DNA from: Endomychus coccineus
Taxonomy: Eukaryota > Arthropoda > Insecta > Coleoptera > Endomychidae
Assembly: GCA_958510875.1 (NCBI GenBank)
Contig: OY294068.1
Coordinates: 80,719,978 to 80,783,977 of the forward strand
Length of the DNA stretch: 64,000 bases
Direction: 5' to 3'
Part shown: piece by piece, positions 1 to 64,000 of the stretch
How the letters are laid out: every line of letters begins with the position of its first letter
Position numbering within the stretch: the first letter of the stretch is position 1
Notes under the pieces: generated by a model
Told to the model about the DNA's origin: nothing
What the model saw: the letters and a program-made list of their open reading frames with translations, nothing else
Database searches by the model: none
Made by a program: the position numbers and the translations under genes

Positions 1-290
1 CTACCCCTTCAAAATCTTCACCAATTATGAGTAAAAAAAAAATTTTTATCACACAGAACATAGCTTACCATGAGTATAAAATGCTTGCAAAAGCTGTTTT
101 CTGTACGATGAACGGTTCCGGAGATATTCGCAAAAAACCAAATTTTTTTTATCAATTTCAACCCCTGTATCTCAAAAACTAAGCGTCTCTGCATATATGT
201 TATCAGGAATTTTATGCTCAAAATCAAATTTTCTATCGTCTATCAAATTTTCCCGGTTAAGATCTGAGACAACCTGTATAATGCAGGCGT
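1..290. repeat. Possible end of a mobile element (non-coding)
   Basis: The stretch has the look of a transposon-derived repeat. It contains a phrase about leaving expressions such as CGGTTCCGGAGATATTCGCA and ends near 277-288 in ACAACCTGTATA, similar to the termini of many insect DNA transposons. No partner terminus is visible because the window starts inside it. The small ORF on the minus strand here shows no recognisable domain. This is a judgement by resemblance only. Confidence 0.3.
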
Positions 291-734
291 CTTACTGGCT
301 CGTAGCTCCGCTACACTAACTGCATAGATAACTCTACTCCGTAGAATGTTAGGTACCGAAACCGGGATAAGAACGCCGGGCGCGGAATGGTAGCCTACTA
401 AATGATGCCTTAGAGGGAAATTCGAATCAAGTTACACATTACATAACTGCAAATTTTACTGTCTAACTATTTAAATAGAAAATGAAAGTCGATAGTTTTT
501 ACCAATAGTTTTTATTCAACAACAGAGCTAAAACAGAAATATATAAAATATACATATAAATACAATTAAACATCAAAAACAATAGAAATGATTTAACACG
601 CTGATTGCCAAGGTAATTTTCAGGATTTCGGTGTGAAAATAAGCTAATTTTTGTAATAAAGTTTTTTGATGTTGGCATTCAATGTATTAAAAAAGAAATA
701 CATAAAATATAGATATAAATAAATTATGTTCCTA
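291..734. other. Unannotated AT-rich stretch
   Basis: I see no coding region, repeat structure or RNA gene here. A slightly GC-richer patch lies near 285-420. Confidence 0.5.
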
Positions 735-1240
735 TCAACTTGCAGTTGTACGATTCTTAGCCTTTAAATAAGTTTCTTCAGCCTGTTGACATAATGAAGA
801 ACAGTTTGGTGGTAGAATTCTATTATCTTTTTCTGTTACAATATTGTTCGCTCCATTAAAATAATTGAATATTACAAGCCGGGAAAAATGTTTAATAACA
901 GAATTTTCCAACATTTTTGAATGTTCACATTCAATGAAGTTGAAATTCACTGATACTTTAATAATGTTATTTTTTCCAAAATATTTTTAGTGTGGGTAAT
1001 TTTGAATAGCGTAAATAACAGAATATTATTATAGCACATTACCAAATTTTTTATGAATTCAAAATTGCAGTACTTTATCCTTTCAACTTTTGTCCAACAT
1101 ATTTTAGTTTTCATTTTCACTATATATCCCACTACATATGACAGTGATGCAGCTTCCGAAGGTCTTAAAATTTTTAAATGCTTGGGTAAGTGAAATGATG
1201 GTTCTTCTAAAGTTTCCACTTGTGGTTCACTGATCCCTAT
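735..1240 (-). pseudogene. Possible transposase C-terminal remnant (P/THAP-like?)
   Basis: Two overlapping minus-strand open stretches, 1219-947 and 950-735, may be consecutive parts of one broken protein. The upstream part contains SYVVGYIVKMK, resembling the 'AGYIVKK' segment seen in the C-terminal part of P-element/THAP9-like and related transposases. The downstream part has a C-x2-H pair followed by a hydrophobic helix. The frames differ by one base step, so it is broken or spliced. No DDE residues or THAP finger are visible. The identification is weak; it could be another transposase family or chance ORFs. Confidence 0.3.
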
Positions 1241-1872
1241 AAGAAATAAGATTATTGATAAAACTGATAAAAATAATTATGATACAATTTGTATAACATA
1301 TAATGTAAAATACACACCTGACTAATGAACTGCTGAAGTGTTACAAGTATACCACTTCTGTCTTCTTCACAATTTGCTCCAATAGAATGCTTCGATACCA
1401 AATTATTAACTAGCAAAGATTTATAAAATGTTACAAGTGCTTTACATGTTGGCTTGATAAATCTTTGGCCTCTCTGCCTAATTCGCCCAAAAAAATTTGA
1501 GTCTTTTCAATGACACATCACCGCCATGTCGACCTGGGCTTTTTTCTGAAGTTTGGAATTAACTCTATGTGACGTCACACTTCGATGAAGTAAATGTGAC
1601 ATCATTCTTATCTTAAAATATATACAAAATAATTTCGACCACTTTTGCGGGTTAAATGTATGCGTTTTATTTATATTTATAACCCCTGTTGTCATAATGA
1701 TTCAATAAAACACTATAGTTGCATTCGAATAACCGAAGGATGTCAAAAGTATCACTTGCAACGGGACTACCGCGCTCCAAAAAATGTAGTTTCTAATTTG
1801 ACTACTTTAAGGAGATATGCAAAATTTCAAATCCGTACGAACAATAAGAATGGCGCAATCGTCTCCACAGTG
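1241..1872. other. Unannotated intergenic stretch
   Basis: No supported gene. It contains a TGACGTCA palindrome near 1570 but nothing shows that this is a working regulatory site. Confidence 0.45.
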
Positions 1873-2855
1873 TAGTCGAGTCAAATAGGTATTAAAACAG
1901 GCCGACTTACGAAAATCAAACGATATGGACCGATTTTGATGAAAAAACTGCATTCGATTCGGGATGACGTCTAGAAAAAAGCTTACCGGTTAATTTTTTG
2001 TGCAAATTTGTTATTATGTTTTTAACCGAAAAACACTTTTATTAATTTGCAGCGTGAATGCTTTATTGAAGCAATGTTTTATTTATTGAACAATATGTAT
2101 TTGAGTTATTGAAAAAATGTTTGTAATAATATTCACTGAACCACAGAACAAAATAATTTTCACATAAAACGAATGAGAAATTTTACTAATCTGAACAACA
2201 GCAGCATCTAACAGTAAGTGACACGTGGTGATCATTTATTATGTATCTACATTACAATAGCAGCGTGGTCCACGTATACGTTGCCGCGTGTTTATTTTGG
2301 GGGGATGGCAGGGAGGACCGGTTTAGATAAACAGCTGCTCTATGAAGCGGTAGATGCCATAGAGATCTTATTATATGATGGATGCTGTGTTATAGTATAG
2401 TGTAGAATCCATAGTTTAAGAAAAATACCTACCTGCTACTCCCGCCCGGTTTTTATTACGTATATGTCCATAGTATATGTAAAAGATGCTGCGTGGAATA
2501 TAAAAAGACTGAGTAGAGAAGATGAGCGGGAATTTATTTCAAATTAAAAAATTAAAAAATTTTGAATTCGATTTTATTTTTGATTTAACTTAGTAACGAC
2601 CCCTTTTCAACAAGTTTTTAAGCATTTAACATAAAAAACAACCTCCACAACCCTTTACTAAAGATTTCGGGTTAGTTTTGATGAAATTTTGGAAATTGGT
2701 CAATTTTTCGGTTAAAAAAATAATAACAAATTTGCACAAAAAACTAACCGGTATGCTTTTTCCTACACGTCATCCCGAATCGAATGCACTTTGTTTCATC
2801 AAAATCGGTCCATATCGTTCGATTTTCGTAATGAAATACCTATTTGACTCGACTA
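1873..2855. mobile_element. Foldback element with ~160-bp inverted arms
   Basis: The left arm (about 1873-2035) is the reverse complement of the right arm (about 2690-2855). Both begin at their outer edge with TAGTCGAGTCAAATAGGTAT and share ACGATATGGACCGATTTTGA, TTCGATTCGGGATGACGT and TTTTTTGTGCAAATTTGTTA. About 650 bp of unrelated AT-rich DNA lies between the arms, with no transposase ORF. It is therefore a non-autonomous inverted-repeat element. No clean target-site duplication could be read by eye, and the superfamily is unknown. Confidence 0.75.
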
Positions 2856-3299
2856 GTGGGTTATATACGCTTTTCCACACGCATCATACACAGACATCAT
2901 CGCAAAAATAGTATAACGGTTTCAGAAAGGCTTGAAACTAATATTTCCGTTAGAATTCAATATACGGAAGGTTTTCTTAGACCGATTTCTCCTTATAGTA
3001 AGGAAAGTAAGAATATAGAGAAAGCATCACACAATATTTCAATAGGAACCTGTCAAAAATTTTCAACCGGAGGACGCATTTATATAGATTTCAGTAGTCG
3101 ATTGAGTAGCATACAGTTATGTAGAATGCTGAGTCGAATTTCACAAAAAATGGAAAGCAATTTCCTTTTTTTATCGTTATTAACGAATCAATGAAAAGCT
3201 AAGCTATCTTATCTTTGTTTTATTTGTTTAATCGAAGTTACAACGAATTAAAACAACACCTATTCAGTGCAGTCAAATGGGTATTGAATCCATAAGCCT
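2856..3299. other. Unannotated stretch
   Basis: A 116-codon open frame crosses this interval on the plus strand, but it starts inside the foldback arm and has no recognisable motif. I do not support it as a gene. Confidence 0.45.
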
Positions 3300-3690
3300 T
3301 TGGCAATAAAATCGTACTCAGGAGGTCAAAATTATCCGTAAACGACTATAAACTCAACATTTTGGTCAAATTCGTATACTCGTTAATAAATTATTTGTTT
3401 ATAACAATTCAAAAATTTATGTATCCATTTAAAGACCATAATAGCAATAAAATTATACTCAGGAGGCCAAAATTATCCGAAAACGTCTATAAACTCGACA
3501 TTTCGGTCAAATTCGTATATTTATTAATAAATATAATTTGTTTATAACAAATTAGCAAATTTCTGGGCTTACATACGACGATATTAACGATAAAATCGAA
3601 CTCAGAATGCAAAAATTATCCGAAAACGAACCTAAACTCGGGGAGTTTTGGTCGAATTCATCTATTTGATATCATCAACAAATAGACATT
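3300..3690. repeat. Tandem repeat, about 142 bp x ~2.7 copies
   Basis: Three successive diverged units begin near 3305, 3446 and 3589. Each carries a variant of ATAAAATCGTACTCAGGAGG, then AAAATTATCCGAAAACG, then TTTTGGTCAAATTCGTATA and a TAATAAAT/TTGTTTATAACAA segment. Spacing is 141-143 bp. The last unit runs into the Penelope-like piece that follows. Confidence 0.7.
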
Positions 3691-3915
3691 AAAGTATAGT
3701 CTGACCCCCACATACCATTTTGAACAAGACTCACAAATTATTTTGTAAATCCCGGATTTGTCGAAATAGAAAACTTTATCAAAGATGTTGCCTAAACTGT
3801 GTTTTAGCTTGTTTTTACATCTATAAACTGGTTGCATTGCACATTTAGAAAACAAACTATGGAACTATTATTAACTAGAAGGAGCATTTCAATTCGTTAT
3901 AAGGAACATATGTCC
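3660..3915 (-). pseudogene. Penelope-like element GIY-YIG endonuclease fragment, scrambled
   Basis: On the minus strand 3855-3658 encodes a stretch containing GIYKIICESCSKWYVG. This is the start of the GIY-YIG endonuclease domain carried at the C-terminus of Penelope-like element proteins, preceded by a linker rich in Lys/Leu. Right after YVG the reading departs from the family. The expected continuation appears instead on the opposite strand at 3874-3915 as TRRSISIRYKEHMS. The two halves of one domain therefore lie head-to-head, about 150 bp apart, which points to an inversion during or after insertion. It cannot encode an active nuclease. Confidence 0.75.
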
Positions 3916-5733
3916 GAAACCTGTTTTTCTCTCAAAGTGAGGGAAGTCACGTGATCAATTGATCATAGCTTTTTCAAGATATTCAAGCTAAGTTTTATAC
4001 GATAAGCTTCGGGTTCGCACTTGTTCAACTTTGAATGCTTGTGTTTCTCTTTTCGGTGAACAGGGCGCAATAACCTTCACCGAGCTGTAATTCGGTCAAT
4101 ATTGTTCCTAGATAGATGCGTAGGAAAAAAAAAGTGTGTGTTCATTGCCTCCAATTTTTGTTACGTACTTTTTTCCGATAAAATGTAAGGTTGCCAAATA
4201 TTTGATAAAAATCATTCGAAAACCTGCTCTTTTCTTTTACCGAAAAATGTACAACTTCAACCGCAAATCAACGATCGACTTTGCGAAAAAAGTGTGGAGG
4301 GCCTTTGCTTATAATTCATTACTCTATTCTATTCCTGGGTCATTTGAAATTTCAAAATTTCCACCTACGAGAAGGGATGGAATTCACCCTCAGGCATGAA
4401 GCGCACCCCGAGATCGCCTCAAAGTTTCATAAGAATCGGTGGTTCAAAAAATTCAAAAATTCAAAATTAATCTTTTTATATGTTCCCAGCCGGTGGACTG
4501 GTCACTTCACCAATTTATCGCCTGCCTTTTTTCTTATAGTCAGGTCAATAGTTTTCAAAGACGCTACTTTTTCTATCAATGATTCGCGCGAATGATTCTC
4601 CGGTAATTCCTTTTGGCGAGGCAGAAACTGTTATCAACGATAGTCTACTTGTATGTTGTTTCTACACATAAGGTTGCTAAAAGTTTGAAACGTCAATTTC
4701 GAACGATAGTAAAAATCAATATATTTATTCATTAGTAGTAGACTTTATTAAAAAGTCGAACAGTTTATCTCCAAAATATTTATGTCGCAATAACGCAATT
4801 CACATTGTTTCTTATTTGTGAAGCATTAAAATTGTTGAATATAAATGCATGTCGTTGACTTCTACCAGAAGGCAGCATTAGTAATAGTGGATAATTTGGT
4901 CACGGTATAGTAAATCTGCCAGCAGACCATTACCCATTAACTTTCCATATGTCAATCCACACATCTTTGGCATTGGACGCTTGTTATAACGTCACAGACA
5001 GTTGTTAACAAATTTTATGTTTATGTCATGTGTTGGCTAAATTCTTCGAGTTATTCAGCTTTTATCAAATATAATTTCACGTTATATACTTGATAGACCG
5101 TTCTAACAAGATTGTTATAAGAAGATCTGGAAGAAGATAGTCTTCCCTGTTTATTTAGGAGATAATGCCAAATCCATACGGCATATCTATAAGTGTTGGA
5201 ATTCATGAATGGCAAAATTTTATTTCGTACTCTTTAATTTTTTGCAAGGAGTATTCTATAACTGGAACATTCATCCACGATCTTGCATATACATTCAACT
5301 ATCGCTATTGTCCCAGTAATGATGAGACCCAAAAGTTTAGTTGAATGAGAAAAAAATATGAAATTTAATATTTCTCTCAAAAATGATCCAAGCTTTTTTA
5401 TGGAATAAGACATCAAAGACAAAATATGAAATATAAAAGCATCAAAATCAATTTCATTAGTCATGCATTTATGATTATTGTAAACTATTAACGGATGAAA
5501 GTCTGATAAACGATAAGATTGTAGTAGGTGTAAAATCATTTTATTATTTCATTCAATTCAAATATAAAATACTTCCGATTCCAGTTAATTTCAAACACTA
5601 ACAGGGAATGATTAGGATAGTCGTCAAACTTCAGTCAAAGCTTTGATACAACAACAAAGCTGTGCCGAGTAGTGACAAAAAGTGCTCGCGAACACCAAAA
5701 AAGTGCTTTTAAGGTTTAATCATTAAGCACTAA
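3916..5733. other. Unannotated stretch (no gene seen)
   Basis: Several 60-105 codon open frames occur, but none shows domains, codon bias or splice context. The interval near 4290-4470 contains low-complexity AAAAATTC runs and could be old repeat DNA. Confidence 0.45.
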
Positions 5734-7143
5734 TAGTGGAGTCATTCTACGGAAAAATGAGGCGAGGTTCGTAAAAATTTGATAGAGGTTGGGGAGGTGG
5801 AAAAAGTTGTTTCTTGTGATAAGAGTAATGATATTCCAGAATTTTCTACAAGAAATATTTGGCGGAACCATCCCAAAAATCCCAAAAACTGGTTTCTGAG
5901 CCTTTTTTTAGGTCAGTTTTGAAGTTTTAATTTTTTTCAACCCCTTAGACTTGTGACTAAGGTTTGGGACTTGGACCCTTTTATTGTTCATGTTCAAGGA
6001 AGCTTTGGTTCAAATTTGGAGTGTTTGCGATCTTTACTTCCCCTAGAATAGATATATAAATATACGTTTTTCGGGGTAAAAATTAAAATTGGGCTATTTT
6101 GATCAAATCTTCACCAAATTAGGTGAAATTTGGTGTCAAAGTAGATCATGGTGACCATGATGAGTGATCCAAAGATGAAGTTAAAATATCCAACAGTTTT
6201 GATAAAAATCCAAATTTGGGAGATTTGGCCCAAATTTTGAAGATGCCGCTAATTACGGCAAACAAATCGCAGAGTACTCTCTTTGGACTCAAATTGAAGG
6301 TTATTTTATATAGTTTGACGTGATATAACTTGTTTTACAAGAATAGCCCATTTCTTGGCCATTTACGGCATATATATATATGCGCGCGCAGATTTCCCAC
6401 CTTTATTGTATTATAATAGGATTTTATCACTATAATATTGTTCTTAGAGTATAGATATGGCTTTTTTTGCATATGTATGTGAGAAAACATATACATTATT
6501 TATTTAAGGTCCGCTTGTGATAGACTGACAATTTTTTTACTACACGTAATAATTATTATAGAATATATAGGTATATACAACATAATCTGCGCTTTTTCTA
6601 ATTCAAGACGCGACAAAAATTTACTTCTGATTATGTGGACCACGCCTACCAATATTATCAGATAAAAATTGTTTTTTTAAAACAATGACAGGTAAAAATA
6701 TTTTGTATCTTATGATGTTTTTTCTTCTGTATTTTTCTGTTTCAAGAGGATGTCCGATTTTTCAATCTAATAATTTCTAATCTATAATTCTAATCGGCTG
6801 TTACAAATTTTAACGTTATTAAATTCAATAATCTCATCAAATTAACTTATAAATATTCCAAATTTGAACCAAAGCTTTCTTGAACATGGACAATAAAAGG
6901 GTCCAACTCCTAAACCTCAGTCACAAGTCTGAGGGGTTGAAAAAAATTAAAACTTCAGAACTGACCTAAAAAAAGGCCCAGAAACCAGTTTTTGGGATTT
7001 TTGGGATGGTTCCGCCAAATATTTCTTGTAGAAAATTCTGGAATATCATTACTCTTATCACAAGAAACAACTTTTTCCACCTCCCCAACCTCTATCAAAT
7101 TTTTACGAACCTCGCCTGATTTTTCCGTAGAATGACTCCACTA
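5734..7143. mobile_element. Long-TIR element, TA target duplication (GTGGAGTC family, 1.4 kb)
   Basis: Inverted arms of about 290 bp (5736-6030 and 6850-7141) start with GTGGAGTCATTCTACGGAAA and are closely matched through TGGTTCCGCCAAATATTTCT. A TA dinucleotide flanks each side (5734-5735 and 7142-7143), as expected of Tc1/mariner-type or other TA-targeting transposons. The ~820-bp core has no transposase ORF. The inner region near 6100-6260 resembles the centre of the 387-bp element at 25.5 kb, so both belong to one family. Confidence 0.8.
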
Positions 7144-8359
7144 TAAGCACTTCTAGCTAGAAAGTGCTTCCAAATCACAAGCACTTTGAACTAAACACTT
7201 GTTGATGATGGAGTATAATTTAATCCCAGTTTAATTTGTAAAATAGAATAATGGCCAATAAAAATTAAGCAGGAAGACATCAATAGTGTTGGTGTTTTTT
7301 TGGAGTCAGGTATTATGAATATCTTATGAAAAAGTTGAGAATTCAAGATGTCGGACGAGTTTTGGGATTGATTTTCAGATTCTACTCAAAGGTTTTATTT
7401 AACTTCACTTTTTTGTCTGTTTGTTTGGGTTAAATCTTGCAAGTCAATTTTGCTTCCAGTCTACCATTCGACTTGGAAGTCGAAGAGTGTTCATCATCGG
7501 GTGACAATGCATTTTGACATTTTTATATGGTCAATGAGAGAAGATATCGGCTCCAATATGGCCTGCAATTTTGTTTGTAGAAGTTTTTGGAGTCGGATTT
7601 TCTTTTGTCAAAATGGATCACTTCAAAATGGCGGATCCATGATGACGGAATAGTTACACGATTCATGGTGCAATTCTATACGGGTTTTCAAAATTGGTCA
7701 ACATTCAAAAATTCGCAATAGCGGCCAAATTTTGCCATTTATGATCTGATTCTTCAAAATAAAATTATCTAGGGGTTTTTTGGGTATAGGATTTTGAATT
7801 TTTCACCATATGAAACGGGCAAGTTTTGTGATGCGTGATTCCATTATTGGTACCTAGTGCTTTTTGGGGTCAGTAGGTATGAATGAATTTCTTGTCAAAA
7901 TTCGAGAATTCAATATGGTCAAATTCAAAATTGACTATAGACAAATTTGAAAATTAGTTACATAATCACCAACATCATCCAAAGCATTTATTTACCTTTT
8001 CAGTGTAAATCGTATTTTGTAAGGCAATTTTTTTCTCAAAGATGTAGCAACTTTTATATATGTCCTTGTATTGCACTATATATAGTAATTTCATTCCTCA
8101 AATTTGGAAAAAAATTAGACTGTGTGTTGTTATTGGGCAATTTCAAGACACGTTTTGAGTACTTCACTACTGGATTATCTGCATTGCCTTGGAAACAATC
8201 TACTGGAAATTCCCACTACAAATCACGAAAATGCTTCAAATTTCTCTTACTATCTGTTTCCTACTTTAGCTTTACGAACGAAGACAAACATTATGCAGTT
8301 TGATTAGCAAAACCGGTATGATTTCGTTCTACAAAAATTTTTATTTTTGCATATTATAG
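7144..8359. other. Unannotated; open frames without recognised domains
   Basis: An open plus-strand frame at 7947-8303 and an overlapping one at 8122-8307 show no domain that I can name. The second half (8030-8300) could include exon sequence of the same unit as the candidate exon at 8360, but no convincing splice pair was found. A region near 7480-7680 has repeated AAAATGG phrases like old repeat DNA. Confidence 0.35.
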
Positions 8360-8532
8360 TGCCATTAGATGATGAACATTTGACATGCATATATGTAATA
8401 CCAGCTTTATTAGGCGGAGTTCACCAACAGTGTGGTGTTCTTCCACTCAACGACTCAACCTCACTAGTTTTACACAGTTTTTACAATGCTTTGATTCCAT
8501 TTTTGAATATGTATTCACAAAGTGTAAATTGA
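8360..8532 (+). CDS. Candidate terminal exon of unknown host gene
   Basis: A pyrimidine-containing tract ending in TTATAG (acceptor at 8358-8359) is followed by an open frame of about 57 codons. It begins PLDDEHLTCIYVIPALLGG and ends in TGA at 8530-8532. A perfect AATAAA polyadenylation signal lies at 8548-8553, only 15 bases after the stop, and the non-LTR retrotransposon begins immediately after it. The peptide is hydrophobic and not low-complexity, unlike the surrounding noise frames. I recognise no family. Alternatively, it is a chance ORF. Confidence 0.35.
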
Positions 8533-8555
8533 AAAAAAGTATGACTTAATAAAGA

Positions 8556-9404
8556 TATGTGGGTTGATCATGTATCTGACCTCTCGACTGAAACGGCCTT
8601 GCATCATCTAGTCACACGAATAGATGATGCTATGGCCCAAGCAACACGCCCCGGTGGTATTTATGGACATCGAAGGGGAAATTTGGTAACACATCCGTCG
8701 AGTCTATTTGCTCAGCCGCTGAAAAGCATAGAATCGGCCCAACATTAGTCAGGTTGATTGAAGCCATGCTATCTACGCGTGCGATAAAGGCGCAACATAA
8801 CGGATGCGTTGTACAATACACCGCTACAAAAGGTGTTCCACCTCCGCTTCTGTGGGGTCTTGTATTCGATGGACTCGGGGAGGAATTGGAAGACGCTGGG
8901 TTTTATGCCCAAGCCTATGCCGATGACTTGATAAGCGTCACATTTGGGCAGCACTTGGGGACGCTGTGCGAGTTGCAAAACACGCTGCTCAGCATAGTGG
9001 ACGGCTGGTGCTGCACGGAGGGGCTCAGAGTCAATCATAACAAAATGGAAATTGTACTGTTTACTAGGAAACGTAAGCTGGGCACATTACCAGAGATTAC
9101 TTTCTCTGGCAAGGTCCTGGAGCTCAAAGGGTCGGTGAAGTTTCTGGAAGAAATCTTAGACTCTAAGATGATCTGGCGCACCTCGAATATCGAGTCCTCT
9201 GAGTCATTTCGGGATGCAGAAAAGCTTTCAGCAACACATGGGAATTACAATCAAATGTTCTTTATTATGATCAGGCCTATGGTTACCTATGCTGCCGTAA
9301 TGTGGTATCCGGGGTCAGGGACTAGTATGTCCCAGCGCCTCCTAGACCAACTCCTGCGTAAGTATATTGAGCTTTATGAGGTCGGCTCCAACGAGAGCTC
9401 TTGA
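8556..9404 (+). pseudogene. Non-LTR reverse transcriptase domain, broken
   Basis: Reverse transcriptase that would copy element RNA at the target site. The first part (8580-8748) carries STETALHHLVTRIDDAMAQA and degraded motif A. The open frame 8754-9404 (216 codons) carries motif C as YADD at residues 55-58 (8916-8927), followed by the thumb with GLRVNHNKMEIVLF. The region before motif C reads KGVPPPLLWGL, where the family normally has a longer QGG-containing motif B, so several residues have been deleted. A frame change separates the two parts. Catalytic aspartates of motif C survive, but the enzyme cannot be functional. Confidence 0.88.
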
Positions 9405-10140
9405 AGCTCACACCCACCAGATTACCACCTTTACACTTATACATAAAAACTGAGGTCATGAGAACGGCGTATAGATTGAAGAACCTTGGCCAGTGGACCA
9501 AAACGCACTACTCTCGTGAACACGATTTCAAGTGAGGCAATCTCTGAATGCTCCATACTAGAAATTAAGCATGATAGCATGATTCCAGCTACATGTCTCA
9601 CTTCTCCCAAAATACTCATCCCGGCATCCCGGATAGAGGAGACTGGAGTAACGAAACTCTCACCCTACTGCCACCAGGTGGATTCGTATGATTCTCATAT
9701 GGGTCCAAGGTAGGTCAGGCTTCTGGGGCGGGAGTGCACCTATAAAGGTCAAAGATCACTATCGCAGTGACTCTAGGCGCTTACTTCACGGTTTTTCAGG
9801 CGGAAGTCTACGGAATGTTGACTTGTGTCATGGAAAACCTTGGAAGAAACTATGTAGATAGGCGCATATATATTTGCACAGACGGCCAGTCGTCTCTAAA
9901 AGCTCTCAAATCACCCTGAGTCACATCAAGGCTTGTCGAAGAATACAGAGATACACTAGCTAAACTATCCAGGAGAAATAAAGTTCATCTCATCTGGGTT
10001 CCTGGATACAGTAGAGTTGAAGGAAATAAAATGGCCGACTCCCTGGCCAGGCAAGGGTCGTACAGCGCCCCAGTCGGGTCGGAGCCAATGGTGGCTTTAC
10101 CGAATTGCGAGGGGCAAAGGGTCTCGCCCTGTTAGGTCAA
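9405..10140 (+). pseudogene. RNase H domain of the non-LTR element, broken
   Basis: After the reverse transcriptase the frames decay, but translations show LPPLHLYIKTEVMRTAYRLK, then a DGS-like start near 9690, AEVYGMLTCVMENLGRNY near 9800, ICTDGQSSLKAL near 9870 and KVHLIWVPGYS then NKMADSLARQGS near 9980-10060. These are the successive D, E, D and H/D segments of the type I RNase H fold used by non-LTR elements to remove RNA from the hybrid. Stops and frameshifts interrupt it several times. Confidence 0.8.
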
Positions 10141-10161
10141 CTGAATAAAGAGTGGTCTTAG

Positions 10162-10503
10162 GTGTGGGGAGAATCACCACGTATGAGGCAGGCCAAGCTC
10201 TTCATCAAAAAGCCTGTACCTGAGCTCTCAAAGAAACATCATTCTCTGAATAGAATGAACATCAGAGAGATGACTGATGGAATCCTAACCGGTAACTGTC
10301 CTCTTAACAAACACCTTCATACTATATGTAGAAAATGCAGAGAGGTGGAAGAAACTGCCTCTCACATCCTGTTGGAATGCCCAGCATTAGTATCCCATAT
10401 GCACCGATACTTCGGAGAATCAAAACTGCTACCAGAAGAACTTATGGAAGCCAGCGCTGGCAATATTCTGGGTTTTTGGCGAGCCCCAAACCTGCTAGAA
10501 TAG
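10162..10503 (+). pseudogene. C-terminal CCHC-finger segment of the non-LTR element
   Basis: This 113-codon open frame ends the element protein. Residues 56-73 form C-x2-C-x8-H-x4-C (CRKCREVEETASHILLEC), the zinc-finger signature found at the C-terminus of RNase H-bearing non-LTR retrotransposon polyproteins. The sequence before it is rich in His and Lys. The frame ends about 85 bp before the ATG-repeat tail. The same segment recurs, more damaged, near 53.1 kb. Confidence 0.8.
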
Positions 10504-10586
10504 AACAGGCTTCCGATCATGTGGTGCACAATGGACCTCAACTAAATGGCCTAAGTGCACTTGGAGGCTAAGCCTCCTCCCCTCAA

Positions 10587-10607
10587 ATGATGATGATGAT
10601 GATGATG
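10587..10607. repeat. (ATG)7 microsatellite, 3' tail of retrotransposon
   Basis: Seven ATG units mark the 3' end of the non-LTR element. Copy 2 ends in a shorter run of the same repeat at 53332-53345. Confidence 0.9.
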
Positions 10608-11233
10608 TGGCACAGTGCTCAAGAGCAAAAGGTGGTTACAGTACTTAGACAAACACTAAGCAGAGTGCTTGGCATAGCCATGTACAGCATTGCCAGATTT
10701 CATCTTACATACTACAAGAACATATTCAACGATTGGAATCAAGGGTATATCTGCTTTATTGTTTGGATAGTACCCAATAGTAGTTTTTGTAGATGAAATT
10801 TCCAGCAAACTGAATATAAAATATGCTTCATTGCTTCATCCCATCCGTCGGTTAGCATGTTATTGCTTTAGTCAAGTACTTGAAATTTCCATTATATAAT
10901 TTCATTCAATTCTGGAGTATTAAATTCATCTTTATCCAACTCAATATTGGAAATAATTTACAATGACTATAATTTTAATTTTGAGTTATTTACTTTCAAT
11001 ATTCACTCAACATAGCAAACGCAATCAGTAGATCAAAGCAGTACAACAGATCAAAATCGATTTTTAGAAAATAAATATGAATAATGAAAGTTTGAATCAA
11101 AATATTAATCCACTTTTCTCACAGTTCTAGAAAACAATTGGTTAAATTAAGATGAAAGCTTAACTACAGCTGTGAGAAAAGTTGATTTTTTAAAGATTTT
11201 GGCTACACGAGAAGATAAAACCTATTGTTGCAG
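10608..11233. other. Unannotated stretch
   Basis: No supported gene or repeat. A polypyrimidine-poor AT-rich tract precedes the candidate exon at 11234. Confidence 0.45.
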
Positions 11234-11419
11234 GGAGAATTAATTGGAGGGTATAGGCATCAGGGAAAACCACTGGCAAATAGTTCGCCGTTAGATAGTA
11301 AAATCAAGTCTGCTAGAGATAGAAGTTCCGCAGGTTCCGAGAAATCGCCCACTTTTCTAGGACGTTCTAGGAAGGTCAATGAATTCGTAAACCATCGTCA
11401 GCCAAATTCAAACAAATAA
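11234..11419 (+). CDS. Candidate terminal exon of unknown host gene
   Basis: A splice acceptor TATTGTTGCAG ends at 11233. It is followed in frame by 61 codons and a TAA stop at 11417-11419. The peptide begins GELIGGYRHQGKPLANSSP and is rich in Ser, Arg and Lys (a basic, probably disordered tail). GC content and codon variety are higher than in the surrounding DNA, which supports real coding sequence. AATAAA overlaps the stop region (around 11414-11419). No matching upstream exon could be identified and no family is recognised. It may be the last exon of a gene whose other exons lie outside the window or beyond transposon insertions. Confidence 0.45.
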   Translation, partial: GELIGGYRHQGKPLANSSPLDSKIKSARDRSSAGSEKSPTFLGRSRKVNEFVNHRQPNSNK

Positions 11420-11999
11420 ATTATTCATCCATTTGGAACTGTTCCTTTGGTTTAATTTTATGATTGCGTTTGTTATGACGGGTACATATTACAAGTAAAT
11501 AACTCATAACTGATCGTGAGCTAGATGAAATATATGAAAAATTATTTATCAATTTAGTCTAGATGGATCAGTAACATTAAAAACCAATATTTTTGGACAG
11601 CTATTTCTCTCTCTCGAGCTCATCTGCGAAACGATAAGGTTTGCAAAGACACTGAATGATCATCCTGTTTAAAATATAAATAACCCGACTAACAGAATGC
11701 TAGAGAGAACATGATGTCTAACGCCATATATCTAAGAGAAACCACTGAAACATTCAAGCAAATAACATCATCAAGTTATTGATTTCTCCGAGACAGCGAA
11801 ACAACTGTCCTGAACTATTAGTTTATAATGTTGCAGATTGATCTAGTCCAGAGAAACCTTACCATTGATTTCTGAAATTTCAATTTTTTTCTCAATTTAA
11901 CAATGAATTATTTATTTAAAAAATCGATGGTGGAAGGCGTTACTTCATGGTAATTTATCATTTTGATTATATGAAAGAATAACTACTTTGTTTTTATAC
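11420..11999. other. Unannotated; possible 3' UTR/intergenic
   Basis: Could include the 3' untranslated region of the exon at 11234-11419. No other structure seen. Confidence 0.4.
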
Positions 12000-12284
12000 C
12001 ACTTTTATTAATAATAACGTGAAAACGTAACTATAGTTTCAACACCGAAGTGCCATTATCAAACAATTAGAAAATTATGAAGAAATCAATGAAACAGTTC
12101 AAGTATAAATAGAGTAGAGTAAAGTAGGATTGAGATTAAGGGATCAACGGAAATTCCAAAAACAGGTAGATCCTAGGAAAGTACAGTATAACATAGTAAA
12201 CATAGCAACAATTTGTGAATTAGTGTGATTATAATTCAATATTCTAAGAATTATTTAAAGAGCGGTTTGAAAGACAGTACAGTA

Positions 12285-12473
12285 TTACATAGTAAACAAG
12301 GTAACAATGTGTGAATTAGTGTGATTATAATTTAATATTCTAAGAATTATTTTAAGAGCGGTTGAAAGACACATGAAAAGATCACTTTGATATAGGTCTA
12401 ACTGATCATTGAGGATATTTTTATTAGAGTTTTTGACACCTTTATAAATCTCTATTGATTCTAATGTATTCAA
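12285..12473 (-). pseudogene. Penelope-like element protein tail, opposite-strand copy
   Basis: The minus-strand frame begins at residues NTLESIEIYKGVKNSNKN and continues LNDQLDLYQSDLF, the same tail as at 12560-12643 but in the other arm. Only the last ~30 residues are Penelope-like. The rest of the open frame is non-coding 3' region read through. Confidence 0.75.
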
Positions 12474-12500
12474 TTTAAAACCTCTGGCTCAACCTTTGCT

Positions 12501-12643
12501 AATCATTTTTTACAAACTGGTCATAATTTCCCTAATTTAGATAGCCTAAGCATTTTACATAACCAAACCAGAGGTTTTAAATTGAATACATTAGAATCAA
12601 TAGAGATTTATAAAGGTGTCAAAAACTCTAATAAAAATATTTC
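12501..12643 (+). pseudogene. Penelope-like element protein, extreme C-terminus
   Basis: A plus-strand frame reads NHFLQTGHNFPNLDSLSIL, then HNQTRGFKLNTLESIEIYK. This is the conserved tail that follows the GIY-YIG endonuclease in Penelope-like element proteins (pattern H-x-x-x-T-G-H ... I-L-H ... K-L-N-x-L-E-x-x-E-I-Y). The start overlaps the centre of the inverted repeat, so everything upstream is absent. A matching tail is encoded on the opposite strand at 12473-12370. Confidence 0.82.
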
Positions 12644-13179
12644 CCAATGATCAGTTAGACCTATATCAAAGTGATCTTTTCATGTGTTTCAAACCGATCT
12701 TAAAATAATTCTTAGAATATTAAATTATAATCACACTAATTCCCAAATTGTTGCTATGTTTACTATGTAATACTGTACTTTCCTAGGATCTACCTGTTTT
12801 TGGAATTTCCGTTGATCCCTTAATCTAAACCCTACTTTACTCTACTCTATTTATACTTGAAATGTTTCATTGATTTCTTCATAATTTTCTAATTGTTTGA
12901 TAATGGCAGTTCGGTGTTGAAACTATAGTTACGTTTTCACGTTATTATCAATTATTTATTTGTTCACATATTCATATATACACAGTTCTACAGGATACAC
13001 CTTACATCCAACTACAAGACAGGAATATAAGATAAAATACAATGAAATTTCAATAAATTATAAAAATACCGAGTAAAGTGAGTGAAAAGACATAACCACA
13101 GACTTATAATACTAAAAAATATATGTGATATCTTGCTGAATTGCATTTGACACTCATGTTTCCGGGTCTCTGGAGTCCT

Positions 13180-13860
13180 GTGTATCTACGTCATCTTCTC
13201 TTCTAAGCCATGATAAACTTTCTGAGTATCATAATCGTGATCGGCGTCTTCGAAAACCCCCGAAAGCCAGACTTTCTTACCTTTTATGAAGAAAAGTTAG
13301 CAAATTCCTAGAAGATGACGTAGAGACACAGGGCTCTAGAGACCCGTAAATACCCCCCGGTAATTGACAGAGCATTGTGAGTATCATAGTCGTGGTCGGC
13401 GACTTTGAAAACCACCGAGAGCCAGAATTAGTTACATTTTACTAAGAAAAATGAACAAATTCCTAGAAGATGATGTAGATACACGGAGACCCGGAAACAC
13501 CCCCAGGTAATTGGCAGAACATTGTAAGTGTCATAGTAGTGATCGGCGACTTTGAAAATCCCCGAGAGTCAAAATTTGTTACATTTTGGAAGACAAATAA
13601 AAAAATTCCTAGAAGATGACGTAGTTACCCGGTCTCAGGGTATCTTCAGGTATTGCAGAAGAGTTTTTTCACGTCGTAATCATCACTAGCAACCTTTATA
13701 TCGCCTCTCGAACAGTTAACAAACATTAAAAATAATTTTCTAATGATATTCATCCATATCCAGGGCGTCAGGACCCTGGATTCCCCGGGGATGATTTTGA
13801 TAGCATATTCGTGTTCAGCGACCTCAAAAACCCCGAAGAAACCAATTCGAATCCGTTTCT
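13180..13860. repeat. Tandem repeat of ~150 bp units (about 4 copies)
   Basis: Diverged units recur at 148-157 bp spacing. Landmarks are TATCATAATCGTGATCGGCG near 13225, TATCATAGTCGTGGTCGGCG near 13382, a similar string near 13530 and ATTCGTGTTCAGCGACC near 13807. Each is followed by AAA-CCCCCGA-AG and a 'CTAGAAGATGACGTAG' segment. There is no coding potential across units. The last unit shares a 21-bp phrase with the arm units of the foldback element at 31.4-33.5 kb. Confidence 0.75.
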
Positions 13861-14019
13861 TCATTCACCTCAAAAAGTGCACTCAGAAAAATGCATGTTT
13901 TGGCTGTAGAAATTTCTAGATTTTTTCTGAATCGAATGCCGAAAACCGCATCTCAATCCATCCAACTGCGCCGACTTTGGAATGTGGAATGCTTTATTTC
14001 CTCGACTAGTTATGCAGTC

Positions 14020-14780
14020 AGTGTAAATTATGTTCAGTATTGAGTTGAGAAAGATGGATTTAATATTTCTGAATAGGATGAATATTGTCATTATGATGGA
14101 AATTTCAAGTAGGTACCTACTAAGCAATCGAAATTATGGGTAGACGTAAATTGAGTCCGGCATTTATTAATAGCCTTTCTATGTAGGTAAATTCAGTCCC
14201 GGGAGTTTTTAAAGTCTAACGTAAATTGAGTCCCAGGTATGTACCTGGTAGTCAGGTCAGATAATTAGTATGTAGTAGCCGGTATCAAAGCCAACCTTTC
14301 TACCTGCCTACCCTTCTGTAAGCAAGTATTTGCACAATAACCAATAATGATTGATGATAGTTCATTGTACCGCCCTGTTTCTAACCGAACTTAACTTTGT
14401 TGATATAGGATGCAAATTTTGTAATTGCGTTAATCTTAACACTCTCATACTAACCAATGATGATTGTTTATTGTACCCCCTTTGTATCTAACCTAGCCAT
14501 ACTTAACGTACTAACCTAACTTTGTTGATAACCCAACATAACCTAAACTACCAGAATCTTAACACTCATTCATAACAATATTCTGGTAATTATATTGAAA
14601 CTCGGGACTCAATTTACGTAGTATGATTTTATCAGTGGGACGTAGGGATATTGAAATGGGACTCAATTTACGTTTTCCGGAAATTATAGGCATTGTAAAT
14701 TATCTTCAATATTGAATGGATTTAATACTTCTAAATTGGATACAATTATATCGTCATTAACATGGAAATTTCATCTACCT
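14020..14780. mobile_element. Small inverted-repeat element between ~90-bp direct repeats
   Basis: ACGTAAATTGAGTCC occurs at 14144-14158 and, extended to ACGTAAATTGAGTCCC, at 14219-14234. Its reverse complement GGGACTCAATTTACGT lies at 14604-14619 and 14658-14673. Inside are two diverged copies of a segment with AATGATGATTG/TTGTACC and CTAACCTAACTTTGTTGATA. Outside, the flanks 14023-14112 and about 14693-14778 are similar to each other (GGATTTAATA-TTCT, then CATGGAAATTTCA). The whole is a non-autonomous inverted-repeat unit sitting in a duplicated segment. Confidence 0.6.
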
Positions 14781-16074
14781 TCTCAGCATCAACATGTTAA
14801 CCTTGCACTTCTGATATTATCCTGTAGTGGAATTTTGATTGGTATATAATGAAAACGAAGCCATGAATAGTAAAAGCAGTTGAAAAAATTCGAACCCTAA
14901 GTGAAAAGATTCTTGACAGGCTAATTACCCAAATCATTTTTTTATTCTTAAGCTAACGGAAACACCTTCCAACTTCAATGAAAAATAAAATCTCCATTAA
15001 TCAGAAAAGCGAGATCCACTGTTTATAGGATTAACCTCTACTCAGGCTAGAAGTCTAGAGAATGTATCTCTGAGAGAAATGATTCAGAAATATTGATATC
15101 AATGAAAATGAAATAGCACATTATTCTGAGTAACTCTGTTCCAAAGATATATTTAGTAATAAAATACACATTTCAAAGCTTGAATAAATTTAAAAATTAG
15201 TCTAAATTATTCGAACATGACATCCTGTAACAAACTAACACCATCAACATGAATTCCGTCAGTCACATTCATTTAGAGTGTCAGTATATTAGCTTACATG
15301 AAATTTGTTTTGAGTTTAGACTGACGTAATGAAGCAAACTCATTAGACAATATTAAAAGTTTTACAAGATCGTAAATTTTCTTAACAAATCTATTCCGTT
15401 AATAAACTTGGCTCAAAGAGTTACGTCGTGATGCATGATCTAACATGTGTTGACATTGTCAGACTCTGTAACATCGACGAACCAGCATAAAACAAAACAC
15501 AACCAAGTTGGCCAGCTTTGATCTGACCAAAGTAATTTATGTAGCCGCATTTGCCTACTCTCTACCAGACTGACTGAAAGCCGTAAATGTACACTCTGCG
15601 GCAGAACTACCAAAGGATCTTAATATATTCTTCTTATGCTCCGCAAAAGGGTCGGATATTGGGTTTCACAACTTAATTATATTCCTTTTTTCCCATTAAA
15701 TTTTCTATGACCGCTAAAGGAACGAATTTCAACGATTAGTATTCAAATCAACCTCAAATCAGCTGAGAAGAAGCTAGTTATTTTTAAAGAAAGGTTTTTC
15801 CAATTTGTTTGGTAACCGCTACGGTAACGCTCTCCTTTTTAAAACTTCGTTACGACGCTACCTTCACTAGAAGTATCGAATAATAAATTATTCATTATAT
15901 CCGATATGAACCGATAACGAAACGAGGTAATATCTATATTTTTCTGCCAATGCAACTTTTATGATATCTAAGTCCGGATAACCAAAATTCATTCTTCAGT
16001 GTTCGTGATTTTCATTACATACTTCCAGACTTCCATTGACGTAAAGGTTTAAATAAAAATAATTTTACTCTTTA
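14781..16074. other. Unannotated AT-rich stretch
   Basis: No supported coding region, repeat or RNA gene was found in this 1.3 kb. Confidence 0.5.
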
Positions 16075-17380
16075 AATAAGGCTTTCGACACGGTTGACAG
16101 GAAAATATTGTTGGATAAACTATATGAAATTGGAGTAAGGGGTGTCACTAATCAACTTTTTGAAAGTTATCTTGTAAATTGTAAACAAAAAGTAAGACTA
16201 AACGGAGTTTCTAGCACAACTGAAGAAATTGAATACGGTGTACCGCAGGGGTCGAATCTTGGTCCGATACTATTTTGATATATATGAACTCTATTTTGAG
16301 AAAAGAAGTACATGGAGAGTATTTCTTTTGCTGATGATACGGTAACAATTTGTGAAGGGGAAAATTGGGAAATGGCTATATTACGAGCACAAGAAAATAT
16401 AAATTTACTAAATAAAGAACTTAAAGTTAATATGCTAACGGTAAACCCACAGAAAACTGTATATGTGACATTTGGCAATTACGTTGACAGTATTCCTAAA
16501 AACTGTTGCATAAAAGTTCATGAAAATGATTGTAATAAAGAAAAATGTAGTTGTAGCGAGTCGCATGTATCTGGGGGTACATATAGATCAACATCTGAGG
16601 TGGACCGAGCACATACAAAGTATTATCAAAAAAGTGAGATACATAATTTATGTTGTATATAGGTTGAGATATATTTTGGGGACTCCGGAGTTGTTGCAGG
16701 TGTATCATGCATTATTCTGTTCAATAGTCTATTATGAAATACTAGCATGGGGGGGAACTTATGATAAATACATAAATCCTATAATGAAAATCCAATTGAG
16801 AGTGCTAAGAATAATATACTTTAAAGATTCAACAATTGAACTAGAAGAACCATTTGAGCAACATAAGTTACTTACAATAAAAGAAAAGTACAAATTGGAA
16901 GCATTGCTGTACAATTATATAAATTTAAATACTGATTATGAAAGTAGGAATCTTACAAGGAATAATAATTTAAATTTAATTAAATGCTACAAAACTGTGG
17001 GTCAACAAAGAAATGGATATATTGCGAGATTGTTGTTTAATGCATTGCCAAATAATTTAAAAAATCTGAAAGACTTAACAGCTCTAAACCGAAAAAATAT
17101 AATAAGTAAAAATTTTATTGAAAAATGCAAGACGTTAAGCTTATCAAAAAGACTGAGTTGAATGATCAATTGATGTTTATTAGTTAAATAAGGAAAAAAT
17201 GTGCAATTGGAAATAGACTTTAATTTAGAATTTATAATTTAGTTTTTAAGTTATTTGTTAAGAATCAGGCCTGCGCATAGATGGAGAACCCATCTCAGCA
17301 GGGCAAATGTCATGTACTTTGATAATTGTTGTTTTAACACCTGAATGAATAAATAAATAAATAAATAAATAAATAATATC
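16075..17380 (+). mobile_element. 5'-truncated non-LTR retrotransposon (CR1/Jockey-like), AATA tail
   Basis: The element begins abruptly inside reverse transcriptase motif A and ends in an (AATA)n tail at about 17346-17378. It lacks an RNase H domain, so it is a different type from the 8.56-kb element. A short 3' region follows the last codon (17161) before the tail. The abrupt start and simple-repeat tail are typical of target-primed reverse transcription that stopped early. Confidence 0.85.
16078..17161 (+). pseudogene. Non-LTR reverse transcriptase, frameshifted
   Basis: Motif A appears as KAFDTVDRKILLDKLYE (16078 onward). Motif B follows as EYGVPQGSNLGPILF (about 16230-16275) and motif C as FADDT (about 16326-16340). 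The thumb is YLGVHIDQHLRWTEHIQSII, and the C-terminal part (16520-17161) ends SKNFIEKCKTLSLSKRLS. Frameshifts lie just after GPILF, within GE-YISFADD and near 16560. The early stops TGA at 16275 and 16284 follow the first of these. All three catalytic motifs are visible but in different frames, so the gene is dead. It would have acted in the nucleus at nicked target DNA. Confidence 0.88.
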
Positions 17381-18142
17381 GCGTTTTAATTCTAAACTTG
17401 TACATTATGTTATAAGTCAATGTCTGTACCCATGTCATGCGCCTGATTGCCTTTGATATTCCTTTTATTCAAAACTAATTTTTTTTAGTTCCTGCATACA
17501 TGATCGAAACTTGAAAACAGAGACAAAGGTATCTTTAAAAGAAGGTTGGCAAAATTTGACATTTACCAAACTACACAAAAATGAAAAATGTGAAGCAATT
17601 TTTCATTTTTGTATCAAATGTTCGAAAAAAAAGTTCCAGTGATTTTTCATAATTTTTCCTACCACTTCTGTGTATTAGAAAAAAAGGGGCACTCTATGAT
17701 AAAGTGATTATAGGATATGATCATAATTTGCATACCCTCGAACAATCTTCGCTCATCTAGCATTAACTAGGTAATTGGGCTAATACAAAATTAAGAAACT
17801 AATTTCTTGTATCCAAAGTAGAAAAACAGATGAGTCATTGAGTCGATAAATTTGTCTGATTTACAAATTTACCCGCCTCTATTGGAAAATATTTACTTAG
17901 AATCAATGTTAGACATGACACCATTCATTAGAGTTCTTCTTCGTTCATGTGTCACAAGAGTAGATACCTACTTACAATGCAATTACAAATAGATGGCGCC
18001 ACAATCGAAAGTTCCATTTGACATTTGTGATGTAGGTACCATATTTAACTAGAACGCTTTAAAATTTTCAGACTGATATGTCATTCAGTTCTGATGTTTT
18101 CACACCCATCGAAAGCAACCAACCTTCAAGATTTTTGTAAAC
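17381..18142. other. Unannotated stretch; may hold mariner 5' flank
   Basis: No gene seen. The last ~100 bp could be the mariner 5' non-coding region, but a clear 28-30 bp terminal repeat was not found. Confidence 0.4.
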
Positions 18143-18665
18143 ATGGAAAAAAGTGAATTCCGCGTCTTAATTGAACATTTTTTTTTGCGCTTGTTGAACA
18201 TTATGAGGACTCTGCACCATCGCTTGGAAAGATTTACAAGTGGTTTACTGGTTTTCGTTGTGGTAATATGACGACAAAGAACGCCGAACGTTCTGGTCTT
18301 TCAATTGAGGTCACAACGCCAGTAACCGTCGATAAAATCCATGCTATGATTTTGGACGATTGACGAGTTAAAGTTATCGAGATTGCTGAGGCTATATAGG
18401 CATCTCAACCAAACAGGTACGGAACATTTTGCATAAACTTTTGAATATGACAAAGCTGTCTGCGAGCTGGGTGCCGTATTTGCTCTCTGTTGACAACAAG
18501 CACGATCGTGTGACAACTTCGAAGGAGTGTTTGCTGATGTTCAAGCGCAATAAGAAGAATTTTTTGAACCGTTTCGTAACCGTGGACGTAACATGGATCC
18601 ATCACAATACACCAGAGATCAAGTAACAGTTGAAACAGGGAATCTAAGCTGAAAAAGGTCAAAGT
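18143..18665 (+). pseudogene. mariner transposase, N-terminal two-thirds, broken
   Basis: A cut-and-paste transposase of the mariner family (DD34D). It starts at ATG 18143 with MEKSEFRVLIEHFF, the N-terminal helix-turn-helix. Then come KIYKWFTGFRCGNM and ERSGLSIEVTTPVTVDKIHA, the second DNA-binding helices with the linker. MTKLSASWVPYLLSVDN follows, then FVTVDVTWIHHNTPE, which holds the first catalytic Asp. Frameshifts occur after about residue 14 and around 18395, and a stop at 18361. The sequence leaves the family after about 18660, before the second Asp, so the C-terminal half is lost. No inverted repeats are visible. Confidence 0.9.
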
Positions 18666-20332
18666 AAGTTTAAAAACTAAGCTTGCTATTAATAAATATT
18701 AAAATATAATACAACACTCATTTTATCTTCTTGTTCGATCTGAAATATAATGTGTAACAAATAATTGAATTACATGGAAAAGAAACTCGACCTATAAAAT
18801 TCCTCTACTCGAATAACAATTCCTTACATTTATATGAAATCAGATTTATTTTACAAACACCCCGGTCTGAAACATATTTCACATAGTAATTCTAATAGAA
18901 ATTGGGCGCATTGTATTTTAAATTTTTAAATTATTTGTAAACTCTACAGAATAATCATAAAGTTCATTTAGGAACTTCTATCCAATTCAAGTCAAAACTT
19001 TTCAATTCATAATACATGATAAAATGTTCCTCTTCAAATAGAGGAGCCCACAATTATTTTGTAGACTGCTATTATGTGGGATTCCAAAATGCATGCATGT
19101 ACTTCTTTGATAATCAAGGTAATGTGCAATTATGCTTACCACTTTATTTTTTGCCAACCATAATTAAGTTTACAAGTGGAACAAGCAAGATATTTTGAAA
19201 CATAAAATACTGTTTATTCGAATTACAATTTTATTTATGTGTATAAATTAATCATTTAAAGCTTTGTAGTTCGATATGACTTCCAATTTAAATTGACTTG
19301 CTAATTTTTTACATGATGTTTATTTCTTCAAATTCAATTTATCGAAAAATACTGTTAGCAATCGAATTTTATGATACCATGTAATTTTATGAGAACCATA
19401 TTTTCCGTTAATGCAGCATCCAAATAACAATATAAAAAGAATATTTACTAACTTATTTCGTATGAATCGAAAATGGTACACGAATTTACTTCGTAAATAG
19501 AACAGATAATGCATATTTTGATGTATTTGCTATTTCCGTTTAAGCAATTTTCTTTAATTATCTTTAGCTCTCATGAACCCAAGCTTATAATCCCACGTCT
19601 CATTTGAACCAAATCAATTTGGTATTCTTATTTGGATGTTATCTAAGTTTCAACATTTAATTATTCATATTGTATTGAAATTATTTCGGTTTGCATGTTT
19701 CAATGATATATACCTTCATATTGTTATTGGAAATAATAATTATTTGGATTTCAAATCAATAATAATCGTAGTGGCTGCACTCCGATATCATAAGAATGTT
19801 CAAAAAAATGTAATAGCTCAACTCTATAGCACACGGATCAGTATGACAGCGATCCACTAGAGACTTATCAATTTTGATTGTCTACATCAATTTTATGATA
19901 CACAAACACAGGTGGTGTTAATTAAAATTAAGGTATGGATAAGTTCATGCTTGCATTAAAACTGGAATATTACATTGAATAGAGCAAATCAAAATAATAC
20001 ATGAAAAGTTTATTTAACACAGGATCACGATGAAATAAATATTAAAAAGGCTCGGCAAATTTAGATATTTATATTTAGTAGATGCTACATCAAAAGAATT
20101 TTCATTATTTGTAACATTTTTATGATACACGGGTGCCTCGTCATAAATAAAATTGGAAATAACTTGCATATAGACTTGAATTAGCATCGATTATTAATTG
20201 GAATTATCACCAGGTATATGGCTATCATAAAAATGTTGCAAACATTGACAATTGACGAGCCTCCCGTGAGTATTTAGGAGATCAATCAACTACAACTGTA
20301 CATATGATAAAGATTCTTGACCCAGTATGAAT
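18666..20332. other. Unannotated; dispersed short repeat
   Basis: No supported gene. A short phrase of the form TTTTATGATACAC-GG, then ATAAAATT, recurs near 19892, 20121 and 20785, possibly fragments of one old repeat. Confidence 0.4.
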
Positions 20333-20385
20333 TATATATAAAAATTCTCGGGAAATAGGTCACATTAACACTGTTTAAAATTTTC

Positions 20386-20427
20386 GTCTTTACGTACGTT
20401 TCGGTCTCACGACCATCATCAGAAGAC
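20386..20427 (-). ncRNA. Hammerhead-ribozyme-like motif, minus-strand partner
   Basis: The reverse complement of 20386-20427 is identical in all positions to the plus-strand motif at 20593-20634, including the extra U. Transcripts across the full palindrome would instead fold the two arms on each other, so self-cleavage would need transcripts that carry one arm only. Confidence 0.6.
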
Positions 20428-20592
20428 TTATCATGTCTAAAACTTGATTACTTAAAACTAATTGTATTACACAAATCGTCCAAATCACACCAATCTCAAT
20501 TAAAATGCTTTGGCGACGTGGGCATTTTAATTGAGATTGGTGCTATTTGGACGCTGTGTGCAATACAAGTAATCAAGTTTTAGACATAATAA

Positions 20593-20634
20593 GTCTTCTG
20601 ATGATGGTCGTGAGACCGAAACGTACGTAAAGAC
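20593..20634 (+). ncRNA. Hammerhead-ribozyme-like motif (type I, minimal), plus strand
   Basis: Read as RNA, stem I 5' strand GUCUU (20593-20597) is followed by CUGAUGA (20598-20604), one extra U and a stem-loop GGUC-GUGA-GACC. Then come GAA (20618-20620), ACGUACGU (a 2-bp stem III closed by GUAC), A (position 17) and AAGAC (20630-20634), which pairs fully with GUCUU. The core CUGAUGA...GAA, A15.1-U16.1 and a permitted base at 17 are all present. The extra U before stem II is a deviation from the consensus. Very short stem III is typical of hammerheads in Penelope-like elements. Cleavage would fall after A20629. Confidence 0.6.
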
Positions 20635-20690
20635 GAAAATTTAATACAGAGTGTTAATGTGACCTATTTCCCGAGAATTTTTATATATAA

Positions 20691-22527
20691 CTGTAGATAT
20701 ATATACAGTTAAGATAATAAGCTACCCTCCCTCAGATGTCAGGAGTATTGTTTTCAAGATGATTCCTATTACTTGCGAATTTTTATAGTACACAGACACC
20801 TTGTGCTAAATAAAATTGGGAACAAATATTGTTTCATTCTTTAAATAAAATGTGGCCACGTTAAACATAAAAATTCCAATACAACAGAAATGGCTTTACA
20901 TTATAGGAATAGCGAGGACGTAAAAATTCAAGTCTTTTAATTAGTTCACTCTATCAGTTTCGGAATAATTGAATAAAGGGAACATAACCCGTAGATACTT
21001 GAAATAGGAAGTTAATAAAAAGCATATCATAGAAATTCGTACAATAATTTAAATTTTTCAACAGTAAGATGGAATATTTTCAATTCCTACAACGAGCACA
21101 ACGTAATAATGCAGATAAAATACATATAACATTGAAATTGTTTTTACTGATAAATGAGAAAATTCATGAAAAATCTTATATTTGCTAGTTGAATTTGAAT
21201 CAATCAAAATTTAACTAATAAGTTTTTCAATTGAAATTTATTTAACAAACAAATTGGGAAAACATATCAATATAAGTTATTCCAACTATCCAAAAGTTTA
21301 CGAAAAGCTTCCAAAAAAATCGAAAACAATAAAAATTATTCGAATATAAAATATCTCAATTTGGATTACACGCAACTCAGCGAAACGATTATATTACCCT
21401 ACAAATTTGAAAGACCCGAAAACTAGAGGAACGCAATAGAAATGAATCTTTCAAATATGATAATTGCTCATTAAATGTAAACATTGGTAAGTTAATTTAT
21501 CCCTAGGTTTTGGACTCTCAGTACTCTCAGTACAATAGAAATTCGGGTAACATTCCATATGAACATAATTAATCTTTGTAATTGTTTTGAAATGAATCCC
21601 TCTAAGAGCAGCTTTCAATTAAAATACAAACGAATCGACTAGTTTTGAATGAGAATAGCATCCCCAAATATGTGGTAATTATTTTAAGATGTACTGATGT
21701 TATAATTTAGGCAAATCTACAAAATAAGACTTTTTTCTATGATCTTGGTTGCGATTTGATGGGTAGTAAATTTATTTGGAAACCTTAAATCTGCTGTTAA
21801 TAAATACATTTTTTCAAGGTAGCAATTAATATTGAACTACCAAGTGTCTCAAGTGTTCGCCTTAGTTAATAGAGAGTTTGGTATCTTGTATCTATTTCAT
21901 AAAGTTGTACGACGTCCCATCAATCACAACCAGATAACAATTAATGATTGTAAAATAATTCTCATCTATATAACTAGATTCAACTGGAAGGAATAAATAT
22001 GTCTAATTGATAACGATATCAAAAGACATGGGTTATATGAAGGTCACCTCGAGTGAGTAAATATGAATGTACACAACGTATAAATCAACGTTTAGATAAC
22101 TTCAATTAGGTATACTCCAAATATATCCACATCCCAACATGAAATAATTCCAGCGTGACTCACCCAAAATGTGTGCAATTGTTGTTAGCCTTCGAAACAA
22201 ATTATATTTGAACTACAAATTGATGCAGACAAAATCAATATTTTTTTTTGGATTATACTAACATCAACGTTTTTCGGAATTGAGGAAATTATGAAATAAT
22301 TTAATGTAATTCAATCCTCATAGACAGCTTTATATTTACTGCCCAGCATCGCAAAATTGTTCATGAATTTTTGACTATTTTGAGTATTGTGACCCCGAGA
22401 GGAGTTAAGTAAATGTTAGGTGGTACAGCTTTTGATACAAGGGAGAGGTGCTGTATATACAAAAATTGTATATAAACAAATTTAAAAAATATGTAATGGA
22501 TGAAACGAGTTCACGAAGATATGGGAA
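20691..22527. other. Unannotated AT-rich stretch
   Basis: No supported gene. The last few hundred bases (22380-22527) could be degraded downstream parts of the Penelope-like gene on the minus strand, but no motif is legible. Confidence 0.4.
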
Positions 22528-23155
22528 CTATATCGAAATTATGCTAAACAAGCTTCGTCTTTCGATCCTACGATAGATTATTATATGAAAGATAGCCAGT
22601 GTATAAAGGAGGTGGGGGGCTTGTGGTACAGGTTGATTTGGAATTTTAGACGAAGTGTATTTCTTTATGGCTTTTTGAATGTTATAATGGGAGAAGTTAT
22701 TTGATAATAAGACAGACGGAAGGTGTTTAAATTCTGATTTCAAGGATTGGGGTTGGGATAAGTTGACAGCTCTGTGCACCAAGTAGCTTATGACAGATTT
22801 TTTTTGGGCAGGGTGGTGGTGTGAAAGGCCATTGAGGTATCTATCGGTGTGAGTGGTTTTTCGATACACAGAATGTCCCAAAGTACCGTCACTCAGCCGA
22901 TTAACTAATACATCTAGGAACGGGAATGAATCTTTCGATTCAACTTCCATGGTGAAAAGGATATTGCCATGTAATGATCTTGAATAATTCAGGAAGGGAA
23001 CAAGATTTTCGCGACCATGTTGCCAAATAACAGAACTGTCGTCGACATATCTAAACCAACATTTCGGCTTGAGAACAGATGAGCCAATATCATCTTCCTC
23101 AAAAGTTTCCATGAAGATATTATAGCTATGAAAGGAGAAAGTGGAGAACCCATCT
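22528..23155 (-). pseudogene. Penelope-like element reverse transcriptase, partial
   Basis: Minus-strand 23112-22528 (194 codons) carries the palm motif C as FRYVDDSSVIW at residues 21-31, then FLDVLVNRLSDGTLGHSVYR and KTTHTDRYLNGLSHHHPAQK. All are characteristic of Penelope-like element reverse transcriptases. Just upstream, in another frame (about 23153-23105), MGSPLSPF is motif B, so one or more bases are shifted near 23110. Downstream the frame ends near residue 175 in non-family sequence before the GIY-YIG domain would begin. Fingers, motif A and the endonuclease are missing. Penelope-like enzymes are related to telomerase and use endonuclease nicks for priming. Confidence 0.9.
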
Positions 23156-24330
23156 CTTAAAACTTGTCATCGTACAGATATGTATTTCTAAATTCGATGT
23201 TTGCTCGTTGTATATTTATTTAAAAAACATGTAAAATAGTGAAATGAAAATAAATAAAGCATATTGACTAATTTGTTAGGTAAATTTTTGAAGCACGAGA
23301 ATCATAGTTTCGTTGATTATAATTTTGTTCTTTTTGGGCACAAATATTAATAAACTGCCAAAGATTTCATAGAAGCAATAATTTAAATAATGTTGCTTAG
23401 CAAATTTTCATAACATTCCCCGATATGACTGATGAACATTAGGTATATTGATGTCAATATTACTTAACTATATTTTGCAAAATTCCACTTTTGCAATTAT
23501 AATTGCTACAAGTTACCAGTTAAAACTCATTAATATGTCATCGAATGAGGTGCATTAGGAACCAACCCTTGTTCAATCGTCATTTTTTACAGGCATCAAT
23601 ATCTTCTCCAAACCTCGACACATAGTGCAACCACAGTAAAACTTTTCAGAAATTGTTCAACACTTTTCCAGCCAAGTAACTTAGAAGTACACAAATGAGA
23701 GTGCATTTTAAATTTTTTCGAGTCTTCGTTTGATTACGCGATACATTTTTCCTTCATAATAGATTCGCAATTAATATACTCTAATATATTGTTCTATGAA
23801 CGATGTATAAGATTACTGCGGTGTAACTGATCTTAAAATTCTAGTTAGCACACCACAAATATAGGTATTTGAAGAAACGCAATAGTATTGCTCTAGTAAC
23901 TAAGTAACTAATCGAAACTGATACATTTCTACTGATAATTCACCAGGACCGGCTAGCTCTGCACGAATTTTTTAATGGGGCCGCGACTACAAAATCAATC
24001 TATCATTTCTCTAAGCTATCAACTCTTGCAGACGAAGTCCGAAGAAGAATTGCTTTCACTCAAACTATTTCTAAAATCGTTAAAAAAGACCTAGAACAAA
24101 AATTAATTTTTCATCCAATTTTAAGCAATTTTGCAAAAATCCGCCTGTCCGTATGTCTGGATGTCCGTCACCAATCGCTTGTCTACACGATAACTCAAAA
24201 AAGTCCTATTATATTAAAATTTCGACAATAAATTGCTATACGATTTTTCAGGGAAATCGGGTAATAAACACACCCTGTTTGAAGGGTTAACATTTTTTTT
24301 AAATAATAACCCCTTAAGTATGCATTGAAA
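23156..24330. other. Unannotated stretch
   Basis: No supported gene or repeat was found upstream of the Penelope-like fragment. Confidence 0.45.
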
Positions 24331-24653
24331 GGGGGCCTGGTACCTCAGTGGTAGAAGCATCAATCTTCTAATCATTGTAGCTGCCGGTCGCGGGTTCGAA
24401 TTCAGCAACTGAGGAATTTTTCCGAAGACCCGAGAGAGTGGTGGGGGAAGATATAATGGCCCGTCAAGCCTAAGTGTCATCGAGACTGCTCTGGTTGCAT
24501 GATTGGGCCTACCACACGAGGTGAAGTGATCAGTGGGTATATTTGAGGAGATTAAATTCAGACTCAGGAACTATCACACTACCTTATGGGATGTTACAGG
24601 ACCAAAAGGTGCCCGTGAAGGGTTTCAACCACCGCCCAACAGAAAAAAATACA
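24331..24653 (+). repeat. tRNA-derived SINE (about 320 bp)
   Basis: The left end is tRNA-like. An RNA polymerase III A box (TGGTACCTCAGTGG, 24338-24351) is followed 41 bp later by a B box (GGTTCGAATTC, 24393-24403). A longer unrelated body follows, then a short A-rich end (CAGAAAAAAATAC, 24641-24653). GC content is well above that of the flanks. It does not fold as a full tRNA because the 5' and 3' acceptor strands do not pair. SINEs of this type depend on the reverse transcriptase of a partner non-LTR element. Confidence 0.75.
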
Positions 24654-25536
24654 TTGGATCGATTCAAAACTTTTATAGTACATTTAAGTTAATTTAAAAC
24701 TGATTACGCCCAAAATTTGAATGAAATCGTTAAACCACAACAAAAACAATTATTTAAGTAAACTTTCATTTGTGGAAGCAACGATTTCCAAAAAATTTTT
24801 TATACAGGCAGCTAAATTTTTCGTGTCTTCAGATATGTGAAGGCAATTCCATAATTCTTGAAATTTCGTATCGTATAAATAGAACGTAAATTATTGTTTA
24901 TTATTGAAATGATACAATATGTAATGATTTCAAAAGGAACGTGGAACGTGCTAATGCATAGACTATTGAAAACAAATGAGCCTTGAAGATATATTTGTAT
25001 TAAACTATACGGTCTGATAGCCTCATTATCTATGACCCTGATAACATTTGACTGTGTTTCGTTGATAGCAATAATGTAATTCTTCGATTAATACTAACTA
25101 AAATGACAATCTCCATAATTTTAACGTTTCTAATTTATGTAACTTAACTTTCTGATCATAGTATTCAAATGAGAATTGAATTTCACAAATTATCCCTATA
25201 AATGTTGAAATACTGACATATTTCATGAATGAATAGGGAGCTTTTGAAAGTTTTGGTAGGTTAAAGATCAAAATATTTTCTGAAACTCGTTTTCCCTTAA
25301 TTGAATTGCATTACAAATTATGGTTAATCGTTGTATTTTATAGTTTCTCCTCTTTAAAGTAAAAGTCCTAGAACTGGCAGATTACTTTTGATCGGTTATT
25401 CTGTTCCGTTCCGAAATGTCTCCAGTTGGTCAATACTGAGATATTTCTTACTCAATATTTGTCTAGGTTTTAACCCGAGAGGTAGTTGTTCAAGTTATTC
25501 ACAGTTCTTACGTTAGAACAGATTGGTAGAATCTTA
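24654..25536. other. Unannotated stretch
   Basis: No supported gene or repeat. Confidence 0.45.
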
Positions 25537-25927
25537 TAGTGGAGTCAATCTACGGAAAAATAGGACAAAGTCTGTAAAAATTTGATAGAGGTTAGCGACC
25601 TAGAAAAAATGGTGTCTGATGATAAAAATAATGCGATCCTAAAATTTTAAAATTCAAATCAGACTATTTTGGCCAAATTGCAACCAAATTGGATGAAATT
25701 TAGTGACAATGAGTAGTCCAAATATGGGCTGAAAATATTGAATAGTTCTGCTTAAAATCCAAATTTGGCCAATTAGGCCCAAATTTTAACATGGCTCCAC
25801 CCAATATTGGTAATAGAAATTTTAAGATCTTATTATTTTTATCATAAGACACCATTTTTTCAGGTCGCTAACCTCTATCAAATTTTTACGAACCTCATCC
25901 TATTTTTTCCTTAGATTGACTCCACTA
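25537..25927. mobile_element. 387-bp MITE, GTGGAGTC family, TA target sites
   Basis: Terminal inverted repeats start GTGGAGTCAATCTACGGAAA and extend at least 150 bp (25539 on the left, 25925 on the right). TA flanks both ends (25537-25538 and 25926-25927). It shares its terminal sequence and the phrase AAAATCCAAATTTGG with the 1.4-kb element at 5.7 kb, so it is probably a short derivative of the same family. It has no ORF. Confidence 0.8.
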
Positions 25928-26500
25928 GCAGTAAATTACCGCATTTATATGTTTTAACGGGATTTCTAATTAGCGACAGAACATTCAAATTGTACACAAT
26001 AATAACTACAAGTGATAATCCTTCAATCTTAATTTTATTTTGAAGAACAATCGATGATATTATGTATTAAAAATAATATCGTTTGGATATCCCCCTACAA
26101 TTCGTTTGACTGAATCCTTTCTGGAAGCCCAATTTGCGACAACTCTTTCACACATGTCGCGTGGTATATTTCTAATGGTGCGTTGATCCGTTTGAAGTTG
26201 GTATAATTGTTCATGGCTCATTTTGCTGAATGAGATTCAACATGATCCCATAAGAAATATTTTATGGGCATGAGATGCATGATCTCGGTGGCCAGTTTAC
26301 ATTAACATTTCTCAAAATAACACGTCCATGAAACTGTTGTTTCAATAAAAACAATCATCTGTCATATAACAGAAGTAGGTACGTAAAAAAACCACTATAC
26401 GTGTTGAAAAAGTATTCAGGGCATTATCTATACAAATGGGATGTGCTATATCTATAAAACGTATAATAAACCAATAATTGAGTCAGATTCATGCTGCTCT
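25928..26500. other. Unannotated stretch before the assembly gap
   Basis: Nothing supported on either strand. Confidence 0.45.
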
Positions 26501-26700
26501 NNNNNNNNNNNNNNNNNNNNNNNNNNNNNNNNNNNNNNNNNNNNNNNNNNNNNNNNNNNNNNNNNNNNNNNNNNNNNNNNNNNNNNNNNNNNNNNNNNNN
26601 NNNNNNNNNNNNNNNNNNNNNNNNNNNNNNNNNNNNNNNNNNNNNNNNNNNNNNNNNNNNNNNNNNNNNNNNNNNNNNNNNNNNNNNNNNNNNNNNNNNN
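26501..26700. other. Assembly gap (200 N)
   Basis: Exactly 200 undetermined bases. The reverse transcriptase to its right runs into the gap, so the element probably continues inside it. Confidence 1.
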
Positions 26701-27090
26701 CACAGTTAATAGTGAAATAGGTGTATAATTATTAGGTATGGTCGTTTTTCCTTTTTTGGTATTAGTTGGACTGTAGCTGTCTTCCATCTGGAATGAAAGA
26801 CACCAAGTTTGTATGGAAGAGTTAGGAACCTGCAGAAAACTGGTGTTAATTCAGACACACATTCTTGAGAACGACAGGGGAGAATTCCGTCTTGGCCCAT
26901 TCCTTTTTTTGTATTGACATCAAGAAGAATGTCCGTAATTGTGCGCTAACGAAAGATAATTGGTATATGGTCGATGGCAGCAATTTTAGGAGGGCCCTTC
27001 CCGTGTGGATCCAAAGTGTAGTAGCCAGTGTGCCATCATCTTTGGCTAGGGTAAAGAATGAACTGGAAGAAAACTGTCGTTCCCATTAGT
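26701..27090 (-). pseudogene. Non-LTR reverse transcriptase N-terminal fragment (Jockey-like)
   Basis: Read on the minus strand from about 27060, pieces are LDPHGKGPPKIAAIDHIP, ITDILLDVNTKKGMGQDGI, SELTPVFCRFLTLPYKLGVF and RWKTATVQLIPKKEK, then NNYTPISLLTV just before the gap. This is the order of the fingers region (motifs 0 to 2) of non-LTR reverse transcriptases, the last being the NYRPISLL motif. At least two frameshifts and one stop break it. The plus-strand open frame 26865-27089 is a shadow of this region. Motif A and beyond would lie in or past the N gap. Confidence 0.82.
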
Positions 27091-27829
27091 CGTTTAAATT
27101 TAAAATTCTGTAAATCGCTTTAAAGTAGTGAAAATAGAAACTATGTTGTTTGGGGCATGGTAGGCCTCTTGCAAGTGGTACCTAATTTTGACATCCATCT
27201 TCCGCTTTTCAAATAGAACTTCAGTATTTTATTGAATCATTATAACAACCATTTAACACGCAATATGGTTCGAAATTTCTGTTCCAAGATTTGAATGACG
27301 TCAAACTTATGCGAAGTGTGACGTCACGTAGGTACCTTAAGCTAATCACTCTGTGATATCATGAAAGTAACGTTGATTGAATCAATGATTTTGACAGTTC
27401 ACCTAGAAGCAAAATATAGTATCTACGTAAGTATAAAACAGACTTGTAAAACCACATATGTTGCCAATTCAAATAAACTTTCACTGACATATAGTATGTT
27501 TTGACGTCTTTCCACTCCACATATTGAGCTGTTTCTAAATCATTTTCAACATATTTTCTAGTCCTACGGATGTAAGCTGTTTATGATTTTCCATATACGG
27601 AAGATTAGATGAGGGACGCGAAGCGGCGTCTAACTAAACTTTACAGACCTTCTAGTTGCTGTTGTCGTTAGCTGTTCCTGCGGGTGTCGTACACATATGA
27701 CATACTATGTAGAAAAAATACTCTGGTGGTAAGAATATTCTTCCATTTTTCGATTCAGTAGCCCAGTCGACGCTGGATGTATCAGCTAGTAGTCCAGTAA
27801 ACGGGGAACTTGATAAAGAAATTTTTTTC
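27091..27829. other. Unannotated; TGACGTCA-type palindromes
   Basis: No supported gene. The minus-strand frame 27897-27652 overlaps the foldback arm and shows no domain. TGACGTCA occurs near 27297 and 27318. Confidence 0.4.
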
Positions 27830-28300
27830 TCATGGACCGATTTTGATCTGTGAGAGTTCATTCGATTTGTCTTGACACCTAGATCGAAGCTTTCCAATTT
27901 AGGGTCCTTGACAAATCGTTTATTTCGTTAATAAACAATAAATAGTGTCAATAAAGTTTTAAACGCTATTTTCCGTTGGTTTTAACCAGGTAAAGTGTAT
28001 TTTTATTTATTTGACCGATAGATGCTTATAACAATGTGTTAATTATTGACTATTTGTTAATAAACAATTTCTTAGTTAACTAATTAACAACACATTAGTA
28101 ATTGTCGGATAATTATGACCTGCTAAACATGAATTTGATGTCCATTATTCAATTAATTGCTAATATAATTAGTTAATAAACAATTTATTAGTTAACCAAT
28201 GAACAAAAATTAAAAGTTTTCTAAATATACGACATTAGAGTCATCGGACAATTAGAACCTGATGCTAAACATGGATTTGAACTTTTAACTAGGCGACCCG
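27830..28300 (+). mobile_element. Single arm of the 31.4-kb foldback element family
   Basis: The outer edge GACCGATTTTGATCTGTGAG is followed by TTCATTCGAT and CACCTAGATC, then TTAATAAACAATAAAT, AACGCTATTTTCCGT and repeated TTAATAAACAATTT-TTAGTTAAC segments. This follows, in the same order, the arm of the element at 31415-33480. The opposite arm is absent here, so it is a solo or truncated arm. Confidence 0.7.
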
Positions 28301-28857
28301 GATAAGACAAACAGTTTAACAGTTATCGTGAAATTTATTAATATTACACATAATATTTGAATATTTCCACAAGATGCGCTTCATACAATACTGCCTTTAT
28401 TTATGAGATTGACTGAACCTAAACTAATAATCGGTTAAAAAGGTCAATGTTTACCGTGTAAATTTGTTCACTAAATGGATTTGGACGCTGTAGGTGTCTA
28501 CCGTTCTGCTCCAGGCAGGCTCAACGTCTGTTTCGAGTGGCAAAAGTACAAACAATTACATAGTGGGTAGTGAAGTGGGTACATTAAGTTACTCTACCGT
28601 TCAAAATTCCTCGTTCTTCATTGTCTTTATTTGCAACGTTTCTATATTTTAATATTCACGAATCCGAAAACTGAATCCATATTTTTGATTATAAACACCA
28701 CGATATTACTTTTAGGCGTTTATAGTCAAAATTTAAATTTCTTACCAGCCCATTTATTTTTCAAATCAATTTATGTAATAAATATTTTGTCATATGACTA
28801 TTATTAAAAAAGAAAACATCGCGCAAATTGTCTGTGATCCGACTTGTGGCCGCTTGC
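28301..28857. other. Unannotated stretch
   Basis: Nothing supported. Confidence 0.45.
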
Positions 28858-29006
28858 GTGGTGCATGTGCTTGTGCGTGTGAATGTGGATGTGCGTATAC
28901 GTGTGCGTATATGTGTGCGTGTGCGTGTGCGCGTGCGCGTGCGTGTGCCTGTGAATGTGGATGTGCGTATACGTGTGCGTGTGCGTGTGCGTGTGCGTGT
29001 GTGTGG
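28858..29006 (+). repeat. Alternating (GTGTGC)n-type low-complexity tract
   Basis: About 145 bp of alternating purine-pyrimidine sequence (GTGCGTGTGCGT, GCGCGTGCGCGTGC) containing two copies of GTGAATGTGGATGTGCGTAT. Open frames on both strands are by-products of the repeat. Such tracts can adopt left-handed Z-DNA; whether this one does is not known. Confidence 0.95.
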
Positions 29007-29514
29007 TGCGCTTTCATTTATTTTAAATATTGATATGCAGTATAGAGGATATGATCTTGGGTCTACTTAGCAGTGATTCAGTCAATGAGTCAGTAGTATT
29101 TCTCTTTTACATAAAATAGATAAATTTATTAACTTACTGGGGGACGGACGGTATAACCATATGGTGAAAATGGGAGAGATGCCGCAGTGGGAGAGGTGTC
29201 GCCTTGGGTATCCGGCAACGCAGATGTACCATATAAGCAAACAATCTCCTTTGTATACGTTCAGTTGATTAGTAGCTATCTTTCGGCAGTATAATGTGAA
29301 CTCTGAGACTGGAAAATTCTAGCTAAGTTTTGTAAATTATTAAATAGTGAACATGCAACATACCCGAGCGTACATTAGGAATGAGATTGAATTCGAAAAA
29401 ATAGTTAACGACTTTCTTCGAGATAGAGAAAGAAACATTTCCGGTTATATCAAGACTCTTTAGAAAGCAGAATTCCGTTCGAACAGTGAAAACGGTGAAA
29501 AAAAATATGGGCAG
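29007..29514. other. Unannotated stretch; may include decayed Helentron DNA
   Basis: No gene is legible. GC-richer DNA near 29138-29230 is unassigned. Confidence 0.4.
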
Positions 29515-29790
29515 TCACCGAGCACTGCTGACAGAATCATCTCTTTCTACATGACAAAATTTTCCGATAGTGCCATTGGACAATCCATCCCCAACATCTA
29601 TGTTATTAGTTATCATGTATGGTCGGTTAAGAACTAAAATTAACTCGTATGGTAATCCACCCGTATCATCGGTTCTCATTTTATGCAACTTCTGCCCGAC
29701 GAAATTTTGTTGCTCAGCATTATTACAACCAACTAAGACATCCGATGCCACAGATACTATTGTCTACGGAGTTTAGTATGGAGTTGTTGT
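29515..29790 (-). pseudogene. Helitron/Helentron PIF1-like helicase fragment
   Basis: Minus-strand 29751-29515 encodes SDVLVGCNNAEQQNFVGQKL, GGLPYELILVLNRPYMITNN and IDVGDGLSNGTIGKFCHVER. This is the C-terminal RecA-like part (domain 2) of the SF1 PIF1-type helicase used by rolling-circle Helitron transposons. NIDVxDGLxNGTxG is the conserved segment shared with cellular PIF1. The Rep (HUH) endonuclease and Walker motifs are not present, and the frame ends after about 75 codons. It is a relic. An unrelated-looking endonuclease domain often fused to such elements occurs at 62.9-63.5 kb, too far away to be the same copy. Confidence 0.82.
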
Positions 29791-29969
29791 ACTCTTTGTA
29801 GCATCCGAAATTACAATTTTATTATTTTTAAATGAAAATTAATATAATAAGTTTTCCTTTAGTTTTCACAACTGTCAGCATTTCAATCAACAATTATATA
29901 CATTTTTATACTTAATAATAAAAAACGTAAGATGGGCGGTACAATCCCTGTAAAGAGTATGAATGTAAC

Positions 29970-30600
29970 CCGATAGTCATTATAATAAATATACATAAAT
30001 AAATAACGTCTGACTCAGATATGCACACGTGTGTAAGCATATAGAGAGACTGCCTGACGCCTGACTCAAGTAGTTGCGCTGGCGGCAGTATACATAATAC
30101 CTAATATATATATAGCTACAGCGTGACGGAACGTAACGGACTTATGGTCTTACCCCCCATCTGAAATAGCTCAACGCGCCTAAAGAAGTTTTCACTCCAA
30201 AAACATCAAGACGATACTTACTATTATATTTGATGCTGTGATCCAACATTCGAACAATGAAAATAATAAACTACATATAACAGAGCGTCATGAATATGTA
30301 GTACACATACAAAAGTTCTCACTTGTACACATCACTGATGTTATATTCTTATGACAAGAATTATATTCACAATATTTGAACCTTGCACGTAGATACGATA
30401 CTAAGTACACAATGTACAATTAATAAATTCAATAAAAATATAACTTTCGTCTGCACGAGGAGCGAGGATTCAGTAAATGGATAACGTCGAGTATCCGACT
30501 CAGATATGCACACGTGTGTAAGCGTATAGAGAGACTGTCTGACGCCTGACCAAGTAGTTGCGCTGGCGGTAGCGCCTAAATGAGTTTTAACTCCAAAATG
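29970..30600. repeat. Pair of direct repeats flanking ~400 bp
   Basis: A segment at about 30009-30092 (GACTCAGATATGCACACGTG, then AGAGAGACTG and AGTAGTTGCGCTGGCGG) recurs at about 30498-30573 with few changes. After it, GCGCCTAAA-GA-GTTTT-ACTCCAAAA is present in both copies (30177 and 30570). The second copy lacks about 85 bp present in the first. These may be ends of a retrotransposon or terminal parts of the adjacent pogo element. Confidence 0.6.
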
Positions 30601-30601
30601 A

Positions 30602-31355
30602 TGCACACCTTAGCTCAACGTTTAGGAGTGGAAAATAAATTCAATGATCAAAAACAGGAAGCTGATGGAGATCATTCATGGAAAGAAAGGCTGATCTCAG
30701 CTAGAGAAAAGCTGAAAAAATTACAACTTCAAGGGAACAAGGTATGAACAGACAAGAAGTTTCGGTACATTTCAAAGTTTTGGAAAACATTTATAAAAAT
30801 ATTGTTTTATTTCTCGATAAACCTGGGCACGTTAGTTTCTTCTGATGGAAAAGGAGAAACTATCCCGGAGATAGCTTGTTGTAATTCAGAAAGGCATTTT
30901 TTACCACCAAAGTGCATAGTATATAAAGGTGAAAAAGAGGAATTCGAAGATAGTTCTATTGTCGTGATGAATCGAAAGTCTGCGTATATGAATAATATGG
31001 ATGTCTATGTCATATGTCATTTCACTCTCCGGAAGCTACAAGAAAAGACTGGTAATACTTGATGCACACGGATCCCATATAACCTTAAGTGTTTAGAATT
31101 TTCTGCAACAAATGAAATAGGTAAACCTGATGTTTCACAGGCCACAGAACTCACTATTTGCAACCCGATCTTGGTTTCTTGAAACCTCTGATGACATATT
31201 TTTACTAAACTTGCTGCCAATTATGGATGGAAACACATCAAGAAAGACGACAAACTTGTTCGCAGGTCGATACACTATATCTGGAATGACCGTAAATAGC
31301 AAATTTGGTGAAGCAGACACCACTCCAAATCCATTCGATTCGAATACTGATAGGT
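30602..31355 (+). pseudogene. pogo/Tigger-like DDE transposase, broken (copy A)
   Basis: Transposase of the pogo branch, related to CENP-B and jerky proteins. The N-terminal DNA-binding part ends AQRLGVENKFNDQKQEADG (about 30610). The DDE_1 catalytic domain follows: SSDGKGETIPEIACCNSERH and LPPKCIVYKGEKEEFED, then KSAYMNNMDVYVI. The second catalytic Asp lies in RLVILDAHGSHITLS, which is in a different frame (about 31040-31085). The tail is FEADTTPN-like, ending near 31355. A stop at 31060 and at least three frame changes make it non-functional. It is 5'-truncated and lacks visible terminal repeats. Confidence 0.82.
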
Positions 31356-31414
31356 AAATGTAAAACCTCAGCCGTCTACTTCATAGTCCATAAAGTACAA
31401 AATCGACCCTAATT

Positions 31415-33480
31415 AGAAAAATTTGATGTAAAAGGCCTATTTTGATGTATGAGGGCGATTCGTTTTGATCTCTAGATCAGAATCTGCCACGGCTACAAGA
31501 GGGGAAATTTGTTCTGTTGTTAATAAACAATAAATAATGGCCAATAAATGGCACGTTTTTGACATAATAAAAAAAAATTCAAAACGCTATTTTCCATCAA
31601 TTTTTAGTTAGTAAAGTAGAAAATTGCAGTTATTTGATCAATAAACAATGTGAATTTAATGTTTATAACAATTGGTCAGTTATCTATCTGTTAATAAACA
31701 ACAAAATGGAAATTTCCTAAATAATCATCAAGATTAGATTCATTTTCAGGTAATTTGAGATTGCTGAATACAAACTCGATGTTATTTTTCTGATTGGCTG
31801 TTAATCTAATTAGTTAATTAACAATTTGTTAATAAACAAATTAACCCAAAAAGTGGAAATTTCCTAAATAATCAAGATTAGATTCATTTTCAGGTAATTT
31901 GAGGTAGCTGAATACAAATTCGATGTTATTTTTCTGATTGGCTGTTAATCTAATTAGTTAATTAACAATTTGTTAATAAACAAATTAACCCAAAAAATGG
32001 AAATTTCCTAAATAATCAAGATTAGATTCATTTTTAGGTAATTTGAGGTAGCTGAATACAAATTCGATGTTATTTTTCTGATTGGCTGTTAATCTAATTA
32101 GTTAATTAACAATTTGTTAATAAACAAATTAACCCAAAAAATGGAAATTTAAAAAATAATCAAGACTAGAGTCATTTTCAGGTAATTTGAGGTCGCTGAG
32201 TGGTTTGATGTTATTTTTTTGATTGAATGTTAATATAATTATTTAAATAATAATTACTTAGTTACCGAATTAACAAAAAAATTCAAAGTCTCAAAATAAT
32301 CAAGATTGGAGTCAATTTCGTATAATTTAAGGTCGCTGAATACGAATTTGATGTTATTTTTTGAATAAATTGCTGGGAAACTATTTTTTATCAATAACAT
32401 GAAAAACCACTCTTCCCCTTTACGGCTACGGCCCTGGAGGTTGAATTACTGGTTCTGAATTCAGCTCATACGTCCCTGCACTTCTCTCAGTTACCATGGC
32501 AACGCTATCAATCAACTAATAATATGAACAATTTATTGAAAAATCACATTAGATTCGAATTTAACTACTTCAAATTATCCGAAATTGACTGAAATCTTGA
32601 TTATTTTAAAACTTTGAATATTTTTTGTTGATTCGCCAAGTGAATTAATTAATTAATTAAATTATCATTCGATTCAAAAAGTAACATCAATTTCGTGTTC
32701 AGTGGCCTTAAATTATACGAAATTGACTCCAATCTTGATTATTTTAAGACTTTGAATTTTTTTGTTAATTCGGTAACTAAGTAATTATCAATAAAATGAT
32801 TAAATTAACCTTTAATTCAAAAAATAACATTAAATTCATGTTTAGTGACCCGAAATTACCCGAAAATGACTCTAATCTTGATTATTTTAAGACACTGAAT
32901 TTTTTTGCTAATTCGGTAACTGAGTAATTATCAATTAATTAATTAAATTAACATTTAATCAAAAAAATAACATCAAATTCGTATTCAGCGATCTCAAATT
33001 ACCTGAAAATGACTCTAGTCTTGATTATTTTCAAAATTTCCATTTTTTGGGTTAATTTTTTAATTAACAAATTGTTAATCAACTAATTAGATTAACAGCC
33101 AATCAAAAAATAACATCGAATTCGTATTCAGCGACCTCAAATTACCTGAAAATAAATCTAATCTTGATTATTTTGAAAATTTTCATTTTGTTGTTTATTA
33201 ACAAATAGATAATTAACAAATTGTTATAAACCTTAAATTTGCATTGTTTATTGATCAAATAACTGCAATTTTCTACTTTACCCCCTAAAAATTGATGGAA
33301 AATAGCGTTTTTTTTTTATATATATTGTTATAACACATCATTTTTTGGTCAATATTTATTGTTTATTAACAATCTGAGACATTTCTCTCTATGTAGCTGT
33401 GGCAGATTCTGATCTAGAGGTCAAAACGAATCGAATGAGCCCTCACACATCAAAATCGGCCTTTTACCTCAAATTTTTCT
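31415..33480. mobile_element. Foldback element, ~1-kb arms built of 144-bp tandem units
   Basis: The outer ends AGAAAAATTTGATGTAAAAG (31415) and its complement (ending 33480) begin two arms of about 970 bp that face each other around 32450. Each arm starts with a unique ~290-bp segment (GATTTTGATGT, CAGAATCTGCCAC, then TTAATAAACAATAAAT and AAACGCTATTTTCCATCAAT). About five tandem units follow, with key phrases AATAATCAAGATTAGATTCA and GAGGTAGCTGAATACAAATT. Unit spacing is exactly 144 bp over four units in the left arm and 138-144 bp in the right. The arms are separated by about 150 bp of GC-richer DNA. There is no transposase. This is the architecture of Foldback/Galileo-type elements. Confidence 0.8.
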
Positions 33481-34080
33481 TTTCAAAACCTTTAATTCCT
33501 GGACTATCATCTCAGTCTGACGTCGTCCTAGAAAAATTACTTCAACAAATTTAATATTACCTGTTCCCGTATGGCACACTGCATAGATGCACAGACTAAA
33601 AAATATGAAATCGTAAAGACCAAAAACTAACAAAATAAAGAGAAGATAGTGAAACAAAAAAAAAAGCATTTGATGTCATCATCTGGATCTGAAATATCAA
33701 TATCATCGATAATGAATGTGCAATATGCTAGGAAGGTCACCATTTACCACGTCAAAATCAGACTGTATCCAGTGTACCTATACTTTGTGGGAGCTTGCTA
33801 CACGAAACATACACTAGGTATACGTAAGAAGGCATCTGCAACTCATGCGTGAGTTATTTGTTAATAAGGACAAGTTATGTTAAAAAGACGGTTTAATGTG
33901 ATTTCACATGAGCCATATCCACCATCATCAATGCTAAGACTCATCCATACCGTGTAGGGGAGATGACCGAATACCTATTAGTTATGAAATATCATTTTTC
34001 ATTTGACTACCCTTTTTTACAATCTCTTTCTTGTAGTTTCTTTCCATTAATATCTATTCGAAAACTATGTGTATTTTCAG
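33481..34080. other. Unannotated; possible intron sequence
   Basis: No supported gene. If the exon at 34081 is real, this is intronic DNA; a pyrimidine-rich acceptor ends at 34080. Confidence 0.35.
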
Positions 34081-34201
34081 ATCGTTTATATATCTCATTA
34101 AGGAACAGGACTTCAGGCAACTTTTCAAAATCCGCGGCATCTCTCCCACTTTAACACAACATTTCTATATTATGGAAGGCATTGCCTACTCAGTCAATCA
34201 G
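34081..34201 (+). CDS. Candidate internal exon of unknown host gene
   Basis: A 121-bp open segment lies between an acceptor (GTGTATTTTCAG ending at 34080) and a donor (CAG|GTAATT at 34202). One base plus 40 sense codons fit exactly: the peptide starts SFIYLIKEQDFRQLFKIRGI and ends IMEGIAYSVNQ. It is of mixed composition and locally GC-richer than its flanks, as expected of a conserved exon. No partner exon was identified and I do not recognise the family. It could also be chance. Confidence 0.4.
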
Positions 34202-34864
34202 GTAATTATTATCGCCACTACAGATTCTTGTTTGTACTTTGTACTATCAAAATGACTGCAGTTCCATACTAATAAATGTTTATTATCTAAACATATTGAA
34301 GTTGAACAATAGTGCATCAAAAAACTTTAATAATATCCACGATAACGATAAATTTTAAACACAAAGTAGTGAAACAATATCCTATTAAAACGTTTGTTTG
34401 AGAAAAAGTGAATTACCTATACTATTTACGGTATTTTGCTTTACATTGTGGAATAATTTACAGTTTCTCATATGAGCCAGACGTGTATATTTTGAATAAA
34501 CATCCTCTCACGCGTGACTGAAATGCTAAAATGCCAACGTTCACATAGAAATTATTATCGTCACTTTAGTTCTTTATGTTTCTCGTTACTCCAGTTTGTT
34601 TTAATAGAATTAAACTCCAAAAGTACAGGAACAGTTTTTTTCAGGAATGTAATTGTACCTACATTTACGTCGTGGACTGAGTAAACTATGAAAATACCGC
34701 AGTCACTGTCATTTAGTTTTCAACAAATTAATTTCTTTGATAGCAACGTGAAAAATAGGATATCTTCCTATCATCGCCATCAGCGACAGAGTTGCTTCAA
34801 CATTAATACAAAAGAGCGTTTCAACAATCAATTAAATCACAGGTAAATAAAGCAGAGGTGACGC
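34202..34864. other. Unannotated stretch
   Basis: No supported gene. Confidence 0.4.
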
Positions 34865-35866
34865 AATTTCAACACCAAGAAGAAAACGATCACGGGCTGA
34901 AGTGGTTGTAAATATAGATGATGATTTTGACCATAGTGCAATTATGAATGATATATTCTTGATATGTACAGAAACAAGGAACATATAACTTTAAGCACAC
35001 TAAAAGGAATAAGACTTCTGGAGCGTGAAATATTTACTGGTAGCAAAGCATCGCCCTGGAAAGTTTTGAAAAATACGGGTTTCAAATACAGTAAGGATGA
35101 ACCACGACGTGGGTTAATGTTACCTCTGTCATCGTAATAAAACGTGTACATTTTTAACAGCAGTATATCAAACTGGGAAATGGAGGTGTATGTCAATTTG
35201 TTTATCTCGACGAAACATGACTCTTCAAAGATGATGCTCTCGGTTATTCCTGGCAAGATTCAAGCAGTCAGATTGTGAAAACGATCAAAGTAGGTGGCAC
35301 AAGGTATTTTGTACCTAGTGCTTACTGGTTTTCTTCGAAATCAAAGAATGCCGATCATCATGGTGAAATGAATCATAGCAACTTCCTGTGTTGGTTTGAA
35401 TTTCAACTTTTAATGAATTTAGAAGAACTCTCCACCATTGTTATAGATAATGCTAGATATCAAAGTACTGTAACGAACTGCTTCCAAGAAATGTGATATA
35501 CGAGAATGTTTATGTAGGAATAATACACATTATGATCACACCTTCTTAAAACCACAGTTGTTGGACTTGGTACAGATGAATAAGGCTGAAACAGTTTACG
35601 TAGCTGATACGTTAGCTGAAACAATGGAGACCAAGTGCTCCGTCAACCTCCTTAGGTACCATTGCATTTTAACCCCATTGAACACATCTGGGGTATACCT
35701 AACGAAAATTTACTATAGGGGTTGGTAAAGATGGTAGTTCGACAGAAGAATCTGTGGCTATGTGGAAACAGGCTCTAGGAAAAGCTCCATCAGAAATATG
35801 GGCAAAATCTATTCGTCACACTGAAAAAGATATACAACCTTTGTGGGACACAGAAGTTGTTTGAAA
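34865..35866 (+). pseudogene. IS630/Tc1-like DDE transposase relic, copy 1
   Basis: A decayed transposase of the DDE_3 type (IS630-Tc1-mariner superfamily). It opens with TPRRKRSRAEVVVNIDDDFD (a basic/acidic linker near 34875). The first catalytic Asp region is at about 35209 (a FIYLDETW-like segment in broken frames). An open part, 35275-35496, carries KTIKVGGTRYFVPSAYW and ELSTIVIDNARYQSTV, holding the second Asp as DNARYQ. A later segment near 35660 resembles NPIEHIWG with the third acidic residue. The end reads KDGSSTEESVAMWKQALGKA and HTEKDIQPLWDTEVV. Multiple frameshifts. A second copy on the minus strand is at 42-44.3 kb. Confidence 0.78.
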
Positions 35867-37867
35867 TTAAATTTAGAACGATAATGATATGAAATATTCT
35901 TGAAATTGTTTATTATTTATTCTTAAAAGTATGGTTTAAGATTAAGTGGAATGTGTTTTTGTTGAAGTGAATGTTGAAAAATTAAAGTGAATAATTCTGT
36001 GCAATATTTAAAGGATCTATAGAGTGTAAAGCATTGAAGTGAGGCAGTTCGTGAAGCAGTGAAGTGAATTATATCAATGAGCTTAGGCAATAAGCAGGAA
36101 CAGGAGCATATGTATGATAGGCTACGAATACATTTTTAATTTCAGAATTTAGTTGGTTTTAACATAGAAATAGAAAATTAGGAAGTAGACCCCTTCATAG
36201 GCGTTGCCGGAACTAAGGGGGCAACTGCCTCAGGTGGCACGTTGTTACCAAATTACTTGCAAGCTGGGGTTTATTATTTAGATTGTAGAGGATGCTTTGG
36301 TGTGATTTACGGAGAGTGTATCTCAGCCGCGAGAAACGAAGATCGTAAGTGAAAGAGGAGGGCGGCCGGTGAAGCAGTGTTGAATTGTTAAAAGAAAGTC
36401 GTTGAATTACTTAAATATATTAATGAATACTTATTTTATATAATATTGTGAGCTTGAGTATTCACACGATGATACTGTATTGGGAACTTAGATCTTCAGA
36501 TACAAAATAAAAATAACGGAAATGTGCCTTTCTATCCTGAATCTATTTCTAAAACTTCGTCTAAACAAATAAAATGTTTTGAATTTTGCATAAAGTCTTA
36601 GAACCAACGTTCCATCGTCTCTATGAGAATATCTAAGGTCATTAAAAATATGGAAATTTTAAAATTTGTTTGTCATGTATCATCAGATATTTACATAACT
36701 TTCAAGTAGAATTGTTTTTAGAAGAGAAATAATATTTAAATTTTTCAAAATAATTATAATCGATTTATTTAGGTAGATATTTTTTATATTCTCCATGAGC
36801 CTAATCCGTTTTTATCAGAACTGCGGGGGAGATTCCCTCACAGGCGCCTCCATTGGCTACCTAGTAATTCCCCGTAAATTTAAATACTCGTTATTCGTTA
36901 CAATAATATAGATTGTAGAGTTGTGGAGTTTAGCCACGCAATCAATGATATACCTACAACCTAGGTGGTGAACTCTTTCTTATGTTGCAGATGTACAGGA
37001 AAACCTTTATTTAATTCTCTTTTCACAAGAACAAGCCTAGCTTATTGTAGTACAGATAACTGTAAAAAGAAAGATCTCTTGGTATACCAAGCCAAGGTAT
37101 CACTCACATAACATGGTGTAAAAAATTCCAGGCTTCTTGCAATTGAGATATTACTACCCATAACAGTCAAAGAGTAGGGAGGGCGCCCGAAAATCGGATT
37201 GTTGCGGCAAACTAACTAGCCAGGTCGTGTCTTGTGCGTTAACTCGACGTTTGCACGCTAACATTCGAAAAATACATCCCTAATTTCTTTTCTGTTTGTT
37301 TCAGACCTTTGATATATTATGGCAATTTAATCGGCGTAATATGTATTTACATTATATACCTACTTAGGTAGTAAAGTCTCATTTTCGTATTCTCCAATAC
37401 TTATAACGATTTTAGTATTACTGTCACTAAACACAGATAACTTTGGTGATATTCCATAAGAAATGCGATTTATAGGTAGCATTTTCAGTATTTATAGTGG
37501 TGTTTCTCAAGTTTATAGTAGCATGAATATTCATCTACACAAGAGGAAAACCTATAATGTTCGAAGAACATTGTACGAGCGAGCCACCGATGGAATTTAG
37601 GGAGAGGAAATAGGTATTCGAATTTTTCTTGATGGATTGAAGGTTATAGGCATATGGAAAGATCTCATCAAGCAAAAAGTTCCACAACTTCACCGTTCGA
37701 TAGAAAAATGAAGTCTGGTAGGAATAAATTCGGCAGGCCTCGAACTCGACAATGAACTGGTAATTAGCATGACTTCATCTAGTCCGCATATCTGGAATGT
37801 CTCGTAGTGGAATAACAGACAAGATTTCTGATGAACACTGAACATGGAAATATCTATAGAAAAGGGA
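35867..37867. other. Unannotated stretch
   Basis: No supported gene over 2 kb. Two similar phrases, CCCTTCATAGGCG-TGCC near 36190 and CCCTCACAGGCGCCTCC near 36834, hint at an old repeat. Confidence 0.4.
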
Positions 37868-38476
37868 GATTTCACCATAGACCTATTATCCTAAGGAGAC
37901 AGAATTGTTTACATTTAAACACCACCAGACATTGCCAAAATTTCGGGCCACTCAGACTGCTGTATATTACAAGTATGGCCGTATGGAAAGTGCTGTTGCC
38001 GGATTGAGATTTGTAATTATTATAAAAACGTCCATAGGTGGTTATATTAGAAGCAATACTGTTGAAATGTCGTTTTCTCTGAAAACTATTGCATAATTTA
38101 TGGTAACCTGGAATATACAATCGCGAATTATAGAATACTAAAATCTTTAAATATAGAACTATTCCATTCCATTGCGTCATTTGTTCAGAAGGTGACAACG
38201 GCGGGCACCTCTTAGGAATGGGGACCTTGTTCTGTACTACGCAATTTGACAGGTTTCGTATTTCTCGTAGCTATTTCGAAGCGGTGTTGCCTTACAAGTG
38301 GTACCAAGCTTTCAATCATAGTTACAGCGTTGCCAATAAGGAGTAATTATGACTCGACGACAAAGAGGTTCGTTGGTTTTCTTTGTCATACTTCATGTAA
38401 TCATTGCGACAAGTCAAATGGAGTTTTATGAATGAGATGTTTCGTCTCCTCAGGATAATAGGTCTATGGATTTCAC
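37868..38476. mobile_element. 593-bp MITE with 8-bp target duplication (hAT or P type)
   Basis: Terminal inverted repeats CATAGACCTATTATCCT (from 37876) and its complement AGGATAATAGGTCTATG (to 38468) bound the element. Sub-terminal matches include GGAGACA-AA/TTTCGTCTCC. The 8-bp GATTTCAC occurs immediately outside both ends (37868-37875 and 38469-38476). An 8-bp duplication is typical of hAT and P superfamilies. The interior has no transposase. Confidence 0.85.
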
Positions 38477-41400
38477 CTATGCCTTTCTTAGATGCTCTAG
38501 GCAGTAAAATACAATGTTAGTTAAACTAAATTAATACTGCATCACTGTTTTGAATTACAAAGCATACCCGAAACATTAAAATTCGACAATTTCAGACGAA
38601 CGTATTTATTTATAAAATATAGAAATATTGCTATTGCCATTGAGTTTGCACAATTTAATTGTTAAATAAGGAGCACTTAGTTATACAAGAGAACAACGTA
38701 GAGTATTATTTGAGCATTCAAACTTTAGTATCTTGAAATCATATTAACGTTAAGGTGTGAGAGTTTATATTAGGAACGTGATGAAAGTAGTAAATTGAAT
38801 TAGGTTTAATTCTTTATTGCAAGTACCATTGGAATATTATCAATACTTCAAATATGTATTCTACAATTAATGGAAACGTATCAAGCGCTCAGCCGGCGGC
38901 TTCTACGGGTTAGGCATTGCATCACCATAAAAATTAACCTCATTAATAGAAAACTAAATAAGTGTTATTTGAATTATACCTAATTTAACAAAATATAGAT
39001 ATCGCAGAGCATTGCGAAATAAGTTTACGTTTGAATATGGTCATGCAAAGGTAAAGTATTCACTTCGGAAGCATAGAATCAGCAACAAAGTGGCCAAAGT
39101 CATGAAACTCTGTGGTGTATAGTTCACTTTAGGCAGATCGAGTATACGCCTTGAACTTGAGCCCAATCATATTCAGTCAAACGAATTCGTTTTTAAGAAC
39201 ATTATTATGCATGCGTCATTGTGAGTACGATGTTATCAACAATGAAGTGAGAATAGTGTTTCAGCCATAAGACTGTACGAGTAGTGAAAAGATAGCACTT
39301 AGCAGATAGCTTACGACACGAACATGAAAGCGGCGGAAAGCAGTTACAAGTTGTGATAGAACTTCTCTCTTTTGGTCAGTACTGGTATTTGGTGTTAATA
39401 ATACCTACTATTAATACTGTAAATTAATTTCATTGTTGCGATACTGAGATAGTTTTACACAAATAAAAAGAATATTATATCATAGTGAGGTGTGGAGAAA
39501 GACGGAATTTGGCGTCAACTAGCCAACGAAAGATGTGAAGAGCTGGGCTATTTAAAAATTGTATAGACGTTAATAACTGTTTAATAGATAAATTTTGATT
39601 CAGTAATCTTTGTTACGAAGATAAGTGGTGCCTAAAATATTTTACTCCGATAGTAATGTCGTCACACTCCTACCACTGACTGTGTTTCAGTAAATTTGAA
39701 AGCTCTAATATTGACCTTTATCGCACTTAGAAATAAGAGGTTGAATAAACAAATTTTCATTACATTATGACCTACCTACATACAAATGAACACCAATTTG
39801 ATGAAGGTTTAAAATACGAAATTGAATCTAATACAGTGAAAGGTGGTGTTACGTCACACTATCGGAGTTAATTAGGAAGACACAGACCAGATTTGGATAC
39901 CATACTATTTTGATTTTGATTTATGTTTCAATTTTTTTGTTCAAGAACACAAGAACTGCCATTCCGGGGACACGATGAGATCCGATTAGTTTTATTTTGA
40001 ATATAAGGAAGTTGATGAAGAAGTTTCGAAAACTTCATTCATTTCATGGCAGGCTTTGACGAAACGACGGACGGATTAGTTATAAATCACAGTTGCCCGG
40101 CATTATATTAGTTGAACCGTTCCAGGAATCATCATCTAGAATATACCTATATTCGTCGAAATTCGTAAATTTTTCAGGACACATGTCTTGTTAGTTTGAA
40201 TTAGTATGTTATGTCCCACAGATAAAATATTTCTACTTTGCTAGCTTAATTTTTATGTAAATCGGAACGTTTATGAAAAAATGCTGAAGTATGTAACAGG
40301 TTTCACTTCAAACTCAAAATATAAGAAGAGGATAATATCAGATCTATATTAAAATCATAGGAATCAGCTATAGCAAGGGTTGATTAATTAAACTGATTGA
40401 TTGTAATTCTAGTTTTCAATGTTCAGGTATATATAAAACGCATTTAATAAATTCGTAGGTTAGGTATAGGTACTCTCTGAATGAGAGAAGTTAGGGAAAC
40501 AGAGCTTTAATAATGTTATCGGTAGGTACAAATTAATATTTATTTACTCAGGCTACCGGTGTTCAGTGAGCAAAAGCTTTTAGTTTCTCTAATGTTAAGC
40601 AAACAGAACTAATTTTAAAGCAAAGAAACCTTTATATTGTTATTTACATAATATGTTTTAACACTGCGCCGAAATGATTTCTTTACTAATTTCAATGACT
40701 TAGTACTGTATAATATAGAATCATCTTATATTTCAAATGAACTATGAAAATGTATTTAGTAGATGTGTTTGGTAAATACGTATTTATGCAATATTATTAT
40801 ATATTGGAGATAGTGGATTATAATGTATCTAATCTACATTCACTTAATCACATTAGCCTACTTCGTTTTCACACCCAAATTAATACGCTTATAAGATTGT
40901 TAGCTGAATACCACACAGTTCATAGTGCAAATCTATATGAATTGAAATATATGAGAATAATAAAACGACATCAGTAAAATGTCAAGGATATATTATTAAT
41001 TCATCATTAAATATACTTTCTTACTCTTTCCTATTTTCCTATCCCGCTTGGAATTCAAGGAGCCGCGATTGGCGCAGCTCTGATGAACTCATTTAAGAGT
41101 TCACTTATTCTATCAAATAATACAAGTTTATTTGTAATTTTGAATGTAATTTACAAACTATTGTGGTGTGTGCAAATGTGTGGTAATTAAATGGCGGAAC
41201 GACAAGAAATGACAAAAGGAATAAATATTTCTCAGAAGGCTTATCCTTATTACAAAATGCTTTTTGAGAGTTTTCTTGATCAATTATTGAAATAAAACTG
41301 AACCTACCCCTGAAAGAATAAGATAAATATATGCAAAATTAATTTTCAGCTTCAAGTCAACATTATTAATCCATATTGTGATGTAATAGCATTATTATTT

Positions 41401-41984
41401 ATGGAAACAAGCACTCATATTTACCACCCGATTATCAAAATCCTCATACCAATGCCCGATTTCCAAATCTACTTTCGATAATCTCAGTAACACTATTTTA
41501 GTAGAATGAATATAATATTTCAAGAAAGTAGGTGGAATCCATCTTTGGAGACATACAAGTTGGAGTTGGAAGATTATATTTCATAATATTAATTATCTTT
41601 GATCATGTTGACGTGTATATTTCATTTTCTGTTGCATATAGTGCTCAAGTAGATATTGATATGTGTAAATTTTGTTCAATATAGTATGAAATAATGCTTT
41701 AAACAAAAATCAAGTGGATGTTAAAAGAACGAGAGGTTCATGAACGACATAATAATAGAACTGGTATATATGATTCAAATACAGGTAAACAGGTATGATA
41801 AATTAAACTTCAGAAAAGAAGCATAATAATGGCTTTAAATCGATAGCATTTATTTGTATTAAATTTGAAGCAGTGAGTATTGAAATGTCTGTTTTAACTT
41901 AAGGTTATTGCACTATAGTAGTATTAACATTAACATAATTATTAGTGAATACTTTATGAGTAGGTATGTCGAACAGTCTTAGCC
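38477..41984. other. 3.5 kb without recognisable features
   Basis: AT-rich DNA. The 77-codon frame at 40744-40977 has biased composition (Tyr, Leu, Ile) and no context supporting it as a gene. No inverted or tandem repeats were spotted. Confidence 0.45.
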
Positions 41985-42207
41985 CATATTTCTTGTGTTG
42001 GTTTTCTCAGCCCGTTTCTCCATCATAGCCACTGATTTTTCCCCCCAACTACCATATGTGCCAACGTGATCCCTGTAGTAATTTTCTATTATACCCCAGA
42101 TGTGTTTGATGGGGTTAAAAATTAAATGGTAAGGGTTGACGAAGCTAACAATCTGCTATATATTCTGGTTGTGTCTTATTCATTTTTACCCAAGATGAAC
42201 AGCAGTG

Positions 42208-43858
42208 GTTTCAAGCAGTGGCGGTTCGTGAACTTTTTAAGAGAGGAGGCTGGACATAAAACCTTCTTGTAAAAATATACTCTATTCAGCCAATAAATTT
42301 AACCTTTGCACAGCGACCGTACCAGCTACTTCAGTGACAAAATTAATTGTTGCCAAGCAAGAACCAACGTGGAGGTGTAGAGTTTCTCTTGGCAAACAAT
42401 TTTTTTGTTCGTTTTTTTTTTTGGATTTTTGATATTTTTTTTTTTTTTTAATTTTTCATATTTTGTTTTTTTTTATTTTTATTATCTTTTTTTATATATT
42501 AGTTTGCGAAAAATGATCAATAATATTATCATAAAATGTATCATTTTGTTTTAAGTGTTTTACTAAATATTTTTCAATAGATATCAAACTAACATTGTAT
42601 AAACGATTTTGACCCATTGTATTTCGCATGTAAGTTTTAATTCATTTGAGAGTAGAAAATGATCTCTCCACCGATGCCGACGTGACAGGAATGGTGACTG
42701 TCAAACAAAGTAGTTTATAAAACTGAGGTAAAACTTGTTGCAAATCATTGTCTTTCATATATTTTATCATATCGGCGTGAATGTCGTACTGGCCTAAAAT
42801 ATCTTCATCCGAGTATAGGTATATAACCCATAATTCATTGTGCAGTGCTATTTTATCAAAAAATGTATATTTTAGAACTAAGTTATCTAAAAGTGTATTG
42901 GGAAACTCTTTTGAAAAAGATTCGAAAAATCTTCTATTCGTCAAGTCGAAAAACTCCAATTCATGTAAATCGGAAAATCAAATCTCAATTTGACCTTTAA
43001 TAGTATCTACAATTTCATAAAAGAAGTTGTTTATAATATAGTTTCTTGTCTACCAAATTATATGTTTTCCTCCTTTAACAATATTCTGTTATTTCTGTTT
43101 ACCGGTTAATTTAAACTTAATACTTGATGTAATATGTTCCTGCGATTTTTCGTGTCTGTCTATACCACGAGCTAAATTTTTCAAATCATCATAACCCGAG
43201 TGCCCCCAACATGAAGTTGTATCAGATGTAAATAGCAAGCAATATAATTTATTGTGTATTTCGATTTTGAAAGATACCTGTCATCACTAATCCTTTCAAA
43301 TCCGGTAAAGGCCGTTTATTTTTAACAAAACCGTCTTCTATCATATGTTAATCCACTAAATGGATTTTCTAAGAACTCAGCAACTAAGTCACTCATCATT
43401 TTAACGTTCATCCATTAGATAAATTATAACTTAACTACTTAACCTTACTTCGCCTCGCGGAACAAAAACAATAACTAACGGAACACGATTCGCATTCTTC
43501 TAGCAGCGGTAGGGCGGTAGCAAGTATTCGTATTTCATTCGATCGACGAGTGCCTACGAGAAGCTAGCCTACATAGGGTGTTGCCATATTCGCTGGCTTA
43601 CCCTACTTGGCAATTGAACTGGTTGGAAAAACGGCAACTGTGTTGACCACACGTATTTAGCGTTTGAGATATATAGAGAATCTAGCCTCTGGCCACTGTT
43701 GCCAGATTTAAAATAACTACTGAGAACGGGGAATTAATTGTAAAATTTAAAGAATTATCAGAGGAATAGGAAATAAAATGGAGAATGATCATTAAGATAA
43801 ATTGGTGAGGAGGCTGAGCCTCCTTAGCCTCCTTCGAGGAGCCGTCACTGGTTTCAAG
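42208..43858 (-). mobile_element. hAT non-autonomous element, copy 1 (1635 bp)
   Basis: The element is 42216-43850, with ends CAGTGGCGGTTCGTGAA and (complement) CAGTGACGGCTCC, and a perfect 8-bp duplication GTTTCAAG on both sides (42208-42215, 43851-43858). It encodes on the minus strand a TTF-type zinc-finger piece and a C-terminal hAT dimerisation piece, with the middle of the transposase deleted. Both pieces are frame-broken, so it could only move with transposase supplied from elsewhere. Low-complexity T-rich DNA lies at 42410-42500. Confidence 0.92.
42642..43250 (-). pseudogene. hAT (ZMYM1-like) transposase, internally deleted, copy 1
   Basis: Minus-strand pieces in order. First is a TTF-type zinc-finger segment with CWGHSGYDDLKNLARGIDRH (about 43225-43140), then KLTGKQ. 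A deletion junction (…NIVKGGKHIIW…, about 43080) follows. Then comes the C-terminal region, open at 42959-42642: FFDLTNRRFFESFSKEFPNT, DNDLQQVLPQFYKLLCLTVT, and IPVTSASVERSFSTLK at the end, the hallmark of the hAT dimerisation domain. The central DDE/insertion region is lost. Copies 1 and 2 share this same junction. Confidence 0.85.
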
Positions 43859-44276
43859 GTATTATCATAATGTAAGTATATTATTCGTAACTTAACCATT
43901 TTTGTATATCACATTTCTTGGGGTTGCTTTTTGGTATTTCATTCTTTGATTATTGATTTATTCATCAATGGTGGTGGTTCTTCACAATTTACTAAAAGTT
44001 AAAATTCAAACCAGTTTAGGAAGTCGTTTCGATACATTTCACCATGATAATCGATACCCTTGAAATAAATATTACCGCTCTAGGAATAAATTCTTCTGTA
44101 CAACCAGCATGAATATACTTTACAATGCGCCACCAATTTTCATCATTCTTACAGTTTTATAGTGCAACAATATTGCCAGGAATTACTGAAAGTACCATCT
44201 TCGAAGATCCATGTCCCGTCGAGATAAATAGACCTACCAACACGACGTTTATGTACGTAGAATTGCAGTTTAATTT

Positions 44277-45150
44277 TATCAAAATTTAGATTCACAACTA
44301 ATTATGAACTGTCAAGTTAAAATTTATAAATGATGTACAGTTTATATCGGCAACTCTGTAATGTGTTGCCAACTGTTAAAAAGGAATATACCCAGTTTGA
44401 CGAAGATAGCGCAACAGTTATTTAGGGAAATTGTTGATGTGAGTTGGTTGTAAAAGTAACCAACTTATGAAGTCATTTCTTTCTTGAAGTGAACAGTGTT
44501 TAACCATCATTTTAGGCTATTTCCTACTAGCTTATCTATAATTGAAGATAGGTCTGATTCCCTTAGCGAGTCTTTTTATGTGATCTAAGTGTTACTTGAT
44601 GGATATTTGTAATATTTTCCTCCATTCATGAATGCATTCTATGTAATTCGAAATCCGTAGAGGTATACATTCAAATCAAATCAGTCCGGGTTATAGCGAC
44701 GCCAAAAGGTCCCTTTACATCAGGGTATATATAAATTTAAAGGACAGGCTGTTCCAGTTATGTAAACTGCCAAACATCACCGGTCGATACATCGAAAAAT
44801 AAGTCTACAATCGTAATGAAATTATTTTCAAAAACGCTTACTAAGGGAGATAGAGCCCTCCAAGGTTTGGTTTATAAAATAGTTTCTCAATCGTAAATTG
44901 GTTCAAGGGCTCCCAAAATAGATACCTTTTATTTGACACTAGAAATAAATTTCGAAATGGTGGTGTAGCTACAGGAAGGTTGTTCCTCTTTTTACTTCAC
45001 TTTTTTACAAAAACTTCCCATTTTGCTGATTCCTCGTCCAATATAGAAAAAACATCAAAAGCAAGAATACCGATTTTGACTGGAGGCACTGTTAACAAGA
45101 AATTTGAAGTTTAACGTAAAGTCTTATAAACCCGTCTACCCAATTTTCAG
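44277..45150. other. Unannotated stretch
   Basis: No supported gene. Confidence 0.4.
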
Positions 45151-45441
45151 GTCAGATATACCTTTGCAGATACTCAGAGGCATACTTCTCCTATAACAAT
45201 TATGAAAACTAAACATGATATACCTACACAAAATAAAAGTTATCTTTTAATAAAAAGACTTTTTACTCAACTACAACCAAATATAAAGATCACAAATTTT
45301 GAGAAATGTCCAAAATATTGGCAATTTCACTTTTATGTAGCTGATTATTTTCAGTTTTTCCCTAAGCCTTCAGCTCAATTCATTTCAAAAAGTGCTGCTC
45401 CTTATCTAAATTTGGCAAGAATACTTTTGTCTATAAATTGA
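45151..45441 (+). CDS. Candidate terminal exon of unknown gene
   Basis: An acceptor-like CCAATTTTCAG ends at 45150, and the frame is then open for 96 codons to TGA at 45439-45441. The peptide starts VRYTFADTQRHTSPIT and includes KNKSYLLIKRLFTQLQ-like basic residues, then YWQFHFYVADYFQFFPKPSA. A second possible acceptor (CCTTTGCAG, ending 45169) is in the same frame region. Composition is mixed and not repeat-like. No homologous family or transposon protein is recognised. Alternatively, it belongs to a decayed element. Confidence 0.35.
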   Translation, partial: VRYTFADTQRHTSPITIMKTKHDIPTQNKSYLLIKRLFTQLQPNIKITNFEKCPKYWQFHFYVADYFQFFPKPSAQFISKSAAPYLNLARILLSIN

Positions 45442-46264
45442 ACAAGAAATAAAGTAGTTATTAAAGATATTCAGTAGCTCAGGAAACAAGGTGAGGAAAG
45501 GGAAGTTACCCCCGTTATATTACTGGATAAGTTTGTCGAATGTTTCCAGTGTCAAATAATAAGTATACCTATTTCAGGAGTACCTACCTACACGCAACAA
45601 AGTTGGTCAATGGTCAGAGATTTATGATGAGAAACGATTTTTTTAATCGAAATTGGAAAGGTTTTATCTTTCTTAGGAAGCATTTCTGAAGGAAATTTAA
45701 TTATGTATGACGATTAAATTTTCGATGTACTAATAAATTGGTGAAGTTTGGCAGATTGCAACATCCTGTATATATTATTGTTTATATATGTTTTCAATTG
45801 ATCCCAGAATTGTCGGTTGAATAATCGTTTTCTTTTGTGGTGGAAAATGTAAAACATCATCAAGGTAATATCATTAGTTCTTTGTCAGAGTTATTGTCTA
45901 ATAATCTAAAATTTGTGATAGGTAGGATAAATATTGTAAGAAAGTCATTGAATATTTTGTAACAGCTGCATTAATTTTTCGTAATTTTAAGATTCCTGAA
46001 TCCTGAATTTCAAAATCGGAATAGAAACCACAACATAATTATAGCATTTTCATATGAAAAATTTGTTTAAAAGATCAAAAACAGGTGATGTGATAATGTT
46101 AAAACCGTATCTGAAAAACATGTTGCTTTTAGCATATTCTCGACCGTATAAATAAAAAGACAGATAGTAATTTTATTCAACGCGTAACCCACGTCAATCA
46201 ATCGAAATGAAGTAGGTACTATGTATTATTGTTTGGATAACTCCCAAGAATACTATAATACCCT
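45442..46264. other. Unannotated stretch
   Basis: No supported gene. Confidence 0.4.
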
Positions 46265-47866
46265 CGTTGTGCAGTGGCGGCTCGTGAATTTTTGAGAGAG
46301 GAGGCTGGACATAAAACGTTTTTGTAAAAATATACTCTATTCACAGCCTTTTAACCTTTGCACAGCGACCGTACCAGCTACTTCAGTGACAAAATTAATT
46401 GTTACCCAGCAAGAACCAACGTGGAGGTCTAGAGTTTCTCTTGGCAAAAAATTTTTTTGTTCGTTTTTGTCTTTTATTTTTTTGGATTTTTAATATTTTT
46501 TTTTTTTTTGGAATTTTTCATATTTTGTTTTTTTTCTATTAATTTTATTAACTTTTTTTATATATTAACGGAATTCTACGGTCTTTAGTTTGCGAAAAAT
46601 GATCGATAATATTATCAAAAAATGTATCATTTTGTGTTTTACTAAATCTTTTTCAATAGATATTAAACTAACATTGTATGAACGATTTTGGCCCATTGTA
46701 CTTGGCATGTAAGTTTTAATTCGTTTGAGAGTTGTAAATGATCACTCCACCGATGCCGACGTGACAGGAATGGTGACTGTCAAACAAAGTAGTTTATAAA
46801 ACTGAGGTAAAACTTGTTGCAGATCATTGTCTATCATATATTTTATCATATCGGCGTGAATGTCGTACTGGCCTAAAATATCTTTATCCGAGTATATAAC
46901 GCATAATTCATTGTGCAGTGCTATTTTATCAAAAAATTTATATTTTAGAACTAATTCATACAAAAAACTTCAATTCATGTAAATCGGAAAATCGAATCTC
47001 AATTTGACCTTTAATAGTATCTAAAATTTCATAAAAAAAGTGTTTATAATGTAGTTTCTTGTCTACCAAATTTTAATTATATGTTTTCCTCCTTTAACAA
47101 TATTCTGTTTACCGGTTAATTTAAACTTAATACTCGATGTAATATGTTCCTGCGATTTTTCATGTCTGTCTATACCACGAGCTGAATTTTTCAAATCATC
47201 ATAACCCGAGTGCCCCCAACATGAAGTTGTATCAGATGTAAATAGCAAGCAATACCAGCAATATAATTTATTGTGTACCTCAGATCCCGTTAACCATAAA
47301 TATTTTTTGCAATTATCAGTATCAAATCATCGATTTTGAAACATACCTGTCATCACTAATCTTCTCAGCAACTAAATCACTACTCAGTTTAACGTTTAAT
47401 AACCAAAGAACTCTTTGTTAATAACTCACCGAACGACCGAACAGATAAATTATAACTTAGCCTTACATCGCTTCGCGAAACAAAAACAACAACTGGCAGA
47501 GCACGTATGTATTTCATACGACCGCCGGGCAACGAGGTCTATACCTCGTTGCCGCCGGGAGCGTACGAGAAGCTAGCCTCCGTAGACTGTTGCCATATTC
47601 GCTGTTTTACCCTATTTGTGAATTGAACTGGTTGGAAAAACGGCAACTGTGTTGACCACAAGTATTTAGCGTTTGAGATATATAGAGAATCTAGCCTCTG
47701 GCCACTGTTGCCAGATTAAAAATAACTACTGAGAACGGGGAATTAATTGTAAAATTCAAAGAATTATCAGAGAAACAGGAAATAAAATGGAGAATGATCA
47801 TTAAGATAAATTGGTGAGGAGGCTGAGCCTCCTTAGCCTCCTTCGAGGAGCCGCCACTGCGTTGTG
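46265..47866 (-). mobile_element. hAT non-autonomous element, copy 2 (1588 bp)
   Basis: The element is 46272-47859, with ends CAGTGGCGGCTCGTGAA and (complement) CAGTGGCGGCTCC. CGTTGTG flanks both sides (46265-46271 and 47860-47866), a 7-bp repeat or 8 if the terminal C is counted. It has the same orientation as, and high similarity to, copy 1, including the same internal deletion junction. It has lost further sequence (for example the NTLLDN region) and carries its own small insertions. Confidence 0.9.
46742..47248 (-). pseudogene. hAT transposase, internally deleted, copy 2
   Basis: The minus-strand TTF-type finger segment 47248-47063 carries FTSDTTSCWGHSGYDDLKNS and EKSQEHITSSIKFKLTGKQN, fused directly to VKGGKHIIKIW by deletion. 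The dimerisation region 46963-46742 carries YDIHADMIKYMIDNDLQQVL and ends TVTIPVTSASVE, where a stop or shift replaces the RSFSTLK of copies 1 and 3. It has no catalytic core. Confidence 0.85.
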
Positions 47867-50130
47867 CATCAATTCATTCTCAACTTGGTCAAAAATAGAA
47901 GAGCTTCCTCAACTTGTCAATTGTCATTGCCATTCGGCAAAGCAGCAATAACGCATTCACAAAGTATAGGTGACGTAATTTCCCACATCGCTTAAGCTTG
48001 GCAATACGCACCCTGGTACCTGATATACACATCCTGGTAGTATGCTCGCTTTCAGTTATTAAGTCATAAATAATAAAGCACTCTACACCATAGACAACGG
48101 AATAGGAACCACTAATAGTTATTTTATTTTAACGAATGCGAATGAATGCTTTAGACATTCATTTAAACATAAAAAATCGAGACTCGAGACGGAGTCTCGA
48201 CATATTTCATCTCATTGACGAGATAAAACCAGTCGAGAGAGGTTTTGTCTCGTCTCGTCTCGACGTCGAAATATTTGGAATAATTTGACCATACCATATC
48301 ACCGACCGGGATGAGTTCTACCCGAAATTGTACCTAGCTCTGATGCCCGACACTTCAACAGTGACTCATAGTTCTTCTTTTATTATTGCTCAACTAGCTC
48401 ACATAATGTTGTAAACTGTTGGCAAAAGCTCTTTATTTCGACGATGGACTTGCGTCTAGGCCTGGAAAAATATTTTTGGTAGATATTATATTGTTAGGTA
48501 CCTAAGGTTCTAACTGGAAGGCGATTTTTATCTCGTTGATATGGTATGTTGTACCTAACTACTTATAATCAGTGAAGTAACAATAAACCTTACTTTTAAC
48601 AAATTTAGATAACTTTTTGCAACGCGCAATGATTATCGTCGGAATTACAAATTCTAGAGTAACCGAGTACATTCTCAGTTTTTTTACTCGGTAATTAATG
48701 TTCCGACGGAACAAAATTTACTTAAGCAAAAACAAATCTTGGTCGATGTCATTAAAAACATTTGAAATTGTGAAATTTGAATCAAACATCAAACAATGGG
48801 TGCCCCAAGATACCTATCAAATATAATTTTCTTATCATATTTAAACTGACAAAAGTAACACCATCGGAACATAGATTGAAATGACACAGCATTTTCATGG
48901 TGGGGGGGGGGGATAATAATTGAAAATAACTTGTTCGTCTTTTCAAATTGTTTCTTTAATCGCAAAAATAGGTTTTTTTAGTCTTGGTGTCCCAGGCAAT
49001 TGCACCGGCCTGACCAACGGTATTTACGCCTCTGCTTATATTGAAAATTGAGATGGTAAAGTAAATAGGTAGATACCTACCTCCCCTCATTGAGAATGAT
49101 ATTGAGGAATGTCCGAATAAGTATTTGTGTAGGTAGTACCTACCTAAAAGAATCAACCTGTTATTGACCACTTATCTTTGGCATAGAATTTTCAAAAACG
49201 CTCATTATAGAATTGAAATGTTAATTTTTCAACTCACCAGCATCCATTATGACCATATATATATAAATATATATAAATATATATGTATATATATCACTAA
49301 CACATGCAACTGTCAACTTTCACGGTAATCACTAAAAATTATTAGGTATTACACTGCAGACGAACTGTATACTTCACATAAGTAATTTAATAGCATTTAA
49401 AATATCCATTAAACAATGCATGCAAGATTCGCAAAATTTACGAATGTACCCAACCGTAAGAAAAAAAATGGAAACCATCCGCAACGAGCTGTGAATGTGT
49501 CAAACTCCGGTGATCATTTGACTGTGACTGTTAAACGTAAAGTGTTAAAGATAAAATCTCAGTGTTAAATATTAGACTCCGCCTATAATCGCGCCGAGTT
49601 TATAAAATGGCCGTTGTCAACTTCGAGCCAACGATATGTTTTGAGGGCGGGAAATCCTTGCTCGTATTGGATTATACTTAACGCATGACTATTAGTGTAC
49701 CTACTGTTTCAAATTCACGGCAATTTGGATCACTACACCTTCTCCTTACTATACGAAGAAACTGTTCGTTGTTGTGAAAACTAGAAACGACATGGTCAAA
49801 AAGTTCGAAATTTTAACTAACCTCTATAGTCTGATAGATGTTAGCGAGACTCCAGTTATTTCATCCTTCTGAATGGTAATAACTATTTAGAATTAACAAT
49901 AGGTAATTATTAGTAGGTATACCTATACTATTTTAAAAGTGGGAAATTATATTATAGCTAGGTATTAAAAAAACGCTCTCGCGGTAATTTTAAAACCTTG
50001 GGTACTAATAGATAATAGACAATATTTTGTAAAAAATCACAAGGGCAGTTGATTTGCGTTTAGATTTAGAGTAAAACGGAGGAATATGGTCAATACAAAT
50101 TTCAAAGGCTTACATTCTAACAAGTAACCG
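47867..50130. other. Mostly unannotated; simple-sequence patches
   Basis: Patches are a CTCGA/GAGAC palindrome cluster at 48170-48265, a run of 11-12 G at 48901-48912 and an ATATATA tract at 49252-49293. No gene is supported in the rest. Confidence 0.45.
48170..48265. repeat. Palindromic GAGAC/CTCGA cluster
   Basis: GAGACTCGAGACGGAGTCTC at 48180 is a near-perfect hairpin. It is followed by TCTCATTGACGAGA and a GTCTCGTCTCGTCTCGACGT run that can pair back. Origin unknown. Confidence 0.7.
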
Positions 50131-50219
50131 TCAGGCCTCTGGGGCGAGATTGTAGGTAGGTACCTAAAAAGGCCAAAGACCACTATCTTAGTGACTAGGC
50201 GCTTACTGCACGGTTTTTC

Positions 50220-50364
50220 AGGTGGAGGTCTATGCAATATTGACTTGTGCCATGGAAAACTTGCGAAGAAACTATGTAAATAGGCGCATATATATTTACA
50301 CAGACAGCCGGTCGGCTCTGGGATCTCTCGAATCACCCAGTCACATCAAAGCTTGTCAAAGAAT
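50220..50364 (+). pseudogene. RNase H fragment, 5' side of hAT insertion
   Basis: The plus-strand frame carries MEVYAILTCAMENLRRNYVN and YIYTDSRSALGSLESPSHIK (second and third acidic segments of RNase H, with TDSRSA as the Asp motif). It ends at the hAT junction in KACQRI. The matching continuation is at 52740. Confidence 0.82.
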
Positions 50365-51069
50365 CAGTGGCGGCTCAGCCTCCTCACAAATTTATCTTGT
50401 TGATCATTCTTCATTTTATTTCCTGTTTCTCTAATAATTTTTTAAATTTTACAATTAATTCCCCGTTCTCAGTAGTTATTTTTAATCTGGCAACAGTGCC
50501 CTGAGGCTAGACTCTCTATATATCTCAAACGCTGAGCATGTGTTGTTTAACACAGTTGCCGTTTTTCCGACAAGTCAATCGCCAAATAAGGTGAAACAGC
50601 GAAAACGGCAACACCCTCTGGAGGCTAGCCTGCCGCCCGCCTTTAAGTTCAGTACAGTCGGTGTGGTACGGAATTCGAAACATGCGTGTTGCGTCAGTGC
50701 TTGTTTTGTTTTATGCGGGTATAATGGTTGAGTGACGCCACGCGAAATAAGGTTAGATTAGAATTCGTCTGTGTTCGGTAAATTATTAATTGTAAAAATG
50801 GACAACTAGTGGAAAGATTTTTAGGGTTCTACAATGTTAGTTCGGGAAGAACAGCGGTCAATTTATTCAATTTTTTAATGGAAACATTTCAACGATTCGA
50901 CTTTGCGAATAAATCATATTTACGACGGCATCTGTAATGGCGGGACATTTAAACGGTCTTCAAACAAACGAACGTAAGTTTTAAATAACATAGTAGGAAA
51001 CAATTCCCTGTAATGCTCGAACTCGCTGGAATTTTACATCACGTGCAATGTTTAGTTTACCATCCATAA

Positions 51070-51902
51070 AATAAAGGCAAATTAATTGAAACATTTGATT
51101 TTATATTAAACAGTGATGACTTTTCAACAGATCAGGTTTCATTAAATGCTGCTGTTGGTTTAAAATCTTATTTAGAAAATCAAGAATTTTTGTTTTTTCT
51201 TGATACTTTTAAATTAATATTTGAACAAACTGATGTTATTTTTCAAATTTTACAACATGAATTCACTGATATAATTTATTCAAGAGATCGTTTAAAACAT
51301 CTCATTGATAAAATTTCAAGTTTCCGTTATACAGAATTTCATTTTAATATTTTATTTGGAATTTATTCAACTGATGAGGCTTCTCCCGTGAAAAGGAGGA
51401 AAACATATAATTTGGTAGACAAGAAACTACATTATAAACAACTTTTTTATGAAATTTTAGATACTATTAAAGGTCAAATATTGAGATTCGATTTTCCGAT
51501 TTACATTAATTGAAGTTTTTCGATTTGACGAATAGAAGATTTTTCGAATCTTTTTCAAAAGAGTTTCCCAATACACTTTCAGATAACTTAGTTCTAAAAT
51601 ATAATTTTTTTGATAAAATAGCGCTGCACAATGAATTGTGCGTTGTATACTGGGATAAAGATATTTTAGGCCAGTACGACAGTCACGCCGATATGATAAA
51701 ATATATGATAGATAATGATTTGCAACAAGTCTTACCTCAGTTTTATAAACTACTTTGTCTAACAGTCACCATTCTTGTCACGTCGGCATCGGTGGGGAGA
51801 TCATTTTCTACTCTCAAACGAATTAAAACGTACATGCGAAATAGAATGGGCCAAAATCGTTTATACAATGTTAGTTTAATATCTATTGAAATAGTATATT
51901 AA
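51070..51902 (+). pseudogene. hAT (ZMYM1-like) transposase, partial, copy 3
   Basis: The plus-strand middle region begins LIETFDFILNSDDFSTDQVS (about 51085) and AAVGLKSYLENQEFLFFLDT, then QHEFTDIIYSRDRLKHLIDK. After EASPVKRRKTYNLVDKKLHY the frame is lost at about 51480 because two bases are inserted relative to copies 1 and 2, and a stop (TAA) follows at 51507. The open C-terminal frame 51510-51902 contains NNDLQQVLPQFYKLLCL-like sequence, VTSASVGRSFSTLKRIKT and MRNRMGQNRLYNVSLISIE, the hAT dimerisation domain. The conserved Glu of SVERSF is Gly here. It is non-functional. Confidence 0.88.
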
Positions 51903-52030
51903 AGAACGAGTTTCCTAAGACTCGTCTTAAAGCACGAATTCAAGTTTAAAAAACGAGTGGCGAAGCCACGAGTATTTTTAAAGAATGAGTGCTTCAAGGT
52001 CTTAGGAAACGAGTTGTTTATACTATTTTT
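51889..52030. mobile_element. ~140-bp palindromic insertion inside hAT copy 3
   Basis: AATAGTATA-TTAA-GAACGAGTTTCCTAAGAC on the left is mirrored by GTCTTAGGAAACGAGTT-GTTTATACTATT on the right (ends at 51889 and 52030), with an inner hairpin around CGAGTGGCGAAGCCACGAG. Copies 1 and 2 of hAT lack all sequence between the equivalents of 51893 and 52345, so it and about 315 bp after it are extra DNA in copy 3. Confidence 0.65.
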
Positions 52031-52739
52031 TGTAATTTGCTCGTTTTTAAACAAAAATGTTCAATTTAGTCCATTTAGGGATTTTTATGGTGGTTGGTAA
52101 CATCTTAATTTTGGAAGTGAAAATTTGATTTAGTGGTTCTGTGATCGCTTTTTGAGTTGTTGACGCTCGACACTGTCATTTAAACTGACATAATGATGAC
52201 ATGATAATTCCGCATCAAGCTCGCCAACCTAAAAATTTTCGTAAAAAGTTCCGTGCTTTTTTGAATATTAAGACACGGCGAGTGAAGACGTTGCGTTCGT
52301 TAATGGGTCAATTAGAAAATCAAAATGGAGGCAAATTACAAAAAAGATTTAGTAAAACACTTAAAACGTAATGATACATTTTATGATTTTATTATTGATC
52401 ATTTTTCGCAAATTAAAGACCGTAGAATTTCGTTAATATATAAAAAAAGTTGATAAAATTAATATAAAAAAATAAAATATGAAAAATTGCAAAAAAAAAA
52501 GAAAAAAAATTAGAAATAAAAAAAAAATAAAAAACAAAAAACGAACGAAAAAAAATTTGTGGGCAAGAGAAACTCTACACCTCCACGTTGGTTCTTGCTG
52601 GGCATCAATTAATTTTGTCACTGAAGTAGCTGGTACGGTCGCTGCGCGAAGGTTAAATTAATTGACTGAATATAGTATATTTTTACAAAAACGTTTTATG
52701 TCCAGCCTCCTCTCTCAAAAAGTTCACGAGCCGCCACTG

Positions 52740-53290
52740 CAAAGAATGCAAGGATACACTGGATGAACTAGCCAGGAGGAATAAATTGCAACTCATCTGG
52801 GTCCCTGGACACAGTGGAGTTGTAGGACACGAAAGCACCGACTCCCTGACCATCAGCCGAAGGTCGTCTAGCGCCCCCGTCGGGCCGGAGCCAATGGTCG
52901 CTTTATGAAATTGCGTGGGAAGTCTCGCCCTTTTGAGCCAACTGAATAAAGAGTGATCTGAACTGTGGCGAGAATCACCACGCATGAGGCTTTCAAAAAA
53001 ACTCCTTTCTCTGAACAGAAGGGACATCCAGAGAGATGACTGGAATCCTAACCAGTGTTAACAAACACCTACACACTATTGGCATTACAGATGACCCAAT
53101 ATGTAGGAATTGCAGAGAGGTGGAAGAAACTGCATCTCAGCATCTCACATCCTGTTGGAATGACCAGCATTAGTATCCCTCAGGCACCGACACTTCTGAC
53201 AATCAAAACTGCTCCCAGAAGAACTTATGGAAACCAACACTGGCAACATTCTGGGTTTCTGGCGGGCCACAAACCTGCTAGAATAGAATA
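52740..53290 (+). pseudogene. RNase H C-terminus and CCHC region, 3' side of hAT insertion
   Basis: In changing frames: LHLGPWTQWSCRT-like and a SDSL segment near 52790-52860 (RNase H end), then the finger segment NCREVEETASQHLTSCWN-like near 53110-53165. The frame 53055-53291 covers the last part. Frameshifts are more numerous than in copy 1, consistent with greater age. Confidence 0.7.
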
Positions 53291-53354
53291 GGCTATAAGT
53301 GCATTTGGGGGCTAAGCCCCCTTCCCTCAAGTGATGATGATGATGAACAAGTAA

Positions 53355-55510
53355 CCGACACAGTCGCGGGAAAAAGAGGGTGTATATATCGATATGTGAC
53401 GTAAAAATATCTAATGTCGAAAGGGTTTGTATTTTCCAAGTCACCATTGATAATTCCAATAGGAGTGAATTTTGTTGTTGATTGCTTTGTGCTATTATTA
53501 TAAGCTAAAACTGCGTATTTTACTTTATTGCTTATTAATTAATTTTTAGTTCTCTCTATTGTTATGGGTACGGATATATGTTCGATAAGTGTGGAATGGA
53601 ATCTTTCCACTACACCATTTCAATCAGGATGCTGATGTGAACTTATGAAGTGAATGTCGATCTTATGTAGCTTTAATAATTCTTGAGGTAAATCAGTTTT
53701 GAATTCGCATCCATTATCAGAAAGTATTTGGATTGGTATACTGTGGTGATTATACGCGATTTCAGTTAAAGATTTCTGGGTCTTGCGCGCACTTATAGAA
53801 AACTAATTAACTATTGTGAAAAATGTTGGTTTTTCCAACGTCAGGGTGTCAATGTGAGCGATTTCGAATGATGTCGATGCAGTAGGTGTTATATTGAATT
53901 TTAATTTGAGAGGATGTCTACCATATTTAGCTGATCTACAGTATGGGATCACATTATTCATTTACGAAATTCTGTATTGCTTGTTGCATTTTGGGCCAAA
54001 AATAAAGTTCTTTCAATGGAGTATAAGTATCCTCAATGCCACGGTGCTTTTTTTCACCAGTGTGATATCTATCAATAGCATTATTTATTTGATCGTTCGA
54101 ATTCTCAATATCCTGTAGCAACTTGTGCATCGAACATCGAATTAATTTCTGAGTTTTTAAAATGTCTACGTTGCTGATAAATGCTTCATAAATTGGAGAT
54201 TGAAAATTAATAAAATAATTAACTTTAAAAACTAAATATTCTTTTGATAATAAAATGAATTATACCTATCGTTCTCGTAATTATTTTTTGAAATTTGCAA
54301 GATAAACCGTTGGTATTGTTTATTGAATAGTGACTCTTATTAATGGTCTATTAGCAAAATAATTTACTTCGATGATTGATATTTGATTTTTTAAATAATT
54401 CAGAGGTTTCTCCTGTGAGTACCTAATTGTTGCTGATTCACTATCGTAGTTATAGTCGTGTTCAGTACCGAATTCAACAATCATAGATGGAATATCATTT
54501 CCCATTACTATCGAGATCTTAAACTTTTCCATATACTGAAATATATATCCTTCTTATATATGATGGTATAATCGAGCTCTTCCAATTTGTGACGCCACCA
54601 CAGGAGTTTCGAATCTGTTTCTTTCAACGAAAACAACCACTGAAGAGGTTTGTGGTGAAGGCGTACATACATAGTTGTCCATACGATGGCTAATAGCTCC
54701 TTCTCTGTAGTTGAGTAATTCACTTCGTGATTGTTCAAGGTGTGACTGGCATCGGCGATATTTCCCAATATAAGGTCCTTGCCATACTAAAAGCACCAAG
54801 GGCGAAATTCCAGGCGTCTGTAGTACTTTGTTGAAATCGGGGTACCTACTGAAGTATCGGTTCATTTGTGAGCAAATTCAAACGAGATTCAAAACATTGT
54901 CGATATTCTGGTTTATTTATATGTCAATTACCTACAGCATTTTTTTCGAGCATGTTGTAAAGGGTTTTGTGATTTTAACAACGTTCGGTATAAATTTCCT
55001 ATAATACCCCAATAGTCCTAAAAATCCTTTGATTTGTTTTGTTGTAGCTGGTATTGGGTAGTTTGAAATAACTTTATTTTTTTCAGGGTTGGGCTTTACA
55101 TCGTCAGGTGTAACAATATGACTCAGATAGCCGACTTGCTTCCGAAAAAATTCGGACTTATCTAGTTGTAGGTAACATTGACGTTCGATTCTTGAAGTCT
55201 TTCAAATACAAGTTTCAAGTTTCATATTTGTTCTTGAAGACTCGTACCTACTGAAGACGATTAAGTCGTCTAAGTAAACCATCAGACAAATGACATTATT
55301 CAGTACTCTAAGAATATCTTTCATAGCCCGTTGGAAAGTTGCAGGGGCATTTTCAGCCTAAAAGGCATTCGCAAATATGTAAAATGACCGTTTTCAGTGA
55401 AGAATGGCATTGTTGGTACATCATCAGGATTCATCTCTATCTGGTGAAATCCTGATACTAAATCAAGTGTGGTAAAATACTGACAGCGCCCTAACTTATC
55501 TGAAAGGTCT
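53355..55510 (-). pseudogene. Gypsy-type LTR retrotransposon pol, broken
   Basis: Minus-strand order. Reverse transcriptase motifs are TTLDLVSGFHQIEM with NPDDVPTMPFFTENG (about 55490-55360) and [12 protein letters not shown] (YLDD at 55276-55265). The RNase H-side segment is NYSTTEKELLAIVW (about 54723-54660) with HHKPLQWLFSLKETDSKLLW. Integrase follows: HIDTLTLEKPTFFTIV, LSDNGCEFKTDL and HQHPD-NGVVERFHS (about 53860-53580), with the D and E residues of the DDE core visible. Many frameshifts. Gag, the protease and both LTRs are not found. It abuts the tail of non-LTR copy 2. Confidence 0.85.
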
Positions 55511-55892
55511 GTTATATTTGATATTGCATATTATGCTCGTTGCCGTATTATTCCCACTGACAAATATGTTACAACCAGAAATTGCCCCGTACCCCATGGA
55601 TATTATGGAATGTAGCAGAATTGGGTAATATGACAACATCAATTCATAATTTGAAAATTATTACCGTGTTCTCAAAAAAAGTCGCAAAATTACTAAAATA
55701 AGCTTTTATTGCCTATAAAAAATAAATAAAAATAAAAAACTTCTTAATATAGGTACCTACATAATAATAACGACTGAAAATGACATGCTTCAAGCTGCTG
55801 TTCTTATTAGCTATCTTAGATAACGAAGTGCAATCTTCGCAAAATCTGCTAAATCGAATGTAGGTAGATTTGGGGGACCCATCGCAAACATC
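55511..55892. other. Unannotated stretch
   Basis: No supported feature between the Gypsy and pogo relics. Confidence 0.4.
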
Positions 55893-57125
55893 TTACTCAT
55901 TCAAGTCAGTCACACTTGAGCCCTTTTTTGTCCAAAAAAGGCAAGTTCGGCAAGTATCTGACTTATCAAACTCGATTTCTGAATTATCACTTTCCTTCGT
56001 TACTACCTCTGTTTCGGTGTCCGATGAACTGGAGCTGTGATTCTTTTGCATTGAAATAGTTCGGTTCTTTTGAAATTTTTTCGATATTGTTTGTTTCTTA
56101 TTTAAAGCATTGTCTATAGACTTTCTTAATCTTTCTTCCTTTTGCTTTAATTTCTTCATATTTTCTTCTTTCTTTCCTTTTTTGAAAGAAATTGTTTCGG
56201 GTGAAGTTATTACTTCCGCATGTTGTGACTTCTATTGTTACTTGGTTCTGGTTCTATGCGAGAAACCGGCAGATTTTCTTTGAATGGATTTCCGTTTAAC
56301 GATCGTTAGCTGCAATAACATTTTGTCTGTGGACATTTGGAAGGTTGTCATTCTCATTTTGCTCCTCGTTGAGATTTTCTTCTTGATGAAGATCTTCTGG
56401 AACCTGTGCTACGTCGGCAACGACAAATGCATAATCCGGGATTAATTGGTGAAATTCCACATGTCCTAAACTCGAATGTCCCATCATTTTGAATAGTTGC
56501 TACCTTACACCAGACGATATTTAAAAGTGAGGCGAACTGTAATCGGTCTAGTATCCGACCCGAATTGTCAAGAACCCAATTTTGACAAGTTTGGAACCAA
56601 TAGATTTTCAGGGGCTTGAAGAATGATCAGTCAAGCGGTTGGAGCCAATGAGTGATGTGACTAGGCAAACAAAATAAGATCACATCATTCGTTACCGCAT
56701 CATAATCTAACAATTCGACATTCCAACAGTGAGAAGAGTGATTATACATAATCAGTAAAACCTTACAGTCTCTTTTTCTCGGAACAAAGAATTCTCGAAA
56801 CCATTGGAAAAAAATGTCAGATGTAACGTAGGCGGATTTCTCGAACATAATAACTTTACCACCAGACCATCTTCAATTTTTTTTACATTTTTTCCTTCAA
56901 ATATGAAACAAGTAGGCAGAAAACTGATGCCCTCTGCGTTTAGACAGGTAATAACAAAAATGGTTTCCCCCTTTTCAGCGTTCGTATAATACAATTTACC
57001 ATCTTAATGCCTTTATCTGTCACAACATTTCCGGGATTATTATTCAACTACAATCCTGATTATCAAAGTTGAAGATTTTCTGTGGGCCAACAAACATCTG
57101 ACCACTGTTTCAAATTTCAAATCAA
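55893..57125 (-). pseudogene. pogo/Tigger-like DDE transposase, broken (copy B)
   Basis: Minus-strand reading order. NNNPGNVVTDKGIKMVNC (about 57045-57000) follows a FNFDNQDC segment that holds the first Asp region. Then come YYTNAEKGETIFVITCLNAE, LPTCFIFEGKNVKKIEDGL and KSAYVTSDIFFQWFREFFVP. KVLLIMYNHSSHCWNVELLD follows, then VILFCLPSHITHWLQPLD. The second catalytic Asp normally lies in ILDxHSSH; here it reads MYNHSSH, so the catalytic residue is lost. C-terminal parts are LIPDYAFVVADVAQVP (about 56430) and a charged Ser-rich tail ending DTCRTCLFWTKKGSS near 55910. Frame breaks separate the parts. Confidence 0.85.
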
Positions 57126-58612
57126 ATTTTGAGTAAATATAGGTATACCTACCTATCAATTCAACAGGAAAATACAATATGAATTCATCTTTGGTTATTT
57201 CAGTAGAACATTAGGTAGGTAAATATACACCACCCCAAATACCTACCTACATATTTTTACATTGACGATGACGATTCAGGAATACTATGCTTCAATTTAT
57301 TTATTTGTTAATCTTAGCTAAAAACTAACACATATTGAGATGAAAACTTGTGTTTTCGAGGGTAACTTTTCGATTTCGTCTTGAAATCTGTGAACTTCCC
57401 GAAATGTAGATGATACACATCTTCAACATTAACGATGTCTGGCCAAAGGTTTTAGGCGCATTATGTCTCCAATGTTCATGGGGTTTTCAGAAACATTACA
57501 GTATTGCCATCATGCCAGTAAGGAGCCTCGTATATAAGGAGCCATAAATGCCATAATAATGGCCGAAAGGAACCAAACGATTGTTTTTAAATTTGCTGAT
57601 CTTTTTATTAGTTTTGATTTCAGTAGCCATCGCAGCTCTGAAGTGTTTGGTGCAAGAGACCTTGCCTAAGTTTTATAATAGTGTACACTAAAATAAAAAA
57701 AAACCGTTGTAAGTACTTCCCTGTTGCACTAGGAAACCGGGATAATTCTCAAACAAAAAAAAGTATATTATCATACCTCACTTGTTCTATTGAACGAATC
57801 GGAGGCGTAACTATCAGTGTGCAGTGGAGTGCGGAGTATTCGGGCATCCCCACTGACCTTATATTATAAAATGGATAGCTTATGAGTGTAGTCTAATATG
57901 TTCGAATTTTTGAAACAAATTGAACAAATCAATATGGTCGAGGATAGCCCGTTGGCCCTAATTAGTGCTATGCTCTTTGCATCTTGAAGGTGACAACTGA
58001 GAACCAATGGACATTTTGGCATCGTCAATGTATTCTGTTTATTATTAATCTTACCGTCTCGTTTCGTGTTTATTTGGATTTTTGTGTGATGTTGAATTCG
58101 TGAATGAAATGGGTTTACGTAATATTTTCATGTACTAATAGAGGGCGGAACAGAAAAAGATGTCAACTTTTCTGAAACAACATTCCAATTACTTTCTGCT
58201 AGTAAACTTCCTATTCCTGGTAGGTACAAGCATAATAATATTTCAAGTTCTAGCTCAAGAATGAACATTACCTACTCCAGCTCTTACCTCTACAGAAGAT
58301 ACTCAATAAGATATTATAAACTTAATGAAAAGTCCTTATTTCCAAACAAAAAAAATCAAATTACAAAGAAACAGTAATTGAGCCTTAATTCAGAAAGTTT
58401 GTGTGAGACATATGGTCATTATATAGGTACCAAAAATATATCGAATACAGGAATTTTGGAGTTTTCTTTTCTTTTGGCATAATCTCGGTCTTTGCTAGGA
58501 TCATAGACACAAGAACAATAATCACACTGCAAAAGTACTACACTATCACCCAGATTTTTTGTATTCATATTTAGTACAGCTTTATGTGGATATTTAATAA
58601 TATCAAGTCATA
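57126..58612. other. Unannotated stretch
   Basis: May include decayed 5' DNA of the pogo element. No other gene supported. Confidence 0.4.
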
Positions 58613-58613
58613 T

Positions 58614-58648
58614 CAGTGGCGACTCGTCGGGAAGGCGGGGTAGGCCTT
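58614..58648 (+). mobile_element. Orphan hAT-like terminus
   Basis: CAGTGGCGACTCGTCGGGAA starts at about 58616, closely resembling the CAGTGGCGGCTCGTGAA ends of the hAT copies in this window. It is cut off within about 35 bp by the CACTG-ended element at 58651, and no matching right end was found. Confidence 0.5.
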
Positions 58649-60984
58649 TACACTGTAAAAAATGGGTGTAATTTTAATGGTGTAAATTGGTAAAATTACT
58701 ACGATGTACTGGCAACTATTACCTCATTTTTGAGATAAAGCTTGAAGTACCTAAAAGTTGGAGAACATTTACCAGGTAAATTTGATTGTGGTGTATTTTT
58801 ACGTTACAGAATAGAAAATTACCTCTGCATGAATAATTTTACCCTAGATTTGACTGGAAATTTATCATTATCGTGGTAAATTTGATACCATTTGGATAAA
58901 TTTACCCACTAATAGTGAAAATTTATTCATTTGGATAAATTTTCCCTCTAATAGTGAAAATTTGTTCAAATGGGTGATAGGATCGTACAGTTTGACATCG
59001 TATTATGAACCGGTTACATGGATGATTGATCAACTAATAGGAAGCTGACTTCAAGAAAATTGTTGGGGTTGGGTTGGTATGTTAAAGGCAGAGGGTTCCG
59101 TCAGCTAATCAAGTATCCGATAACACACATGCAGACTTTGAAAAATAATTGTCATGATGATTAAAAATTACAAAGAATTTTTTTGTGCAAATTAGTAAAC
59201 ATACAGCGATAGTTAACATCTTACGTTTTTGAGGTTGGAATATTTAATTATAAATGAGAAATATTTTGTTATACACTTTATTACACAACACAGCCGCTAT
59301 TCTATTATCTATATGTCTATTTATTAAATAGAAAAACTAAGCCGTTGTAGTATTAAATTAATAAAATTTCTTTAATATGCATATAAAATACTACCAAAAA
59401 TATAGTATGATATGAATGAAAACTCTGAATCTTCGGTTAACAAAATAATATCAATTCAAATTTCCCTCCATCGGTTCTGCGCTCTAATCTGATTGAGGTA
59501 CAGACATCGACAGATGGTGTCTTCTCTGTGTTGCGTATACGTAAAGATATTGATATCCCTCTCTATTACACGCTACTAATGATCTCGAGCGAGAGAGTAC
59601 AGCTATCGTAGGCGTTTTGCATAGTCGAATTTCCCAGATTGCATTGCAGTTTGCACTTACTGTCGTGTTGCATATGAGCTTCTGTTTCTAATTCAGTAAG
59701 GATCATTTTCATTTTAAAACTTTTAAATGAAATACATTTATTAAACAGTAGATTGTTTCGTTATTGTGAGAACCGGAATACTTGTTTTCTTGGGCCCCTT
59801 TTGAAAGGTAGGTTGATGGGTTTCTTTGCTGTTTTTGTACCTATATTCGCCTTTTATGTCTATAGATTTCCAAGATAGGTACACATAACCTGTACGCCAG
59901 CAGAACTTATTACATTAAAAATAGGTTATTCCTGTTAAATATGCAGACATGGATTTCCTACATTAAGGCAATATAATTGTCAATTTTATCACAGACAGGT
60001 GTACGGTGTAAGATTTATTTGTACCCGAAAAGTGAGTATTTTGTATGTTTTTATCTTTTAAATATACTACATTTTAATTTCAGGTGAATTTTGTCTTAAC
60101 AATTTTTATAAACTTTTGTAATCCTGAATATAAGTAAAACAAAAATTCTCGTTTCATTTTGTTTAGGTTATTGTATTCAGGTAATGGTTCACAATAGAAT
60201 GTTAGAAAAAGGGCTAACATGAACTGGTTAATTCATCTTCCTGCTTGACGATGATACAACAGAATTTTGATCAAAAGTTGGAATAGTGCGTAGGTAAAGT
60301 TTATTTTTAAATGAATATTTCAGGGCCAAATCATCTAAGTATTTCGTTTACAAACAAAATTACAATTTGGTGTAAATGTATCTGTAAAATTAACAACAGT
60401 AATTTTATCTATACAAATTTACATCAAACTGTAATTTCATCTATACAAATTAACATCAAAGTGTAATTTTATCTATACAAATTTACATCAGAGTGTAATT
60501 TTATGTATACAAATTTACATTAGAGTGTAATTTTATCTGTACAAATTTACATTAGAGTGTAATTTTATGTATACAAATTTACATTAGAGTGTAATTTTAT
60601 CTGTACAAATTTACATTAGAGTGTAATTTTATCTCTACAAATTTACATTAGAGTGTAATTTTATCTCTACAAATTTACATTAGAGTGTAATTTTATCTCT
60701 ACAAATTTACATTAGAGTGTAATTTTATCTCTACAAATTTACATTAGAGTGTAATTTTATCTCTACAAATTTACACCAATGTGTAATTTTAGGGGGTAAA
60801 ATTACACCAACGTGTTTTTTTCTCTGTAAAATTTACACCGCCAAGGATTGTTACCCGAGCAATGAGTAATTTTCCCTTTTTGGTTAAAAATACCCTTACG
60901 CGTTAAATTTACTCCGTGGAATGGTGGCCGCCCAGTGGCCACCATTTCTTAGGGGAATTTTACCCAAATATTTTTTACAGTGTA
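58649..60984. mobile_element. CACTG-ended transposon (CMC/CACTA-like?) with internal minisatellite
   Basis: Ends CACTGTAAAAAATGGGTGTA (58651) and (complement) TTTTTTACAGTG (to 60982) with TA on both sides (58649-58650, 60983-60984), or CCTT just outside if TA is counted in the repeat. Sub-terminal DNA on both sides is rich in GTGTAATTTTA and GGTAAATTT phrases. CACTG ends with a 2-bp duplication suit the CMC (CACTA/EnSpm) superfamily, but other assignments are possible. No transposase ORF is visible in 2.33 kb, so it is non-autonomous. Confidence 0.7.
60413..60796. repeat. Minisatellite, 32 bp x 12 units
   Basis: Twelve exact-length 32-bp units from 60413 to 60796, consensus ACAAATTTACATTAGAGTGT then AATTTTATCTCT. 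Early units vary (CATCAAACTG, TATGTAT); the last five are nearly identical, showing recent expansion. The unit contains GTGTAATTTTA, which also forms the sub-terminal repeat of the surrounding transposon. Confidence 0.95.
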
Positions 60985-60998
60985 CCTTTAAATATTCT

Positions 60999-61134
60999 CC
61001 AGAACAAGTATAATACATAAAAATACATTTCATAATAATTAATATCAATTCAATATATTTTAGTTTCCAGAACAAGTATAATACATAAAAATACATTTCA
61101 TAATAATTAATATCAATTCAATATATTTTAGTTT
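60999..61134. repeat. Perfect tandem duplication, 68 bp x 2
   Basis: Units 60999-61066 and 61067-61134 begin CCAGAACAAGTATAATACAT and appear identical, implying a recent duplication just outside the CACTG-ended transposon. Confidence 0.9.
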
Positions 61135-61486
61135 TGTCTTCTATATTATATACCGCTTGCGCAAAGATTATTGTTACAAACAGAATGAAATAACGTTTCT
61201 TACCGCTGGCGCAAAATCTTGCAACCTTGATGCTATAGAAATACGAATAAATGGGATCATGACTCAAATTATTTTCCAGGAGTAAACTGTTACTTTTTCC
61301 TGTCCTTTGAACATATTCAGGGACCTAATGACCTAAGTATTTATTCTACTGAACTGAGAGTCGAAAAATAGAAGTATATTAAAGTTAGTTGGACATTATA
61401 TCTACTACAAAATTAACGCAATGTGTGGTTACCTACTTATATACAACTTCCAGAAAACGATGTAGGTTGTTTGACAAATAATTGTG
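61135..61486. other. Unannotated stretch
   Basis: Nothing supported. Confidence 0.4.
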
Positions 61487-62422
61487 GATAGGGAGCAGAT
61501 TCGACGACAATATATGTCCATTTATTAATAAAAATTCTCACTTTAAGTCATGGTTAACTTGCCTAGATATTTGTTCAATCCCCAACCCCCCATTTTTCTA
61601 AGTAATATCATTTACTGGTATACTCATTTAGAAAAGCCTATAGTAAAAAGCTTCAATTGAGCGCGAAACTAGCTGCCATTGTGTATACAATCATTCTGGT
61701 CTTGAATGAACAGATGGTCAACTTTCTTCCCATCTTCTCAACAAGCAGCGAAACTTCTCGAGATTATTTTCTCGATATTATACTTTTCGATTTCAATTAG
61801 CAAAAGTTTACAGTAGATGGATATACATAGGAAGCTACCTAATGGATAAATATAGAAAAATAAAATAGATTTTCTATTCTTCTGAGATATTTTGGAGAAA
61901 CCGCACAGAACAAATGTCCTGGTGTTGATGATTAATCCGTTGTTGAATACTCCATTGTAAAGATCAATAATTGCAAACGTATAGCTATTAATACGATATA
62001 GAATACTCATGTCAGCTATTATAAAGATGGCACGGTTGCGTTTGCTGCGATATTACAGCCGAATTTACAGCAGGAAGGTGCGGCGATTCAAAGGCGCATA
62101 TAACAAGCGACGGCTCATTTCATTCGCTAATGATGTAGACTGAGCGTCTCGTCTCGCTCTTGAAGCAAACATACATCAAATTGATGACATTTTTATAGGG
62201 AACCAGACCAGAATGATTGTACACAGTAGCAGTTAGTTTAGCACTCAATGACGCTTTTTACTAGTACAGCCTTTTGTAAATCAGTATACCAGTAAATGAA
62301 ATTACTTAGAAAAGTGGGGAGTTGGGGACTGAACTATATATCTATGCAATTTCGCCATAGCTTATAAGTAATTACGTTCTTTTATGAACGGATATAGATT
62401 GTCGTCGACTCTGCGCCCTATC
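61487..62422. mobile_element. 936-bp foldback element
   Basis: The outer ends GATAGGGAGCAGATTCGACG (61487) and GATAGGGCGCAGAGTCGACG (complement of the right end at 62422) open inverted arms of about 220 bp. Arm matches include AGTAATATCATTTACTGGTA/TACCAGTAAATGAAATTACT and AATCATTCTGGTC. The interior (61710-62190) has a minus-strand frame without recognised domains. No target duplication was legible. Confidence 0.7.
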
Positions 62423-62948
62423 AATATCCTCTATAAAACAAGGCCTGCCGACTCGATCGTGACGTCACAAGCCAGAGGCTATGTTACAGCTGGTAAGTTA
62501 CGGCACAATGCAGCTAGTTTTAGGACATAGATAAAGAATTCCTGTTCAAAGGGGGTTAACCAACGTGAACTGATTCCTTAGTTGCACCCAGTGGCGTAGC
62601 TTCAAATTTGAGGCCCCGCAAATAAATGAAACTGGGCACCGTAAAAAAAAACTTTTCGTGATTAAACATTTATTGAACAAAAAAAAAACGTGTGGCACTC
62701 GGGGACTACCGCGGTAAAGCTATTGAATATCATTTTTTATCAACTTATGCAATTATAATTATTTATTTATTTTTATTTATGCAGAATTTTTTTCCTTCGA
62801 TATTAATTCAAGTTTTTTCTTTGATATTAATTCAAGTTACACTTTTTGAGCGTGGTGACCGATAAGAAAACACATTTTTTTCTTTTATTGAATAAGTGAG
62901 AAGTTAATATCGTTTAAAATATTTTCATTATCTTACAATACATGTAGG
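62423..62948. other. Unannotated; possible orphan transposon end
   Basis: CAGTGGCGTAGCTTC at about 62590 looks like the terminus of another hAT-type element (CAGTGGCGTAGC), but no second end is visible. Confidence 0.4.
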
Positions 62949-63494
62949 TTATTCAGGAATTTTTATTATTGAAACTATAGGTTTATGGTAACTGAAATAA
63001 GAAACATAAGTTTGAGACTTGATATCCTCTAAATATCTGGAAAATACCTCGTCAATGGTGGTTCCATATTTTGTTGTGGATTCTTGTGGATCATTATTCA
63101 TTTTCAAATTCATTTTTCCGAAAGAAAAGTTGTCAACCTCTCTGATTTTTTATCAGCGAAGTTGATGTTGAAATCGCCAGCCAAGATAAGTGGAAATTTA
63201 TTACCATTTGTACCAAGTATTTTCGACCCTTCTTCAGTGTACTCCAGTAAAGTGTGATGAATAAAATGCTCTACCTCGTCCAATTTTGGATTCGGAGAAA
63301 TGTAAATTGCTACCATGACTATGTGTAGGCCATTTCTAAGTTTGCATAAGCACGCACAAATATCTCTAACAAATGAGCGCCTAACATTAACATCGCTAAC
63401 GTGTGCAATATTCGTTTCAATATTCGGAGTCATAATATTAGTAACATTATTATTTTTTTGGTAAATAGCTACCCCACCTTTTGGAACAGTATCT
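62949..63494 (-). pseudogene. Endonuclease/exonuclease/phosphatase domain, Helentron-type, broken
   Basis: On the minus strand from about 63494: PKGGVAIYQKNNNVTNI, then the open frame 63433-63110 with LRNGLHIVMVAIYISPNPKL, HHTLLEYTEEGSKILGTNGN and FPLILAGDFNINFADKKSER. In another frame follow NLKMNNDPQESTTKYGTTID and SQTYVSYFSYHKPIVS, ending near 62949. VAIYISPN, GDFNIN and SYHKP are the conserved loops of the AP-endonuclease-like (EEP) fold. Proteins of this exact type are carried by Helentron-like rolling-circle elements, and also resemble non-LTR endonucleases. A frameshift near 63115 inactivates it. No helicase is adjacent in the window. Confidence 0.82.
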
Positions 63495-64000
63495 ACAACA
63501 GTATATATATATATATATACCTACATGTATACTTACGGGGCGCACATGCGGTGAGTGTGGCATTATAAAGATATGATAGATACCTATATACTTTCTCACA
63601 AACAGCTGCTTACGTATTCGTCTGATTTCGGAGCAGCTCGTCTCGATCCGTGCGAGCTTTGTACAATCGTACCATATACATTCACGTTAAGCGAACGCTC
63701 GGCCGGGCTACATGGTAGGCGGAGTGGGGGGTGTTAGGTTTTATTTCCGTTACGGAATTTCTTGATTCGGTCGCCGCGCTCAAAGCCCGCGATAAAAGCT
63801 ATGCAATAGCTTAAAAAAACAAAAAAATCTCAAACTTCTTAGCACTTATAATTTTTTTATAGGGTATATGGCTGTAAGGCCGATCAACCAAATGCCAAAT
63901 CAATAAAAATGTACATCATAAAAAAACTGTGATACTGAACGAAATAACAAAACAGTAGGAACCAAATGCATATAATATGAAATTACATATATTGCATATG
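63495..64000. other. Unannotated; GC-richer patch and TA microsatellite
   Basis: A (TA)n tract lies at 63500-63520. From 63620 to 63800 the DNA is unusually GC-rich for the window (CGCGCTCAAAGCCCGCGATA). It might be upstream DNA of the Helentron relic, but this is not shown. Confidence 0.4.

Follow-up and report, generated by a model that had tools for sequence, protein, structure and literature searches.

Paired hammerhead motifs in a beetle palindrome and the insertion of Penelope-like elements

How does a short palindrome in a beetle genome come to carry the same hammerhead motif twice, once on each strand? The question is raised by a 64,000-nucleotide stretch of Endomychus coccineus DNA (the window, whose positions are used below), which has a GC content of 33.6% and only four reading frames of at least 120 amino acids. 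It touches on the transposition mechanism of Penelope-like elements (PLEs), which is little known; according to the available part of PMC11167929, the steps after first priming have yet to be validated. Thousands of copies in one genome make the steps of PLE insertion a countable question.

The palindrome and its two motifs

A sequence-only reading had placed every element of a minimal type I hammerhead on the plus strand, an identical copy on the minus strand and a 358-bp palindrome around both. Each part of that description holds: two identical motifs of 42 nt stand head to head within an imperfect palindrome of about 359 bp (20332-20690), whose arms are 94.7% alike, with gaps of 10 bases and 2 bases between them. 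The motifs and the parts of the right-hand copy are:

20386-20427, minus strand: hammerhead motif, left copy (pattern search)
20593-20634, plus strand: hammerhead motif, right copy (pattern search), with A20629 as the inferred cleavage base
20593-20597 paired with 20630-20634, plus strand: stem I, GTCTT/AAGAC
20598-20604, plus strand: core CTGATGA
20605, plus strand: extra T (U) between A9 and stem II; A20604-T20605-G20606 reads AUG
20606-20609 paired with 20614-20617, plus strand: stem II, GGTC/GACC, with loop GTGA
20618-20620, plus strand: core GAA

With stem III formed by AC/GT closing a loop of four nucleotides, the motif shows the CUGANGA...GAA core, the cleavage base and the three drawable stems of a minimal type I hammerhead. 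A core pattern allowing up to three mismatches located only these two motifs within the 64 kb and none in 100 shuffles, and a looser CTGATGA...GAAAC pattern returned the same two places only (0.12 expected). Both motifs sit in arms of a single palindrome and hence count as one event. The hammerhead at the palindrome is seen as a motif in the sequence, and its fold is putative.

A covariance-model check, which had been proposed along with the motif, came back silent: at gathering score Rfam reported no hammerhead at the palindrome, and with E-values up to 10 it gave nothing usable there, just a 13-bit Hammerhead_3 match on the minus strand (E 8.8). The motif is not thereby refuted. With E-values up to 10, Rfam also reports no hammerhead at L048 and L067, two loci with such a motif next to a PLE reading frame, and its silence at the palindrome therefore carries little weight. 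The miRNA matches that it gave there are the long hairpin itself. Elsewhere in the window, a weak match to Hammerhead_HH9 (11573-11644, minus strand; 20.9 bits and E 1.5, gathering score 52) is probably due to chance, and a GT-rich repeat block at 28867-29036 drew RNA family matches at chance level only.

For the 42-mer taken alone, the best predicted fold is not the hammerhead (-9.7 kcal/mol, versus -5.9 kcal/mol for the hammerhead fold), with predicted pairing probabilities of 0.77-0.97 for stems I and II and of 0.005 for stem III. A predicted dimer forms an 8-bp ACGUACGU helix but has its other stems elsewhere. According to a supplement legend of PMC3088659, palindromic sequences in stem III and loop III permit dimers, a route that would suit ACGTACGT of the window motif; the same article, in passages that do not deal with an insertion after A9, reports that insertions at some hammerhead core positions reduce activity. 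For RNA spanning the whole palindrome, arm-to-arm pairing is predicted (-233 kcal/mol over 351 nt), which would hide both hammerhead motifs. We see in the two window motifs no joint function and no paired ribozyme device.

The element family and its copies

In the beetle's own 906-Mb genome, a core pattern that includes the extra U and leaves the loop variable was found at 12,487 places (6,285 + 6,202), and a reversed control pattern at 0 and 0. Without the U, and with a stricter stem II pattern, two places were found; the patterns differ in this respect, 91 of 100 listed places with the U also satisfy the stricter stem II (hand count), and a fair comparison stands at roughly 11,000 to 2. These numbers support the earlier surmise that the additional U, shared by both window copies, is a lineage feature and not decay. 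Used as a query against the genome, the palindrome gave 103 matches in the 40 candidates that were scored out of 2,795.

The locus that connects the motif to an element is L067, a tandem arrangement with a period of 2,966 bp in which a PLE reading frame on the minus strand has the minimal type I motif on either side. Between the motifs lie frames of 713 aa and, frameshifted, 125 aa, and in the 20 best matches of the former the reverse transcriptase part is 30.6-36.4% identical over 420-536 aa (best E 6e-82). A PLE-kind reverse transcriptase thus lies between repeated ends, and the right arm of the window palindrome matches these ends at about 85%. The search that had been suggested, for the motif beside Penelope reverse transcriptases, was in this way successful, and the proposed kinship with the hammerheads of PLEs was confirmed. 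Pfam gave no match on the L067 protein, GIY-YIG included; family B alignments reach into the GIY-YIG part at 27-33% identity, one relative (P0010) has a GIY-YIG score of 22.4 bits against a cut-off of 22.6, and PF01541 is carried by 5 of the 120 listed relative proteins. Pseudo-LTRs of the PLE type in direct and inverted order, an optional tail and target duplication were all found. Almost certainly, the palindrome belongs to a divergent PLE family, designated family B.

Other element remains are present in the window outside the palindrome:

22529-23166, minus strand: relic reverse transcriptase fragment (212 aa) of a second PLE family, family A (protein search)
8628-9401 and 16300-16659, plus strand: other reverse transcriptase remains (RVT_1 matches below cut-off)

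The relic has 43 protein matches at 40-60% identity, the named ones being insects, and several of its relatives have a GIY-YIG-like C-terminus (by eye). It is 76-82% identical to 149 other scored places in its own genome, and open frames of family A extend up to 895 aa. As a candidate for the palindrome's own element the relic was rejected, its family having another hammerhead (CTGAAGA-T-GCCACC...GGTTGGC-GAAACGTC) and other ends. The combination of unlike stems with a common core in families A and B is as conserved structure would give, two families permitting no statistical claim. When regions near the ends of 159 proteins were searched for peptides that a translated hammerhead would give, five matches came up, none of them a likely translation of the motif. 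Further remains in the window are a hAT-like transposase end with a Dimer_Tnp_hAT match, another such end that resembles it by eye, and an RNase H-like fragment from an LTR element (42645-42977, minus strand; 51510-51902, plus strand; 54511-54786, minus strand).

The PLE frame of family A opens with an AUG made up of A9, the extra U and the first G of stem II. From this codon the frame runs for 835 codons in seven of the 11 loci examined (L048, L053, L059, L060, L061, L064, L065) and is shorter in the others, where the copy ends; a start codon inside the ribozyme core explains the odd extra U of this family. The corresponding frame of family B closes after 8 codons (L067, L009, L010), and its U is therefore either inherited or otherwise used. 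In the anole PLE the frame is stated to begin where stem II does, C3 and G8 lying ahead of it (PMC11167929, in the part available), from which the same AUG within the hammerhead would follow; family B differs from this element in the early closure.

Orientation was scored in the first 100 of the 12,487 core places, among which 27 neighbour pairs lie within 5 kb of each other: 19 are head-to-head, five tandem (four minus, one plus) and three tail-to-tail. All ten neighbours within 1 kb are head-to-head, and none of 20,000 strand shuffles reached 19 such pairs. Spacing between paired motifs ranges from 48 to 4,373 bp. Head-to-head pairs take in 38 of the 100 sampled places; of the remaining 62, only the left end of L067 was examined. 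The inverted pairing, at first regarded as an unusual feature of the window, is thus the commonest close arrangement. The observation that the palindrome holds no coding DNA stands as such, and reflects only that both copies stop inside a largely non-coding end.

Unequal tails, target duplications and joints

Aligned with L067, the palindrome resolves into two truncated copies of unequal length, between likely target-site duplications:

20303-20508, minus strand: left PLE copy, 5'-truncated, with long tail; homologous to L067 between a point 84 reference bases upstream of CTGATGA and ...GAATCTTTATCATA
20303-20331, minus strand: long-tail extension, present in the left copy only; the L067 alignment runs to reference 390 on the left and to 357 on the right
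20509-20690, plus strand: right PLE copy, 5'-truncated, with short tail; homology to L067
20294-20305: likely left target-site duplication AACTGTACATAT, by eye, overlapping the last bases of the left tail
20689-20700: likely right target-site duplication AACTGTAGATAT, by eye

The left copy thereby extends about 30 bp further into the start of the reading frame than the right. To what extent this difference is general was scored in 21 pairs of family B, comprising L009 (the window locus), L010, L014 and 18 of the 19 head-to-head pairs; L011 and L012 repeat L009 and L010, and L015, which has no right landmark, was left out of the score. Every one of the 21 has one long and one short tail, the long one standing on the left in 11 and on the right in 10. 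A first, looser landmark had scored six of the 21 as long on both sides, and the landmark was tightened afterwards with the printed sequences in view; these sequences do not bear out six double-long pairs. Since the tight landmarks give many chance 'S' rows over whole loci, only rows at known outer ends were counted. The nineteenth head-to-head pair (L067) and two best-hit loci with one damaged motif each (L013, L016) also have unequal tails, which brings family B to 24 of 24 scorable pairs.

Family A behaves alike. Both outer ends were available in 14 of 20 fetched loci, and 13 of these 14 pairs have one long and one short tail (by eye, from translated ends). In 13 loci of the family, the ends lie 87-97 and 56-62 bases past the hammerhead. 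Over both families, tails are unequal in 37 of 38 scored pairs, with a difference of about 30-35 bp. The exception, L056 of family A, carries long tails at both ends, between flanks that are mirror images at 658 of 659 bases; it may be a recent inverted duplication or an assembly fault.

The duplication proposed for the window, AACTGTA(C/G)ATAT, matches at 11 of 12 bases and is located where other loci have theirs. An automatic repeat search preferred the internal TTATATATAA to this by-eye duplication, so that the repeat scoring 10 at L009 is element sequence and not a duplication. Direct repeats at the outer ends with a score of at least 10 were found in 19 of 21 family B pairs versus 25 of 420 cross-locus controls, and with a score of at least 12 in 14 of 21 versus 0 of 420; for family A the numbers are 13 of 14 versus 2 of 182 and 10 of 14 versus 0 of 182. 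A clear duplication is absent at the outer ends of L075 (score 7), L094/L095 (8) and L056 (8). The repeats found by the program are mostly 12-17 bp long and may include microhomology.

At their inner ends, the window copies, which meet at about 20508/20509, stop at 84-97 reference bases upstream of CTGATGA. Truncation points are rather alike in the short pairs of family B, the shorter arm making up at least 40% of the sum in seven of 10 (hand count, in pairs picked for short spacing and with L075 left out). They are clearly unequal in L010, L014, L068 and L073. In family A the copies on the two sides stop at different points, and some exceed one unit in length. An overlap of 1-6 bp is present at 10 of 13 joints and reaches at least 3 bp at four (L048, L049, L055, L065); 1-2 bp is an overlap that chance alone often gives. 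L052 has a short perfect palindrome at its joint. Among the 26 ends in 13 family A loci, none lies at the hammerhead cleavage site, and three 5' ends fall within the hammerhead (L047 right, L051 right, L066 left), where they may mark an enzyme stall. The blast ends of L047 and L066 had looked like ends at the cleavage site; the sequences run 15 and 25 nt into the motif.

Routes to a head-to-head insertion

Known PLE insertions provide the frame in which the window can be placed. Hammerheads in PLE pseudo-LTRs (attributed to Cervera and de la Pena 2014) are described, as far as the available passages of PMC6155905 and PMC7229834 go, as minimal type I motifs with a tiny or missing stem III, standing before and after the frame in tandem; akin to these in all such respects, the present motif differs from them as described in occupying more than 12,000 core places in one genome, with close neighbours mostly head-to-head. 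In the rotifer Adineta vaga, Pen2a and its relatives offer inverted head-to-head pseudo-LTRs, palindromes at the junctions, solo pseudo-LTRs and a 31-bp optional tail on one pseudo-LTR, with target duplications of 8-10 bp, compared with mostly 12-17 bp for the program-found repeats here (PMC3846280, whose main text holds neither 'hammerhead' nor 'ribozyme'). The protein of PAc, a Poseidon element of Anolis carolinensis, cleaves and extends both target strands, and two adjacent start sites inside the 5' end of the frame bound its tail, as they appear to do here; in vitro, however, top and bottom strands showed no apparent difference in start site, whereas here there is one start site per end (PMC11167929, in part). 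The same source reports that the anole motif was cut only with its protein present and mentions self-cleavage of PLE hammerheads at 3-25 mM Mg2+. Hammerheads in PLEs, inverted pseudo-LTRs, a one-sided tail and target duplications are thus already known from the passages available (PMC6155905, PMC7229834, PMC3846280, PMC11167929). In the accessible parts of the open-licence literature we found no mention of a rule by which every insertion bears exactly one long tail and one short one; PMC3846280 already calls the tail optional on one of the inverted pseudo-LTRs. The window motif itself is ordinary for the PLE group, and it is the regular difference between ends that hints at the mode of insertion.

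The palindrome is probably a single insertion of a family B PLE, in which two 5'-truncated copies were primed at both cut ends and joined 5' to 5'. We infer the priming at both ends and the following order of steps. Family B RNA would carry the minimal hammerhead near the start of its reading frame, and the element's enzyme would cut the two strands of an AT-rich target at points some 10-15 bp from each other. Reverse transcription would then be primed by each cut end at one of two start sites 3' of the hammerhead, about 30-35 nt apart, the far site giving the long tail at one end and the near site the short tail at the other. Both cDNAs would run upstream through the uncleaved hammerhead, stop early and be joined 5' end to 5' end; in the window, the early stops would have left little beyond two mirrored, hammerhead-bearing ends. 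Since the tails are located 3' of the cleavage site and the copies continue through the motif, the RNA appears to have been copied uncleaved at the motif, which agrees with unprocessed RNA being the dominant substrate in PMC11167929, in its available part. Priming at both ends with joining of the cDNAs is therefore favoured by the unequal ends of single genomic insertions, and the 37 of 38 pairs with unequal tails, mostly with target duplications, point to it and away from simple fold-back. Against it stand the in vitro assay of PMC11167929, whose available part does not predict that tails come as one long and one short, the alike truncation points of short family B pairs, and the L052 joint, whose palindrome is as a fold-back would give. 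A stricter version would make every complete insertion an obligate two-ended event: an asymmetric complex would use the far site at one end and the near site at the other, leaving exactly one long and one short tail, while the uncleaved hammerhead of the template would serve another step and the extra U would be kept as a start codon. We regard this version as possible, with somewhat more doubt than belief.

Fold-back self-priming, in which the end of a single cDNA folds back to prime the second strand and the palindrome is the hairpin product, was proposed for the Penelope elements of Adineta vaga from palindromes at inverted junctions (PMC3846280, in part), and the L052 joint and the arms of L069, L070, L071 and L072, which are 98.8-100% alike, are in keeping with it. 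A copied arm should, however, share the tail of its template, yet the tails are unequal in all 24 scorable pairs of family B and in 13 of the 14 of family A; truncation is moreover unequal in four family B loci, and the two sides of family A insertions end at unlike points. Fold-back alone, which does not give unequal tails, is quite improbable as the origin of the palindrome, and it may contribute to the near-symmetric ones. Such a mixed route, in which each end starts its own cDNA and near-symmetric palindromes arise when the longer cDNA folds back onto the other end, would account for the unequal tails together with the alike truncation points and near-identical arms of several short pairs. 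It needs an extra step, and the window arms, 94.7% alike, are less similar to each other than one of them is to the left arm of L014 (96.9%); for this locus we consider it unlikely.

Two readings that dispense with a PLE insertion fare worse. Retrozymes, small non-coding hammerhead elements that spread via circular RNA, bear type I hammerheads in animals, but the available passages of PMC7229834 describe them as small tandem repeats with circles of about 170-400 nt, whereas the L067 unit of 2,966 bp is coding and carries a PLE protein; here close pairs are mostly inverted, and copies run through the hammerhead, so that the template was uncleaved there. A retrozyme is accordingly very improbable. 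Inverted ends and thousands of copies would also suit a foldback DNA transposon or miniature inverted-repeat element containing the motif by chance, a reading made scarcely credible by arms that are the end of a PLE, start of the reading frame included, by motif spacing that varies over the range given above and by the unequal tails. Priming from both cut ends remains the reading that we prefer.

Beyond the beetle genome, a search of phage DNA with the palindrome gave weak matches only (E 0.4-5 among the 20 matches listed), and the exact motif had no match in viral contigs. A motif search of bacterial and archaeal genome contigs likewise gave 0 matches. A looser motif, whose pattern demanded the extra U and hence gives no frequency for it, had eight matches in viral contigs. 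Four of these contigs (L001, L003, L005 and L007, from IMG/VR) show a hammerhead layout of type III in which the extra U again precedes stem II, with a closed stem I of 6-7 bp, a stem III of 4-6 bp and GUC or GUA; Rfam does not report these motifs at gathering score, and L003 has no match among annotated phages. L002, a viral contig with its loose-motif match elsewhere, carries an Rfam Hammerhead_II at 4638-4729 on the minus strand (43.3 bits).
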